DNA of 64,000 nucleotides, taken from Phycisphaerales bacterium. GTDB taxonomy: Bacteria; Planctomycetota; Phycisphaerae; Phycisphaerales; UBA1924. The DNA lies in the NCBI GenBank assembly GCA_030149165.1, contig JASBRY010000005.1, forward strand, positions 1-64,000, in the 5' to 3' direction. A program made the position numbers and the translations under genes. The notes under the pieces were generated by a model, which made no database searches, was not told where the DNA came from, and worked only from the letters and a program-made list of their open reading frames with translations. Every line of letters starts with the position of its first letter. Position 1 is the first letter of the stretch. This document shows positions 1 to 64,000 of this stretch, piece after piece.

Positions 1-258
1 CGTCGCATTATCTGTGATTTGATTCATGTGGGCACAGTTGTGGCATGGATACACGGGCATAATCTATTCTACCCGATTAGAAACGGCTGCCAACTCCCAA
101 ACAACCCGAATCAGGACGCACAATCAAAGTGAACCACTACCAGAATCTGACGCTCGGAATCTGCATGGACTAGACCTGCATGGGATCGGGGTCTACAGTC
201 GGAGCCCGAATCGTTCAGCATTGCGCTGGGTGACGACGAGACGAATGGAGATTTGACC

Positions 259-399
259 ATGGCAATGCACTACCCAAGACGAGTCAGCAACATCAAACGC
301 CGCCGTACGGTCGGTTTCCGCGCTCGCATGAAGACCAAGAGTGGCCGCAAGATCATCAACGGCCGTCGTCGCATCGGTCGCAAAGTGAACTGCAAGTAA
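259..399 (+). CDS. rpmH: 50S ribosomal protein L34
   Basis: 46-aa [49 protein letters not shown]; typical L34. Missing from the ORF track because it is short. Confidence 0.93.
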
Positions 400-430
400 G
401 TCACAGACCCGACAACTCAGATTACCAAAG

Positions 431-453
431 GCTCGCAATTTGCGAGCTTTTTT
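431..453 (+). terminator. Rho-independent terminator after rpmH
   Basis: GCTCGCAatTTGCGAGC hairpin followed by TTTTTT, about 30 nt after the rpmH stop. Confidence 0.8.
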
Positions 454-582
454 GATGGAGCCCACCCTATCCGATATACGCTTGGAAGACTCAATTAAGT
501 GTTCCTGGACCGATACTCATAACTTGAGTCGCAATAACCAAGAAAACCAGGAAAAAATTTCACCTCTGCTTCCCGCGCTCCC

Positions 583-591
583 TTATCCACA
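583..591 (+). promoter_or_regulatory. Perfect consensus DnaA box (TTATCCACA)
   Basis: Exact TTATCCACA in a non-coding region downstream of rpmH; only one box seen. Confidence 0.35.
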
Positions 592-968
592 AGGACGGTA
601 AGGAGCTGAGGTAAAGACCCTGTTTTTGATCCGTATTGGGGATTGAATGTGAAACTGGGTAATCTGGCACGATGAGCATAAACTTATTGGCATTCAATGG
701 GTTACGAATTTCCTCACAATTGATTCCATAATTCGTTTCAAAGGTATTGACACCCCCCCAAAATTGCTTATTCTATCTCTAGCCCGGCATGATCAGTACC
801 CAAATGCCGGGTTGCACAACATCGTTCGATGTGTTCAGAGAGAAGAGAGAACCCAACGGACATCTTGAAGTGCCGCCCTTCGTGGGGCAATCTACGGGTT
901 TGTGTCAAGTGCAGGTGTGTTGCCTGTGCTTGCTAGTGTGTTTGATTCAAACGAAAGAGAGACTAGAA

Positions 969-1544
969 ATGAAGATCGCAATCACTGCAATCGCTGCAAT
1001 CGCTGGTGCTGCAACCGCATCGCCTTACTTCACCGAAGCTGCTGGCTTCACCCAGACTGACGCTGCACCTGCTGGCGCTTTCGCAACCGTCACCATCGAC
1101 ATCTCCGGCGTGAACAGCTGGGACCTCGAGCTCGACGCAAGCAACGAAAGCGTTTCGCAGTTCATCCTCGCTGGTGGTCACATCACCGGTATCGGCTGGG
1201 ACGTGAACTACTCCACCGTTGGCGCTTCATGGCTCTCCGAAGCTGTTATGCGCTTCAACAACGACCTGTACCTCACCGTCGGTATCGGCGATGACTTCGC
1301 AGGCTCCAGCTCATACAGCTCGGGCGGCGTGTTCGACCTCGTCGGCACTGGCCTCGACTTCTTCCTCGCTGGTGACGGCCTCCTGAACATCGAGTTCTTC
1401 GAGTCCTTCGATGACGTCTCCGACGCAATCGACGGTACCTTCGGCCAAGGATCGACTCTGCAGATCCAGTACGAAATCCCAGCTCCATCGGCACTCGCAA
1501 TGCTCGGCCTCGGTGGCCTCGTTGCTGGCCGTCGTCGCCGCTAA
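969..1544 (+). CDS. PEP-CTERM-type secreted protein
   Basis: Starts at MKIAITAIAAIAGAATA (signal peptide); ends IPAPSALAMLGLGGLVAGRRRR (PEP-CTERM-like sorting signal). Confidence 0.8.
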   Translation: MKIAITAIAAIAGAATASPYFTEAAGFTQTDAAPAGAFATVTIDISGVNSWDLELDASNESVSQFILAGGHITGIGWDVNYSTVGASWLSEAVMRFNNDLYLTVGIGDDFAGSSSYSSGGVFDLVGTGLDFFLAGDGLLNIEFFESFDDVSDAIDGTFGQGSTLQIQYEIPAPSALAMLGLGGLVAGRRRR

Positions 1545-1636
1545 TCCGGTGACCGATACGACATCAGTCGTATCACTTGTTTCTCGAGCCTGACCCACGC
1601 GGTCGTATACCGCGGGTTCGACTAAACGAACACACG

Positions 1637-1673
1637 CAAGCCCTCGACTTCATGTCGGGGGCTTGTTCTTTTT
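1637..1673 (+). terminator. Rho-independent terminator
   Basis: CAAGCCCTCGAC-ttcat-GTCGGGGGCTTG followed by TTCTTTTT. Confidence 0.8.
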
Positions 1674-1751
1674 CCACTCTCAACCAATCCGTATATCAAA
1701 GAGAAAAGGACGCTCGATGCGTCCTTTCGATTGACTTCAGTTGCAGATGAT

Positions 1752-2312
1752 TCAGCTGTCCAATCCAACAGGTTGAGGACTCACCGCATGGGTCGGCTCA
1801 ACGACCACACCGAGCGGTGCTCGCTTGCCACCCTTCATCGGAGGGATGCCTTCCTGATCGATGTGACGCTGGATCGCCATGACCCCTTCGAGGAGCATCT
1901 CCGGACGAGGAGGACATCCAGGCACATAGACATCCACTGGGATGAACTGATCCACGCCTTGCACAGTCGCGTAAGAATCGAAGACCCCACCCGTCGATGC
2001 ACAAGCGCCCATCGAGATGACCCACTTGGGTTCGGTCATCTGCTCATAGATCCGTTGGAGCACTGGGAGCATCTTGACGCTGATGCGTCCCGCGACGATC
2101 AGCAGGTCCGCTTGTCGAGGGGAGAACGCCATGCGTTCCATCCCGAAGCGTGCGATGTCATAGCGTGAGGACGCGGTCGCCATCAACTCGATCCCGCAGC
2201 ACGCGGTCGCGAAAGGCATCGGCCAAAGCGAGGAGCGGCGCCCCCAGTTGACGATGTGACGGAGTTGTGTCGTCAGGAAGTTATCTGTTGGAATCGCGGC
2301 TTCTAGACCCAT
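1752..2312 (-). CDS. nuoB: NADH-quinone oxidoreductase subunit B
   Basis: [32 protein letters not shown] and [10 protein letters not shown] motifs. Confidence 0.93.
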
Positions 2313-2391
2313 CGGATCGCCCTTTCATTCACTCGCGTTTTGAACAAACGCACTAGCAAGTGTACGCAGAGATGATACCGGATGACTGCGA

Positions 2392-2853
2392 TTAAGCCGC
2401 AGATTCGCCCGCGGAATCCTCGGTATCCATATGCAGCTCTGGGGATGGCCAATCCGCATTGTCGATCAGATCCATCGCGCGATCATGCTCATCAAAGCGG
2501 AACACACAGACCGGACCATCAATGCCCTCTGCGCCTGGAATCAGGTAGCAGTAGCGGATGTTGATGCGATTGTCCGCCATGAGGACCGACAGGTCACGGA
2601 TCATGCCTGGACGGTTCTCGACGCTGACTCCGATCACTGGAGCTTCGACGATGGGACCGATCCCCGCGTCAACTAGCGACTCACACATCTGGCGTAATGA
2701 CTGCTCAGGTGTGCCGAGCAAACGCACGCACCCGCGGTCCTGATATTCGGTTGTAGAGATCGATGTGATCTCGACTCCTGCGGATTTCGCGGCGTCGAGA
2801 ACGCCCGCGAGTTCGCCGGGGCGCTGCTGAAGATACACACTGAACTCGGACAT
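2392..2853 (-). CDS. Tandem ACT-domain protein
   Basis: MSEFSVYLQQRPGELAGVLDAAKSAGVEI... and VSVENRPGMIRDLSVLMADNRINI: two ACT repeats. Start chosen at the internal Met. Confidence 0.75.
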   Translation of the reverse strand: MSEFSVYLQQRPGELAGVLDAAKSAGVEITSISTTEYQDRGCVRLLGTPEQSLRQMCESLVDAGIGPIVEAPVIGVSVENRPGMIRDLSVLMADNRINIRYCYLIPGAEGIDGPVCVFRFDEHDRAMDLIDNADWPSPELHMDTEDSAGESAA

Positions 2854-3014
2854 TTGTACTCTTTGCATAGGAACCTTGATTCTAGGCACAAACCCCGTTT
2901 CTTTCCCTTCAAACGCTGGAGAAAGACCCATTGTGTGGGCGCCTCAAATGTGATGAGGGGGGACTTCCTATACCTTTCGGATCAATGAAGGGTTCGGATA
3001 TCTGGAAGTTCAAT

Positions 3015-4442
3015 TCAGTTTAAAAGTTCGGATAATGTTTGCTGCCCAATGCTGGATCGAGCCGCCCCCAGAATCGATCCTGGGATCTTCGCACGCGTCT
3101 GATCCCTGAGTCGATCGAGATGTTCTCCCGCGTCCAGCAGCTCCGTCAGATGGATCTGCTCCGCTGGTCGAGCGAGCGTATACGCGGCATCCGCATCCTC
3201 GCCTTGCGAGATCAGGTTGAGCAGGTCAGATTTGTGCAGTGCATTGAGCAGCGTCGCGGCGAGGGAGGGATCGATATCCATCTCTGTTGCGAGCTCATCC
3301 GCTGTCGTTGTGTGTCCTTCCACGAAGCGTTTCCCAATGACCCCACCCACTCCGATGAGGATGAGCGGATCGAGCAGCACAGGGATCGAGCTATCACCCT
3401 CGCCGCTGAGTGTTGCGAGTCCTTTGTTGACCAGTCTGGTGAAGTGCTGGAGTGCGTGTGTTGCTTGCATCCCCAGCAGCACGATGACCCAGGTCACATA
3501 GACCCAGAGCAGGAAGAGCGGGAGGATCGCGAGCGAGCCGTAGAACTTCGTGTATCCAGTCGCGTTGCGGAGGTACATCGTGAACGCGGCTTTCCCGAGC
3601 TCCCACAGGATCGCGGCCATGAACGCTCCAGCGAGCGCAGGACGGATTTTGATCTTGGTGTTCGGGATCGTGAGGAAGGCGACGAGCATCAGGACTGTTG
3701 AGATGAGGACTGAGACCCCGAAGCTCGCGAACATCGCGCCGATGGTACCCCCTTCTCCCGATGCAGAGATGATCCATTTCGCGAGTGTATCTCCAACGAT
3801 GAATGTCGCCGCGAGCAGGAGCGTACCGAGCGTGAGCATCGTCCAGTACAGCATCAATCGGCGCAACCACGGCCGTCCTGACGGCGCGGCGCAGAGCTGA
3901 TTGAACGACTTCTCGATCTCGATGAGCATCGACATCGCGGCATAGATCAGCACGATCAACGACGCGAGCGCGATCCATCCAGTCGGTACATTGCGGATGG
4001 AGGTGTTGACTCGATTGATGAGGTTTGAGATCAGTTCTTCGATATTCGAAGCCGCAGATCCATCCGAATCATCAGTGTTGGTTTGTTGGATGTCTTGTGG
4101 ATTGAGCACTGGTGTTGGATCGACATCCTGCGGTTGTTGATCCTCAATCGGAGCCGTCGAGATTTGTGAGATCCCAGCATAATCCAGCACGCGGCGCACG
4201 CCGGCATCTACTTCGTCTTCAGAAACAAAGGACCCGAAGATGAGCAGACCGATCGCCATGACGGGGATGATCGAGAAGATCGTGCGATACGACATCGCCG
4301 CGGCCATGCGCGGGATCTGCGAGCGGTACAACCCACCGATCCCCAAGCGGGAAACCGCGACGAGCCTATTCCATTCCTCGCGCAAGCGCGATGCCGTCGG
4401 CTCTTGAGGTGGTGTATTGCTCTGAGGTTCTTGTTCGCTCAT
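3015..4442 (-). CDS. YihY/BrkB (ribonuclease BN-like) family membrane protein
   Basis: Multi-TM; AAAMSYRTIFSIIPVMAIG and FYGSLAILPLFLLWVYVTWVIVLLGMQ typical of YihY/BrkB. Confidence 0.82.
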   Translation of the reverse strand: MSEQEPQSNTPPQEPTASRLREEWNRLVAVSRLGIGGLYRSQIPRMAAAMSYRTIFSIIPVMAIGLLIFGSFVSEDEVDAGVRRVLDYAGISQISTAPIEDQQPQDVDPTPVLNPQDIQQTNTDDSDGSAASNIEELISNLINRVNTSIRNVPTGWIALASLIVLIYAAMSMLIEIEKSFNQLCAAPSGRPWLRRLMLYWTMLTLGTLLLAATFIVGDTLAKWIISASGEGGTIGAMFASFGVSVLISTVLMLVAFLTIPNTKIKIRPALAGAFMAAILWELGKAAFTMYLRNATGYTKFYGSLAILPLFLLWVYVTWVIVLLGMQATHALQHFTRLVNKGLATLSGEGDSSIPVLLDPLILIGVGGVIGKRFVEGHTTTADELATEMDIDPSLAATLLNALHKSDLLNLISQGEDADAAYTLARPAEQIHLTELLDAGEHLDRLRDQTRAKIPGSILGAARSSIGQQTLSELLN

Positions 4443-4445
4443 TGG

Positions 4446-5492
4446 TCAGTCGTCTCGGGATTTGCGAGGGGTCCCTGACTTCTTGGGAGGATTGGTCGTC
4501 CGATTGATCGCGTTTTTGATTGAGCGACGCCGAACACCTTTGGATGGTCCCGAACGAGGGTCCACATAAGGTGTTTTCGGCTTCTTCGTCGACTGATGTG
4601 ACGAAGATTTGCGATCCGGCTCCAGTTTAATCGCTGCGGATTTGCGGAGTGCTTTGATCTCATCACGCGTCAGTTCGCGCCAAGCACCGCGCGCCACACC
4701 TTTAAGCTTGACGGGCCCCATCCCGACGCGTTCGAGCTTGCGGACCGGATACCCCACGGCCGCGAGCATTCTCCTGACTTGTCGATTGCGTCCCTCACGC
4801 AGCGTGAGTTCCATCACGGTCGAATCCCGATCCTGAGCGATCAGCTCGATCTCAACATGCGCTGTTCGTTTGGCGCCGTGCGTTTGACCTTCTTTCCGCT
4901 GTGCGAGGAAGATCCCACGCTCAAGCTCTTGGATTGCATCCTGATCGAGTTTGCCTTTGACACTGACTCGGTAGGTTTTGGGCACTCCGTAGCGTGGATG
5001 CGTGAGACGATTCGCGAGTTCGCCGTCGTTGGTGAGCAGGATCAGCCCCACGGTCTCGTAGTCCAATCGTCCGACCGGGAAGAGTCTCGGAGCGGCGGGA
5101 TGATCGACCAACTCGGTCACGGTCCGCCGGTCATATCCCGGCTCATCTTTCGCGGCGCTGAGTGTTCTTGGAGGTTTGTTGAGCATCACATACACCAAAC
5201 GCTCAGGTTTGGGGAGCACTTTGCTCTGGACCACGATGCGATCTTCTTCAGGATCGACCCACAGAGGAAGATCAGTCACGATCTGCCCGTTGACAGTCAC
5301 CTCTCCCGCTTCGATGAGCGCTTCGCACGCTCGGCGCGATCCAACGCCGGCGTCCGCCATCACGCGTTGGAGGCGCTCACCGCGCGAAGCATCCCTCAAA
5401 TCCGTGTCTTTGGAAGGCTTTCGTCTGTTTGATTTGGTTGGATGTTCGCTCACGCAAGAGTGTACGCCGAGCGTTGTCATGAATTGGGTCAT
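4446..5492 (-). CDS. RsuA/RluB family pseudouridine synthase
   Basis: S4 domain (ERLQRVMADAGVGSRRACEALIEAGEVTVNG), catalytic VGRLDYETVGLILLTNDGELANRLTHP, REGRNRQVRRM. Confidence 0.92.
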   Translation of the reverse strand: MTQFMTTLGVHSCVSEHPTKSNRRKPSKDTDLRDASRGERLQRVMADAGVGSRRACEALIEAGEVTVNGQIVTDLPLWVDPEEDRIVVQSKVLPKPERLVYVMLNKPPRTLSAAKDEPGYDRRTVTELVDHPAAPRLFPVGRLDYETVGLILLTNDGELANRLTHPRYGVPKTYRVSVKGKLDQDAIQELERGIFLAQRKEGQTHGAKRTAHVEIELIAQDRDSTVMELTLREGRNRQVRRMLAAVGYPVRKLERVGMGPVKLKGVARGAWRELTRDEIKALRKSAAIKLEPDRKSSSHQSTKKPKTPYVDPRSGPSKGVRRRSIKNAINRTTNPPKKSGTPRKSRDD

Positions 5493-5614
5493 GGATCCAG
5501 ACCGGAAGCGAACTCTGCAGCCGATTTTCGAGTTATTCGGCCCTATATGCCGACACTGGAGTGATACGCGCGGGAGTGCAAACCCGCACAGAGCTTCATT
5601 GACGAGGTATCACG

Positions 5615-7207
5615 ATGAACCCGCAGACCAATACTCCCACCATTCATACTTCCAGCGATGCCAAAGCGGAAACGCTGGTCGAGCCGCGCGCTTCGGTCAC
5701 CAAAGCAGCGCTCCCAAGCAACGAGGACATGTTCCTCTCGCCGAGGGTGATGGATGCTGGGACCTTCGCACGCTATTCGGAGATGCTCAAGTCCATCATC
5801 GCACAAGCGACCACGCAGGGACGCGTGCTCGAGGACTTCAGCGCTGATGCGGAAGAGATGATCCGCAGAGCCGGAGAATCCGGCGCCACACTCGACAAGC
5901 GACTCCAAGCCGGAGTACGCATGCTCCGTATGATCGACGAACGCGTCGATCGCACAGACGAGGCGCTCGACAAGGTCCGCGAGATCCTCCCAAGCGCCGA
6001 CACGATGCGCCGTCAAGCCGAGTCGCTCATGAACGATGCGCTGGACAAGGCACAATCCCAGCTCGACGGCATGGTCCGCGACGCGGAGATCCGCGCCCAA
6101 GCCGCGGAACATCGGGCGCGCGTCGCGATGCAGAAAACCGAAGAACGCACGCAGCGGCTCGAAGCACTCAATGCGGATCTCGACATGCGCATGAGCGCCA
6201 TCGAGCAGCGCATGGAAGAAGCACAGAACCAGAGCGGCCAAACCATCGGACTGATCGATCGTCGCTTGGTGTCGTTCCAGGAAGAACTGAACACCCAAAT
6301 CGACGAGGTCGTTGCAAAGGCAAACAACGCAACGGCGAACATCGAACAGCGCATCGAGGACGCGAGCACACTCACAGAGCAGCGCGTCGAATCGCTCGGA
6401 TCGTCCATCGAACCAGTGAAATCCGCTGCTGAGCAAGCGATGAGAGCATTGGGTATTGATCCTGAGAATCCGCGATTCGAGGACTCGCCGCTCGCGAAGA
6501 TCGAATCACTCGTCGAGCGAGGCGAAGCGCACATCGCGGGAGTCGATCGCGTGCTGCGTCAACTGACTGAACTCCAGAATCAAGCGGAAGCGGTCAAGGG
6601 CGACTTCGGTGTTTGGCTCCTCGACTCAGCAAACAAACTCGACGAGCTCGAAGCGCGCAAGGACTTGCTCCAAGGCCCGATTGGTGATGCCGCGAAACGC
6701 ATCGGTGAGATCGGTCCGGATCTGGAGGACAAGCTTGAGCTCGCATCCAACAAGCTCGAGCACCTGAGCACACAGTCTGGAGATCTCAAGCAAGCGATCA
6801 ACTCGTCATCGCAACTCGCTGAGAAAGCGACCGACAAACTGACCAACCAAGCGTCACAGCTCCAGGCGCTGCTCGATGGCTCGCTCCATCGTCTGACACA
6901 ACGCGTCGAGCAAGCGGGTGTTTGGCTGGGATCGCTCATCACACGCGCCGAACAGATCGGTCAGGAACTGGGAGGCAACCCCAACGCCGCGAGCAGCGAG
7001 ATTCTCAGATCCGTCGAGGAGGTTCAAGCGAAAGTCACCAAACTGACCGATCCTGATTCCTCAGCCGTCGAGACTCCGCTCGAGGAAACGGTCAACGAGC
7101 CCAAGCCGATGAAAATCCCAGAGCGGCTCCACATCGACTCCATCGCGTTCGACGGCTCCACTTCGATGGTCATCGAGCACGACGACGGCAACCAGGGCGC
7201 GGACTGA
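5615..7207 (+). CDS. Long coiled-coil protein of unknown function
   Basis: 530 aa, mostly Glu/Ala/Leu/Gln heptad-like sequence; no TM or catalytic motif recognised. Confidence 0.7.
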   Translation: MNPQTNTPTIHTSSDAKAETLVEPRASVTKAALPSNEDMFLSPRVMDAGTFARYSEMLKSIIAQATTQGRVLEDFSADAEEMIRRAGESGATLDKRLQAGVRMLRMIDERVDRTDEALDKVREILPSADTMRRQAESLMNDALDKAQSQLDGMVRDAEIRAQAAEHRARVAMQKTEERTQRLEALNADLDMRMSAIEQRMEEAQNQSGQTIGLIDRRLVSFQEELNTQIDEVVAKANNATANIEQRIEDASTLTEQRVESLGSSIEPVKSAAEQAMRALGIDPENPRFEDSPLAKIESLVERGEAHIAGVDRVLRQLTELQNQAEAVKGDFGVWLLDSANKLDELEARKDLLQGPIGDAAKRIGEIGPDLEDKLELASNKLEHLSTQSGDLKQAINSSSQLAEKATDKLTNQASQLQALLDGSLHRLTQRVEQAGVWLGSLITRAEQIGQELGGNPNAASSEILRSVEEVQAKVTKLTDPDSSAVETPLEETVNEPKPMKIPERLHIDSIAFDGSTSMVIEHDDGNQGAD

Positions 7208-7606
7208 TTCCTCCCGATTCTCGGAACACCGATCAATCGCAGAACTGATGAACTGCATCTTCTGAGCGAATTCTCTTCGTTCTCGGCAATCTGGATCGGA
7301 TGTGATCGTTTTGACCTCTGAGCGGCTGCGATGATATCGCATTTGCTGTAAGCAACTACAAATAAGATGCTTATGGATTATTGAGACTGCCCGCTCACAC
7401 GCCACCGATTGGATGGAGGCTAAAGCGGGCTCACGAGTTTGGATGCTCAATGCAATGTTTGCATGGACAAGGGTACTCAAACTCACGACACCCCCTGAAA
7501 CGGCCCGAAAAAAGGGTATCCGTCGGTGTTTTTGCTCGGCGTGTCTACGATCTGAGCCCGGCATCGTCGAAGGACGATCAATACGAGATTCGATGGAGTT
7601 TGCACT

Positions 7607-10162
7607 GTGATTCAATACCTCAAAATGATCCCGATGACCGCTCTGATGCTCGTGTGCTGCATGACACTGAGCACGATGCCTGTGATCGCGCAAGATGCCG
7701 GGAATGACGAACCTGAGATCGAGCCGGTCATGGACTGGGGAGTCGATCGTCCGACGCGTCAGAACAACCCGCCGGTCATCAAACGCAACGACCCAAGCGA
7801 TCGTCAGGACACACGCAAGGAACCCACAGTGTCCTTCGGCGCGTTTTCTGAACCGATCGAGTTGACCACACTCATCGAGTATGTCGGATCATCCCTCGAC
7901 ATCAACATCATCGTCAAAGGCGCTCCGACTGGTGAGGTCACCTTCCACGCGCCTGTCGAGATCCCAAAGAGTCAGCTCATTGAACTGCTCGATGCGATGC
8001 TTGAGCAGTACTCGTTCACCATCTCGCACGAACCCACCTCGGACTTCTGGATTGTCCAGCCCGTTGCGGATGTGCGCCCCAACATGGGATCGGAGCGTCC
8101 GAGCACGCAGATCATTCCGACACCCAACATCAAGCCTTCGTTGATGGTCCCCGCGCTGAGCGCTTCGCTCGGATCGGGACTCAGCGCCGCGCCCAACGCA
8201 AAGGGCGGCCCGATCCAAGCGATCGACGAGCTTGGGGTGATCATCATCAACGCACCACCGCGTGATATCAGCCGCATCAAAGCGCTGATCGCACAGTTGA
8301 TCCAGATCGACGACGACCAACGCTACATCCGATTCGAGCTCGATCACCTCGCGGCGCCCGCAGCGCTTGAGCGTGCGGTCGGACTCGTCGGCGGGAACAG
8401 CTCTGGTCAGAATCGCGTCGTACAGAACCAGCCTGGTACACAGGGCACTGTTGGACTGTCCAATGCGTCGCTCTCGAATATGGCGGATCGGATCACCATC
8501 GATCCGCAAGGCAACGCGCTCATCTTCAAAGGCACCGAAGCAGAGATCGCTCGCGTCGAGGAAGTCCTCGAAGTGATCGATGTCCCCAACACGCTCGAAC
8601 CCAAGAACTACTTCGCTGGATCGTCCGCGGCTCAGATCGCGGACATCGCGAAGAGCAGAGGGTTGGGTGAGGTCATCCAGATCACAGATGATTCGAACAA
8701 TCCGTTTGCGCAAGGCAACATCCGACTCAACAATCAGAACGCGTTCCAGAATCAATCTTCGAATACCAGCTCCGGCGGACCGGTCATGGTGGTGGACACC
8801 ACACGCGGCAACATCGTGTACTACGGCACTCCAGCGCAACAGCAACAGCTCGCGGATCTCATGAAAGAACTCGGAACCGAGGACGAGCGCGTCGTCATCA
8901 AGGAGTATGTGCTCAACCACTCGGACGCGGAAATCGTTGCGGAACTCATGACCGCGATCATCACGGGTCAACAACGGACGGGCGAATCTGATTTCCTTCC
9001 CGGATCATCAGGTCGAAACAACGCTGTCTCAGAGTTCCGTCCGGCATTCGGAGCAAGCGGGGGCTCGGATGTCACCGCGGCGTTTGACCCCGACATCGTC
9101 GCGGTCATCGCGGATCCAGACAACAACCAGGTCGTTGTCCGCGCCCCGATCAAGCAGCAGGACGACCTCGCGAAACTGATCACACGTCTGGATCGCCGCA
9201 AACCCCAGGTGTATCTCCAAGCGATGATTGTGTCGGTTTCGGATACCGAGAACTTCTCGCTCGCGTTTGAATCGCAGATCAACGCGGGGCAGTTCGGACT
9301 GAACACAGGAAACACGCTCTCGTCGCTCCCATCCACATCGAGCTTTGGTGATATCCGTACCGTGAATCCTGGACTCGCGGGACTGACCGCGGCGGTGATC
9401 ATGACGGACCAGATCCCGATCATTATCAACGCAAGTCAGACAGATACCGATGTGCGGATCCTCTCGACCCCGCAGTTGCTTGTGAACGACAATCAAGAAG
9501 CAGAGATCGTTTCGCTCTCCGAGCAACCCTTCCAGGAAATCTCACAGGGCGACGGTGGGAATGTCACCGCGTTCGCGGGATTCGCTGAAGCAGGGACCAC
9601 GCTCCGCGTCACGCCATCGATCTCCGACGGCGGATACTTGCGTCTCGAGTACTTTGTCGAACTCTCGAACTTCACCGCGACGCAGGGACAAGCGGGTTCG
9701 CCTCCTCCTCGTGACCGGAACACTGTGCAAGGCGCGTTGAGCGTCCCATCGGACGCGACCATCGTCATCGGCGGGATCACTGTGGACAATGTCCGCGACA
9801 CAGTCATGAAGGTCCCACTGCTTGGTGACATCCCACTCGTGGGTGAGCTCTTCAAGAACACGAGCAAGATCAACACACAATCCAAGCTGTATGTGTTCCT
9901 GACCCCTCGCATCATGACCGATCCGAACTTCCTTGATCTCCGGCTCCTGAGCGAAGGGCCGTATGCGGAGATGGAACTCGATCCGCGCGTTCCTGATCTT
10001 GAGCCGGTCACAATCAACGCATCGAACAGAGGTCAAGCGACACAACCATCGGACGAATCGTTTGAAATGCAGCGGCAGTCGCTGCCGCCTCAACCTGAAC
10101 CCGATGCGTTTGAGCCTTCGCTGACCCCAGTGCTCATCGATCCAAACGAGGACATGGATTAA
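7607..10162 (+). CDS. gspD: Type II secretion system secretin (GspD-like)
   Basis: Signal peptide, N-domains, secretin core (VPLLGDIPLVGELFKNTSKINTQSKLYVFLTPRIM). Confidence 0.92.
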   Translation: MIQYLKMIPMTALMLVCCMTLSTMPVIAQDAGNDEPEIEPVMDWGVDRPTRQNNPPVIKRNDPSDRQDTRKEPTVSFGAFSEPIELTTLIEYVGSSLDINIIVKGAPTGEVTFHAPVEIPKSQLIELLDAMLEQYSFTISHEPTSDFWIVQPVADVRPNMGSERPSTQIIPTPNIKPSLMVPALSASLGSGLSAAPNAKGGPIQAIDELGVIIINAPPRDISRIKALIAQLIQIDDDQRYIRFELDHLAAPAALERAVGLVGGNSSGQNRVVQNQPGTQGTVGLSNASLSNMADRITIDPQGNALIFKGTEAEIARVEEVLEVIDVPNTLEPKNYFAGSSAAQIADIAKSRGLGEVIQITDDSNNPFAQGNIRLNNQNAFQNQSSNTSSGGPVMVVDTTRGNIVYYGTPAQQQQLADLMKELGTEDERVVIKEYVLNHSDAEIVAELMTAIITGQQRTGESDFLPGSSGRNNAVSEFRPAFGASGGSDVTAAFDPDIVAVIADPDNNQVVVRAPIKQQDDLAKLITRLDRRKPQVYLQAMIVSVSDTENFSLAFESQINAGQFGLNTGNTLSSLPSTSSFGDIRTVNPGLAGLTAAVIMTDQIPIIINASQTDTDVRILSTPQLLVNDNQEAEIVSLSEQPFQEISQGDGGNVTAFAGFAEAGTTLRVTPSISDGGYLRLEYFVELSNFTATQGQAGSPPPRDRNTVQGALSVPSDATIVIGGITVDNVRDTVMKVPLLGDIPLVGELFKNTSKINTQSKLYVFLTPRIMTDPNFLDLRLLSEGPYAEMELDPRVPDLEPVTINASNRGQATQPSDESFEMQRQSLPPQPEPDAFEPSLTPVLIDPNEDMD

Positions 10163-10165
10163 GCG

Positions 10166-11878
10166 ATGGGCAAACGCAACGGACTCATCAAACGCGACAA
10201 GAGCGGCAGCTCGATCGCTCGCTCGAAGGACATGGCGCCGGTCGTCGTGGACGCGTGGGACGACGCGGCTCGCGCGCTGGGACCACTCAAACTCAGCGGA
10301 GAGCAACTTAAAGCGTTCGCATCCATCGACGGCTCGGACGACGAGCCTTGGGATGTGATGCTTCAGTCGCTCGCGCTCGATGAATCAAGCGCCCTCAAGC
10401 TCTTGTCCGATCGCACAGGGCTCCCGTACGAGCAGGACCCAAAGCTCAAGGAATCATCTTCACGCTTCTACGAACTCATTGATCCAACCAAAGCACGCAG
10501 CGTGCAGGTCGCGTGTGTCGAGCGCGATGGATCGACTTTCGTGCTCGCGACCTCGCGTCCGATGCAACCCAGCGTGTTCACGATGCTTGAGGATGAGCTC
10601 GACGCACCGGTTCGGATTATTCTCGCGCCACGAGCCGCGGTCGCGAACCTGATCAATCGTGGATACGAACAACGAGGCGATCTCGTCACTGAGATCGTCG
10701 AGGACATCCCGCTCGATCAATCCGCGATTGAATCCGCCGCAGGCGCGATCGGTAAGACGACGGACCTACTCGCACAAGCGCGTCAGACGCCGGTCATCCG
10801 TCTCGTGAACATGATCCTTTTTGAAGCGCTCCGTCGGGGTGCTTCAGATGTGCATGTCCATCCGATGGAAGAGCGTCTCGCGATCCGCTTGCGCATCGAC
10901 GGCATGCTCGTCGATGCGTTCAGTCCCCCACCGACCCTCGCGGCGGCGATCTCCTCGCGCCTGAAGGTCATGACGGAACTCGACATCGCGAATCGCCACT
11001 CCCCTCAGGACGGCCAAACGACCGTGAGGATCGGATCGAAGAAGATCGACATCCGCCTCTCAGTCATCCCAACCATCTTCGGCGAACGGATCGTGCTGCG
11101 CCTGCTCGATCAGTCCAACCAAGAACTCGATCTCAACGCCGTGGGAATGGCGAAGAGGATGCAGACCAAGCTTATGGACTGCGTCGAGCGCCCCAACGGC
11201 ATTCTCTTGGTCACCGGACCAACAGGTTCTGGTAAAACCACGACCCTCTACGCCGCGCTCGGTCGCATCGATCGCGCGACGCGCAATGTCATGACCATCG
11301 AAGATCCGGTCGAGTACCACCTCGACGGCATCTCACAGATGCAGGTCAATGTCAAACGCCAGGTCACTTTCGCGACCGGTCTGCGTTCGCTGCTGCGTCA
11401 GGACCCCGATGTGATTCTGGTTGGTGAAATCCGTGACCCCGAGACCGCGCAGCTCGCGATCCAAGCATCGCTCACGGGTCACTTTGTGCTTGCGACGCTT
11501 CACACCAATGACGCGCCGAGCGCGATCCCGCGTTTGCTGGATATTGGTGTCGAGCCATATCTGGTCACCTCGTCGTTGTTGGGAGTGCTCGCACAGCGCC
11601 TGATGCGCCGCATCTGCACCACCTGTCACGGCACAGGTCGTCACGAAGGCGATCAATGCGAGACCTGCTTCGGGACTGGGTACAAGGGCCGACTCGCCGT
11701 TCACGAGCTCATGCTCATGAACGACAAGCTCCGTCAGCTAACCGCGAGTCGCGCCGACGGCGTGACGCTGTACGAAGCCGCGGTTGATTCGGGATTCGAG
11801 CCGATGAAGGTCGACGCGATGGAGAAGGTCAAACAAGGACTCACAGACGAAGCGGAAGTCTTCCGCGTGCTGCACTAA
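10166..11878 (+). CDS. gspE: Type II secretion/type IV pilus assembly ATPase (GspE/PilB)
   Basis: Walker A GPTGSGKTTTLYAAL, DPDVILVGEIRDPETAQLAIQASLTGHFVLATLHTNDA, CxxC zinc motif (CTTCHGTGRHEGDQCETC). Confidence 0.95.
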   Translation: MGKRNGLIKRDKSGSSIARSKDMAPVVVDAWDDAARALGPLKLSGEQLKAFASIDGSDDEPWDVMLQSLALDESSALKLLSDRTGLPYEQDPKLKESSSRFYELIDPTKARSVQVACVERDGSTFVLATSRPMQPSVFTMLEDELDAPVRIILAPRAAVANLINRGYEQRGDLVTEIVEDIPLDQSAIESAAGAIGKTTDLLAQARQTPVIRLVNMILFEALRRGASDVHVHPMEERLAIRLRIDGMLVDAFSPPPTLAAAISSRLKVMTELDIANRHSPQDGQTTVRIGSKKIDIRLSVIPTIFGERIVLRLLDQSNQELDLNAVGMAKRMQTKLMDCVERPNGILLVTGPTGSGKTTTLYAALGRIDRATRNVMTIEDPVEYHLDGISQMQVNVKRQVTFATGLRSLLRQDPDVILVGEIRDPETAQLAIQASLTGHFVLATLHTNDAPSAIPRLLDIGVEPYLVTSSLLGVLAQRLMRRICTTCHGTGRHEGDQCETCFGTGYKGRLAVHELMLMNDKLRQLTASRADGVTLYEAAVDSGFEPMKVDAMEKVKQGLTDEAEVFRVLH

Positions 11879-11880
11879 AC

Positions 11881-12492
11881 TTGCGGATGCCCAATCCCGC
11901 ATCACTTGAACCAATGGTCGTCGAGCCCGTCACACTGACGAATGACTTTGTCATACTCGAGCCATTATCGATGAAGCACACCGAGGATCTTCATGCTGCG
12001 GTGGATGATCGCGTGTTCGAGTTCATGCCTATGCGATCATCTGTGCAGACTCCGAAAGAAGTCCGGCGATACATCGAGTTTCAACTGTCCAGAACCAAGG
12101 TACTCGTCTTTGCCGTCATCGACAAAACGACTGGCAAAGCAATCGGATCAACCAGCTACATGAACATCCGATGCGACCATCGCGGGCTGGAGATCGGATC
12201 AACATGGATCACCGCTTCAGCACGCGGCACCAAGATTAATCCATCGATGAAACACCTCATGCTCAAGCACGCATTTGAAAAACTCGGCGCGATCCGTGTC
12301 GAGCTGCGCACCGATGCACGCAACGAACGATCGAGAGCCGCGATCCTGAAACTCGGCGCTGTCTTTGAGGGCACTCTGCGCAATCACATCATCATGCCGG
12401 ATGGTCACTTCAGAAACACGGTGGTGTACTCCATCGTCCCAGAGCAATGGCCAATGATCGAACAGCGACTGCTGGAGCGGATTGGTTCATAA
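11881..12492 (+). CDS. GNAT family N-acetyltransferase (RimJ/RimL-like)
   Basis: LEIGSTWITASARGTKINPSMKHLMLKHAFEKLGAIRVELRTDARNERSRAAILKLGAVFEGTLRNH. Confidence 0.87.
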   Translation: MRMPNPASLEPMVVEPVTLTNDFVILEPLSMKHTEDLHAAVDDRVFEFMPMRSSVQTPKEVRRYIEFQLSRTKVLVFAVIDKTTGKAIGSTSYMNIRCDHRGLEIGSTWITASARGTKINPSMKHLMLKHAFEKLGAIRVELRTDARNERSRAAILKLGAVFEGTLRNHIIMPDGHFRNTVVYSIVPEQWPMIEQRLLERIGS

Positions 12493-12497
12493 AAATC

Positions 12498-12529
12498 ATG
12501 CCCCCGTCCGGGGGAGCGGACGGGGGCAT
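12498..12529. repeat. Perfect GC-rich inverted repeat/hairpin at the 3' end of the acetyltransferase gene
   Basis: ATGCCCCCGTCCG-ggggag-CGGACGGGGGCAT, 13-bp perfect arms; no T-tract on the + strand. Confidence 0.75.
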
Positions 12530-12779
12530 AGAGGAGCGCGGCATCAAGCCCGAAGGCGATGCCGCAAGAGAGAGCAATTCATGGAGTCACATAACGCATC
12601 GACACACCAGACGCGTACACGGTGCATCGACGATGCATCAACAAATAGACCACGATTTGAGCACGCATTTTGCACAGATCGTCCAAACTCGGCAGAAATC
12701 ACCTTGATGTTCGTACCTCGTTTGTATTCCATAGGTCATTCTGCCTATGTAATAAAGCACCTCTTGTCATGAGAAACTT

Positions 12780-13814
12780 ATGAATACTCAACCCAATAAC
12801 GAAACCATGAAAGCCGCGGTCTACGAGCGCTACGGCCCCCCTGAAGTGGTGCAGATTCAACAAGTCCCCAAGCCGCAGATCAAGGACGGCCAGGTGCTTG
12901 TTAAGGTTCACGCAACGAGTGTCACCACTGGTGATGCGCGATTGCGTGCATGGGATATCCCATCACTCCTGTTCGCAATCCCGGCTCGATTCATGATCGG
13001 TCTCTTCAAACCACGCAAACAGATCCTCGGCACATCCGTCGCTGGAGTTGTTGAGCAGGTCGGCGGTGAAGTCCAAGGATTGAGCGTCGGACAACGCGTG
13101 CTCGCATCGACGGAGATGGACTTCGGAGCACACGCCGACTTTGTAGCCGCGAGCGGAGATGGATTGACTCAACCGATTCCGGATGATTTGAGTTTCGAGG
13201 AAGCCGCGGCTCTGTGCTTTGGTGGATCGGCAGCGATCTACTTCTTGAGTGATCTAGGAAATCTCCAATGCGGCCAACGCGTGCTCATCATCGGTGCCTC
13301 GGGCGCACTTGGGGTTTCTGGGATTCAATACGCCAAGCACCTCGGGGCGCATGTTACCGCCGTGTGTTCGGGCGCGAATCATGATCTTGTTCGCTCATTG
13401 GGCGCTGACGAAGTCATTGATTACACGAAAGTAGATCTGGGGACCAAGACGGTCGAAGACAACTGCCGATTCGATGTGGTGTACGACGCGGTGGGCAAGT
13501 CGAGCCGCAGGAAGTGCAAGCACCTTATGAAACCAGGAGGCGTGTTTCTCCCAGCTGTGATGCGAGCACCTGAAGTTTGGCAGATGATCTGGACGCCAGT
13601 GGTGTACAAACTCAATCGCAGCACGATCAGGACTAAATCGGGTGTCGCATTTGCGAAGGCAGAGTCGCTCACGAAACTGCTCGCGCTTGTCGAAGATGGA
13701 TCGATGAAAGCCGTGATCGATCGGACCTATCCGCTCGACGAAGCCGTCGAGGCGCACCGCTATGTCGATACTGGACATAAGCGTGGGAATGTCATTTTGC
13801 GGATCGTTGATTAA
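12780..13814 (+). CDS. NAD(P)-dependent zinc-free alcohol dehydrogenase/quinone oxidoreductase family (MDR)
   Basis: MKAAVYERYGPPEVVQIQQVPKP, GTSVAGVVEQVG, VLIIGASGALGVSGIQYAKHLGAHVTAV. Confidence 0.88.
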   Translation: MNTQPNNETMKAAVYERYGPPEVVQIQQVPKPQIKDGQVLVKVHATSVTTGDARLRAWDIPSLLFAIPARFMIGLFKPRKQILGTSVAGVVEQVGGEVQGLSVGQRVLASTEMDFGAHADFVAASGDGLTQPIPDDLSFEEAAALCFGGSAAIYFLSDLGNLQCGQRVLIIGASGALGVSGIQYAKHLGAHVTAVCSGANHDLVRSLGADEVIDYTKVDLGTKTVEDNCRFDVVYDAVGKSSRRKCKHLMKPGGVFLPAVMRAPEVWQMIWTPVVYKLNRSTIRTKSGVAFAKAESLTKLLALVEDGSMKAVIDRTYPLDEAVEAHRYVDTGHKRGNVILRIVD

Positions 13815-15028
13815 GCGATGACCGTTCCCGGCTCACCCGGATGATCAAGCGGGAGCGTCCGCGCCACATCGAGGAACGCGTCGTAGTTGCCGCGTGTTTC
13901 GATCACACTGTCACCACCGAACTTATCAAGGAACGCCGCGGCGACTTCGAACGCAACCACATTCTCCATCACCACACTCGCGGCAGACACGGCACAAATA
14001 TCGCTCCGCTCGTACTGTGAATCCTCGGCCTTCTTCGAGTTGAGATCGATGCTCGGGAGCCCCTGCAGCAGCGTTGCGATCGGTTTCATCGTACCTGTCA
14101 CTACGACGGGCTGCCCGTTGGTCATGCCGCCCTCAGTCCCGCCGGCATTGTTGCTCGAACGCACAAACCCAAGCGAAGGCGTGTTTACCTTACTGGCATC
14201 GAATGCGATCGGATCGTGCAGTTGCGAGCCCAATCGTTTCGAGCACTGACCGCCCAATCCGATCCCCACCGCTTTGAACGCTTGGATCCCCATCACCGCT
14301 CCAGCGATGCGAGAGTCGAGTTTCTCGTACCAGTTCATCGAACTCCCGATGCCTGGAGGACAGTTGAATATATGGCACTCAACATCGCCACCGACGGTAT
14401 CCTTGTCGGACTTGGTCTTGCGGATGATGTCGCATTGCTGTTCCGTTGTTTGCGGATCGAGGGTATAGGTCGCGGACTCATCGCGTGCAGCGGTCAGCGC
14501 ATCGAGTTCATCCATGCTCACTTGCACATCGGTCGTTGCATCCAGAATCGAACGGACGAACCCGAAAACTTCGACCTCAAAGACTTGCTTGAGCAGCAAG
14601 CGTCCGATGCAACACGCCGCGACACGAGCGGCGGTCTCGCGAGCGCTGGCGCGTTCGAGCGTTTCTCGACAATCGGTCGTCAGCCACTTGATCGATCCCG
14701 CGAGGTCCGCGTGTCCCGGACGAGGACGATATACAGGAGGCGTGCGCTCCAGGTCATCCAGCCGCGAGTCTCTGTTTTTGATGAGCATGGTGATCGGAGA
14801 TCCGATGGACTTTCCGAGTCGCACACCGGTCAAGATCTCGACCGTATCGGTCTCGAGTTTCTGTCTTCCCCCGCGCCCATATCCGCCTTGTCGGCGTGCG
14901 AGTTCGCGATTGATGATGTCCGTGTCGATCCTGAGCCCCGCCGGGACTCCCATGACTGTCGCGATCAGCGCCGGGCCGTGCGATTCACCGGCGGTCTGGT
15001 AAGTCAGTCTGGATTGATACTGAGTCAT
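13811..15028 (-). CDS. aroC: Chorismate synthase
   Basis: TAGESHGPALIATVMGVPAGL, RRQGGYGRGGRQKLETD, SARETAARVAA, GTEGGMTNGQPVVV. Confidence 0.95.
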   Translation of the reverse strand: MTQYQSRLTYQTAGESHGPALIATVMGVPAGLRIDTDIINRELARRQGGYGRGGRQKLETDTVEILTGVRLGKSIGSPITMLIKNRDSRLDDLERTPPVYRPRPGHADLAGSIKWLTTDCRETLERASARETAARVAACCIGRLLLKQVFEVEVFGFVRSILDATTDVQVSMDELDALTAARDESATYTLDPQTTEQQCDIIRKTKSDKDTVGGDVECHIFNCPPGIGSSMNWYEKLDSRIAGAVMGIQAFKAVGIGLGGQCSKRLGSQLHDPIAFDASKVNTPSLGFVRSSNNAGGTEGGMTNGQPVVVTGTMKPIATLLQGLPSIDLNSKKAEDSQYERSDICAVSAASVVMENVVAFEVAAAFLDKFGGDSVIETRGNYDAFLDVARTLPLDHPGEPGTVIA

Positions 15029-15062
15029 ATCTGTCCCTTATCGGCGTTTGTTTTTGAGCAGT

Positions 15063-17366
15063 TCATCGGAAAAGCGAGAGGATATTCGAATACTGATCCG
15101 TCCAGAGTCGGACTTCAAACATTGGTTCGCCTTGCTGGAACATGCCGGCATCCAAGAGCGCTTGAGCGCTCGTTGTATCCTTGGTCAGCGCGATCCAGAT
15201 AGACGGGAACCAGTATTCTTCCATGTGATCAGGGATCTCATCACGCTGCTGTTCATAGCGCATCACATACGCTTTGTGCTTCTTGCCAAGCTCGAATACC
15301 AATGGCTGGAATCTGAGGTGCCTGTTCGATACATGAAGCAGGATAATCCCATCATCCGTCATCCGATCGAAGTAAAGCTGGATCGCTTCATCAGTCAGCA
15401 GGTGAACAGGGATCGCGTCAGAACTGAACGCGTCGATGAGCACCATGTCGTATGGATCTTCACCGATCCGTCGTTCTTCCTCCAGAAGCAGCCGACCATC
15501 CCCGAGCGCGACATCAACTTTGCACTCGGCATCTGACAAGTAGGTGAAGAACTCGGGATCCTGCGCGATGTGCGCGACCTCCGGATCGATCTCAAAGTAT
15601 CGAATTGTATCGTTTGCTCGCCCGTGCGCCGTGATTGCTCCGGACCCAAGCCCCACGATCCCGATGCGTGCCCCGTCCGGTTTTGTCTCTTTGAGCGCTC
15701 TGATACCCATGCCGCATGGACCATTGATGTGGTAGTACCCAAGCGGCACATCCTTGAATGCATCATCGAGATACTGCACGCCATGATTGGTGGTGCCGTG
15801 CATGATGGTTCGCACCGTCATCATCTGCTCGATTTCCGGATCGTAAAACTTCTCGTCAACAACGCTCAAAACGCCATAGAAAGTTCTGCTCCGATACTGG
15901 ATCCGTGGATCGGTCAGTTTGTCGTATACCGAAGCACTCAACGGCACGGCGAGCACGAGCATGCATGCGAGTCCATCACTCCACGCGAGGTAGATGAGGA
16001 CTGCTGGTACGATCACAATGAATCCGAATAATGCGATCGGACGGTCGCTCGTCGGGATAGGCAATAGATCAATCAAGGATCCGATGAAGAGTCCCATCAG
16101 CACCATGTACAAAACACTGAACAGCGGCAGTCCATAGCGTGTGAGCAGTGCGATCTTCTTGGATTTTCGATCTTTGATCGATCGGATCGATTGCCAGGGA
16201 ATGAGTGAAACCGAGCAGATCAACATGATCTGGTACTCGAGTGTCGTCTCGAAGATCAGCGGAGCGACGATCCCGTTGAACACCCCACCCAATGCGCCGC
16301 CGATCGACATGATCAGATAAAACTCCGTGAGATGCTCTGCTCCCGGTCGATCCTTTGCGAGCAGTCCGTGTCCCGTCAGTCCGACAAGCGCGAGCAGTAT
16401 CAACTGAACCGAAACCAACGCAGGAAGCGGGGCATAGTTCTGAGCCTCTGACGCGAGTACCAATACCGTCGCGGCGATAACCGAAATCACCATCGGACGA
16501 CGGATCACAGCGACAAACTTCTCGGCATCCACCGCGAATGCGATGATCATGGTCAAGAGGTACACCGCGAGCGGCAACACCCAAAGCAACGGAAACGAAG
16601 CGATATCCATCGTGATGTGACTCGTCACCCCCAGCAGCATCGACGAAGGAACGAAGGCATAAAAGACCCAACGCAAACGGCGAGGCCAAGTGATCGGTTG
16701 ATCAGGTGTTTGTGTCTGCTCAGTATCCTCCGGCGGCGCGAGCACCTCAGGTGGTGGAGCATGCGGATCATCCTTCGCGCCTTTTCGAGTCATCAGGATC
16801 GCACCAAAACTCAGCACAATGAAGACCCCGAATCCACTGAGCCATACCTCTCTCTGAGAATCAAGCCCCAGTGTTGGCTCGATCAAGAATGGATACGCAA
16901 GCAGACCAAAGAAACTCCCCGCGTTGCTCGCCGCGTACAGGAAGTATGGATCGTGCGCTTTGCTGTGACCTGTGCGTGCAAACCACCCCTGCACCAGTGG
17001 CCCGGCGCTGGAGATCATAAAGAATGGCAAACCTGAGACGAGAGCAAGCTGAAGAATCAGCCAAGGCACCGGAAAGGTTGTCGCATTGGGAGGTGCTTCG
17101 GGTGTGTCAAAGAGAATCCCCGCAACGAGCGCGATGATCAGCATCGCGATATGTCCCATCAGTTGCATGCGGCGAGAGACACGCTTCATCACAAAGTGCG
17201 CGTACAAATACCCAAGCAGCAGCACAGTCTGGTAGAACAACATACAGGTCGTCCAAACCGAGGAGCTCCCTCCGAATACTGGGAGCAGACTTTTAGCCAC
17301 CATTGGTTGCACTGAGAACAACAGCGTCGCGGAGAGGAATACTGTAAAGACGAAATAGAGAACCAT
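15063..17366 (-). CDS. Fused MFS-like membrane domain/spermidine synthase-like protein
   Basis: N-terminal multi-TM; C-terminal methyltransferase/spermidine synthase fold (GIVGLGSGAITAHGRANDTIRYFEIDPEV, MVLIDAFSSDAIPVHLLT). Confidence 0.87.
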   Translation of the reverse strand: MVLYFVFTVFLSATLLFSVQPMVAKSLLPVFGGSSSVWTTCMLFYQTVLLLGYLYAHFVMKRVSRRMQLMGHIAMLIIALVAGILFDTPEAPPNATTFPVPWLILQLALVSGLPFFMISSAGPLVQGWFARTGHSKAHDPYFLYAASNAGSFFGLLAYPFLIEPTLGLDSQREVWLSGFGVFIVLSFGAILMTRKGAKDDPHAPPPEVLAPPEDTEQTQTPDQPITWPRRLRWVFYAFVPSSMLLGVTSHITMDIASFPLLWVLPLAVYLLTMIIAFAVDAEKFVAVIRRPMVISVIAATVLVLASEAQNYAPLPALVSVQLILLALVGLTGHGLLAKDRPGAEHLTEFYLIMSIGGALGGVFNGIVAPLIFETTLEYQIMLICSVSLIPWQSIRSIKDRKSKKIALLTRYGLPLFSVLYMVLMGLFIGSLIDLLPIPTSDRPIALFGFIVIVPAVLIYLAWSDGLACMLVLAVPLSASVYDKLTDPRIQYRSRTFYGVLSVVDEKFYDPEIEQMMTVRTIMHGTTNHGVQYLDDAFKDVPLGYYHINGPCGMGIRALKETKPDGARIGIVGLGSGAITAHGRANDTIRYFEIDPEVAHIAQDPEFFTYLSDAECKVDVALGDGRLLLEEERRIGEDPYDMVLIDAFSSDAIPVHLLTDEAIQLYFDRMTDDGIILLHVSNRHLRFQPLVFELGKKHKAYVMRYEQQRDEIPDHMEEYWFPSIWIALTKDTTSAQALLDAGMFQQGEPMFEVRLWTDQYSNILSLFR

Positions 17367-17455
17367 GCAGACTCCAGCAATGCGAGCGAAGAAAAGGCTC
17401 TATACAATAGCACGAAATACCCCTCTACTCCTCTCCTGACACACGGAGCGACGAC

Positions 17456-17731
17456 ATGAAACCTCAGGATGATGTCTGCTTGTGCTTTCATGTGCCGCTC
17501 GTCAAAGTCCGCACATATCTATCGCGAGAGAATCCCCCTGTCGCATCGCTCATCTCCGAATGTCTCGGCGCGGGTACTGGATGCGGCTGGTGCGTGCCGT
17601 ACCTCAAAGAACTCCACAAACAACATCAGTCCGGACAACTCCCCACCATCGAGGGCAGCGCCGCGGATTACGCCGAAGGCAGACTGAAGTTCAACAAATC
17701 CGGCGCGCGCGATGAACCAGAATCCCAATAA
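17456..17731 (+). CDS. BFD-like [2Fe-2S]-binding protein
   Basis: DVCLCFHVPLVKVRTYL...CLGAGTGCGWCVPYLKELHK: CxC...CGxC BFD signature. Confidence 0.75.
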   Translation: MKPQDDVCLCFHVPLVKVRTYLSRENPPVASLISECLGAGTGCGWCVPYLKELHKQHQSGQLPTIEGSAADYAEGRLKFNKSGARDEPESQ

Positions 17732-17750
17732 AAAACCGGGACGAACCCGG
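17730..17750 (-). terminator. Rho-independent terminator on minus strand (after RNHCP gene)
   Basis: CCGGGttcgtCCCGG on the minus strand followed by T-tract. Confidence 0.65.
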
Positions 17751-17775
17751 TATTGATCTCCGAACTGAGTTTGCA

Positions 17776-18174
17776 TCACATCCTGAATCTCGGGAGCAGT
17801 TCCAGCGGGAAAGCGGGTGATGAGATCGGACGCAGCGCCAGCGCCAGCAGCGCAAGCTCGTCGTCGTCTCCCGCGATCCGATTGGTGCGGAGTTGGCTGC
17901 ATCCTGTGCAGCGGTGCACGAGCACCCACTCCCCATCCGAACGCCCCGCGATCGAGATCGGTTCCATCGGTTGCGCGCACGGCGATCTCCGATCACCGAC
18001 TTTGTCATCCACATGCCTCGACCAGAGACAGTGCGGACAGTGGTTGCGTTGATTGGTCCCGTATGCCTGATAGGAGATGTATCCCTTGCAATGGATGCAT
18101 TGGAAACCGCCCTGCTTGTGGGCGTGCTTGTCGTGATGTTTCAACTGTGAATCCTTATCGCACCCGGCGCGCAC
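17776..18174 (-). CDS. RNHCP-domain zinc-binding protein
   Basis: FQCIHCKGYISYQAYGTNQRNHCPHCLWSRHVD...CAQPMEPISI: the RNHCP signature. Confidence 0.8.
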   Translation of the reverse strand: MRAGCDKDSQLKHHDKHAHKQGGFQCIHCKGYISYQAYGTNQRNHCPHCLWSRHVDDKVGDRRSPCAQPMEPISIAGRSDGEWVLVHRCTGCSQLRTNRIAGDDDELALLALALRPISSPAFPLELLPRFRM

Positions 18175-18306
18175 AATCGCACCAGGCCGGTGTCAGGCGT
18201 GCGTCTGTACCGCAGCGCCGATGTGTATGGAATAACACGATCAGGATTTAGACAATGGGTGCGAGCATCAGCCCGGATAGTACACGCAGAGAGGAAAGTG
18301 TGCAAC

Positions 18307-18330
18307 AAAAAACCCCAGCAAATGCCGGGG
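18307..18330 (-). terminator. Rho-independent terminator on minus strand
   Basis: CCCCGGCatttGCTGGGGTTTTTT on the minus strand, just downstream of the TPR/alpha-CTD gene. Confidence 0.75.
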
Positions 18331-18354
18331 CTGAGTATTCAGTGTGAGTTCAAC

Positions 18355-19296
18355 TTACTCGTTGTCATCGATCACACGAAGCGACAGACCGAAGTTGGTG
18401 AGCTTCTCGTGGATCTCAACGAGTGAGGTCGAACCAAAGTTTTTGACACCCATCAGTTCAGCTTCGGTGTGTGAGCAAAGGTCACCAATGCTCTGGATAT
18501 TGAGCATCTGGAGCGCTTTACGAGCACGCACAGTGAGCTGGAGCTCTGAGACCGGCTTGGAGAGCAGCTGCTCTTTGCCTGATCCCTTGAGCTTCTCGAG
18601 GATCTGTCGGCGAGCAACACGGTGCGCATCCTCGTGACCCTGACCGAGCTTCAACCCCTTGACCGAGAGCATCCGCTTGATCTCGTCGAGTGAGGACTCT
18701 CCAAAGTTCTTGTAGCTCATGAGTTCCGATTCGTTGATCCGGATCAGGTCGCCAAGCGTACGGATATTCATCTTCTTGAGGCAGGTACGCGCACGAACGG
18801 TCAGTTCGAAGTCCGTCACAGGCGTATCAAGCAATGCGCGACGCTTCATGATGTCCCGCTCGTTCTCTTCCTCGACCATCATGCCCTTAGAGGCAAGCAC
18901 ATCGGTCATGAACAGACGCGCACGAGCGTGGTTTGGGTTCGTGTCCAGAATCTGACGCAAGCAGCGCTCCGCACGCACATAGTCACCCTGATCCTCGTAG
19001 AGGACCGCGAGGTTCATGAGTGCGTTGATCGGCGCTGGCGCGTGCTCGCACACACGCTCGTAGAGCGAGAGTGCTTCTTCTTCATCGCCTTGCAGATCGA
19101 GCTGGTACGCGAGCTTGAACGCAACATCCAGATTCCCTGGATCCGCGGCAAGCGCCGAGCGCAAGGACTCGATGCCCTCGCTGCGGTAACCATCGTTGAG
19201 TTGGGTCAACGCCTGCTCATACAGGTCTTTGGCGTTCTGTGCGTCAGCGGCGGCGGCCGAAGCCCCGACCACCATGTCCATGGGATCGTTGGTCAT
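18355..19296 (-). CDS. TPR protein with two tandem RNA polymerase alpha-subunit C-terminal domains
   Basis: TPR region followed by two copies resembling alpha-CTD: VTDFELTVRARTCLKKMNIRTLGDLIRINESELMSYKNFGESSLDEIK and VSELQLTVRARKALQMLNIQSIGDLCSHTEAELMGVKNFGSTSLVEIHEKL. Confidence 0.9.
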   Translation of the reverse strand: MTNDPMDMVVGASAAAADAQNAKDLYEQALTQLNDGYRSEGIESLRSALAADPGNLDVAFKLAYQLDLQGDEEEALSLYERVCEHAPAPINALMNLAVLYEDQGDYVRAERCLRQILDTNPNHARARLFMTDVLASKGMMVEEENERDIMKRRALLDTPVTDFELTVRARTCLKKMNIRTLGDLIRINESELMSYKNFGESSLDEIKRMLSVKGLKLGQGHEDAHRVARRQILEKLKGSGKEQLLSKPVSELQLTVRARKALQMLNIQSIGDLCSHTEAELMGVKNFGSTSLVEIHEKLTNFGLSLRVIDDNE

Positions 19297-19391
19297 GTGT
19301 TCTCCTGATCAAACAAGCCCGAATGCTCATTCAGGCGGTCGTAAGTCTAGGCCCACAACGGACCAAACGCAAGTCTCAGACACCCAACACA

Positions 19392-20990
19392 TTAGCCCCC
19401 TGTCAGGGTCGGATCGGGAAGCACATCGTCAAACGGATCCAGATCCGGCTCCTGATCCGCTTCCACAAGCGACATCGTCTTCCACTTGCCGCCGAGGAAT
19501 CGAATACTGAGCGCGATCCCCAGCGCGATGATGTACAACGACGCACCGATCCAAGGACCCATCGATCCAAGCTGAGGCATCCAGTGGATCAGCGCCAGAC
19601 CAACGCCTGGAATGCAGACCCACGACAGCACGATCGTCGCAACACCCGGCCAGACGGTGTCTCCAGCGCCGCGCAACGCAGCAGAGGTCGTGATCGCCAT
19701 CGCATCAAAGATCTGGAACACCGCCGCGGCGATCATCACTGACGAACCGATCGCGATGAGCTTCTCACGAAGTTCAGGCGGAGTGTCACTGTTGATGAAG
19801 AATCCGATGAGCGGCCCGCGGAACACGACGAACACCAAGGCGCACAGCGCCATGTAGCCCATCGTGATCTTCAGCGCCAGCTTCGTCCGTTCAAGAGCAA
19901 TATCAGGACGTTTCATCCCCATCGCTTTCCCGACCACGGCTTGCGTCGCGATCGACAAACCAACCGCAGGCATGAAACTCAGGTGCATGTACTGCAGCGC
20001 GATCCAACCCGTCGTGTTGTGCCAGACCGGATCGTCACCGATCGCTTCGCCACCCATCGGGACCAGCCATGCCATGAGTGCCGCCCAGCACGCCATTTCG
20101 TTGATGAACATGAGTCCCGGCGCGAATCCGACCTTGAACAACCCTTTGATGCAGGTCACACTCAAGCGCCACGCTTTGCGAGTGCCATACTCAATCGCAT
20201 AACGCGGACTCAGGAACAACGCCATCGGGATCAGGAACTCGACGAACCCACCAACCACGGTTGCGATTCCCGCACCGGTCAGTCCGAGTTTGGGTGCTCC
20301 GAGATTCCCGAAGATCAACACATAGTTGAGGAAGACATTGGTCGCATTCCCGCACAGCGCGCTCACGAGGACAACCTTGGGACGATGCATCCCATAGAAG
20401 TAGTGGTGCACGCATCGGCTGGTGATGGTGCCGAGTCCGCCGAGGAGCATGATCATCGCGTAGTTGGATTCGAGCTCGATGAGCATCGTCTCGCCGCTGT
20501 GGATACGCGAGAACAGATCGGGAACCACGAATGCTGCGGGAATCAGGATCAGCAACCAGTAGACCGCGCCAATCCAGAGACCGTTCCACGCGTACGCAGC
20601 GCCGCGTTCTGGTTTATCCGCGCCAAGATTCTGGGAGACGAACGAGTTGATCACGCCTGTCATCCCAAGCACGAACGACATCATCATCCACGCCATCATC
20701 CCGCCGTTGGACTGCGCCGACACATAGACGGGCTCTGGACCAATCTCCTTGACCATGAGCTTGTCGACGAACTGCATCACGGTGTACGACGCCATCGTCG
20801 CGACTGAAGGCAGCGCGATCGCGAGCATCTCTCCGAGCGCATGATCAGCACTCGCGATCGACGCGTCGTCCAGTTCCTGTAGATCGACAGGTGGGGTTGT
20901 CTGCTCCGCTCCGATCAGTCCGGCGTCGACAGACTCGACGGACCGATCAACCGAAGTTGGTTCGTGCACTTCTGACATCTTGATATCCAA
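19392..20990 (-). CDS. MATE family efflux transporter
   Basis: 12-TM-like; GMTGVINSFVSQNLGADKPERGAAYAWNGL, DAMAITTSAALRGAGDTVWPG. Confidence 0.88.
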   Translation of the reverse strand: MDIKMSEVHEPTSVDRSVESVDAGLIGAEQTTPPVDLQELDDASIASADHALGEMLAIALPSVATMASYTVMQFVDKLMVKEIGPEPVYVSAQSNGGMMAWMMMSFVLGMTGVINSFVSQNLGADKPERGAAYAWNGLWIGAVYWLLILIPAAFVVPDLFSRIHSGETMLIELESNYAMIMLLGGLGTITSRCVHHYFYGMHRPKVVLVSALCGNATNVFLNYVLIFGNLGAPKLGLTGAGIATVVGGFVEFLIPMALFLSPRYAIEYGTRKAWRLSVTCIKGLFKVGFAPGLMFINEMACWAALMAWLVPMGGEAIGDDPVWHNTTGWIALQYMHLSFMPAVGLSIATQAVVGKAMGMKRPDIALERTKLALKITMGYMALCALVFVVFRGPLIGFFINSDTPPELREKLIAIGSSVMIAAAVFQIFDAMAITTSAALRGAGDTVWPGVATIVLSWVCIPGVGLALIHWMPQLGSMGPWIGASLYIIALGIALSIRFLGGKWKTMSLVEADQEPDLDPFDDVLPDPTLTGG

Positions 20991-21179
20991 ACTTGCTTGT
21001 GGGATATGAACCCTGTGTACCGTCGCTCACCGCCCCAAGCTGCAGTTTGGGATGCGGGATCGTTCATTTCTTTGCCAAAAATTGACGAGTCGAAATGTCA
21101 GCAGGTGGTGTTCATAGTGCGGAGAGTGTACCAGAAAAAGACTCTTGGTCAAATAAGTCCCGCAATTCACATCAAATTC

Positions 21180-22235
21180 TCACAGAGCGTGCGTCTGGAT
21201 CTTGGAGTTGCACATCTCGATCGCCAGATCGATTGCGCTGCCCATGGAGCCGGGATCAGCGATCCCTTTGCCCGCAATATCGAACGCCGTGCCGTGATCT
21301 GGAGAGGTCCGCACAACATCACCAAGCCCCAATGTGATGTTCACGGCATCATCACGCTCGAGCAGTTTCACAGGGATCAATCCCTGATCGTGATACATCG
21401 CGACGACCAGATCGTACTTCCCCTCCATCGCGGGACGATAGATCGTGTCCGCCGGGAAAGGTCCCTCGACGCGGATCCCTGATTCGATCGCGAGATCTAT
21501 CGCCGGCTTGATCAGCCGCTGCTCCTCATCCCCCATCAAACCATCTTCCCCAGCATGCGGATTCAGTCCACACACAGCGATGCGAGGACGATGAATCCCA
21601 AGATCCAGACACGCTTGATGTCCAAGATCGATCGCCGTGTGCACCTTCCCAATAGTCAGCACATCGCGGATGTCGTTGAGCGCGATGTGCACCGTCGCGA
21701 GCACCACACGCAGTTTCTTTCCGACGAACATCATCGCGAATCTTCGCTGTCCCAGCGTCTTGGCGATCAGTTCCGTGTGTCCAGGATAGTTCTTCCCAGC
21801 GAGCGACCACGCGAGTTTGTTGATCGGTGCCGTGACAATCCCGTGCGCATGGAGCGGATCGCTCGGATCTCGCATCGTGTCCTCGATCGCGTCCTTCACC
21901 CAGTGGAAGCTCATCGCGCCCGATATGCGATCCGGCTTGCCATTAAAGCTGAACTCGATCCCTTCCTCTTTCATGCGCGGATCCGAATCAAGCAGCACGA
22001 TCGGATGCGTTTTGATTGTCGAGATCAGTGGTGAGCGTCCATCCACTTGCCACCAGAACGGATCAACGCCGCACACCTGCGCCGCGTTGTGGAGGACTGA
22101 GGATGAGCCATGGATGAGGAATCTCGCGCGTTTGCGTCGTCCGTTCTGCGCCAGAGCGCGCACCAAGACCTCAGGTCCGATCCCACCCGGATCACCCATC
22201 GACACTGAGATGGTTGGAACGCCGTTCATGCACAA
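21180..22235 (-). CDS. pdxA: 4-hydroxythreonine-4-phosphate dehydrogenase
   Basis: SMGDPGGIGPEVLVRAL, YPGHTELIAKTLG, CGLNPHAGEDGLMGDEE, YHDQGLIPVKLL. Confidence 0.95.
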   Translation of the reverse strand: MCMNGVPTISVSMGDPGGIGPEVLVRALAQNGRRKRARFLIHGSSSVLHNAAQVCGVDPFWWQVDGRSPLISTIKTHPIVLLDSDPRMKEEGIEFSFNGKPDRISGAMSFHWVKDAIEDTMRDPSDPLHAHGIVTAPINKLAWSLAGKNYPGHTELIAKTLGQRRFAMMFVGKKLRVVLATVHIALNDIRDVLTIGKVHTAIDLGHQACLDLGIHRPRIAVCGLNPHAGEDGLMGDEEQRLIKPAIDLAIESGIRVEGPFPADTIYRPAMEGKYDLVVAMYHDQGLIPVKLLERDDAVNITLGLGDVVRTSPDHGTAFDIAGKGIADPGSMGSAIDLAIEMCNSKIQTHAL

Positions 22236-22265
22236 TGATACGCGAACGAGCGTGGACGGATCGGA

Positions 22266-23471
22266 TCAGAGGATCCGAGTCGAGCGTGGGAACGATCCGA
22301 GCACATGGATCTCTTTGCAGTGGACGCGTGCATCCTTGAGTGCCTTCTTCATCGATGGATCGTCGCGATGCGCGTTCGCATCGATGTAGAAGGTGTAGTT
22401 CCAGTTCTCGCGTCCTGATGGTCGCTTATCGATGTGGCTCAGGTTCACCCCAGCGTTATGGAACGATTGGAGGACCTCAACCAGCGCCCCATGCTTATCT
22501 TCCGTCACAAAGGTGAGTGCGGTTTTATCGTCCCCAGTACGGCCGGCGCGTTCCTTGGAGATCACATAGAAACGCGTGATATTGTCGGGATTGTCCTCGA
22601 TCCCCTCAAACAGGATCGGAGCGCCATACAACTCGCCCGCAAGCTCCGATGCGATCGAAGCGGATCCTGGATCAGCACCGATTGAGCGAGCGGTCTTATT
22701 CTCATCGAGCGCTGTCTGTACGGATTGACTCGTCGAGACATCGGGACACAGCGTCGCATCGGGATACTGCGCACTGAGCCACTCCCGGCACTGCGCGAAC
22801 ACCTCAGGTTTCGAGTGAATCCGGCGGATGTGCTTGGGATCCGCATCGCTCAGGAACATGTGATGGATCGCGATCTGGATCTCCGCGTACACATGCACCT
22901 TCCCCGCGTTGTCCCACAGCGCGTCGAGTGTTTCCGTGATCCCGCCCCCGATGGAGTTCTCGATCGGGACGAGTCCGTAGTTCGCGTGACCACGCCGGAC
23001 CTCGTCGAACACTGATCCGATCAAACGCAGATCCGTGTATTCCACAGACGATCCGAACTGCTTGACGGATGCTTGATGCGAGTACGAGCCGGGAGGTCCC
23101 AAGAAACCGATCCGCAATGGTCTTTCCAGCGCAAACGATCCCGACATCATCTCGCGATAGACCGCTTCGATTGTCCGATCTGGAAGCGGCCCCTGATTGT
23201 TATCCAGCGCCCGCTGGAGCACCTGCGCCTCGCGATGCGGCGCGTAGATCGGGGTATCGCTGCCACGCTTGATCTCCCCCACCTCGACCACACACGAAGC
23301 ACGCTCGTTGAGCATCGCGACGAGTTTCTTGTCGATCCGATCGATCTTCTTGCGCAGCGCCTCCAGCGCCGCGGAGTCCATCGGGGTCTCTACGCCTTTG
23401 GGTTGCTTCGCTTTGGAAGGCGTCGCTTTGCCTCGACCGCTTGCTTTCTTCTTGGTGGTCTTTTTCGCCAT
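22266..23471 (-). CDS. pheA: Bifunctional chorismate mutase/prephenate dehydratase with Lys-rich N-terminal extension
   Basis: Chorismate mutase (ALRKKIDRIDKKLVAMLNERA), prephenate dehydratase (GFLGPPGSYSHQA, VPIENSIGGGITETLD), ACT (GALVEVLQSFHNAGVNLSHIDKRPSGRENWNYTFYID). Confidence 0.93.
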   Translation of the reverse strand: MAKKTTKKKASGRGKATPSKAKQPKGVETPMDSAALEALRKKIDRIDKKLVAMLNERASCVVEVGEIKRGSDTPIYAPHREAQVLQRALDNNQGPLPDRTIEAVYREMMSGSFALERPLRIGFLGPPGSYSHQASVKQFGSSVEYTDLRLIGSVFDEVRRGHANYGLVPIENSIGGGITETLDALWDNAGKVHVYAEIQIAIHHMFLSDADPKHIRRIHSKPEVFAQCREWLSAQYPDATLCPDVSTSQSVQTALDENKTARSIGADPGSASIASELAGELYGAPILFEGIEDNPDNITRFYVISKERAGRTGDDKTALTFVTEDKHGALVEVLQSFHNAGVNLSHIDKRPSGRENWNYTFYIDANAHRDDPSMKKALKDARVHCKEIHVLGSFPRSTRIL

Positions 23472-23617
23472 ACAAAGCTCCTTATCGCCCATCCAAGCGC
23501 TGCTGGTCAATGAAGATGACCGATTTGTGTATGATTGTCCGATATTTCATCCATATCTCAACGCTCATTCACGCTTTACGCACGAAAGCATCGCACACAG
23601 ATCCCCAAGAACCCATC

Positions 23618-24583
23618 ATGGACCCCACCATTATCCCCTCATCTACCCTCACACTCGCGCAGTCCCTCCCAGAAGGCGGCTCAGTCCCCCTCTTCTTCCT
23701 CCTCGCAGGTGGTCTGATGCTCTGGCTCTTCGGCGCCAAGATCGTCAAACCAGTCTTCTTCATCTTCGGACTCGCTGTGGGTGGATTCGTCGGCACCACA
23801 ATCATCCCGCTCACCGGACTCCCGCCGTTCGAACTTGGGAGCTTCACCATCAATCCAGGATTCACTGGACTCATCGTCGGCGCCATCATCGGCGGACTCG
23901 TCATGCTCGCGATGTTCCGCATGGTCATCACCCTCACCGCCGCGATCGCGTTCGCGGCTGCAGGACTGCTTGGCGCGATGGTCTACCTGCATTTCTACCC
24001 CACCACGATGGTCGATCGTGACCTTTCGCAGACCGAATCCATGATCGCTGAATCGGGAGACCTGACTACAGACGCGCTCAACGCCGCGACCGATTCGCTC
24101 TCTGTAGAAGCCGCGGAGAGATCCGTGAATCTCATCAACGGCGACTCTGAAAACCCGCTCATCGATGACGATACCAAGAACGACATCCTCGACGCCGCGG
24201 AACGCTCGCGTGCGTTTGTTGCCCGCGTCGTGGAAACGGTCAGGGAAGATCTGGATTCAAGACCCACCCGCGACAAGATGGTCGCGTTCTCGTCCATGTT
24301 CGCGGGACTGGCGCTGGGACTGCTCGTCGGAGTCGTCATGCCGAATCGCGCCGCGGCACTCGTGACCAGTCTGACAGGATCCGCCGCGTGGATCGGAGCG
24401 GGAACCGCATTGCTCACTGCACGCAACGGCGAGATCCCAGGATTCCTCGATCAATCCGCCGTGGTCTGGGCCGTTGCGTGGATCATCATCACCATCATCG
24501 GATTGTTTGTGCAACTGGGATTTCTGGACAAGAAATCAGCAAAGCCAGCTCGATCCTCCGACAATGATGACGACGATGAATAA
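23618..24583 (+). CDS. Multi-pass membrane protein (TMEM198/DUF4203-like)
   Basis: Six or more hydrophobic segments with Gly-rich TMs (GLAVGGFVGTTIIPL, GLIVGAIIGGLVMLAMFRMVITLTAAIAFAAAGLLGAM). Confidence 0.6.
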   Translation: MDPTIIPSSTLTLAQSLPEGGSVPLFFLLAGGLMLWLFGAKIVKPVFFIFGLAVGGFVGTTIIPLTGLPPFELGSFTINPGFTGLIVGAIIGGLVMLAMFRMVITLTAAIAFAAAGLLGAMVYLHFYPTTMVDRDLSQTESMIAESGDLTTDALNAATDSLSVEAAERSVNLINGDSENPLIDDDTKNDILDAAERSRAFVARVVETVREDLDSRPTRDKMVAFSSMFAGLALGLLVGVVMPNRAAALVTSLTGSAAWIGAGTALLTARNGEIPGFLDQSAVVWAVAWIIITIIGLFVQLGFLDKKSAKPARSSDNDDDDE

Positions 24584-24799
24584 AAGAACAATTGGACCGC
24601 GTGTCCAATATCACGCAATATCGCCCTAATTTCGGGGATTCTGACGACAAATCTCTGCAAGATCAGCACACAAAATCGCACCTATTTGACTTCCAGTGCT
24701 GGAGATGCGACAATTACCCCTTCGGATTGGACCGATACCAGAGTGAGGACTGTGAGCGGATCTGAACGCAGAACCCTTCCAGACACACACGGAGGCGAC

Positions 24800-25153
24800 A
24801 TGTCCACGATTACTCAATCAACCTCAACTCGCCCACGCTCAGCAGACTCCCTCGATCCAATCCCGACGATCCACACGAATATCACAACGAATCTCACCAA
24901 AGCGGAGTTGCTCGCGCAGACCACAAAGCGTCGCGACGAAGCGAATACGCTCCTTGAGTCGCTCCTGGAAGCGAAGAAGATCTCTGAACGCAATCTCGCG
25001 TCCATCAATCAGGACGATCTGCTCAAGCGCGTCACCGGCAACTCCTCGATGGACAACGCGATCGCATCGACACGCAAGCTGATCGATTCGTTCAATCGCG
25101 TGATCGATGATCTTCGCAGAAACCTGAGCGAAGACGACCTCTCGGCGCTCTGA
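24800..25153 (+). CDS. Small helical protein of unknown function
   Basis: 117-aa ORF from MSTITQSTSTRPRS; charged helical C-terminus; GGAGG-like RBS upstream. Confidence 0.55.
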   Translation: MSTITQSTSTRPRSADSLDPIPTIHTNITTNLTKAELLAQTTKRRDEANTLLESLLEAKKISERNLASINQDDLLKRVTGNSSMDNAIASTRKLIDSFNRVIDDLRRNLSEDDLSAL

Positions 25154-25193
25154 GCAACCACTCCCAATCCGCCATCCCCGCCTATCGTCTGCT

Positions 25194-25694
25194 ATGACGA
25201 GCCCATCTGCTATTCAGACCAATCCTGCGCAGGGACAGTCCGCCGCGACTGTACGATTCATGAAACTCGATGATCGCGCGACGATCCCGCAATACCAGAC
25301 CCAACTCGCGGCGGGACTCGATCTCGCGGCATGCTTGCCGCGTCATGAGATGCCCGAGAGCGTGACTGTGAAGCCGGGAGATATCGTCAAGATCCCGCTG
25401 GGATTCGCGTGCGCTATCCCCGCTGGATTCGAGGGACAAGTCAGGCCGCGCTCTGGACTGGCGACTAAGCACGGCCTCAGCGTCCCCAACGCGCCGGGAA
25501 CCGTTGATGCGGACTATCGCGGAGAGATGTTCGTCGCGCTGATCAATCTCGGAAGACACCCCATCGACATCACACACGGCATGCGCATCGCGCAGCTCAT
25601 CATCGCTCCAGTGAGCCATGCAACGATTGTCGAAGTCGACTCGCTCGAAGACACTGAGCGTGGTGAGGGTGGATTCGGCTCCACAGGTCACTAA
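25194..25694 (+). CDS. dut: dUTP diphosphatase
   Basis: AGLDLAAC, RPRSGLATKHGL, GTVDADYRGEMFVALINLG, RIAQLIIAPV, RGEGGFGSTG: five dUTPase motifs. Confidence 0.95.
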   Translation: MTSPSAIQTNPAQGQSAATVRFMKLDDRATIPQYQTQLAAGLDLAACLPRHEMPESVTVKPGDIVKIPLGFACAIPAGFEGQVRPRSGLATKHGLSVPNAPGTVDADYRGEMFVALINLGRHPIDITHGMRIAQLIIAPVSHATIVEVDSLEDTERGEGGFGSTGH

Positions 25695-25720
25695 AAAAAA
25701 CACGGACCTGTTGGCCCGTG
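25693..25720 (-). terminator. Rho-independent terminator on minus strand
   Basis: CACGGgccaacaggtCCGTG followed by a long T-tract on the minus strand. Confidence 0.75.
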
Positions 25721-25745
25721 CTTGAGTGATCAATATGTGAACAGA

Positions 25746-27155
25746 TCAGAGCTTGAGGTCTCCAAGACCCATGCCCATCCCGCCGGCGTCGCCTAAGCCG
25801 CCGCCTTTGGATTTGTCCGCGCCCTTGCGCTTCGCTTGTTCGCGCAGACGACGCAGTTCTGGGGTTTCTTCTTTGACAACAGGTGTATCGCCACCACGGC
25901 CTCTACCGCGACCTCCGCCGCCGGATTGTTGCGGACGCTCTTTGAGCTGCTTGATCGACAGCGAGATTTTCTTGTCGTTCGGATCGATCTTGAGGACCTT
26001 GACCTGAACGACCTCCCCTTCTTGCAGGACATCACTGACCGCATTGACGCGCTTCCAGTCCAGCTCTGAGATATGGACGAGCCCTTCGACGCCTGGCGCG
26101 ACTTCAACGAACGCTCCGAAGTCCATGATTTTGGTCACCTTGCCGGTGATCTCCGCACCCTCGACGACCTCATCCTTGACAGCGCTGAATGGATCCGCTT
26201 GGAGCTGCTTCATCCCAAGCGAGATGCGATTGGTGTCCCAATCGAGCTTCATGATCTGGACGGTCACTTTCTGACCCTCGCTCACGAAACGCTCAACATT
26301 CTTCGCGCCGTGATTCACACGCTCATGACTCAGATCGTTGATGTGGATCAGACCATCCACACCACCAAGATCAACAAACGCGCCGAAGTCCATGATCTTG
26401 CGGACTGTGCCTTCCATCGTGTCGCCGACTTTGAGTGCTTCTTTGAGCGACTCCATCGCCGACTCGCGCTCCTTTACAAGAATCTCACGGCGTGAACACA
26501 CGATGTTCCCTGCACCACGACGATCGAGCTTCTGGATCGTGCAGGTCATTTTCTCACCAACAAACACTCCCAGATCCGGGATGTGCTGCAGATCCACCTG
26601 CGATGCAGGCATGAACGCACGATGGTTCGCGACCTCGAGTTCAAGACCGCCTTTGTTGGTGCCGGTCACGCGTGCTTCGACAACCTGACCAACCTGGAGC
26701 ATCTCCCAGTCCGCTTTCTGAACAGCGCCTGGGAGTACACAGATGTAGAGCGACTCTCCCGCGTCGTAGCGCTGGACGACGACTTCGAGTTGATCGCCTG
26801 GATTGGGTTTGTTGTCCTTGAACTGCTGGATATCGACGACACCCAGTTCCTTTGGACCAAACTCAACAAAGACATCCGTCGCGCCGACAGACACGACACT
26901 CCCAGTGCGATGCTCGCGTCCTCCACGCACTTCGCGTGGACCACGGATCGAGCCGGGAGCCTTGGGTGCTTCTGCGGCTCCGGCAGCATCAAGATCCGCC
27001 ATCGCGGCTTCGATCTCCGCTTCGGTCTGCGCATCGAGCTTGGTTTCGGTCTTCGTCGGAGCGGGAACAGTCACGGCTTCGGTCGCCGATGAGATTTGCT
27101 CCTGCTCTTGCGAAGGGGTTGGGTTCTCAGAAGCCTGGTTGGGCGTGTCGGTCAT
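25746..27155 (-). CDS. S1 RNA-binding domain protein (RpsA-like, four S1 repeats)
   Basis: Repeated S1 units: VGDTMEGTVRKIMDFGAFVDLGGVDGLIHINDLSHERV and EGAEITGKVTKIMDFGAFVEVAPGVEGLVHISELDWKRV. Confidence 0.9.
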   Translation of the reverse strand: MTDTPNQASENPTPSQEQEQISSATEAVTVPAPTKTETKLDAQTEAEIEAAMADLDAAGAAEAPKAPGSIRGPREVRGGREHRTGSVVSVGATDVFVEFGPKELGVVDIQQFKDNKPNPGDQLEVVVQRYDAGESLYICVLPGAVQKADWEMLQVGQVVEARVTGTNKGGLELEVANHRAFMPASQVDLQHIPDLGVFVGEKMTCTIQKLDRRGAGNIVCSRREILVKERESAMESLKEALKVGDTMEGTVRKIMDFGAFVDLGGVDGLIHINDLSHERVNHGAKNVERFVSEGQKVTVQIMKLDWDTNRISLGMKQLQADPFSAVKDEVVEGAEITGKVTKIMDFGAFVEVAPGVEGLVHISELDWKRVNAVSDVLQEGEVVQVKVLKIDPNDKKISLSIKQLKERPQQSGGGGRGRGRGGDTPVVKEETPELRRLREQAKRKGADKSKGGGLGDAGGMGMGLGDLKL

Positions 27156-27224
27156 TGGTTGGGAATCCTGCGTGGTCTTGGAAAGATGTTCAACTTGGGT
27201 CAGAAGAACCTGAGCGGAAGCGTG

Positions 27225-28313
27225 TTAGGACAACGCGGCTTGAGCTCTGGTTCCGAGGGACAGATTAATCGCTTTGACGATCCGCTCCGCGGTGTGGACA
27301 TTTGCAAATCCCGCTTCCGCATCGATCGCTGGACGCTCTCCGGTTTTCACGGCATCGAGGAACGCTTCGATCTCTTTGACAATCGGTTCGCCGTCGTCAA
27401 TCGTCAACGGCTCGATGTTGATGAGTTCGGTCCAGTCCACATCCGTCAGGTCCTTCCCAGAGCGGATCTGATCCCGAACCTCACGCATCTGGATCTCGTT
27501 GGCGGTTTTACGGATCATCATGCCGGACTTCGCGGCGTAATCGATCTTGATGTATCCGCCTTCACCAGTGATACGAGTCAGACGCTCGGTCTTCATCGCA
27601 AGGCGCGAAGCGGTGATGTTCGCGACGCACTGTCCGCCGCCGTCATCTTCCGGGATGTTCCAGACCAAGCGTGCGTTGCACAGGTCTTCGTACTCTCCCA
27701 CAACCGCGACACCAGACGCTTGGATCTCGTCAGGCTCGCGCCCATCCATCAGCATCAGCACCACATCGAGGTCATGGATCATCATGTCCATCACCACACC
27801 GATGTCGAGCGAGCGGAAAGTCATCGGAGACACGCGATGCACTTCCATGAAGCGCGGAGTGATCGGCTCGCTGTTGGTCGCCGCGGCGCTCTGCATCGCG
27901 CGCATGATCGGATTGAATCGTTCGATGTGTCCGACCATCAAGCAGGTGCCGTTTTCTTCCGCGATCCGTTTGATCTGCTCCGCTTCCGCGGCGTCTCCCG
28001 CGAGGGGCTTCTCAATCAGACACGCGACACCCGCTTTGAGGAACGGCTCGGCGCTCTTGAGGTGGAAGGTCGTCGGGACCGCGATCGACACCGCGTCGAC
28101 TCCCGCGTCGAGCAGTTCCTGCTCAGTCGCGAATGCTTGACAGCCGTGCTGCGCCGCGATTTCCTTGGCGCGATCGAGATTCGCATCGACAACACCCACC
28201 AACTCGACGCCTTCCATCTCCGCGTAGACACGCGCGTGATGACGCCCCATACGACCTACGCCCACGGCGCCACATCTCAGTGGGTTCTGTGGGGTGCTTG
28301 GTGTACTGGTCAT
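27225..28313 (-). CDS. Gfo/Idh/MocA family oxidoreductase
   Basis: GAVGVGRMGRHHARVYAEM, CLIEKPLAGDAAEAEQIKRIAEENG, HDLDVVLMLMD. Confidence 0.9.
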   Translation of the reverse strand: MTSTPSTPQNPLRCGAVGVGRMGRHHARVYAEMEGVELVGVVDANLDRAKEIAAQHGCQAFATEQELLDAGVDAVSIAVPTTFHLKSAEPFLKAGVACLIEKPLAGDAAEAEQIKRIAEENGTCLMVGHIERFNPIMRAMQSAAATNSEPITPRFMEVHRVSPMTFRSLDIGVVMDMMIHDLDVVLMLMDGREPDEIQASGVAVVGEYEDLCNARLVWNIPEDDGGGQCVANITASRLAMKTERLTRITGEGGYIKIDYAAKSGMMIRKTANEIQMREVRDQIRSGKDLTDVDWTELINIEPLTIDDGEPIVKEIEAFLDAVKTGERPAIDAEAGFANVHTAERIVKAINLSLGTRAQAALS

Positions 28314-28361
28314 GAACTCAACTCCTGGAATCTGGTAATCGCCGAATCCGGCGCGGCTTGT

Positions 28362-28691
28362 TTAGACAAGCGCGTCCATCGCTTCGACGATGTCTTCTTT
28401 GCGTGTGAGACCAACGAACTGCTTCGCGACCTCGCCGCCTTTGAAGATCAATACGGTCGGGATCGCGCTGATGTTGAACTTCATCGCGACTTCTTTGTTG
28501 CTGTCGATATCGAGCTTGCCGATCTTCGCTTTGCCTTCGTAGGTGTCCGCGACCTCGTCGATCGTCGGAGCGAGCATCTTGCACGGCTGGCACCACTCGG
28601 CCCAGAAATCCACCAGCACCGGCTGATCGGAGCTCAGCACCGAATCGTCGAAGTTGCCGTCGTTGAACTCAAGTGTGTTTGCACCGGCCAT
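28362..28691 (-). CDS. trxA: Thioredoxin
   Basis: VLVDFWAEWCQPCKMLAPTIDEVA...FNISAIPTVLIFKGGEV. Confidence 0.93.
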   Translation of the reverse strand: MAGANTLEFNDGNFDDSVLSSDQPVLVDFWAEWCQPCKMLAPTIDEVADTYEGKAKIGKLDIDSNKEVAMKFNISAIPTVLIFKGGEVAKQFVGLTRKEDIVEAMDALV

Positions 28692-28841
28692 GGAATTTGC
28701 CCTTTCCTTCTCAAGCAATCATTCTGTTCTGTATTCCATCGGATCCCTTCCGATGTTCGAGGTGACCCCGAGGTCTTAATCCTAGCACTTCGATTCGTCA
28801 ATGACCGATCCAGCACGTAATTGGACGCCCCTGAATTGCCC

Positions 28842-29753
28842 CTAAATTCCGCGCATCACGGCCCAAGCGGCGTCCAACGCACCCCGATGAATCCCCACAT
28901 CATGCACACGGAAGATCCGCGCTCCATACTGCATGTGCATCACCGACAGCCCCACTGTCGCGGCATCTCTCTCCATTGGGTTCGAATCCCTCCCCAATCC
29001 GATGCGACCAACAAAGCTCTTTCTGCTCAAACCACTCATCAGCGGACTGCCAAGTTCCAGCAGTTGACTCGTCCCACGGATCAACTCAAGATTGTCCTCA
29101 ACCGATTTCCCGAACCCCAATCCAGGATCAATCACAATCCGATCACTCGCAACTCCTGCTTTGATCGCGGCATCGCGTTGTACTTCCAAATGATCTCGGA
29201 CCGCACCAACCACATCTCCGTACTCCGGATTGCGGTCGTATTGATCCGAATAGGAATCCCGATCGGAAGTGGTCAGTCTGTGCATCAGCACGATCCCGCA
29301 GTTAAGATCCGACGCGAGCGCGAGCATCTCCGGATCTTCGGTCATCGCGGACACATCGTTGATCGCGTCGGCGCCGGCTTCAATCGCTCGTCGCGCGACA
29401 GTGCTCAGCGTTGTATCAACAGAGATCGGAATCTCGATCCCGCTCTTGCGGATCGCTTCGATGATCGGAACGACGCGCTTGATCTGTTCGTCGCTGCTCA
29501 CGCGCTGAGCGCCTGGACGCGTAGACTCGCCTCCGATATCGAGCATGTCCGCGCCGTCGTCGATCGCTCGTTTCACATGCTCGATCGCACGATCCACATC
29601 GTTGTACGCGCCACCATCAGAGAATGAGTCCGGAGTCGCGTTGACAATACAAACAACACACGGGCGATCGAGTGTGACCGCCCGTGTGTCTGAGAGTTGC
29701 CAAGTTGGTGCGTGCTCGTCGATTTGGTTCATGTCCAATTGTGCCGAGCACAC
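28842..29753 (-). CDS. folP: Dihydropteroate synthase
   Basis: VCIVNATPDSFSDGGAY, MLDIGGESTRPGAQRVSSDEQIKRVVPII, DPGLGFGKSVEDN, GLSRKSFVG. Confidence 0.94.
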   Translation of the reverse strand: MCSAQLDMNQIDEHAPTWQLSDTRAVTLDRPCVVCIVNATPDSFSDGGAYNDVDRAIEHVKRAIDDGADMLDIGGESTRPGAQRVSSDEQIKRVVPIIEAIRKSGIEIPISVDTTLSTVARRAIEAGADAINDVSAMTEDPEMLALASDLNCGIVLMHRLTTSDRDSYSDQYDRNPEYGDVVGAVRDHLEVQRDAAIKAGVASDRIVIDPGLGFGKSVEDNLELIRGTSQLLELGSPLMSGLSRKSFVGRIGLGRDSNPMERDAATVGLSVMHMQYGARIFRVHDVGIHRGALDAAWAVMRGI

Positions 29754-29778
29754 ATGATCAGATCAACCGATCGATGAA

Positions 29779-31545
29779 TCAGAACGACATATCGTCGTCA
29801 TTGTCATCGTCGCTGTCCCAATCGTCGTTGCCGCCGCCCATCGCGTCTTCTGGGATCATTTCCATGACCGCTTTGACGGTTTTGAGTGGGAGCACTGAGC
29901 GGACCATCATCCCGCCGCCGTCAGCGGTCGCGCCGAACGCGACCGGAGTCAGCCCGTCGATTGGTTCAAACTCAGGAACGATCCCGAACATCATCAGCAT
30001 CGGACCAACTGTGTTGAGGATGTGATCCACACCGACATACGCCTCCATGACGCGATTGTCAGGAAGCATCGCCGCCGCAGCCGCGATCCCTTGATTGCTC
30101 ATCATGGTGTTCTCGCCGTTGGCGGCTTTATATGCCTTGGAGAGCAGATCAGCGTTTTGTGAGAAGGTGAAGACCATGCCCTCGCCTGCTTTTGCGGCGT
30201 ATCCCGCAGGACCACCGTTTGGGCCGTACATCATCTGCATGATCATCGCTGGATCTGGGGCGCCGAATCCACCGCCGCCACCCATCATCGCGGGATCGAT
30301 CTCGAAGGACATGGAGTGTGTGTACGCCTCGATGCCGTTGATGGACGAAGGCTCTTCGGAGAACGATGCGTTAATCGAGACCCCCTGCTGTTCCATCTTG
30401 CCCATCCCGTTGTACATGCCTTGCATCGCTTCGATGCACGCGTCCGCGTCTTTGCCTTCGGAGTACATGACGGTGTTTGCGAGCAAGCCGTTCATCATCA
30501 TCGCGTCCGAAGCGCCGAGGATCTGAGCGCCGCCTTGGAACTGGTTCATGATCGCGTTGAAGTCGAATCCTGCGATCATGCCAGTGTTGTCCATCTTTTG
30601 CATCATGTCCATGTACTCTGTGATCATGGTCTGGATGCCTTCGCCGCGCAGGTCAAACGCTTGTGCGTAGAAGAAGTCCATCTGAGGCACTCGATTGAAG
30701 TACGAACCCGCGTCGCCGTTGTTGTTGAACATCGCGGCAGAATCAGTGCCTTCTTTGAACTGCAGACCGAAGTCGAACGCGAATCCCTGATTCTCGTCGA
30801 AACTCATGCCGCTCACGAACGCCTGCCCGTCCGCGACCGCGGTCTTGTAGAGGTTCATGAAGGTGTCGAATCCCTGCGCCGCTTCGGCGCCCATCATCAT
30901 CTCGATCATGTCGCCCTGCTGCTCCATCTCCGCGAACGATCCTTCGATCATCGGACGCAGCGCATCGAGACTGACATAGACCATCACATCGTTTGCAGAA
31001 GCAACACGATTCCCGGCAACACCAAGCATCGCTTGTGCTTCTTCGATCGTGTGCGAAGCGGGAGTGAATCCACCAAGGATATTGGTATCGTTGCTCATCG
31101 CGGCGTACCCACCACCGATGTCACGGAAGTAGATGTTCTGACCACCCATCGGGAACTCGACGAGCCCATTGACGGCTTCGCGCCCCTGAGTCAGGTCATT
31201 GAAGTTGCTCACTGGGAGCAGAACGACCGCATCAGGTTCGTTCTCCCAGTCGTCCTGCATATCGAGGATCACCGCCGCGGAGCCTTCTAGGTTCATGCCC
31301 GGCATGCCGCGCACCATCGAGGTCATCATCATGACCTCAGCCTTCCCCATATCCCCCATCATCGCGTTGACCTTGTCCATATCGGAGAGCAGTTCACCCA
31401 CATTGGGCATCACCACCACAATCTCCGAATCTCCAGGCACCATGGTCAGTGCCTTTGGAGTCCCCGCCATGACTGGGAGCGAGATCGCGAGAGCCGCGAG
31501 CGCAGCACCTGAGCGGATTGTGTTGGTCTTGAATGTCGTAAGCAT
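29779..31545 (-). CDS. Secreted Met-rich protein of unknown function (DUF3352-like)
   Basis: Signal peptide SGAALAALAISLPVMAG; Met/Gly-rich body; acidic C-terminus DDWDSDDDNDDDMSF. Confidence 0.6.
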   Translation of the reverse strand: MLTTFKTNTIRSGAALAALAISLPVMAGTPKALTMVPGDSEIVVVMPNVGELLSDMDKVNAMMGDMGKAEVMMMTSMVRGMPGMNLEGSAAVILDMQDDWENEPDAVVLLPVSNFNDLTQGREAVNGLVEFPMGGQNIYFRDIGGGYAAMSNDTNILGGFTPASHTIEEAQAMLGVAGNRVASANDVMVYVSLDALRPMIEGSFAEMEQQGDMIEMMMGAEAAQGFDTFMNLYKTAVADGQAFVSGMSFDENQGFAFDFGLQFKEGTDSAAMFNNNGDAGSYFNRVPQMDFFYAQAFDLRGEGIQTMITEYMDMMQKMDNTGMIAGFDFNAIMNQFQGGAQILGASDAMMMNGLLANTVMYSEGKDADACIEAMQGMYNGMGKMEQQGVSINASFSEEPSSINGIEAYTHSMSFEIDPAMMGGGGGFGAPDPAMIMQMMYGPNGGPAGYAAKAGEGMVFTFSQNADLLSKAYKAANGENTMMSNQGIAAAAAMLPDNRVMEAYVGVDHILNTVGPMLMMFGIVPEFEPIDGLTPVAFGATADGGGMMVRSVLPLKTVKAVMEMIPEDAMGGGNDDWDSDDDNDDDMSF

Positions 31546-31768
31546 CGGGAACGGTCCTTTCGTATGGAACGATCGTGGTTAAAGTCAGTATCACAGCCCG
31601 CCCGGCACCCCCTATGGATCGCCGAACCAGTCCTGTAACGGTCTCTATCGTATTTCTATAGGAAGCAGCCGTCTCTGGTTTCAGTTCGTCAGAGAGATTT
31701 CTCACTCGCCAACACACCGAAACCCGCACAATCCATGCGGATTGACGAGAAACCCGGCTTTCGGACGA

Positions 31769-34700
31769 TCAAGCCCCCTTTGGGCTCGTTTCCGCGAGCG
31801 CCCCATCTTCCTCGTCTTCGTACTCATCTTCCTCGTATTCGTCCTCGTACTCGGCGTCGTCGTCCTCTTCGTCTTCCTCGTACTCCGCTTCAGCGTCGGG
31901 GTCTTCGTCGACCTCGTACTCATCTTCGTCGAGGTCCTCAGGATCGATCGGATTGCCGTCCTCGTCGACATACTCGTACTCGACTTCTTCGTCATCTTCC
32001 TCTTCGTCGTCCTCGGCTTCGTCGACGAGTTCCTCATCCTCATCTTCTTCGTACTCGTCCTCATCCTCGTCTTCCGCAACGAGCTCAGGATCCTCCTCGT
32101 CCTCATCCTCGGCTTCGTCTTCTTCGAGTTCATCGACTTCGAGTGCTTCGTCTTCGAGTGCTTCGTCTTCGTACTCTTCCTCGTCTTCTTCGATCTCGTC
32201 AGATGGCTCTTCGTCAGCAAGCTCCTCGTCCTCAGCATCCTCCTCGTCCACTGAAGATCCGAGCACCTCGACCGCATGCTGATTCACCCCAACCTCGAAC
32301 GGTACCTCGTCCAGATCTGAATCCGCATCCGCAGATTCCTCAGCAGTCGTTTCCTCATCATGATCAATAAAGATCGTCGCTTGGTGCTCGTCCTCCGGAT
32401 CAGTGCCATACGACAACTCGGTCTCGGCTGGTTCTGCAGTTGCCGACGAACCTCCGGATCGTTGTTCCGCTTCCATCTCCGCCGCGATCTCTTTCATGAG
32501 ATCCCATTCCTCGACAGAAATTAGCACATCGCGTGCGACCGACCCCTTGTGATCGGAGATGATCCCAGCGATCCCCATCAGATCGATCAATCGGCTCGCG
32601 CGTGTGTACCCGATCGCGAGTCGGCGCTGCAGCAGCGACACCGATCCACGCTTGGTTTCCAGCACGATCTCCACAGCACGATCAAACAACGGATCTTCCT
32701 GCGCCGCCGCGAGCGAGGCGCTGGAGTTGTTCTCTGTAGCAAGCAAGCGATCCTCATCACTGCTGTGCTCACCCTTGACCTGCATGAGCGAGCGCTCGAA
32801 GCTCGGCGCCGCGATGTCCTTGAGGAACTTGACCACGCGCCGGATTTCTTTGTCGTCCACAAGCGTCCCCTGCGCTCTGCTGAGCTTGTGACTGCTTGGA
32901 GACAACTGCAACATATCGCCCTGACCAAGCAGCAGTTCCCCGCCCTTCTGGTCCAGAACGATGCGCGAGTCCATCCCAGAAGCAACCTTGAACGCGATCC
33001 GGCAAGGCATGTTCGACTTGATCAGACCCGTCACCACATTCGCCTGCGGCCGCTGCGTCGCGAGGATCAGGTGGATCCCGACCGCACGCGCCTTCTGCGC
33101 GATACGGATGATCGCGCCCTCGACCTCTTTATTGGTCATCATGAGGTCCGCGAGCTCGTCGATAATGAACACCATGTACGGCAGTTTCTTGGGAGTCCGT
33201 GCCGCCTTCTCCTCCGTCTGGATATCGAGTCGTTCCTTGAGCTCGTCCCACTCCAGCTCGTTGTATCCCGCGATATCGCGCACGCCCGCGGATGCGAGCA
33301 GCTCGTAGCGCTCGTCCATCTTCGTGACCGCCCATTCGAGAATCGCCGCGGCTTTGGGCATCTCCGTCACCACCGGACACATCAGATGCGGGATGTCTTT
33401 GAACTGACTCATCTCGACCATCTTTGGATCGACCAGCACCAGCTTGAGCTCATCAGGGCGCTTCGTGTACAAGAAGCTCATGATGATCGTGTTCATGCAC
33501 ACCGACTTACCCGAGCCGGTGGTCCCCGCGATCAGCATGTGAGGCATCTTCGTGAGATCCGAGATCAACGGATCACCCGCCGCGTCCTTGCCAAGGAACA
33601 TCGGGAGCTTCATCCCCTCGAACTTGTTGCGATTGCTCATCAGCTCTTTGAGGCGCACGCGTTCCTTCGTTGGATTCGGCACTTCAATCCCGATCGTGTC
33701 ACGCCCCTCCATATTGGACACCACACGGATGTTCACGGCCTTAAGCGCGCGCGCCAGATCGCTCTCGATCGCGTTGATCTGCGAGACCTTCGTGCCTGGA
33801 GCGAGACGGATGTGGTAGAGCGTGATCGCGGGACCCGATTCGATGTCCACGACCTCGCCGTCGATCTTGTATTGCGTCAGCGCGTGCTCGAGCGATTCCG
33901 CTTGATTGCGCACGAGCGTTTCCAGCTTCTCGTTGAATCCGACCTCTGGTTCTTCGAGCAGATCCATTCTCGGGAACTTGTATCCCTCAAGCGACTGCGC
34001 GTTCTGGAACTCCGCGAGGTCCTCGTCGGTCGCCATCTGTTTGTTGTCTTGCGCGAATCGGACCGGGAGCGCCTCGATCTTCTCGCGAAGTTTGTCGCGA
34101 TCAAACACCTGCGGCGCGCCGACGACATCGTCCTCGTCGTCTTCCTCGATCTCATCACTCTCGATCGGTTGAGGGACCGGCTTGACCACACGCTTGGGTT
34201 TGCTCGCTCTTGGACGCGGCTCTTCTTCCGGTTCAGGTTTGACCTCGACCATCGTGTCATCGATGTCGTTCACCCGCACCATCACAGGCTTGGTCTTGCG
34301 CATCAGTCCGGTCAGACCACCAAGCAATCCACCTCCTGCTTTGCGTGTCCCCGATGACGCGACATCCGCGACACCATTGGCGCGAGCCGCGGCGGATCCC
34401 GCGAGCTGTCCGGCGCCTCGACCTGTCACGGCAAGCGCCGGCGCGAGCTTGTTCCACACCGCGATCGGGACTTCCCAGAGATACTTATCACAAGTCACGA
34501 GCAATCCGATGACGGTCAGCACACCGACCCAGACCAAAGTACCAGGGACCGCGAATCGTGGGACGAGTTCTCCAGCGCCCAATCCTCCGATCGTCCCGCC
34601 GCTGAGTCCTGGGATGACTCCCCAGTTCGGGACGAGCACGCCGAGCAGTGTGCACAGCGAAGCCGTGAGCACGAGCGCTCCAACCGCACGGACCCCGGGC

Positions 34701-35041
34701 TGTGTCATCGGACGAGCGATGACTTTCAGAATCAGCATCACGAGCGCGAACACCATCGGGATCACGATCCCGAGCCCGAAGAGCCGGAGCAAGCCGTAGG
34801 ACACATGCGCCCCAATCGGACCGGTCCAGTTCTGCGTCAACTCGTTGTGCGGATAGACGACATGCGACGGCGCATCAGCGGCGTTGAAGCTTACCAGTCC
34901 AGCGAACAGGAACACCCACACGGCACCCAACGCGAGCCAACCCACGCGAGACGCGAGGATCCACCCCTCTGTAGGGGGTTCTGATCGGTCCGAGACCTTG
35001 TAAGGCTTCCGCGATGCACGCTTCTTGGTAGTCTTTGCCAT
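31769..35041 (-). CDS. ftsK: DNA translocase FtsK/SpoIIIE with very long acidic C-terminal tail
   Basis: N-terminal TMs; Walker A IAGTTGSGKSVCMNTIIMSFLY; gamma winged helix (RGSVSLLQRRLAIGYTRASRLIDLMGIAGIISDHKGSVARDVL) followed by a D/E-rich tail. Confidence 0.93.
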   Translation of the reverse strand: MAKTTKKRASRKPYKVSDRSEPPTEGWILASRVGWLALGAVWVFLFAGLVSFNAADAPSHVVYPHNELTQNWTGPIGAHVSYGLLRLFGLGIVIPMVFALVMLILKVIARPMTQPGVRAVGALVLTASLCTLLGVLVPNWGVIPGLSGGTIGGLGAGELVPRFAVPGTLVWVGVLTVIGLLVTCDKYLWEVPIAVWNKLAPALAVTGRGAGQLAGSAAARANGVADVASSGTRKAGGGLLGGLTGLMRKTKPVMVRVNDIDDTMVEVKPEPEEEPRPRASKPKRVVKPVPQPIESDEIEEDDEDDVVGAPQVFDRDKLREKIEALPVRFAQDNKQMATDEDLAEFQNAQSLEGYKFPRMDLLEEPEVGFNEKLETLVRNQAESLEHALTQYKIDGEVVDIESGPAITLYHIRLAPGTKVSQINAIESDLARALKAVNIRVVSNMEGRDTIGIEVPNPTKERVRLKELMSNRNKFEGMKLPMFLGKDAAGDPLISDLTKMPHMLIAGTTGSGKSVCMNTIIMSFLYTKRPDELKLVLVDPKMVEMSQFKDIPHLMCPVVTEMPKAAAILEWAVTKMDERYELLASAGVRDIAGYNELEWDELKERLDIQTEEKAARTPKKLPYMVFIIDELADLMMTNKEVEGAIIRIAQKARAVGIHLILATQRPQANVVTGLIKSNMPCRIAFKVASGMDSRIVLDQKGGELLLGQGDMLQLSPSSHKLSRAQGTLVDDKEIRRVVKFLKDIAAPSFERSLMQVKGEHSSDEDRLLATENNSSASLAAAQEDPLFDRAVEIVLETKRGSVSLLQRRLAIGYTRASRLIDLMGIAGIISDHKGSVARDVLISVEEWDLMKEIAAEMEAEQRSGGSSATAEPAETELSYGTDPEDEHQATIFIDHDEETTAEESADADSDLDEVPFEVGVNQHAVEVLGSSVDEEDAEDEELADEEPSDEIEEDEEEYEDEALEDEALEVDELEEDEAEDEDEEDPELVAEDEDEDEYEEDEDEELVDEAEDDEEEDDEEVEYEYVDEDGNPIDPEDLDEDEYEVDEDPDAEAEYEEDEEDDDAEYEDEYEEDEYEDEEDGALAETSPKGA

Positions 35042-35130
35042 AACAGCGCGATATCGGCCATTGATGCAAAACTACAGCAGAATTCGTCGATCAAATCTCA
35101 CGAAAAGTGCCCTTCAAGCGGGATTTTCAC

Positions 35131-36468
35131 TCACGGGCATCCCATGCTGAATGCACTCAAGAACGCGCTGACATCCAAGAAGTTGAACGACATGTCCTCG
35201 TTGAAGTCCACCATTTCAGACAGGAACAACGACACATCGAGGAAGTTCAGATCCCCATCATTCGTCAGATCCGCAGGACAACTGCCGGCCAGTTCGTTGA
35301 GCAGCACCCTCGGCGATCCACCGTTGGTGCATCCGACAAGATCAAGCATCCCATCGTTGTTCAAATCAACCAGACTCAATGATCGTCCATCAAATGTTGG
35401 GGATTCAACAAGCGTGAAGGCACCCTTGGTGTCGTTGAGGTATACATCCTTGTTGTCATTGGAATTGATCCGCTCGAAGACGAAATCATCGAATCCATCA
35501 TCGTTGATATCACCAACAGCCATACGATCCAGAATAAACGCGGATGTCCCGCCTGGGCTTCCGAGTCCGGTGCTTGACCCCGATCCGGCAAAGTCATCCC
35601 CACCGTTAGGGAACATAGTCACCTCTGAACCTACGAACACGAGCAAGTCCGGCATCATGTCGCCGTCAAAGTCACCAACCTCGATAAAGTCAGGATCGCT
35701 CGAGGTGGAAAGCGTTCTGACTTGCGTAAATCCACCGGTGTTTCGACGAACCGAGACCAGATCAAACGCGCGATAGGCCAGTGCGAGATCGTCACTCCCA
35801 TCGCCGTCAAAGTCGAGCGCGACTAAGTCTTCGATTCCTCCAGTGGGCAGACCGGATGTTGAAATCTGTGACCAGCCTCCGCTCCACGAAAATACACGCA
35901 ACACCCGATTATCATTATCCACTACCGCGATGTCGTCGCGGGAGCCGTCACCATCGAAGTCGCCCAATCGTGCGAGATACTCCAGACCGCCGGCGAACGA
36001 GCTCGGTGATGCCGAAGTAAGTGAACCAAGCGTGGTGAATGAACCTGTCCCATCGTTCTCGTACGCCTGAAGATGAGCTTCCTGGAACGCATCAAACATC
36101 CCGAACTCGACAACCTGAACCAAAGCAACGAGGTCGATATCGCCATCGCCATCAAGATCACAGGGAATGACATCTTGGACCATGGAGTCATCGCCCGCCG
36201 TGATCGTGTATGTTGTTGCTGCACCCGCAGTCCCATCTCCCACACCCATCGCGATCCGAAAATCGTTCTGACTCCCGCCATAGCCCGCGACGAAATCTTG
36301 CGTTCCATCCCCATTGAGATCCGCGAATCGTGCGTATCCGCCTGGAATCGTGCTCGCCAAAACGATCGAAGCATCGTTATAAATTGTTCCCCCGGCATGC
36401 ACCGTCCCTGAAACTGCACAGAGCACACACATACCAACACCAAAGCGATTCATCATGAATAAGTCCAT
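35131..36468 (-). CDS. FG-GAP/VCBS repeat protein with GC-type dockerin-like C-terminus
   Basis: Repeated DxDGDGxxD motifs (DLDGDGDIDLVAL, DFDGDGSRDDIAV, DINDDGFDDFVFE, DLNNDGMLDLVG); C-terminus CPADLTNDGDLNFLDVSLFLSEMVDFNEDMSFNFLDVSAFLSAFSMGCP. Confidence 0.82.
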   Translation of the reverse strand: MDLFMMNRFGVGMCVLCAVSGTVHAGGTIYNDASIVLASTIPGGYARFADLNGDGTQDFVAGYGGSQNDFRIAMGVGDGTAGAATTYTITAGDDSMVQDVIPCDLDGDGDIDLVALVQVVEFGMFDAFQEAHLQAYENDGTGSFTTLGSLTSASPSSFAGGLEYLARLGDFDGDGSRDDIAVVDNDNRVLRVFSWSGGWSQISTSGLPTGGIEDLVALDFDGDGSDDLALAYRAFDLVSVRRNTGGFTQVRTLSTSSDPDFIEVGDFDGDMMPDLLVFVGSEVTMFPNGGDDFAGSGSSTGLGSPGGTSAFILDRMAVGDINDDGFDDFVFERINSNDNKDVYLNDTKGAFTLVESPTFDGRSLSLVDLNNDGMLDLVGCTNGGSPRVLLNELAGSCPADLTNDGDLNFLDVSLFLSEMVDFNEDMSFNFLDVSAFLSAFSMGCP

Positions 36469-36861
36469 CGAATATTCTCCTGAAATAAACCCACGATACG
36501 GATTGAAATAAATACTTATAAAAACCTACCACAGGACAGCTCCGATAGCAATCTCATTTTGCATTCGACATCCATATAACCGCCTTGAATCCGTTCTTTG
36601 CCCTATGAATCAAACCTGAATCTTCTCACGGCATCTCCAACACGCACATTCCGATTTTTTTTACTAATCCACACAACCCGAACTCAAGACGCCCAATAAA
36701 TGCGGTCGATACCACCAATGCCAAGGATGGCAGCGTGAGCCGATGGAATCGGCGACATCCAACCAAACACACTCAGCACTCATCGAATCTGGACGCTCCA
36801 GAAACGCTATCAGTGCGCTCGCGTCCCAATGACGCACAATCCCAGGGATCGGGAGGAACAC

Positions 36862-37362
36862 ATGACCAGCAACAATCCAGAACACATCAACGCTCCAGAG
36901 ATGACGATCATCGGTCGCGACACCCAGATCAAGGGTGAGATGTTCTTCGAAAAATCCGCACGCATCCTCGGCTCATTCGAGGGCAAGATCACCGCACAAG
37001 GCGAAGTGCAGATCTCCAGTGGTGCTAACTGCAACGCTGCGATCGAAGCACAACGCGTTATCGTCGACGGCCAAGTCAACGGCCCGATCTCAGCGCACGA
37101 GCAACTCACACTCACTGAGAACGCACGAGTCCAAGGCGATCTGACCGCCGGGACCCTCGTCGTCGCGGAAGGCGCGAGCTTCGTTGGTCACTGCAATGTC
37201 GGACCAGCCGCGCAGGAAATCCTCAACGGAACACAAAGCACAACGAACACAGCTCCAGCGTCCAATCAGGAACTCAAAGGCAGCAACCTGACCACCAAGC
37301 TCGATCTGACCCCGCCTTGGGCAAACCAGACGAACCAGCAGCCGCAGACCCAGTCGGCATAA
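36862..37362 (+). CDS. Bactofilin family polymer-forming cytoskeletal protein
   Basis: IGRDTQIKGEMFFEKSARILGSFEGKITAQGEVQISSGANCNAAIEAQRVIVDGQVNGPISAHEQLTLTENARVQGDLTAGTLVVAEGASFVG. Confidence 0.87.
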   Translation: MTSNNPEHINAPEMTIIGRDTQIKGEMFFEKSARILGSFEGKITAQGEVQISSGANCNAAIEAQRVIVDGQVNGPISAHEQLTLTENARVQGDLTAGTLVVAEGASFVGHCNVGPAAQEILNGTQSTTNTAPASNQELKGSNLTTKLDLTPPWANQTNQQPQTQSA

Positions 37363-37445
37363 GACTGCTCTGTTTCTGACATCCCAATATCAAGCAGACC
37401 ACCCATCCCTGGCCGGTCTCGGTCAACATCGAGCCGGCCGTTTTT

Positions 37446-38063
37446 ATGGCGTCATTCTTCAAGCCACCCCGATTCCTGATCCGTGAGCGTGCCGCGCCGC
37501 GTCAGCAATCGACCGCGCCTGTCGAACACACCTGCTACCACTGCGCCAAACAATCACTCCATTCACCCTTTGCGCAGACCGCGTCGTGCCCCCACTGCGC
37601 CCAGCGCCTCCAGCTCGGAGACATCCACATCACAAATGGACATTGGGGGACCTCGATCCAGACCACTGGATCCGTCACGATCGACCAAGGCGCGCAGGTG
37701 CAGGTCAACCTCATCATCTGCTCCGGAAACCTGCGAATCTCTGGAAAGGTCCACGCGATGTGCATCGCTGGAGGACAGACAATCATCGACTCAACAGCGG
37801 ATGTGCAAGGCGGGATCCGCACACCTCGCCTGATCCTGGAACCCGGATCAACTGTGCGAGGTTGCTTGATCGAGACCCAATCGCGAGCACTGGGACAGAT
37901 CGATGTTGAATCCGCGATGCGTACCGCGCCCGGGAAGGGGCAAGCGGCACAGATCGAGATCAAGCCACTCTCGAATCCGATCGCTCATGACAAGCACATC
38001 GCCGCACGAATCTACCCAACCGTCGACGGCCCAAGACAAGCGAGCTTCCGCGTCGTATCCTAA
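37446..38063 (+). CDS. Zinc-ribbon/bactofilin-like fusion protein
   Basis: N-terminal CYHCAKQSLHSPFAQTASCPHC zinc ribbon; bactofilin-like beta repeat TTGSVTIDQGAQVQVNLIICSGNLRISGKVHAMCIAGGQTIIDSTADVQGGI. Confidence 0.75.
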   Translation: MASFFKPPRFLIRERAAPRQQSTAPVEHTCYHCAKQSLHSPFAQTASCPHCAQRLQLGDIHITNGHWGTSIQTTGSVTIDQGAQVQVNLIICSGNLRISGKVHAMCIAGGQTIIDSTADVQGGIRTPRLILEPGSTVRGCLIETQSRALGQIDVESAMRTAPGKGQAAQIEIKPLSNPIAHDKHIAARIYPTVDGPRQASFRVVS

Positions 38064-38067
38064 CGGC

Positions 38068-38700
38068 ATGACTCGCTCCCAATACCTCCCCACCAACGCA
38101 CCCGCTGATCAGCTCTCGAAGAGCGAGTCCATCGACCGCGACCTGCTCCGATTCATGAGCGTCCCGTTGATGACGCTGCTGACCGCGATCGCTTCGCAGA
38201 TCGCGATCCCCACAGCACCACTCGGAATTCCCATCACACTACAAACGCTTGCCGTGCTCTTGTGCGCGATGACACTTGGTGCGAAGCTCGGCACGCTCTC
38301 CATGCTCCTCTACCTCGTCACCGGCGCGATCGGAGTGGGTGTATTCGCCGAGGGGAACGCAGGATGGACGACCATCATCGGACAAACCGGCGGCTACCTC
38401 GTCGGATTCGTCGTCTGTCAACCCTTCGCACACTGGATTATCCGGCGCAAAGACAAAACCGTGCGAGGTTGGCTCGCGATCTTCACCGCTGGACTCGTGA
38501 TCCACGCAATCATTTTCGCGATCGGAGTCCCATGGTTGTGGTTCGTGCGAAACCAAGATTCCGTCAGCGACGCGATGAGTTGGTCCAGCGCCTGGTACTA
38601 CGGCATGGTGGTTTTCCTTCCGGGCGCAATTCTGAAATCTGGAATCGCCACGGGAATCGGCGCTTGGATCCTCCCAAGCGTGGCACGCAAGCTCTGGTGA
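38068..38700 (+). CDS. bioY: Biotin transporter BioY
   Basis: SQIAIPTAPLGIPITLQTLAVLLCAMTLGAKLGTLSMLLYLVTGAIGVGVFAEG...IIGQTGGYLVGF. Confidence 0.88.
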   Translation: MTRSQYLPTNAPADQLSKSESIDRDLLRFMSVPLMTLLTAIASQIAIPTAPLGIPITLQTLAVLLCAMTLGAKLGTLSMLLYLVTGAIGVGVFAEGNAGWTTIIGQTGGYLVGFVVCQPFAHWIIRRKDKTVRGWLAIFTAGLVIHAIIFAIGVPWLWFVRNQDSVSDAMSWSSAWYYGMVVFLPGAILKSGIATGIGAWILPSVARKLW

Positions 38701-38817
38701 GTATGGACACAGTTCTCGGTCCTACCAACAGTACAACCCTTCACTTCTCGCTGCTCGATTCTCCATTGCTCATCAGTTCTTGACTGGCACAGTGATCCCA
38801 GCGCCGATGAGTATCAA

Positions 38818-39339
38818 GTGCAAACTCTCACGGCACCATTTCGCAGTGCATTCTCGCTCATCGAGTTGGTGATCGTCGTCGTCATCATCGGGATCATCGG
38901 CGCGATCGCGATCCCGCGCATGTCCAGTTCCGCTGAAAACGCGGCGCGTGCTGCGGTCGTCGCCGATGCCGCGGTACTTCAACGAGCAGTGGACCTCTAT
39001 CAAACCGAGCACGGCGGGGTCCTGCCGCATGTCGGCGCCGGAACCGCGAAAGTCTTCTACTTCCGATTGCTCAAAACCACAGACTACGACGGTACAGTCA
39101 ACGAATCGGACGGTATCTACGGTCCATACATCAACGGCATACCGATCAATAGACACAATGGACTCGCAACCATCCGCCAAGACGGTGCTGCTGCCGGCGC
39201 CAACACACACGGCTGGCGCTACGACAGCGTCAGCGGGACCATCGAACCAGACCACACCTCTGGAACCACATCATTCAAAGTGGACACTGGGACGGTGAAA
39301 GAGAAAACCGAGAAACTGATCGATTCGCTGGGTGGCTGA
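38818..39339 (+). CDS. Type II secretion pseudopilin/type IV pilin-like protein
   Basis: Prepilin motif FSLIELVIVVVIIGIIGAIAIPRMSSSAENAARAAVVADAAVLQRAVDLY; GTG start. Confidence 0.85.
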   Translation: MQTLTAPFRSAFSLIELVIVVVIIGIIGAIAIPRMSSSAENAARAAVVADAAVLQRAVDLYQTEHGGVLPHVGAGTAKVFYFRLLKTTDYDGTVNESDGIYGPYINGIPINRHNGLATIRQDGAAAGANTHGWRYDSVSGTIEPDHTSGTTSFKVDTGTVKEKTEKLIDSLGG

Positions 39340-39369
39340 TCGTTCTATCGCATCTGAATACAATCACAC

Positions 39370-39774
39370 ATGAGCGATGCCCCATCGACTCCAACCTATG
39401 TCTACTACGACGGCTGGTGCAACGCCTGCATCAAGTCCGCAAACCTTTTCACCAAACTCGACAAACAACGCGGCCTTCTCGAATGCGTGGATATCCGTCA
39501 ACCTGATGACCATCGCCTGAAGCTCGTCGATCTCGATGCGCAAACGCTCGCTACCTCGCTCCATACTCGAACTCCCGACGGCACAGTCCACGCCGGACCT
39601 GAAGCGATCCGTCAAGCGTTCACCATCATGGGACGCAAGCACAGCGCGTCATGGACCGCGCTCCCGATCATCCGTCCGATTGTGGATTTCTGCTATCGAA
39701 TCTTCGCACGCAACCGACTCAAGTGGTTCGCCACACACCAATGCAAAGACGGCACCTGCAAAATCGACCACTAA
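39370..39774 (+). CDS. DCC family (DUF393) thiol-disulfide oxidoreductase-like protein
   Basis: VYYDGWCNACIKSANLFTKLDKQRGLLECVDIR...GPEAIRQAFTIMG. Confidence 0.8.
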   Translation: MSDAPSTPTYVYYDGWCNACIKSANLFTKLDKQRGLLECVDIRQPDDHRLKLVDLDAQTLATSLHTRTPDGTVHAGPEAIRQAFTIMGRKHSASWTALPIIRPIVDFCYRIFARNRLKWFATHQCKDGTCKIDH

Positions 39775-40190
39775 TCCTCGAGCACGCTCTCGATTTGTAA
39801 CCCGTTGGTGATCGTCTTCTGTACTGGACACGCGTTGGCGATCTCCTTGAGCCGCGCACGCTGGGATTCATCCAGATCCCCCTCAAAGCTCAACGAGATC
39901 TCAATCAGCTCCGGCTCACCACGCCCATTTGGACGCGAGTGCTCAAGATCCAAACGCACAGACTGCAGGTCCCACCCCTTCCGCTCCGCATACATCTTCA
40001 CAGTAATCGCTTTGCACGCACCGAGTGATCCGAGCAAGAGCGCGTACGGATCGGGCGCTGAATCCGCGCCGCCCAGCGAGCCGGGCTCGTCGAGATAAAA
40101 AGTATGCCCCCCAGACTGCACCTCTGTCCGATACGGCTCTGTCCCGATCGTCACTGTCGCGGCTTTGTTGACTGTTTGTTGTTCACTCAT
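39771..40190 (-). CDS. OsmC family protein
   Basis: DPYALLLGSLGACKAITVKMYAERKGWDLQSVRLDLEHSR...ANACPVQKTI. Confidence 0.9.
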   Translation of the reverse strand: MSEQQTVNKAATVTIGTEPYRTEVQSGGHTFYLDEPGSLGGADSAPDPYALLLGSLGACKAITVKMYAERKGWDLQSVRLDLEHSRPNGRGEPELIEISLSFEGDLDESQRARLKEIANACPVQKTITNGLQIESVLED

Positions 40191-40885
40191 ACAGAACTGA
40201 ACTCCGGAATGTGCAAATTATTCAATCGCTCAATCAACTCCTGCTCCTCGGCGATGGATTCGCCTCGAACGAGCTTCTCCAGTGCCTCTCCGACCATCTG
40301 CAGATCGATCTGCTGACAGCGGAATCCGCCGGACAGCAGCACCTCGCGCTTACCACGCTCATCGAACTGCACCACACTCATCGATGCCCACACCCGACTC
40401 ACCGGCTTGAGCGTCACTCCCGGATTCACACCATCCCACGATCGAAACTCGCGCACGCTCGGATCCGCGCCGACAGGCCAACGCGAGAACCCGCCTTGCA
40501 CGAAGGTGAAGAACTCCGACCCAACACCCTTCTTGCTCGGACTCGTCAGCGCCATCCCGACGACCCCAGCGATCAACGCCGCGAGGATGACGAGCGCGAT
40601 GATCGGAGAGTTGATGAACAAGATCGCGATCAAGTTCCCATACAAGAACGCGACGATCGCGATCACGATCCACACCGCGCGTCTCCACGCAGGTCCAGCG
40701 GATTTCTTCGCAACCCCCGCGATCTGCAAGCCGCTTAAACCATGCTCGAACGGCAAGCCACACTCAGGACATGAACCGGGCGCGGGAATCCCTTCAAGCG
40801 AATACCCGCACCCGAGACAATCCTCAGGACGCTCCACGACCCTTGGGAATGGGAGCGGTTCATTCTTCTTTTTCTTCTTTGCCAT
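40187..40885 (-). CDS. Membrane protein with N-terminal zinc ribbon
   Basis: CLGCGYSLEGIPAPGSCPECG plus two TM helices. Confidence 0.6.
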   Translation of the reverse strand: MAKKKKKNEPLPFPRVVERPEDCLGCGYSLEGIPAPGSCPECGLPFEHGLSGLQIAGVAKKSAGPAWRRAVWIVIAIVAFLYGNLIAILFINSPIIALVILAALIAGVVGMALTSPSKKGVGSEFFTFVQGGFSRWPVGADPSVREFRSWDGVNPGVTLKPVSRVWASMSVVQFDERGKREVLLSGGFRCQQIDLQMVGEALEKLVRGESIAEEQELIERLNNLHIPEFSSV

Positions 40886-40899
40886 ATACAGCTACAGCA

Positions 40900-41292
40900 T
40901 CAGCCCGCTGATGGTCCCTGGTACTCCGCATCACCGAATCCCAGGATCGGGATAAAGATGAAGCTGAGCAAGATCATCCCAACGGCAAACGCGATGCTCT
41001 TTCCAAAAGATTTCGCGAGATCGACCATCAGGATGATCCAGAAAATCAGGTTCAGATACGGAATCAGAAGCAGGATCACCCACCACCCAGGACGCCCCGC
41101 GATCTTGCACATGATGTACGAGTTGTAGATCGGGATGATCGCCGCCCAACCAGGCTGACCCGCCTTGGTGAACATTTTCCAGAATCCCGCGATCACAACG
41201 ATGATGATCACGAGATAGATCAATAAGAAAACTCCCAATCCGACGGCGCCCGCAGCGTTGCCGCCGCCTTGTTGTGCAAGTGTCGTGAACAT
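40900..41292 (-). CDS. DUF5684-like small membrane protein
   Basis: FWKMFTKAGQPGWAAIIPIYNSYIMCKIAGRPGWWVILLLIPYLNLIFWIILMVDLAKSFGKS. Confidence 0.75.
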   Translation of the reverse strand: MFTTLAQQGGGNAAGAVGLGVFLLIYLVIIIVVIAGFWKMFTKAGQPGWAAIIPIYNSYIMCKIAGRPGWWVILLLIPYLNLIFWIILMVDLAKSFGKSIAFAVGMILLSFIFIPILGFGDAEYQGPSAG

Positions 41293-41428
41293 CCAGTGTT
41301 CCCCTTTCATCATGACATATCAGCGCACCACACCGGCACACCGATACCACTATAACAAAAGTCAATATCGGCTACGATCCACCCACATTAGCCAGTTTTG
41401 ATCGTACCAAACACAACGACAAACCCAA

Positions 41429-41920
41429 TCAAGCCTCGGAATCGTCCCCAGAGCTTGCTTCAGATTTCCCGTTTCCCTTGCACGCGCCGGACAATCCGCC
41501 GCCCACCATCGCGCCGAGCACCCCGATGATCGGCTCCGCGATATACATCCAAGTCGGCGCCCGCGCCTTCATCATCGCTTCCATGTTCGGCGTATCACCA
41601 GTCCGCACCATGTCCTCGGCAGGGACTTCCTTCTTCATCTGCGCAAAAGCATTCAACGATCCGAGCAACACCACGAGCAGGATCAACGACCCCACAGCGC
41701 CCTTGGTCTTCCCGATCTTCCCGCACACCCAACCCCCAACCACGGCCGCGACAATCGAGGTCGCGCCCCACACAACGAGCCAAGCCGTGGTGACCTCATA
41801 GGTCCCCGCTTCAAACGCCTTGTCCGCGCCCATCGCGAAGTACGCACCAGTGAGCCCACCCATTACCACCACCGCCATCGCGACATATCCGAAAATCACC
41901 GCCAGTATTTTGCGTCCCAT
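41429..41920 (-). CDS. Four-TM membrane protein of unknown function
   Basis: MGRKILAVIFGYVAMAVVVMGGLTGAYFAMG..., Gly-rich TM helices. Confidence 0.6.
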   Translation of the reverse strand: MGRKILAVIFGYVAMAVVVMGGLTGAYFAMGADKAFEAGTYEVTTAWLVVWGATSIVAAVVGGWVCGKIGKTKGAVGSLILLVVLLGSLNAFAQMKKEVPAEDMVRTGDTPNMEAMMKARAPTWMYIAEPIIGVLGAMVGGGLSGACKGNGKSEASSGDDSEA

Positions 41921-41936
41921 GTGGAGTCTCCTGTAG

Positions 41937-43916
41937 TTACTCTTTCTGTAAATGCTTCGGAAGATACTTGTTATGAATATCTTGAAGATATTTGAGAGCT
42001 GCGTCATCTGAGGCTTCGTAATTCAGCCTTTCCTGATAAAAACTCATTCGCGCTTTGCACTGACGAATCACATACGACCATGGAACTGCCCAGACTTGAA
42101 CATCAATGCCGTCGTCTTTCAATACTGAATATTGGCCGTACGGACGACCATCTTGTCCGACTTTGATTTTGGCTGAATCTGTAAGTTCGTTTGAAAGTGC
42201 CCAGAAAACCCAAGATGTCTCAGTACTTCTGAATCGTTCATCGCGAGCAACGGCCAATGCATAATCCTCTACTTTTTGTAAGATAGAAGTAGAAATGCTT
42301 TGTTTTGGCCTTTTAATTTCAACAACAAGATGCTGGACTTTTTCAACGCTTGGCTGTGGAATACGCCTTGAAAGCATCAGATCGACAATGCCCTTGGAGC
42401 CATCCGGCATTTCCACATTATCTTCATAATCTACCTCTCCATCCCTTCCAAGCTTCGCCACATGTTTTTTTAATACTTCATTCAGCGACTGATCTCCCAC
42501 ACTCAAAGAAAATTGTTCGCCAAAGATCCAAGTTTGCTCTTCCAGTATTTTTTGGAGCTGAGCTCGCTCAAGCAATGTTTTTCTCGATTCAGGATCATAA
42601 AGTAAAATTTCAAGCCCTCTTAGGAAATCCAATCTCCTGGTAACAGTCTTCGAGGCTTCTATAATATGTGTTAGTTCTGTATAGCTGAGCAAATCCGCTA
42701 AGTCGCGGGCTTTGTCAGCGGGAAGTTGTAAAACATTTTCTATTATTCGCTGGACATCTCCTGGACTAGATTCGATTGCATGACGCAATAGATGAAGCGA
42801 CAGTTTTTTGGACTTTTGCTCTGATTGATCAAAACTAGGAAGATAGTCATGGATGTTCTTTGCAACTACATCAAAGACTTGCCTTTCAACCGCTTCAACC
42901 GGGTCGGCCGGTACATCATCGAAGGGATAAACCTCTTCTGTCTTCCAAGATTCAATGAGATCGCTTGCAAGCTCTGCTCTCCTTGAAAGAAAATGATTGC
43001 GCAATAAATCCTTGGCGTTTTCCAGCAGTTTCGTATACTCTGGATGCCCATCACCAAATGCCAATGCTGCATTGTCTTCAAGATAACGGATATAGGATGA
43101 TTTAATGTAGGCTGTGAATACAAACTCAGGCGCATGGATCCCAGGGCTCACTTGATCAAGCGTGAATCCAGCCTCATCGCACAAGTAAAGCTTCCGTTCA
43201 ACAGGTGTGTTCCATTCCACAATCTCAATTTTAACTTCATGAAGCTCACCACTTTCCAGAGTCACACTTGGAAGATCGAAACTGTCAGATCTTTCTTCGA
43301 GAGCTGATGGATTAACCCACTTCTTATCAAATTTGATCTTGACACTTGGATACTGCCTGAGGCTTGGAGCAAATCTTAAAGCTAGATCTAATGAAATTTG
43401 TTCTGCATCATCAAAAGACGGGATCTCTTTTGATATTGATGAAATTGTGACTGTTGTACCTGTCTGATTAGCATCCACAGGCTCAGGATCTGACACATCA
43501 AAATTTGTAATGTCATCAAGATGGGCTTGAACATGTATTTTTTCGTACTTTGAACCATTCAGATAAACACTGGTCCATTCCACTTTCTTACCAAGAGCAA
43601 ATGCTCTATATCTCCCTTGCCCTTCCTTTCCATGAAGAATTCGCTGCTTGGTCTTAGATCTTTGTTTTTCTTTTTTCCAAGATCCGCCAAACTTACTAAA
43701 TACCTCTATCGCATCATCATGAGAAATACCGTGTCCATCATCCTTCACCTCAATCCGGTCTAACCCATCCAGTGCATTCCTGAATGTTCTGATCCAAATG
43801 TTCTCAGCATCGGCATCAAAGGAATTCCACACTAACTCAGAAAGCGCAATGACCGCCCGTGCATTCGCTAATGCCTTAATTTTTTCTGGCTGGATCTCGA
43901 CCCGAAATTTAGTCAT
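41937..43916 (-). CDS. GHKL/HSP90-like ATPase fused to PD-(D/E)XK (Shedu/DUF4263-like) nuclease; candidate single-gene defence protein
   Basis: N-box ALSELVWNSFDADAENIW; G1 VKDDGHGISHDDA; G2 HGKEGQGRYRAFALG; C-terminal EEQTWIFGEQFSLS ... EVDYEDNVEMPDGSKGIVDLMLSRR...HLVVEIKRPKQ; AT-richer than neighbours. Confidence 0.8.
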   Translation of the reverse strand: MTKFRVEIQPEKIKALANARAVIALSELVWNSFDADAENIWIRTFRNALDGLDRIEVKDDGHGISHDDAIEVFSKFGGSWKKEKQRSKTKQRILHGKEGQGRYRAFALGKKVEWTSVYLNGSKYEKIHVQAHLDDITNFDVSDPEPVDANQTGTTVTISSISKEIPSFDDAEQISLDLALRFAPSLRQYPSVKIKFDKKWVNPSALEERSDSFDLPSVTLESGELHEVKIEIVEWNTPVERKLYLCDEAGFTLDQVSPGIHAPEFVFTAYIKSSYIRYLEDNAALAFGDGHPEYTKLLENAKDLLRNHFLSRRAELASDLIESWKTEEVYPFDDVPADPVEAVERQVFDVVAKNIHDYLPSFDQSEQKSKKLSLHLLRHAIESSPGDVQRIIENVLQLPADKARDLADLLSYTELTHIIEASKTVTRRLDFLRGLEILLYDPESRKTLLERAQLQKILEEQTWIFGEQFSLSVGDQSLNEVLKKHVAKLGRDGEVDYEDNVEMPDGSKGIVDLMLSRRIPQPSVEKVQHLVVEIKRPKQSISTSILQKVEDYALAVARDERFRSTETSWVFWALSNELTDSAKIKVGQDGRPYGQYSVLKDDGIDVQVWAVPWSYVIRQCKARMSFYQERLNYEASDDAALKYLQDIHNKYLPKHLQKE

Positions 43917-43950
43917 CGTTGACTTATTGTACGGAATATGTTCGCATGAC

Positions 43951-43980
43951 ACAATAGCCACACGCAGAATTATGTATCAA
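43951..43980 (-). promoter_or_regulatory. Putative sigma70-type promoter for the GHKL-nuclease gene
   Basis: On the minus strand TTGATA-N18-TATTGT, with the -35 overlapping the thiC stop codon. Confidence 0.35.
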
Positions 43981-45995
43981 ATAAGCCGATCTTCACTCGA
44001 AATGCCATGCGCCGGAGCCGTGTTGAGTTGGACCAGGACCTCCCCCTGCCGCTCGATCGCTTCGTCCGCATCGACATAATCCGAGTGACACGCGGCCTTC
44101 TCGCCATCGGCGCCCACGGCTTTCTTCGTCTTGCTCGCGAGCTTGTGGATCTCCTCCGGAGGGAGGTACCCACGCTGCTCAAGAATCTGCTGCTGCTCAG
44201 CAGTCAGCGCCGCGGATTTGACGGGCTTCCCGCGCTCGAAACCTTCCGCTTTCCCTGATTGGAACTCCTGGATCTCCTTGCTGATCCGCACGCTGCACCA
44301 GTCGTGTCCACACATGGCACAGAAGTCAGTATCGACATCCATGTCCTCGTCGTGGTACGCGCGAGCCGTGTCCTCGTCGAACGCGAGCTCAAAGTGCTTG
44401 TTCCAGTTGAGCGCCGCGCGTGCTTTGGTCAGCTCATCATCCCAGTCGCGCGTCCCCGGAATCCCCAGCGCCACATCCGCGGCATGAGCCGCGATCTTAT
44501 ACGCAATACACCCCTCCTTCACATCACCCTTCTTCGGAAGACCGAGGTGCTCCTTCGGAGTCACATAGCACAGCATCGAAGCGCCGTGGTACGCGATGCT
44601 CGTCGCACCGATGCAGGAAGTAATGTGGTCGTATCCAGGGAACACATCCGTCACCAGTGGTCCCAGCACATAGAACGGCGCCCCATGACAGAGTCTTCTC
44701 TGCAGCTTCGCGTTGTACTCGATCTGATCAAACGGCACATGCCCCGGCCCCTCAACCATCACCTGCACGCCGCGCCGCCACGCACGCTCGGTGAGTTCGC
44801 CAATCACCGCAAGCTCACCAAGCTGCGCCAGATCCGTCGCGTCCGCGAGCCCGCCAGGACGCAAGCCGTCGCCGATCGAGAAGCTCACATCGTGCTCACG
44901 CATGAGATCACAGATCTGATCCCACATCGTGTACATGATGTTCTCTTTATTATGCACGAGCATCCACTTCGCGAGCAGCGACCCACCACGCGACACGATC
45001 CCGATCGCACGCTTCTTGACAAACTTCAGGTGCTCGCGCTTCACGCCAGCATGAATAGTAAAGTAGTCCACGCCTTGCTTCGCTTGGTGATGCAGCGTTT
45101 CCATGATGAGCGTTTCATCGAGGTCCTCGATCTTCTTCCCGATGATCATCGAGTAGATCGGCACCGTCCCGATCGGAACCGTCGAGTGCTCAATGATCGC
45201 CGCACGGCACGCATCGAGATCACCCCCTGTAGACAAGTCCATCACCGTGTCCGCACCCCACTTCTCCGCCCACTGCAGCTTCTCGACTTCTTCTTCCGTC
45301 CCCGACGAGATTGGCGATGCGCCCATGTTCGCGTTGACCTTCGTCTTGCTCGCTCGGCCGATCGCCATCGGATCGAGGTTCTTCGCGAGATGCGCGCGAT
45401 TCGCCGGGATGATCAACCGCCCCGCCGCGATCTCGTCGCGCACCTGCATCGCCGACAAGTGCGGCTCGCGCTGAGCAACCCGCTCCATCTCGGGAGTGAT
45501 GATCCCCAACCGCGCCGACTCAAGCTGCGTGATCGGCGTGAACCCCTCCGGAGTCACCACGCGCCGAGTCACTCCCAGAGCATCGGTAAAGGTGTGCACA
45601 TGATCGGGAGTCTCGTCGTTCGCATCGCACGCGCTGTCAACAGTCTCGACCGACCATCCATCCGGAAGGAAGTCCCACGCGGTTTTCTTCGACGGCGCCG
45701 GCATCCCCGGCGTATCAGGAGACGAGAACGAGTACGCCCCGCCAATGTCCGCCTTGTGCGCAAACGATCCCGGAGTTGGCACCTCCGCATCACTCCCAGG
45801 ATTGAACGCGCCATGCACAGGCAGCATGAACTCCGACCCATCAATCGCCGGCGCCCCCTGCACCGTACGGAACGCGCTGCGCATATCCGCCGCGGACTTG
45901 TACTTGCTCGTCAGCGCCGCCGCCTTTCCCGCAGGGGAGGTGATCGAAAGGTGCTCAGGGTTGGTCTTGGGATAGGTCGTCATGGAGAGCTCCAC
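43977..45995 (-). CDS. thiC: Phosphomethylpyrimidine synthase
   Basis: GASPISSGTEEEVEKLQWAEKWGADTVMDLSTGGD, SIGDGLRPGGLADATDLAQ, CAMCGHDWCSVRISKEI. Confidence 0.96.
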   Translation of the reverse strand: MELSMTTYPKTNPEHLSITSPAGKAAALTSKYKSAADMRSAFRTVQGAPAIDGSEFMLPVHGAFNPGSDAEVPTPGSFAHKADIGGAYSFSSPDTPGMPAPSKKTAWDFLPDGWSVETVDSACDANDETPDHVHTFTDALGVTRRVVTPEGFTPITQLESARLGIITPEMERVAQREPHLSAMQVRDEIAAGRLIIPANRAHLAKNLDPMAIGRASKTKVNANMGASPISSGTEEEVEKLQWAEKWGADTVMDLSTGGDLDACRAAIIEHSTVPIGTVPIYSMIIGKKIEDLDETLIMETLHHQAKQGVDYFTIHAGVKREHLKFVKKRAIGIVSRGGSLLAKWMLVHNKENIMYTMWDQICDLMREHDVSFSIGDGLRPGGLADATDLAQLGELAVIGELTERAWRRGVQVMVEGPGHVPFDQIEYNAKLQRRLCHGAPFYVLGPLVTDVFPGYDHITSCIGATSIAYHGASMLCYVTPKEHLGLPKKGDVKEGCIAYKIAAHAADVALGIPGTRDWDDELTKARAALNWNKHFELAFDEDTARAYHDEDMDVDTDFCAMCGHDWCSVRISKEIQEFQSGKAEGFERGKPVKSAALTAEQQQILEQRGYLPPEEIHKLASKTKKAVGADGEKAACHSDYVDADEAIERQGEVLVQLNTAPAHGISSEDRLI

Positions 45996-46040
45996 AGTTC
46001 AGTGCACCGGGAGCATGCGCGACAGTCCATACACAAACGA

Positions 46041-46126
46041 CCATCTGCATTCCCTCCGCCGGTGCGAGCCGGATCAGGTTCAACGGGTCCATCTCAGCGA
46101 GCTACCAAGCTCGCGCCCCGTGCAGT
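46041..46126 (-). ncRNA. TPP (THI-box) riboswitch upstream of thiC
   Basis: Reverse complement reads ...GGGGCGC...CTGAGATGGACCCGTTGAACCTGATCCGGCTCGCACCGGCGGAGGGAATGCAGATGG, the THI-box core. Confidence 0.95.
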
Positions 46127-46154
46127 CAGTCATTGTAGCAAGTTCTCGATGAGC

Positions 46155-46952
46155 TTATTGACCCAGCGATTCAATCCAATGGCGGATCACATCAATCTCC
46201 GCCTGCGTCAACGGCTCCCCATCCCCCTCCGGAGGCATGATGTCCGGATCATCATGAGGCAGCTCGATCCGATACACCAACTCGCTTTCGTCTGGACTCC
46301 CCCGCCGCACCGTCTGCACACGATCATCAAGCACATACACGAGCGTGTCCAATCGGATGTCGTCCTCCGCCTCGTCCGGACCATGACACTCCACGCATGA
46401 TCGTTCCATGATCGGGAGCACGGAGAGCTCGAACATCTCCACAGACGCTCGGCTGATCCCCATCGCCTCCGCTTCAAGCACCAGCGGGTCTTCCTTGATC
46501 CCAAATAGTTCTTTCAATGGCTTGGTCAGGAACCCCTCGCCGTGCGTCAGGTTCCCGCCAAAGTGTCCAGTCGCGCCGATCGACGCCGCGGACACACACA
46601 GCAGCATCAGATACCCCACCCCGCTCTTGTGCTCGTTCCTCATCACCGACACGAGCATGAACCAGGTAATGAACATCAACACACCGCTGACGATCCCCAG
46701 TATGCGATGCAGATCGACGCGCGTCCCGCCGTCGAATCCAAGCACCAGTCCCGTGATCACCGAAACAATCGTCCCGAGCATCGCGAGCACGAACATCAGT
46801 GTCCCAGCACTGCTCGGACGATACCGCGCCCCCTTCCCCTTCATCACCCACGCGCGCCACAACTCCACCAACGCCGCTGATAAAGCGAGCGCGATCGGGA
46901 AGTGCAAGAGCACGAGGTGCGTGCGTCCGAAGAACTCAATCAGGTGTTGCAT
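46155..46952 (-). CDS. DUF2231-like membrane protein with C-terminal planctomycete cytochrome-c-type domain
   Basis: Four or more TMs (LVLLHFPIALALSAALVELW...) then SCVECHGPDEAEDDIRLDTL. Confidence 0.75.
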   Translation of the reverse strand: MQHLIEFFGRTHLVLLHFPIALALSAALVELWRAWVMKGKGARYRPSSAGTLMFVLAMLGTIVSVITGLVLGFDGGTRVDLHRILGIVSGVLMFITWFMLVSVMRNEHKSGVGYLMLLCVSAASIGATGHFGGNLTHGEGFLTKPLKELFGIKEDPLVLEAEAMGISRASVEMFELSVLPIMERSCVECHGPDEAEDDIRLDTLVYVLDDRVQTVRRGSPDESELVYRIELPHDDPDIMPPEGDGEPLTQAEIDVIRHWIESLGQ

Positions 46953-46976
46953 TCGATCCCTCGATTGGAGGATAGA

Positions 46977-47453
46977 TCAATCTTCTTTGAACGCGTCGTG
47001 TCCAGCGTTGCGTTCTTTGCGGAGTTTGCCGTAGTAGTTGACCGCACGCTCGTCCTTCCCAGCAAGGAGCGCGGAAACCAACGCGTTGGACGCATCGACA
47101 CTATCAGCGAGACTCATCCGGACCTTGTTGGTGAACTTCTCTTTCTCACCTTCGTATTTGTCCGCTGATCGCGTGGGAACCTCGACCTGATCAGCAACCA
47201 CAATACACTGCGCCAAGAGGATCGTCACCTGGTTCGCAAGGAACGCGGCTTCCTCGCGCGCTCCCGGAGCAGTCAAGTCTTCCATATGCGAACGCATCGA
47301 TTTGAGATGCTTGCCCGCTTGTTCCATCTGATCGTGAAACTCGTTCGCTGCAGTTGATCCCCAACTTCCAGTTGCTCCACTCGCAAGAGCGATCGAAGGA
47401 ATCGAGATCGCGCCCGCGGCTAAAAACGCTCTGCGTTGCATGCTTGGGTTCAT
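46977..47453 (-). CDS. Exported hypothetical protein
   Basis: MNPSMQRRAFLAAGAISIPSIALASGATG signal; helical body. Confidence 0.55.
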   Translation of the reverse strand: MNPSMQRRAFLAAGAISIPSIALASGATGSWGSTAANEFHDQMEQAGKHLKSMRSHMEDLTAPGAREEAAFLANQVTILLAQCIVVADQVEVPTRSADKYEGEKEKFTNKVRMSLADSVDASNALVSALLAGKDERAVNYYGKLRKERNAGHDAFKED

Positions 47454-47583
47454 GACTATATCCGTTCTGCACAATCCGTGCGTTGTTGTTTCCCAAGAGT
47501 ATTCACACCATACCCCTGATCTTGATGCGAGCTAGACGAAACAGCAAGCCTGTTATTGCATCACCTCACTCCTACCAATGTAC

Positions 47584-47614
47584 ACAAAAAAAGCCGTCGA
47601 GAACACTCGACGGC
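47584..47614 (-). terminator. Rho-independent terminator on minus strand
   Basis: GCCGTCGAG-tgtt-CTCGACGGC followed by TTTTTTT on the minus strand. Confidence 0.85.
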
Positions 47615-47649
47615 TCTTGAGAGCTCAAACTATCAGTTCAAACAACAGA

Positions 47650-48276
47650 TTACGAGCGGCGGCGGCGTGAAGCGACCAAGCCACCCATTGCGAACAACGC
47701 TGCGGAACCAGGAGCTGGAACCACTTCGAAGAACGCGTTATCAAAGTGAGGCGCGCCCCCACCAGGACCGTCAGCGAAGTTACCTGTGATCAGAACGAGA
47801 CGAGCAGTCGCTGTCCCAGCAGGTGCGAAACCAGTGATGGTCTTCTGAACCCACTCGTCAACAGGTGCATCCGCGCCAGTGAAGGTGCCATTGCTGATGA
47901 AGCTGATCTGATTTCCGCCTGCATCGAGCCATTCGATGTTCACTGCTGCAACTTGACCAGCGCCCATGAGATCGCTGCTGTCATTGAGCATGAAGACTCC
48001 GCCGTTCCATTCCTGACCTTCGCTCGCTGCGAAATCCTGGAAGACGCCACCGAAACCGAACATCTTGAGTGCTTGACTCCCGTCGAGAACACCTGTGTTC
48101 AAGCCCGAACCATCAACCGTGAACACACTGTCAAATGGAGTCCATCCTGCTGCACCGTAGGTGTCAGGATTGCCCATGAGGTCTGTGTCTTCGAAACCTG
48201 CGTTTGCCAGAACATTCGCTTGAGCTGAAGCGCCAAGCATTGCCGTAGCACAAAGTGCTGCCATTCTCATTTTCAT
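47650..48276 (-). CDS. PEP-CTERM-type secreted protein
   Basis: Signal peptide; NAGFEDTDL...; C-terminus VPAPGSAALFAMGGLVASRRRRS. Confidence 0.82.
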   Translation of the reverse strand: MKMRMAALCATAMLGASAQANVLANAGFEDTDLMGNPDTYGAAGWTPFDSVFTVDGSGLNTGVLDGSQALKMFGFGGVFQDFAASEGQEWNGGVFMLNDSSDLMGAGQVAAVNIEWLDAGGNQISFISNGTFTGADAPVDEWVQKTITGFAPAGTATARLVLITGNFADGPGGGAPHFDNAFFEVVPAPGSAALFAMGGLVASRRRRS

Positions 48277-48493
48277 TTGTTCTCTCCTTGACTCTGTAGA
48301 ACGAAATACGAAACCCGACTCTCTCGTTCAGGATCCGACTCTCGTGTAATGTAACTGTTACTATGACCGATTCTCACCACGGAATCAACCCCCATTTTCC
48401 CAGAAACCAGATATTTTTCACCAATTCAAGACCTGTACACACCCCATAATGTTGTCAATTCGGGCTTTTTCAGGTCCCCGGGCATGATGCTCC

Positions 48494-48985
48494 TCAAACC
48501 TGATCGCCCATCAGCATCCATTCCATCACACTGGACATCGGTAACTGTTCCACCCCCAACTGCCTCAACATATTCAGACATTGAGCACGATGATGCATCG
48601 AGTGCGTCATCACATGTGCCAGAATCCCGCCTCTCGTGAAGGTGTACACCTGCCCGTTCCGCTCTGGAGTGAGCACATCATCGAACGATCCCTGCAGCGC
48701 CGCCGCCTCGAAATCCCCAGTCACCTCATCCTGCAGTTTGACAACACCATCCACATCGAGATGCAGCCCCTCCAACCTCGGACGCTGCTCCGACGCATTG
48801 AGCACATCCGTCCAACCACGCATCGCACCAAGATTGTGCACGAGGTTGTCGTGCAACGATCCGCACCCCATTTCAAACTTCTGATGGAACTGCTCCTCGC
48901 TCAACTCACGGCATGCCTCATACAACTGAGCGTTCGCCCAACGATCATGCGCGATCATCACCGCATGCGGCTGACTCACTTTCAT
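48494..48985 (-). CDS. DinB family protein
   Basis: HDRWANAQLYEACRELSEEQFHQKFEMGCGSLHDNLVHNLGAMRGWTDVL...GGILAHVMTHSMHHRAQCLNMLRQLG. Confidence 0.85.
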   Translation of the reverse strand: MKVSQPHAVMIAHDRWANAQLYEACRELSEEQFHQKFEMGCGSLHDNLVHNLGAMRGWTDVLNASEQRPRLEGLHLDVDGVVKLQDEVTGDFEAAALQGSFDDVLTPERNGQVYTFTRGGILAHVMTHSMHHRAQCLNMLRQLGVEQLPMSSVMEWMLMGDQV

Positions 48986-49017
48986 TGCTCTCTCCTCGGA
49001 TTGCAGAATCGGGATCT

Positions 49018-49617
49018 CTATGACACACGGAACTGATCGATCATCGAGCGCACAGTGCCCTTCGCTTCCGCTTCAGGAACCGGTGAACCATTGTAACTCG
49101 CGAGCCCTGATTTGGTGATGATCAACTGCCATGCCGCCTGGTTAAGGTCGAGGTTGTGCTTGAGCTCACCGGCGCGTTTGATCCGCTCGAGCGCATCGTG
49201 AAACGCGCCGTGGAAACGCTCGCGCGCCTGCTCAACGCGTTTGCGTGCTTCCTCATCCACCGATGCAAGCGAGATCGCCGCGCGATGCATCATGCAGCAG
49301 GGAGAACACTCCCCTGAATGCTGAAACTCGATCATCGCGCCGAACAAGCCCTCAAGCTCATCGAGCGACTGGATCGTGTTGATCCGCTCGACCATCGCTC
49401 CGACCACATTCTGCGAGTACGCATCGAGCGCTTTGAGATACAACTCGTGCTTGTCGCCAAAGGTGTCGTAGAGCGAGAACCGATTGATCCCCATCGCCGC
49501 GGTGAGATCTGAGATACTCGCCGCATCGTACCCCTTCTCCCAAAAAACACCCATCGCCTTCGCGAGGACGGTATCGGGATCAAAGGACTTCGGACGAGGC
49601 ATCTCAACAATCTCCAT
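49018..49617 (-). CDS. TetR family transcriptional regulator
   Basis: FDPDTVLAKAMGVFWEKGYDAASISDLTAAMGINRFSLYDTFGDKHELYLKALDAY. Confidence 0.9.
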   Translation of the reverse strand: MEIVEMPRPKSFDPDTVLAKAMGVFWEKGYDAASISDLTAAMGINRFSLYDTFGDKHELYLKALDAYSQNVVGAMVERINTIQSLDELEGLFGAMIEFQHSGECSPCCMMHRAAISLASVDEEARKRVEQARERFHGAFHDALERIKRAGELKHNLDLNQAAWQLIITKSGLASYNGSPVPEAEAKGTVRSMIDQFRVS

Positions 49618-49710
49618 CGCCGGACATCGGCGGCTTGATTCTAGTGCACAACACAGCAGAGTTCACTTTTATTCTGTATTTGTCGTGTTGCACGCGATTC
49701 AAATCGCTGA

Positions 49711-52602
49711 TCAAGGTAGGGTGATCGCCTTATTGATCCGGACCTCATAGCCCGGCACGCGCACACTGATCACCGCTTGGTCACCACTCACCAGATTCTT
49801 GAACACGAACGAACGCCGACCGTCTCCCATCGATTCGATGGCGCTGATCGTCGATTCTTGACGAGCATTCTTTGGCGCCACCGCGATCAGATCCGCAGCG
49901 ATCTGCTCACCGGTCTGGTTGGTCACGATTGCATCGACCTCAACCAATCCATCCCGCGCCCCTTTCCGGAACTTCAGATCCAGATCGATGACATCCGTCC
50001 CCAGCTCGATCTCGCGCTCGACACGCATCAAGCCGTACTCTTTGTCCGCCATCAGCTCGACATCAAAGACCAGATCCTTCATCCCCGCGAGCTGCGCGGA
50101 GGAATACGACACATCGAGGTCAATCCGTTCTTCAAGCCCCGCCGTCACGACAAAGTTCACTACGCGTGGAACGATCTCCCATGACCGATCCACATTCGTC
50201 CCTCCAGGCTCCGAGTATCCGCCTGGTTCAACAATGTACACACGCCCGCGGATCGAGAAACTCCAAGGGTTCTTCACCACCAACTGATGCTTGTGCACAC
50301 CAGTCGTCGCATCCAATCGATCCGGAGTCAAACGCAGATTCCCCAAGAACTGAACCAACTCCGGATTCACCCCAGTCACAATCACAGGCGTGCGCGTCAC
50401 CTCGATCCGATGCATCGGCAGACTCAGCTCCGTCTTGTGCGAGAGTCCGATGATCTCTTCATTCCCGAACAGATCCACCAATCGGACCGCACCGGTGCTC
50501 AACGGCAGCTCAACCACAGCACGCTCCATCGTCGGCTCATCGAGCCACAGCACGATCGCGCCATCCGAGATCCCATCAGTCAACGAATCATCACGAGCTT
50601 CAAGATCAACCCGTGATGAGCACAACAGCATCCGCACGCCGTGCTCCAGATCAATCTCCTCGATCGCCTCGCGCCCCCCAAGCTGATCCACCAGCGTCCT
50701 CCACACCAACAACTCCGGCGCCGGCATCACACGACCACGCTGACCAGGTTCCACAATCCATGGATCACTCAGCACGATCTGCGTGTTGCGTTCATCGGCG
50801 CCAGCAAGCTTGCTTGCCCACCATGACGAGATCGCTCGGCGTCCCAACCACCCCACACGCGACCACACAGATTCTTGAGTTCCACTGGACGCGTACGCAC
50901 GATGAACCACACTCAGTTCACCGCCTTCCGCTTCACTCCGCACCGGTGCCCACTGACCGATCAGATCCGACATCGCGTCATCGGGATATGTTGGATCATC
51001 CTGAACCAAGAGCCGAATCGACTCGCTCATCACGCCCGCTTCAAAGGGACGATCCATCGCCCAAGGCACACCAATAACTGCACCCGGCACATACGGATCC
51101 ATCAACCCACGCACCTCACCCGCTTCGTCCGCGAGCACATCACTCTTATCTTCATTGGGCGCGATCCCCAGGCGCCACTGCGAAACCTGCTGACCATACC
51201 GATCCAATAAAGATCCAATCATCGGCATCGCGATCGATTCATGCTCCGTCAACAACTTAAACACCGCATCGTGATCGATCGCCGCTTGATCCGCGAGTTC
51301 AAACGGCACTTCCGCCATCGTCAGACTCACATCGACCCCCATCTCAACAACACGATCCACTGAACTCAGCAGCACCGAGTCCTTGTCCAGATCCTCTCCC
51401 ACAGTGTCCGCATCCATCGCGCGCATCTCAAGATGCTTGACACCGCTCATCTGCACAATGTCTGGGAGCGTCCGAAGCAAACGCTCATCAAGCGTCGTTG
51501 ATCGAAGCGCAAAGATCGAATCCTCAGGAACCAATCGCTTCGCGCCAAATCCACCAACGAGCTTCCCACCAACGCGTTCTGGTTGCCAAAGAAAGTCGAG
51601 CTCATTGCGTCCAACCAATCCCGATCCGGAATACACATCAAAGACCGCGGAGTACCAGCCGTACTTGGGAAGATCAGGAGTCCATTCCTCGTTCAAACCG
51701 TTCCCGCGCCCGCTGTCGTGCTCGTCAACGAGTTGGCTCGACGCATCAAACACGCGTACATACGAGCGTAGATCATCACCTGTCAGATCGCGCACCGTCA
51801 TCTCGAGCTTCGGAGGTTGCTCTCCAGAAACAATGTTCCCAGGAGTCCCTGTGCTGAGCCCGATCATCGGGACCTGCGCGACCACCACATCATCAAACCA
51901 CGCGCCGCCGTCGTAATCCTGTGCCCAAACAGTAAAAGGCTTTAGCCTCCGCGTCCTCGGCTGCTGCTCAGGTTGCAACAACTGCAACTCCACACGCACA
52001 AACGCCGCCTCAGGTTCTGCCCCTTCGATAAACACCGAGAGCAGTTCCCACTCGCCGCGCGTGCGCACCAAGCGCGTCGAAACCTGCGAGTCCTCAATGT
52101 CATTCCCTGCACGATCGATCAGCACAGCAACCAAACGCGCCCGCGCGTGGGTCAGACCATTGGTCCGGACGCGCGTGCTGATCAGATAATCCGCGTTGGG
52201 GAACACTGTCAACTCGCCGTGGCGCAGGATCAGACTCGTCGATCCCCCATCGGTTGGGAGGTGGACCGATCCCTCACCCGAAAAAGCCGGGGATGAGTAA
52301 TCCAGTTCCGCTCGATTCCAGATCGGGAACCCCGGCCGATCCCTCGGCACATTGGGATCATGCTGAGCTCGGATCCATCCCATCGGAACAGGGAGCGGAT
52401 TGGTGTACTGTTCCTCGAAATCGAACGCACGGATAATCCGCCCCGCGTACTCAGGACGCGTGATCGTCCCGCCGTCCTCGATGTCGCGAGTCTGGATCGC
52501 TTGGGACGCGTGTGTAGTACACAGCACCACCGCGCCCGCGATCCATCGCGAAAGCGCGGCCATGTGCCCGCCACTCATTTGGACGCCTTTGCTTCCAGCC
52601 AT
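49711..52602 (-). CDS. Large secreted protein, possibly glycoside-hydrolase-like (CBM-like N-terminus plus barrel-like core)
   Basis: Signal peptide; sandwich-like N-terminus (FDFEEQYTNPLPVPMGW...SGEGSVHLPTDGGSTSLILR); late beta-rich domains. Confidence 0.55.
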   Translation of the reverse strand: MAGSKGVQMSGGHMAALSRWIAGAVVLCTTHASQAIQTRDIEDGGTITRPEYAGRIIRAFDFEEQYTNPLPVPMGWIRAQHDPNVPRDRPGFPIWNRAELDYSSPAFSGEGSVHLPTDGGSTSLILRHGELTVFPNADYLISTRVRTNGLTHARARLVAVLIDRAGNDIEDSQVSTRLVRTRGEWELLSVFIEGAEPEAAFVRVELQLLQPEQQPRTRRLKPFTVWAQDYDGGAWFDDVVVAQVPMIGLSTGTPGNIVSGEQPPKLEMTVRDLTGDDLRSYVRVFDASSQLVDEHDSGRGNGLNEEWTPDLPKYGWYSAVFDVYSGSGLVGRNELDFLWQPERVGGKLVGGFGAKRLVPEDSIFALRSTTLDERLLRTLPDIVQMSGVKHLEMRAMDADTVGEDLDKDSVLLSSVDRVVEMGVDVSLTMAEVPFELADQAAIDHDAVFKLLTEHESIAMPMIGSLLDRYGQQVSQWRLGIAPNEDKSDVLADEAGEVRGLMDPYVPGAVIGVPWAMDRPFEAGVMSESIRLLVQDDPTYPDDAMSDLIGQWAPVRSEAEGGELSVVHRAYASSGTQESVWSRVGWLGRRAISSWWASKLAGADERNTQIVLSDPWIVEPGQRGRVMPAPELLVWRTLVDQLGGREAIEEIDLEHGVRMLLCSSRVDLEARDDSLTDGISDGAIVLWLDEPTMERAVVELPLSTGAVRLVDLFGNEEIIGLSHKTELSLPMHRIEVTRTPVIVTGVNPELVQFLGNLRLTPDRLDATTGVHKHQLVVKNPWSFSIRGRVYIVEPGGYSEPGGTNVDRSWEIVPRVVNFVVTAGLEERIDLDVSYSSAQLAGMKDLVFDVELMADKEYGLMRVEREIELGTDVIDLDLKFRKGARDGLVEVDAIVTNQTGEQIAADLIAVAPKNARQESTISAIESMGDGRRSFVFKNLVSGDQAVISVRVPGYEVRINKAITLP

Positions 52603-52689
52603 CTTCCCAAATCATCGGCTCTTTCGACCAATCCCATCCATTTCTCCGCACCCCTCCCCCAACCCCACACTCCACACTACCATGGACCC

Positions 52690-53394
52690 ATGACCGACAA
52701 GCCCGACAAGCCCGACCAGCCAGATCAGACCAATCCGAGCCAATCCGACAACGACTGGATCCCCCTCGATCCCCATGTCCCAGCAGGCTCATCCTTCGAC
52801 GGCGCTGCTGAGTTCTACCAGACCATCCAAAAACGCCGGACAGTACGACATTTTTCAGACAAGCCCGTCCCTCGAGAGGTCATCGAGCAGGTCCTCCTCG
52901 CCGCAGGGACCTCACCTTCTGGCGCCCACAAACAGCCCTGGCGCTTCATCGCCGTCTCCAATAAGGATATCAAACACAAAATCCGCGTCGCCGTGGAAGA
53001 GGTCGAACGCGAGTTCTACGAGGATCGCGCCTCAGAGCGTTGGCTCGAAGACCTCGAACCCTTCGAGACCAATCCCGACAAGTCCTACATCGACACCGTC
53101 CCCTGGCTCATCATCGTCATGGCGCTGCGCACCACAGACGACGGCGGACAGGTCTACTACCTCAACGAATCCGTCGGGATCGCGACGGGACTCCTTCTTA
53201 CCGCCGCGCACCACGCCGGACTCGCGACGCTCACGCACACCCCCTCCCCAATGAAGTTCCTCCGCGAGGTGCTCGATCGTCCAGATCACGAGCGCCCCTA
53301 CATGATGATCCCGATGGGGTATCCCGCAGAGGATTGCAAAGTCCCCAACATCAAGCGCAAGGACCTCGATGAACTCGCGGTGTTTATCGAATGA
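52690..53394 (+). CDS. Nitroreductase family protein
   Basis: RRTVRHFSDKPVPREVIEQVLLAAGTSPSGAHKQPWRFIAV...ESVGIATGLLLTAAHHAGLATLTHTPSPM...MIPMGYPAEDCKVP. Confidence 0.9.
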   Translation: MTDKPDKPDQPDQTNPSQSDNDWIPLDPHVPAGSSFDGAAEFYQTIQKRRTVRHFSDKPVPREVIEQVLLAAGTSPSGAHKQPWRFIAVSNKDIKHKIRVAVEEVEREFYEDRASERWLEDLEPFETNPDKSYIDTVPWLIIVMALRTTDDGGQVYYLNESVGIATGLLLTAAHHAGLATLTHTPSPMKFLREVLDRPDHERPYMMIPMGYPAEDCKVPNIKRKDLDELAVFIE

Positions 53395-53398
53395 ATAA

Positions 53399-53421
53399 CC
53401 CCGGCTCGCATGAGCCGGGGC
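53399..53421. terminator. Hairpin between convergent genes (possible bidirectional terminator)
   Basis: CCCCGGCTC-gcat-GAGCCGGGG; weak T-tracts. Confidence 0.55.
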
Positions 53422-53446
53422 TTGTGGATTCTGTTTAGCGAAACGC

Positions 53447-54322
53447 TTACTCGAGAGCCGCGGCACCCGAGATGATCTCGGTAAGCTCAGTCGTAATCTG
53501 AGTCTGACGCACGCGGTTGAACTCACGCTTGAGCAGATGACCCATCTTGCCCGCGTTGTCTGTCGCGGCTTTCATCGCGACCATACGAGCGATGTGCTCG
53601 GAAACGACCGCATCATTGAAGCACTGGAACAACACCGCCTTGACCGCTGCCGGGAGCAACGAATCGAGCAGCGATTCCGCGTCTGGTGAGAACTCGTACA
53701 CATCCTGCATCGAGCTTTCGCTGCCGTCGCTCTCAACCTCTGGGGTCGAGAATGGGAGCAGTTGCATCACCTCAGGACGCTGACGACCAGCGCTGATGTA
53801 TTTCATATAGACCACGCGAACCGCCGAAACTTCGCCATTGACGAACATCTCGATAAAGCGTGCCGCGAGTCGTTCTACATCCTCAAACGCCGGCTTATCA
53901 CCGATGTGCGTGTGATGCGTGAAGTCAGTAAATCCATTGAACTTCAGAGCGCTTGCGCCCTTCTTCCCAACGATCTCGATCTGCCCATTACCCGCAGCGG
54001 ACGACTCACGCAAGTGCTTGAGCGCTGTACGAACGATGGTGCCGTTGTAAGGACCACACAGACCACGATCCGCGCTGAGCACGAGCGTCAGCTCGTTCGC
54101 TTCCGCAGATGGTTCAGTCAACAGTGGATGCCCCTCACCCACACCCGCTGCCGCGAGCTGAGCGACCAGGTCAAACAGCGTATCGGTATACGGCCGAGTC
54201 GCGAGCGAAGACTGCTGCGCCTTGGCAAACTTACTCGTCGCGATCATCTGCATCGTGCGCGTAATACGCTTGATGTTCCCGACCGCCTTCATCCGCTTCT
54301 TGATATCGCGTGCATTACCCAT
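53447..54322 (-). CDS. atpG: F0F1 ATP synthase subunit gamma
   Basis: MGNARDIKKRMKAVGNIKRITRTMQMIATSKFAKAQ...LSADRGLCGPYNG...MKAATDNAGKMGHLLKREFNRVRQTQITTELTEIISGAAALE. Confidence 0.95.
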   Translation of the reverse strand: MGNARDIKKRMKAVGNIKRITRTMQMIATSKFAKAQQSSLATRPYTDTLFDLVAQLAAAGVGEGHPLLTEPSAEANELTLVLSADRGLCGPYNGTIVRTALKHLRESSAAGNGQIEIVGKKGASALKFNGFTDFTHHTHIGDKPAFEDVERLAARFIEMFVNGEVSAVRVVYMKYISAGRQRPEVMQLLPFSTPEVESDGSESSMQDVYEFSPDAESLLDSLLPAAVKAVLFQCFNDAVVSEHIARMVAMKAATDNAGKMGHLLKREFNRVRQTQITTELTEIISGAAALE

Positions 54323-54745
54323 AGGAGTCGATGATAGCCCCGCGCACCCAAAGCGTCCGCTTCATCACACCCAGCAATCCGCTGAATTGCTCAAAATTGA
54401 CCGATTCAACCCCACCCAAATGAGCCGTCGATCACTCCCCAGAAGCGTGCCGACGAGGACCGCGATCCTCACCCATCCGATACGGCTGGGTTTCTTCCGG
54501 ATACGGAAACGCCGTGCTCAAGCCCGTGATCCTCGGCAAGCTCGCCTTCTCCGGCAATCCCGCCTGTGGATTCGACTGCTGGACCTTCTCAGCTCCTGAT
54601 GAGTTACTCACATCTTTCCCATCACGCACGGCAGACCTCTCTTCCATTCTCATCCAATCCCAGCTCCACACAGAAACCAGTCCCGGACATGGAAGCATGA
54701 CACGGAAACGACAAGCCGCAAGCCAATATGTTCAGAAACCGTAAA

Positions 54746-55567
54746 CTACTCCACGATCAAGCCGTCATACGCGAGATCGATCCCCTCACGCAACGACCGA
54801 GTAGTCTCCGCGTGCGCCAGATCATGCGTCATATGCACAAACAAGGTCCGAGAAGCCCCGATCCGTTCTGCTTCCTCCACCGCTTGCGCCACCGTGAAGT
54901 GTGTCCGATGCGGACGATGCCGCAGCGCATCGAGCACCAGCGTCTCCACCCCCTCCAGATACCCACGCGACAGTTCTGGAATCTCAACCACATCCGTGCA
55001 GTACGCGATCGGGAGCACCCGAGATTCATCCTGGATCTCATCACTCTCGAAGCGGAACCCAAGGATCTCCTGCACGCCGTGCATCAAAGTCATGGGAGTG
55101 ATCTTCATCCCGAATAGCTCGATCATCTCCCCCGCGACCAGTTCCCTCGGCACAAGATCCGCGATGAACGACTTCTGGATGTTCTTCTCTTTCTCGAAGA
55201 TGTGCTGATACACCCGCCGCAGCGACTGATGCGTATGCGCATCGGCCCACACCTCGATCGGTTGCTTCATGATCTCATTAAACCGACGGATCTCATCGAG
55301 CCCCCACACATGATCGACATGATTATGTGTTATCAGGATCGCATCCACACGCGTCAACCCCTCTCGCAGCACCTGCTCGCGCAGGTCGGGAGACGCATCG
55401 ATCAGGATCACCCGCTCCTGACCCGTCGAGTCCACAAACTCAATGGTCGCGCTCGTCCGCGTCCGCGTATCGCGCGGATCCGACGATCTGCACACCGCAC
55501 AATCACACGCGATGATCGGCACCCCCGCCGATGTCCCAGTTCCCAAGAAACGAATACGCATACCCAA
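54746..55567 (-). CDS. MBL-fold metallo-hydrolase (PhnP-like)
   Basis: LGTGTSAGVPIIACDCAVC, ITHNHVDHVWGLDEIR, FVHMTHDL. Confidence 0.88.
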   Translation of the reverse strand: MGMRIRFLGTGTSAGVPIIACDCAVCRSSDPRDTRTRTSATIEFVDSTGQERVILIDASPDLREQVLREGLTRVDAILITHNHVDHVWGLDEIRRFNEIMKQPIEVWADAHTHQSLRRVYQHIFEKEKNIQKSFIADLVPRELVAGEMIELFGMKITPMTLMHGVQEILGFRFESDEIQDESRVLPIAYCTDVVEIPELSRGYLEGVETLVLDALRHRPHRTHFTVAQAVEEAERIGASRTLFVHMTHDLAHAETTRSLREGIDLAYDGLIVE

Positions 55568-55581
55568 CGATAGTCAGCCCC

Positions 55582-57723
55582 TTACAAATACACCTTCCGA
55601 TTGTAAATCCACCACTCAATCATCATCACCCCCAGCGCCGCGATCAGCAGCCACACCCACCACTCCTTGAGCCGCTTGATCTCCCCCTGATTGCTCGCGC
55701 TAACCACGCGATTGGACAGATCCACCTGTGTCAGTGTCCCCGCATCGGACTCGGCGCTGTCGAGCAGGTTCGCCGCGTAGAAACGCACGATCCGTCCGTC
55801 GTCCTCCACATCGCTCGCGCCAGCGCTCCCAGTCCACTGCACGCGATACATCCCAGTCTCTCGGATCGGGCCGTAGACAATCCGCCCGTCCGGCGCCGCG
55901 ACGATCTCGCTGCTCAGCGATCCATCAGGTAGCGTCACGCGGATATTCCCCGCATCCGTCGGGACACGATCCGCGAGTACATACCCCGGAGACAACTGAC
56001 GAGCGTTCACATCCACCTCCGTCCCGACCTGCGTCCCCAGATAATCCACGGCGCTCGCCAAGAAAACAACAAAGCTCACATCAAACGGCCAGTTGGAAAA
56101 CTTCGGATCAAACCCCACCATCACCGCGCGCACATCCCCCGTGCTCATCTCCACAATCGCCGGCCCCTCCGTCGTCTCCGCGAGCGAGACCAGCTCCGAT
56201 CCATCCGGGATCTCGATCGTGCGAGACTTCCCGATCACGACCGCATCAAGCGTCAGATCGCGCAGCAGCGGATGCGTCCGTCTCCAGTTAATAATCTGCG
56301 TGCCAGGACCTTCTCCCTTGTCCACAACCCCGCCGGGACCGGTGTACACATCACCCACGACCAAGTAGCGTCCAGGATCGAAGACAACGCCGCCCTCACC
56401 CGCTTCGGGAAGCACGCTATCAAACACAAACAGATCGATCGCGCTCGTCTCCCCATCCTCGCGCATCTGCTCGTACTCGCTCGGAGTGATCACCAACAGA
56501 TCCGAGATCGACAACCCACGCAGCGCCTCGCGCAGGAACAACGACCCCGTCGTCACCAGCGCCACCGACGCCTGCTTCGCCGGAGGGACAATCAGCGTCC
56601 CGCGATTGTCCGTCGAGAGCACATCCAACCCCCCACCAGACGGGCCCCCCTCACCAAACCCAGTCGTCAATCGAACACCAACCACAACACCGTTGGGCTC
56701 GACGAGCTCAAACACCACACCCCCAGTGCTCGCTTCGCGCTCACCAGTCTGCGAGTTCACCTTTGCCCCCTCCAGTTTCACCGCCCGCACCGAAACCACG
56801 GCTCCCCCAACCAACAACTCCGCATCAATCGAGCGCGGATTCAGATCCGTCGACTGCACCCCCACAAACACACTCAGCTTGCGAGGATCCTCATAGTCCC
56901 GCTCGGCACGCAACGCCGTGAGTCCGACATTGACCGATCCCGCACTCCCGATCGCGTGGTACTCAAAGCTCGGCGCGTCTCCGGCTTGCTCTTGCGAATC
57001 CGCGCGGACCACATCGAGATCCGAGATCCGTCCATCACTGAACAGATGGAAGAAGTACGCATCCCCCCCTTTGATGCCCTCGATCTCCACCGGATCGGTC
57101 CCCTCACCGCTCGGACCCGTATCAATAAACACACGATTGGGTCGCTGCGACTGCGCTAATCGGTACGCCTCCTCAATAGAGCTCGGCCCATCCGTCTGCA
57201 CAATCCCGTTGATCGCGTTGATCAGCGTCTGCTTGTCCGATGTAAACTGCGAGACGATCTCTGCCGACCGATCAAACGCGATCACCATCGCCTCGTCCGC
57301 ACGCTCCGATTCCTCAAACAACGAAGGCGACGCGAGCCCCTCCACCAAACCGATCGCCCGCTCCTTCGCGACCTCTAATCGTGTCCGATCACCTGCCCCA
57401 TCACCGTCAACCGCACGCATCGAAGCGCTCCGATCAATCAACAGCACCAGCTTGCGTCCCGCCGATGCGCTCGCCGTCGAGCGAGGCTGCGCCAGCGCCA
57501 GCAGAATCAACCCCAGAATAATCAGCTGTAAGAACAGCAACAGATTCCGCCGGAGCCTCTGAAACGGTGCGTTCGCTTGCAGGTCCTGGATCGCCTTCTT
57601 CCAAAGCAGCGTCGAGGACACTTCCCGAGGCACCCTCCGCAGCTTCAAAAAATACAGGATCACCAACGAAGGGATCGCGATCGCGCCCACCAAAGCCGCA
57701 AGCATCGGGGTCGCCCAGGTCAT
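55582..57723 (-). CDS. BatA/VWA domain-containing membrane protein
   Basis: BatA N-terminus MTWATPMLAALVGAIAIPSLVILYFLKLRRVPREVSSTLLWKKAIQDLQANAPFQRLRRNLLLFLQLIILGLILLALAQP; VWA MIDAS LLIDRSASM. Confidence 0.87.
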   Translation of the reverse strand: MTWATPMLAALVGAIAIPSLVILYFLKLRRVPREVSSTLLWKKAIQDLQANAPFQRLRRNLLLFLQLIILGLILLALAQPRSTASASAGRKLVLLIDRSASMRAVDGDGAGDRTRLEVAKERAIGLVEGLASPSLFEESERADEAMVIAFDRSAEIVSQFTSDKQTLINAINGIVQTDGPSSIEEAYRLAQSQRPNRVFIDTGPSGEGTDPVEIEGIKGGDAYFFHLFSDGRISDLDVVRADSQEQAGDAPSFEYHAIGSAGSVNVGLTALRAERDYEDPRKLSVFVGVQSTDLNPRSIDAELLVGGAVVSVRAVKLEGAKVNSQTGEREASTGGVVFELVEPNGVVVGVRLTTGFGEGGPSGGGLDVLSTDNRGTLIVPPAKQASVALVTTGSLFLREALRGLSISDLLVITPSEYEQMREDGETSAIDLFVFDSVLPEAGEGGVVFDPGRYLVVGDVYTGPGGVVDKGEGPGTQIINWRRTHPLLRDLTLDAVVIGKSRTIEIPDGSELVSLAETTEGPAIVEMSTGDVRAVMVGFDPKFSNWPFDVSFVVFLASAVDYLGTQVGTEVDVNARQLSPGYVLADRVPTDAGNIRVTLPDGSLSSEIVAAPDGRIVYGPIRETGMYRVQWTGSAGASDVEDDGRIVRFYAANLLDSAESDAGTLTQVDLSNRVVSASNQGEIKRLKEWWVWLLIAALGVMMIEWWIYNRKVYL

Positions 57724-58127
57724 GGAGTCACCTCTGGACGCGACAACTCAATCTCATACAACGATTCTTCATCAGTCGGCTCAAAGGTGATGCGATCGAG
57801 CGCATCGTCACTCCCGAAGTACAAGTACATCCGCTTGCGCCCGTAGTAATCAAAGAATCCACCAAAGACAATCGATTGCCTCGGCTTCACCCAGGTAATG
57901 ATGTCCTCGTCCTGCTCCCCATAGTCATAAGGCTCGATCGACAATCGCTCAAGCTGATCCCAAGCACCCGCCTTCGACATCCCAAGCGGGAAACGCTCCT
58001 GCACACGCTGATCAAAGACCGCGCGATCCAAATCTGAATGAAGCGTTCGACACCCAGTACAAAATGTAAGCAGGATCACGCTCGCACCAACCAGAGCCGC
58101 AAGCATCGGGATCGCCCAGGTCATCAA
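57720..58127 (-). CDS. Small lipoprotein-like protein with BatA-derived N-terminus
   Basis: MMTWAIPMLAALVGASVILLTFCTGCRTLHSD..., then a BamE/SmpA-reminiscent region FPLGMSKAGAWDQLERLSIEPYDY. Confidence 0.6.
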   Translation of the reverse strand: MMTWAIPMLAALVGASVILLTFCTGCRTLHSDLDRAVFDQRVQERFPLGMSKAGAWDQLERLSIEPYDYGEQDEDIITWVKPRQSIVFGGFFDYYGRKRMYLYFGSDDALDRITFEPTDEESLYEIELSRPEVTP

Positions 58128-58540
58128 CGAAATCTCCAGTTATATACAAGCTGAGCAACAATGTTTCCAGCCAGCATTCCAATGGTGAGTACAGCAAGCA
58201 CACTTGTAGTCCGCTGCTGGGCTTTACCATCCAAGAGCGTGTGCGCAAAGGCTATTGTGACCACCCAAACCGGCAGACTGACAAGACTCACGGCCCACAG
58301 TCCCAATCCTGATTCACCAGGCTCATTGACACGAGCAGCATACTCGATAAACCACCAATATACAAGCAACATAAGCAATCCGATATTGAGGGCCACAACC
58401 AATCTTGGAATCCAAACGAAAGCACTGTGAATGTTTGGCGTGCTTTCTCTATTCTCAATATCCTTTCGATGAACGACGCAGCCAAACCCAACGAAGTTGT
58501 ACACCGTAAAGATGAGGATGATCGTTGTAAGCAGATTCAC
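58124..58540 (-). CDS. Four-TM membrane protein of unknown function
   Basis: Hydrophobic segments (VVALNIGLLMLLVYWWFIEYAA, GLGLWAVSLVSLPVWVVTIAFAHTLL); ATGA overlaps with both neighbours. Confidence 0.55.
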   Translation of the reverse strand: MNLLTTIILIFTVYNFVGFGCVVHRKDIENRESTPNIHSAFVWIPRLVVALNIGLLMLLVYWWFIEYAARVNEPGESGLGLWAVSLVSLPVWVVTIAFAHTLLDGKAQQRTTSVLAVLTIGMLAGNIVAQLVYNWRFR

Positions 58541-59484
58541 CGCAGCAACCCCCGCTTCCGCAGGTAATCCACCAGCAGCGTATCGATCGGCGTGTCCGAC
58601 TGGATCGTCAACCCCGTGATCTCTCGCCGAGCACAGAAATCGCGCAAGCCCTGACAGTACGCAGACAAGTTCTCCTTGTACTTCTTGAGCAGCGGCGCCG
58701 AGATCGTCACCTCCGCCATGTCCCCATCCTCCACATCGCGCAGCTGCAGATCCCCCGCAATGTCAGGCTCCACCTCCTGAGGCGACAACACCTGAATCGC
58801 AAACACATCGTACCCGCGACCCACCAGCAGCCGAAGACCAGTCTCGTACCCCTCCTTCATGAAGAAGTCGCTCAGCACGATCATCACGCCCTTGCCGCGG
58901 CGCGTCATCGCGATGCGCTTGCACGCCTGTCCGAAGTCCGTCCCCCCCTCCGGCGTGATCGAGCACAAAAACCGCGCCAGGTCATGCGTTCTTCTTCGTC
59001 CACGCAGATCACGGATATTCCCCGCGATCGATTGCTCCCCTCCAGCAATCACCAGCTCATCGCGCATCCCCACAGCCGTGACCGCGACGCGGTTGAGGTT
59101 CAGCAGCCCGATGTACCCCAGCGCCATCGCGACCTGCTGCATGTAGTAGAACTTATTGGGTTCGCCGCAATCGCTCGAAGCGCTCGCATCGATCACAATA
59201 TGCAACGACAGGTCCTCCTCCTCCATGAACAGCTTCATGAAGAACCGATCGAGCCGCGCGTAGATATTCCAGTCGATGTGCCGCAGGTCATCGCCCGTCG
59301 CATAAGGACGATGATCCGCAAACTCGACACTCTCGCCGCGTTTTTTAGATCGCCGCTCGCCCTTGAGCTTGCCCGCGAAGATCTTCCGCGACGACACATC
59401 CAGATGCGAGATCTTCCCGATCAGCTCAGAAGACAGCAGCTCATCAATCGTCGCAGGCCGAGTTGGATTCTCCGATCGCAGCAT
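58537..59484 (-). CDS. DUF58 domain-containing protein
   Basis: GERRSKKRGESVEFADHRPYATGDDLRHIDWNIYARLDRFFMKLFMEEEDLSLHIVIDASAS. Confidence 0.92.
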   Translation of the reverse strand: MLRSENPTRPATIDELLSSELIGKISHLDVSSRKIFAGKLKGERRSKKRGESVEFADHRPYATGDDLRHIDWNIYARLDRFFMKLFMEEEDLSLHIVIDASASSDCGEPNKFYYMQQVAMALGYIGLLNLNRVAVTAVGMRDELVIAGGEQSIAGNIRDLRGRRRTHDLARFLCSITPEGGTDFGQACKRIAMTRRGKGVMIVLSDFFMKEGYETGLRLLVGRGYDVFAIQVLSPQEVEPDIAGDLQLRDVEDGDMAEVTISAPLLKKYKENLSAYCQGLRDFCARREITGLTIQSDTPIDTLLVDYLRKRGLLR

Positions 59485-59702
59485 TACTCTTCAATCTCCC
59501 GGAACACATCATCAATAGCCTTGTCAATCTTCGTCTCACTCGACCGCGCCCGCCGCGTGTAGGTCTCGTCCGCACCGATGCCCTCGGCGCTGATCACCTC
59601 GCGATAGCAACCAGACATACTCGATATCAATCCCACAAGCACACCCGCGACAAGACACAGCCGAACGCCCACTCGTAAATCCTGCTTCATCGAGCTCTTC
59701 AT
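59484..59702 (-). CDS. Small putative lipoprotein
   Basis: MKSSMKQDLRVGVRLCLVAGVLVGLISSMSGCYREV..., lipobox SMSGC; shares one base with the DUF58 start. Confidence 0.55.
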   Translation of the reverse strand: MKSSMKQDLRVGVRLCLVAGVLVGLISSMSGCYREVISAEGIGADETYTRRARSSETKIDKAIDDVFREIEE

Positions 59703-60202
59703 TGACCGTCCTCCGCATCCCATCGCACAAACACCGTCCCCTCGCGCCCCAGCTTCGGGACCGTCACAAACCCCGTCTCGAGCGGCTCATCAATCACCAC
59801 CCGAAACACGAACCCATCGTCCCATCCATCCCGCAGTGCATCCTCTCCTACTCCCTCCGCACTGAGCGAGAGCAATCCGCTCAGCTGTTGATCCTGACGG
59901 CGCTCTTTGATCATCAGCGCGTACTGCACACTCATCCAGTCCTCATCACGCGAGCCGTGCACCGTGGGACCAATCACAAACTGCGACAAACTCCCGTCCT
60001 GCTCCGAAACGCACAGATGCGTGCGCCATCCATACCCCCTTTGCTCCGCGACCATCGACCGCGCCCGCTCCATCGAATCCGCATCCCCCGCTATTCCCAC
60101 AACCCAGGTCTCGCCGGGACCGCGCGAGCGCTCCCCCCCTCCGATCGCGCAGCCGCTCAAAAGCAGTACACACGCAACCAGACTGACCGCATTCCGGATC
60201 AT
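59699..60202 (-). CDS. Putative lipoprotein of unknown function
   Basis: MIRNAVSLVACVLLLSGCAIGGGE lipobox; ATGA overlaps on both sides. Confidence 0.6.
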   Translation of the reverse strand: MIRNAVSLVACVLLLSGCAIGGGERSRGPGETWVVGIAGDADSMERARSMVAEQRGYGWRTHLCVSEQDGSLSQFVIGPTVHGSRDEDWMSVQYALMIKERRQDQQLSGLLSLSAEGVGEDALRDGWDDGFVFRVVIDEPLETGFVTVPKLGREGTVFVRWDAEDGQ

Positions 60203-61248
60203 GAACCCACCATCGCCGTCGGCTGTGTCGGAGTGAGCTTGAGTATCTCGCGCACCACATCGTCCGAGCTCACGCGATCCGCCTCCGCTTCAAAGTTCAT
60301 CAGCACACGATGCCGCAGACAAGGCATCGCGACATCCTGGATGTCCTGATAGCTCACATGGAAACGACCATCGACCAGCGCGCGAACCTTGCCCGCCAGA
60401 ATCAGCGCCTGCGCCCCGCGAGGACTCACCCCGCAGCGCACATACCGATTCGTTGGACCATTGGGACCACCCGCCGCCGTATCAGTCTCCGGATGCGTCG
60501 CCAAAACCAGCCTCGCCGCGTACTGCTTTACATGCGGCGCGACCACCACCTGACGCACGAGCTCCTGATATTCAAGAATCGCCTTCCCATCGAGCACCTT
60601 GCCCGCGACCGGATTCTCCGCGCCCGTCGTCCGATCAATGATCTCCATCAGATCCTCAAGCCCCGCGTATCCCACATCGACCTTGAGCAAGAACCGGTCC
60701 ATCTGCGCCTCGGGAAGCGGATAGGTCCCTTCTTGTTCAATAGGGTTCTGCGTCGCGAGCACCAAGAACGGCTCATTCAATTCATACGTCTCACCCGCCA
60801 CCGTCACCGAGTGCTCCTGCATCGCTTCCAGAAGAGCCGACTGCGTTTTCGGCGTCGCGCGATTGATCTCGTCCGCGAGCACCACCTGCGCAAAAATCGG
60901 CCCCTGCTGAAACTCAAAGCTCCGATGACCCGTGTCCGGATTCTCCGAAACAATATTGGTCCCGATCACATCCGCAGGCATCAAGTCCGGCGTGAACTGA
61001 ATACGACTAAACGGCAAGTGCAATGTCGTCGCCAGCGTCCGCACCAGCAGCGTCTTCCCAAGACCAGGCACACCCTCGAGCAGCACATTGCCCCCCGCGA
61101 ACAACGCGACGAGCACCGCATCGACCACCGCCTGCTGACCCACCATCACCTTGCCGATCTCACCGCGCAGCTGCGCGAAACTCGCTCGGAACTGCTCGCA
61201 CTGCGCCTTGACCTCAGCAGGGGTCTCAAGATTCTCATTCATTGCCAT
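60199..61248 (-). CDS. MoxR family AAA ATPase
   Basis: GNVLLEGVPGLGKTLLVRTLA, RIQFTPDLMPADVIGTNIV, VVLADEINRATPKTQSALLEAMQEHSVTV, FLVLATQNPIEQEGTYPLPEAQMDRFLLKV. Confidence 0.94.
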   Translation of the reverse strand: MAMNENLETPAEVKAQCEQFRASFAQLRGEIGKVMVGQQAVVDAVLVALFAGGNVLLEGVPGLGKTLLVRTLATTLHLPFSRIQFTPDLMPADVIGTNIVSENPDTGHRSFEFQQGPIFAQVVLADEINRATPKTQSALLEAMQEHSVTVAGETYELNEPFLVLATQNPIEQEGTYPLPEAQMDRFLLKVDVGYAGLEDLMEIIDRTTGAENPVAGKVLDGKAILEYQELVRQVVVAPHVKQYAARLVLATHPETDTAAGGPNGPTNRYVRCGVSPRGAQALILAGKVRALVDGRFHVSYQDIQDVAMPCLRHRVLMNFEAEADRVSSDDVVREILKLTPTQPTAMVGS

Positions 61249-61296
61249 GTCAAACTCCTCGCCGAACCCTCGGCGTTGGTATCTTCACTCTATCAA

Positions 61297-64000
61297 CTAT
61301 TCCTGCCCGTCATACTCATCCCGCGCCCGCTTCTTCGCTGCACGCAGCGCACTGAGCGCATCCATCGTCTCGTCTTCCTTCGATTCCACTTTCTTTGGTT
61401 TACCGATCGAGGGTCCACCAGTTTCTTCTTGTCCAGACAGCGCCACAGGACCATCCTGGATCTGAACCGTCTGATCCGCCTCAAACTTACGCGCCGATTG
61501 CTTGCGATCGTCCCCAGTCCGCGATTCCGTCCGAACGCGCGCCGCTCGCATCGCCGCCGTCGCGTCCATCGATCGATCCGTTTCTTTGTGCGCCCCGCGC
61601 CGCACGAACGCCGCGATCGCTCGTGGATCAATCCGCACGCGCCGCACCGCAACATCGAGCAGGAAGATCCCAATCCCAGCAATCGCAACCGCCATCCAGA
61701 TCGGAGTCAGCGCGACAGGCATCGTCAGCCCCTCACGCGACCACAGATCAGAAACCGTCGGATCTGCACTGAGCACGCGACCACCTGTAATCGAAGCGAC
61801 CTGTCTGAGCAACGGAAGATTCGTTCTGAGCGATTTGTACTCATCCGCAAAGGGACGGATCACCGCCGCCTGCGCACTCCCCTCAAGAACTTGATCCCCA
61901 TCCCCAGGCGCCCGGTATTGCATGTTCACCACATACGAGCCGGGCTTCGATGAATCAAAGTCCCCCTCATAGCGCCCCGGCCCAACCTGACGCAGCTCAA
62001 CAATCTCCCCGATCCCATCGGGAGTCGAAGCACGCGCCCTGAAGTTCGCAAAGTCCATCCGATCCCCACTCGGATCAAACGCCTCGACAATCACACGCGT
62101 CCGCTCGCCCGTGTTCTCAGTCGTCACGCGCAGCGTCGATTCCCCGCCCGGACGCATCGCCCAGCGCACATGCTGCTCCCAGAACTGGTTGAACCCGCTC
62201 CACCCCACCCAAGCCGGAGACCAACGCGACGACACATCACTCGTAAAGGTCACCACCTTCCCGAGCCCGTACTGCCACTGCGCCGCGATCGGATCTTCTT
62301 CCTTCCCTCGAAGCGTGACCAGACTCAACCCCTCACGCTCCGCCGCGACCACATACCCCTGGATCGGAGGCACCGCGTTGATCCCACGCATCGTCTCCGT
62401 CGGAACCCCAGTCCGCGAAGGACTGAACGCCTCCCCCTCCCAGATCAGCGCCCTACGAATAGTCTGCGCTTCCTTAATGAAAATTTGCGGCAGCGTCGCA
62501 AGCGCATTATTACTCACATTGTAATAAGTCCCCCCAGTCATCCGCGCCATCGTGCGGAGCGTGTTGGTATCCCCCGCCGAGTGTGGATTCACACCGACCG
62601 CCGAGATCGTAATCCCCGACTGCTTGAACTGACGCAGCAAACTCCGCGACAACGACGGATCACCATCACTGATCACAATGCAGTGCTTCTGCCCCGCCTG
62701 CGCGTTCTGCAGTCCCGCCAGCGCCAACTGCAACGACGGATCAAAGCTCGGCATGTCCCCAAACTGCAGGTTATTGATCGCCTTGCGTACCGCCGATCGA
62801 TCACCCACCGGAGACAGCGGATACACCCAATCCGTCCCGCCCAACCCCTGATACTCCACGATCCCGATGAGATCCAAACGCGACAACGCATCCGCGGCTG
62901 CGTTACAAATCTGCTTCCCATAGAACACACCCTTGGGAATCTCCACCGAGTGGACCACCAGCGCCAGCGCCCCGCGAGGCATCTGTCTTTTCTGAGGAGG
63001 ATCAAGCCGAATAGGAAGCGCATCAGCGAGCGGCGATCCGATCCATCCCCCAGCACCAAACGACTCGGGACCACCGATCATCATGATCCCGCCACCCGTG
63101 TCGTGCACATACTGACGCATCATCTCTTGCTGCGTCTCCGCGAATGAGTACGCCGATTGATTGATCAGCACCACCGCTTCGTACGAAGCAAGCTCAGGGA
63201 GCGATCCTGGGAACTCCGAAGCGCTGATGCGCTGCGTCTCTAGTTCTGCCGCGTGCAGCGCATCCTCGATACGCACCGCCTCGCGCGGATCCTCCGCGAC
63301 CACGAGCACCAGCCCCTCGCTCCCCACAAAGGTGATCACCGATCCGTTGTTGTTCTGTCGGAGCGAGTCACCAATCGTCGTGCCGACTGTCCCATCATCA
63401 TTCAATGAAGCAATCGGTTCAAACACCGCATCATACAGCTGAGGTCCCGCCTGCGTCACCGCGATCGGAACCCGGATGACATTGCGACCCTTCTTCAGCT
63501 CCGCGTAATACCCAAGTTCATCGGGCGCCGGATCTAGATCAATCGGCGTCCCGCCGCGCGACACCATCAATCGACCCACCGCCGGAGTCGTGCTTGTCAG
63601 CACCACCTTCAGCGCGATCGTCTCACCAACGCGCGTGTTCGCCGGCGCTTGCACCCCCTCGACCATGATCTCCTCGGCGTACTCAAACTCCACAGGGAGC
63701 ACATCGATCGGGATCCCCGCCGCCTTCGCCTGCTGCGCCGCTTGGAACAGCGACCCCTCCGTCTCGTTCGCGTCCGTCACAAGCAGGATCCGCGCAGCCG
63801 CATCCGTCGCGCTGTTCGCGATCGCTTGATTGACCGCGGATGCAAGATTCGTCGCTTCCGTATCCCCAATAAACTGCCGCTCGATCCCGCGCACAAACTT
63901 GCTCGGAGACGCCTGCACGATCGAGTCCCGCGCCGCCGTGATCACCCCAAGCTTGTCATCCGGCTGCCTCGATCCCTGCTGCGCCAGCTCCACAAACGAG
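61297..64000 (-). CDS. VWA/glutamine-amidotransferase-like domain membrane protein (5' end truncated by window)
   Basis: GATase1-like TGGGIMMIGGPESFGAGGW; VWA-like region LALVVHSVEIPKGVFYGKQICNAAADALSRLDLIGIVEYQ...CIVISDGDPSLS; the frame stays open to the window edge. Confidence 0.85.
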   Translation of the reverse strand, partial: SFVELAQQGSRQPDDKLGVITAARDSIVQASPSKFVRGIERQFIGDTEATNLASAVNQAIANSATDAAARILLVTDANETEGSLFQAAQQAKAAGIPIDVLPVEFEYAEEIMVEGVQAPANTRVGETIALKVVLTSTTPAVGRLMVSRGGTPIDLDPAPDELGYYAELKKGRNVIRVPIAVTQAGPQLYDAVFEPIASLNDDGTVGTTIGDSLRQNNNGSVITFVGSEGLVLVVAEDPREAVRIEDALHAAELETQRISASEFPGSLPELASYEAVVLINQSAYSFAETQQEMMRQYVHDTGGGIMMIGGPESFGAGGWIGSPLADALPIRLDPPQKRQMPRGALALVVHSVEIPKGVFYGKQICNAAADALSRLDLIGIVEYQGLGGTDWVYPLSPVGDRSAVRKAINNLQFGDMPSFDPSLQLALAGLQNAQAGQKHCIVISDGDPSLSRSLLRQFKQSGITISAVGVNPHSAGDTNTLRTMARMTGGTYYNVSNNALATLPQIFIKEAQTIRRALIWEGEAFSPSRTGVPTETMRGINAVPPIQGYVVAAEREGLSLVTLRGKEEDPIAAQWQYGLGKVVTFTSDVSSRWSPAWVGWSGFNQFWEQHVRWAMRPGGESTLRVTTENTGERTRVIVEAFDPSGDRMDFANFRARASTPDGIGEIVELRQVGPGRYEGDFDSSKPGSYVVNMQYRAPGDGDQVLEGSAQAAVIRPFADEYKSLRTNLPLLRQVASITGGRVLSADPTVSDLWSREGLTMPVALTPIWMAVAIAGIGIFLLDVAVRRVRIDPRAIAAFVRRGAHKETDRSMDATAAMRAARVRTESRTGDDRKQSARKFEADQTVQIQDGPVALSGQEETGGPSIGKPKKVESKEDETMDALSALRAAKKRARDEYDGQE

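Follow-up and report, generated by a model that had tools for sequence, protein, structure and literature searches.

A TPR protein with two tandem RNA polymerase alphaCTDs is a single-copy, essentially universal gene of the Planctomycetota and a candidate transcription factor

The alphaCTD is a domain of RpoA, and two copies of it are present in each RNA polymerase (RNAP). What is the role of a separate protein in which two further alphaCTDs are joined in tandem to a TPR scaffold? Such a protein is encoded in the window analyzed here, a stretch of 64,000 nucleotides from a Phycisphaerales bacterium (contig JASBRY010000005.1), and was described in an earlier note that was made from the sequence alone. 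TPR proteins are built from 34-residue repeats that form a helical superhelix. The gene and the domains of its product are located as follows.

18355..19296, minus strand: whole gene, TPR - alphaCTD (D1) - linker - alphaCTD (D2), 313 aa (open reading frame, Pfam, orthologues, dN/dS)
18889..19230, minus strand: TPR region, residues about 23-136 (Pfam, AlphaFold2 with Foldseek, conservation)
18664..18846, minus strand: D1, first alphaCTD, residues 151-211 (Pfam, residue conservation, fold match)
18565..18639, minus strand: D1-D2 linker, residues 220-244 (poor conservation, 15% mean identity)
18397..18576, minus strand: D2, second alphaCTD, residues 241-300 (residue conservation, fold match)

The 313-residue reading frame begins with an ATG codon. 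The architecture given in the earlier note was confirmed with Pfam, where two stretches of the protein were matched by RNA_pol_A_CTD (PF03118; E 2.6e-39, 133 bits for a cut-off of 23.8). Matches above the gathering cut-off were also obtained for several TPR families. Across 61 diverse members of the phylum, the mean identity was determined to be 70% for D1, 55% for D2, 51% for the TPR adjoining D1 (residues 90-136), which is the best conserved of the repeats, and 15% for the linker. The linker varies from 20 to 34 residues in length across the phylum, and residues 221-235 are predicted by AlphaFold2 to be helical. Members from outside the order of the window are usually 430-480 residues long, with extra TPRs at the N-terminus.

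The protein is not RpoA. The rpoA equivalogs scored 80-131 bits against cut-offs of 228-523 and were aligned over their own C-terminal part alone, and no match to the alphaNTD was found with Pfam or NCBIfam. The alphaNTD is thus absent, as had been stated previously, and the protein cannot dimerize into the RNAP core as alpha does. The genuine rpoA that the earlier note had proposed to look for elsewhere in the genome was located at C10:1061301, in a frame of 334 residues. It is the only further PF03118 match in this genome, and its alphaCTD is canonical except for T298.

The structure of the window protein was predicted with AlphaFold2 using the protein together with 74 orthologues. The model of the whole protein has a pLDDT of 84.9 and a pTM of 0.46, and because of the latter value the relative placement of the domains is uncertain. 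The N-terminal half of the model was matched by Foldseek to the designed TPR protein 1na0 with a TMt of 0.89, in agreement with the Pfam families above cut-off. The D1-D2 fragment was predicted with a pLDDT of 83.8, and all 50 of its best Foldseek matches in the PDB were found to be RNAP alpha chains. The clean single-domain fits to the alphaCTDs of RNAP gave rmsd values of 0.6-0.9 Å. Among the 50 matches are the Caulobacter alphaCTD on A/T-rich DNA (0.6 Å), a complex of the E. coli alphaCTD, CAP and DNA (0.9 Å for the cleanest chain), and a complex of alphaCTD and sigma region 4 on UP DNA. The predicted fold is therefore specifically that of an RNAP alphaCTD, in accord with the significant PF03118 profile match, and the generic HhH fold that the earlier note had named as its possible refutation was not obtained. 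No HhH proteins of DNA repair were found among the best 50 matches, and a generic HhH, SAM or ephrin-SAM identity, to which weak Pfam matches pointed, was ruled out because these were all RNAP alpha.

The residues of the DNA face were compared next to those of E. coli alphaCTD, with an assignment of residues to faces (the 261, 265 and 287 determinants) that we take to hold for these proteins. In the window protein the equivalents of R265, C269, L270, N294, G296, S299, E302, D259 and E261 are all retained in D1, and those of R265, G296, S299 and E302 in D2. R265 corresponds to R168 in D1 and to R257 in D2, and D259 and E261 correspond to D162 and E164. Among the 61 phylum members, R265 and E302 are kept in 61/61 copies of both domains, and N294, G296 and S299 are kept in 61, 61 and 60 copies of D1 and in 59, 59 and 58 copies of D2, respectively. 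The earlier claim that R265, G296, S299 and E302 are preserved in both copies thus extends to near-invariance. C269 is retained in 55/61 copies of D1 and is A or C in D2, and position 297 is E in D1 versus K in E. coli. The entropy of the DNA face was 0.30 bits in D1 and 0.58 bits in D2, compared with 1.29 and 1.78 bits for the remaining positions, and the DNA face is therefore far more conserved than the rest of either domain.

The replacements at N268 and K298 require a different reading from the one first given to them. The substitutions themselves stand, since N268 is T in D1 and K in D2 of the window protein and K298 is S and T, respectively, but they are not departures specific to this protein. 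N268 is present in D1 of 49/61 phylum members, and T at this position is specific to the lineage of the window; in D2 the position is K or R in 57/61. Position 298 was found to be T in 20/20 genuine planctomycete RpoAs, so that K298 does not define an alphaCTD in the Planctomycetota and its replacement by T is no specialization of the TPR protein. N268 is important for DNA binding by the E. coli alphaCTD, and its replacement, by T in the D1 of the lineage of the window and by K or R in D2, may alter the affinity or specificity for DNA.

Within 20 matched genomes, the mean identity of D1 was 69%, against 59% for the alphaCTD of RpoA, and D1 was the more similar in 169 of the 190 genome pairs. 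The mean net charge of D2 is +2.4, versus -0.5 for the RpoA alphaCTD. In a tree of 60 residues, D1, D2 and RpoA formed three groups with supports of 0.99, 0.78 and 0.76 (bar one sequence), respectively; this is consistent with an old duplication, in a tree whose deep branching is unreliable.

The conservation of D1 extends to a second surface. In E. coli, D259 and E261 of the alphaCTD contact R603 of sigma70 (PMC5511352). The acidic equivalents of both residues are retained in D1, and the entropy of the four positions of the 261 determinant was determined to be 0.53 bits in D1 and 1.88 bits in RpoA (20 genomes). The 287 determinant of D1, at 0.88 bits, is less conserved than this sigma-contact patch. 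The arginine equivalent to R603 was present in 30/30 of the primary sigma factors read, all from the class of the window. Since both sides of the contact are kept, we infer that D1 would be able to dock beside sigma. The conservation of the 261 determinant in D1 could instead serve another partner or packing on the TPR.

A full-length or near-full-length orthologue was found in 57/61 near relatives, and orthologues were present in 117/120 genomes of the window's class (some as partial matches), in 241/244 phylum-sampled Planctomycetota genomes, and in 33/33 of the single-contig genomes among those sampled lists. A genome was scored as being without the gene if its best E-value was weaker than 1e-20, with matches only to RpoA or to unrelated TPR proteins, and the genomes so scored are fragmented or incomplete assemblies. 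When 32 other genomes were searched with PF03118, each was found to hold the alphaCTD pair of the TPR protein and an RpoA-sized frame. Collectively, these counts establish a single-copy and essentially universal gene of the Planctomycetota, which is apparently ancestral to the phylum. Between orthologues that are 90% identical, dN is about 0.06 and dS is above 1, which indicates that the gene is under strong purifying selection. A chance or decaying reading frame was ruled out by these values and by the orthologues throughout the phylum. Similar planctomycete proteins probably carry an automatic annotation, as had been noted.

The best 80 loci among the contig matches are all from close relatives; the nearest named relatives are mostly titled Phycisphaerales and are 79-92% identical over the protein. 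Three metagenome-assembled genomes titled Cyanobacteria, Dehalococcoidia and Leptolyngbya (L139, L153 and L166) carry the gene at 62-69% identity and are probably mislabelled or contaminated planctomycetes. Extra frames of 94-155 residues with a single alphaCTD occur sporadically in the phylum (G123, G271, G333 and G367), and three very large frames of 1443-1524 residues that bear an alphaCTD (G247, G313 and G359) are possibly PglW-like. A recent origin from a phage or plasmid was rejected, as 80% coverage of the protein was reached by no such record and the plasmid and phage matches listed are rpoA or short alphaCTD-like stretches. One viral contig (L243, IMGVR_UViG_3300042905_005483) encodes at 2773-3204 on the plus strand a small protein with a single alphaCTD-like domain and the planctomycete D2-type signature KNFGVTSLNE. 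A second contig (L244) gave a match of the same length and identity, and another short alphaCTD-like protein is found in L245 and L247 (159 aa in L245). It is possible that these viral proteins are phage-borne mimics of the alphaCTD.

Three further elements on the same strand were recognized around the reading frame.

19344..19372, minus strand: promoter-like element, TTGCGT-17 nt-TAGACT (sequence reading)
19317..19336, minus strand: 5' leader hairpin GCCTGAATGAGCATTCGGGC, after the predicted transcription start and before the ribosome-binding site
18311..18332, minus strand: intrinsic terminator hairpin, directly 3' of the stop codon

The motif CCTANNNT was present in 12/12 of the Phycisphaerales upstream regions compared. 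The promoter is a reading of the sequences, because a consensus promoter scanner made no call at TTGCGT-17-TAGACT, where the -35 element matches at only 3 of 6 positions. The leader hairpin persists in position, with a changed sequence, in some close relatives and may hint at stabilization or regulation of the mRNA; the terminator hairpin is likewise retained with an altered sequence in relatives of the same genus. The promoter-like motif, the leader hairpin and the terminator suggest a monocistronic unit in the genus of the window, and the promoter-like element and the terminator disfavor its cotranscription with the MATE gene upstream.

The neighbors in the window are genes for a MATE protein, PdxA and chorismate synthase, and in the family of the window the gene often follows pdxA and MATE genes. 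Other lineages have it upstream of spoIID or of tgt-yajC-secD, and in several deep lineages (L114, L115, L118, L121, L123, L127 and L128) it is directly upstream of ruvA or ruvC on the same strand, within the block ruvCAB-queH-spoIID-tgt. This position is ancient and vertically kept, and the ruv adjacency is absent in the order of the window. The block is a common housekeeping cluster, and the adjacency is therefore weak functional evidence. Just 3' of the terminator, an RNHCP-domain protein (PF12647, E 1.4e-35) is encoded at 17776-18174 on the minus strand; the RNHCP family is small and conserved, and its function is unclear. At 15063-17366, also on the minus strand, is a protein of 767 residues with a membrane-like N-terminal half and no Pfam match at 1e-5, the C-terminal half of which presumably resembles spermidine synthase.

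We propose, with a probability of roughly 0.5, that the protein is a housekeeping transcription factor of the whole Planctomycetota, in which a TPR scaffold would provide alphaCTDs in trans that bind DNA and RNAP or sigma. The architecture, predicted fold, conservation, distribution, single-copy state and indications of a separate transcription unit are results of the analysis; what we infer concerns DNA binding, contact with RNAP or sigma, the direction of the regulatory effect and the identity of the TPR partner. D1 and D2 would bind the A/T-rich minor groove as a tethered pair, upstream of -35 elements or elsewhere, and at promoters D1 would dock beside sigma region 4, either alongside the alphaCTDs of RpoA or instead of them. 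A protein partner, either a regulator or a part of RNAP, would be held by the TPR scaffold and thereby be connected to promoter DNA; a tethering of regulators to promoters had been suggested in the earlier note. Counting against a transcription factor, none of the pan-phylum neighbors (ruvCAB, queH, spoIID, tgt, yajC-secDF) is a transcription gene. A more tentative possibility is that of an accessory RNAP component of the whole phylum, with two extra alphaCTDs brought in trans by a TPR dock, where D1 would take the sigma-proximal UP-element position from the more freely evolving alphaCTD of RpoA. Competition with RpoA is possible and is not favored over a cooperative role.

The neighborhood is the starting point of a rather unlikely alternative, a nucleic-acid adaptor outside of transcription initiation, in which the alphaCTDs would recognize structured DNA or RNA and an enzyme of repair, recombination or tRNA modification would be recruited through the TPR. 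An ancestral site beside ruvC-ruvA-ruvB-queH-tgt would mirror such a role, as would the adjacency to ruvA or ruvC in the deep lineages; elsewhere spoIID, tgt, yajC and secD come after the gene, and the alphaCTD contains HhH-like motifs (a weak HHH_5 match). However, the block is generic, and the adjacency is lost in the order of the window, in which the gene appears to be transcribed on its own. In addition, D1 has retained the sigma-contact patch, and the 50 best structural matches were to RNAP alpha and to no repair protein.

The conserved faces admit two other readings, both of which we consider improbable, and to a similar degree. Pairs of free alphaCTDs might act as a decoy that sequesters UP elements and activators (or Spx-like regulators) from RpoA, and the TPR would then serve as the sensor. 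A protein that lacks the NTD cannot assemble into the RNAP core, and the activator- and DNA-facing residues are kept in D1 and D2; universality and slow evolution fit a constitutive role better, however, and in D1 the activator contact of the 287 determinant is less conserved than the sigma patch. Alternatively, the alphaCTDs might be minor-groove binders only, in a nucleoid or promoter-independent DNA-binding scaffold. The DNA face conserved in both domains and the more basic character of D2 relative to the RpoA alphaCTD would suit this role, but the specific conservation of D259 and E261 in D1 would then be needless, and a single-copy gene with one TPR-linked pair per protein does not suggest an abundant architectural protein.

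Both parts of this protein, the TPR and the alphaCTD, were already known. A literature search, in which most subscription journals were beyond reach, found no paper on the TPR-alphaCTD-alphaCTD architecture. New here are the occurrence as a single copy throughout the phylum, a D1 that is more conserved than the RpoA alphaCTD, the sigma-contact patch and the corrected reading of K298 and N268. An apparently ancestral single-copy protein that bears two additional alphaCTDs, of which one surpasses that of RpoA in conservation, suggests an extra basal component of promoter recognition or activation in the Planctomycetota. For work on this question, genetic methods and a saturated transposon library are available in Planctopirus limnophila (PMC10632474).

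Among known systems, RpoA shares with this protein the alphaCTD fold and the residues R265, N294, G296, S299 and E302, as well as D259 and E261 in D1, but the TPR-alphaCTD protein has two tandem CTDs per chain and a TPR in place of the alphaNTD. Residues 140-224 align with an alphaCTD-like stretch of the BREX kinase PglW (NF033442/PDLC02512); the PglW models, however, are about 1400 residues long and include a kinase, no kinase match was found in the 313-residue protein and no pgl genes were found among its neighbors, and a defense-system reading was rejected because the PglW match is only partial. Small stand-alone alphaCTD proteins (PRK07758/NF005841) also have an alphaCTD without the NTD, but they have a single CTD, lack the TPR and are sporadic. 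Among TPR-containing transcription regulators, AfsR is described as SARP-NOD-TPR and as activating transcription via its SARP domain (PMC10936776). AfsR and the planctomycete protein are alike in the fusion of a TPR to a module that acts on RNAP, and they differ in that module, which is a SARP domain in AfsR and the alphaCTD copies in the TPR-alphaCTD protein.
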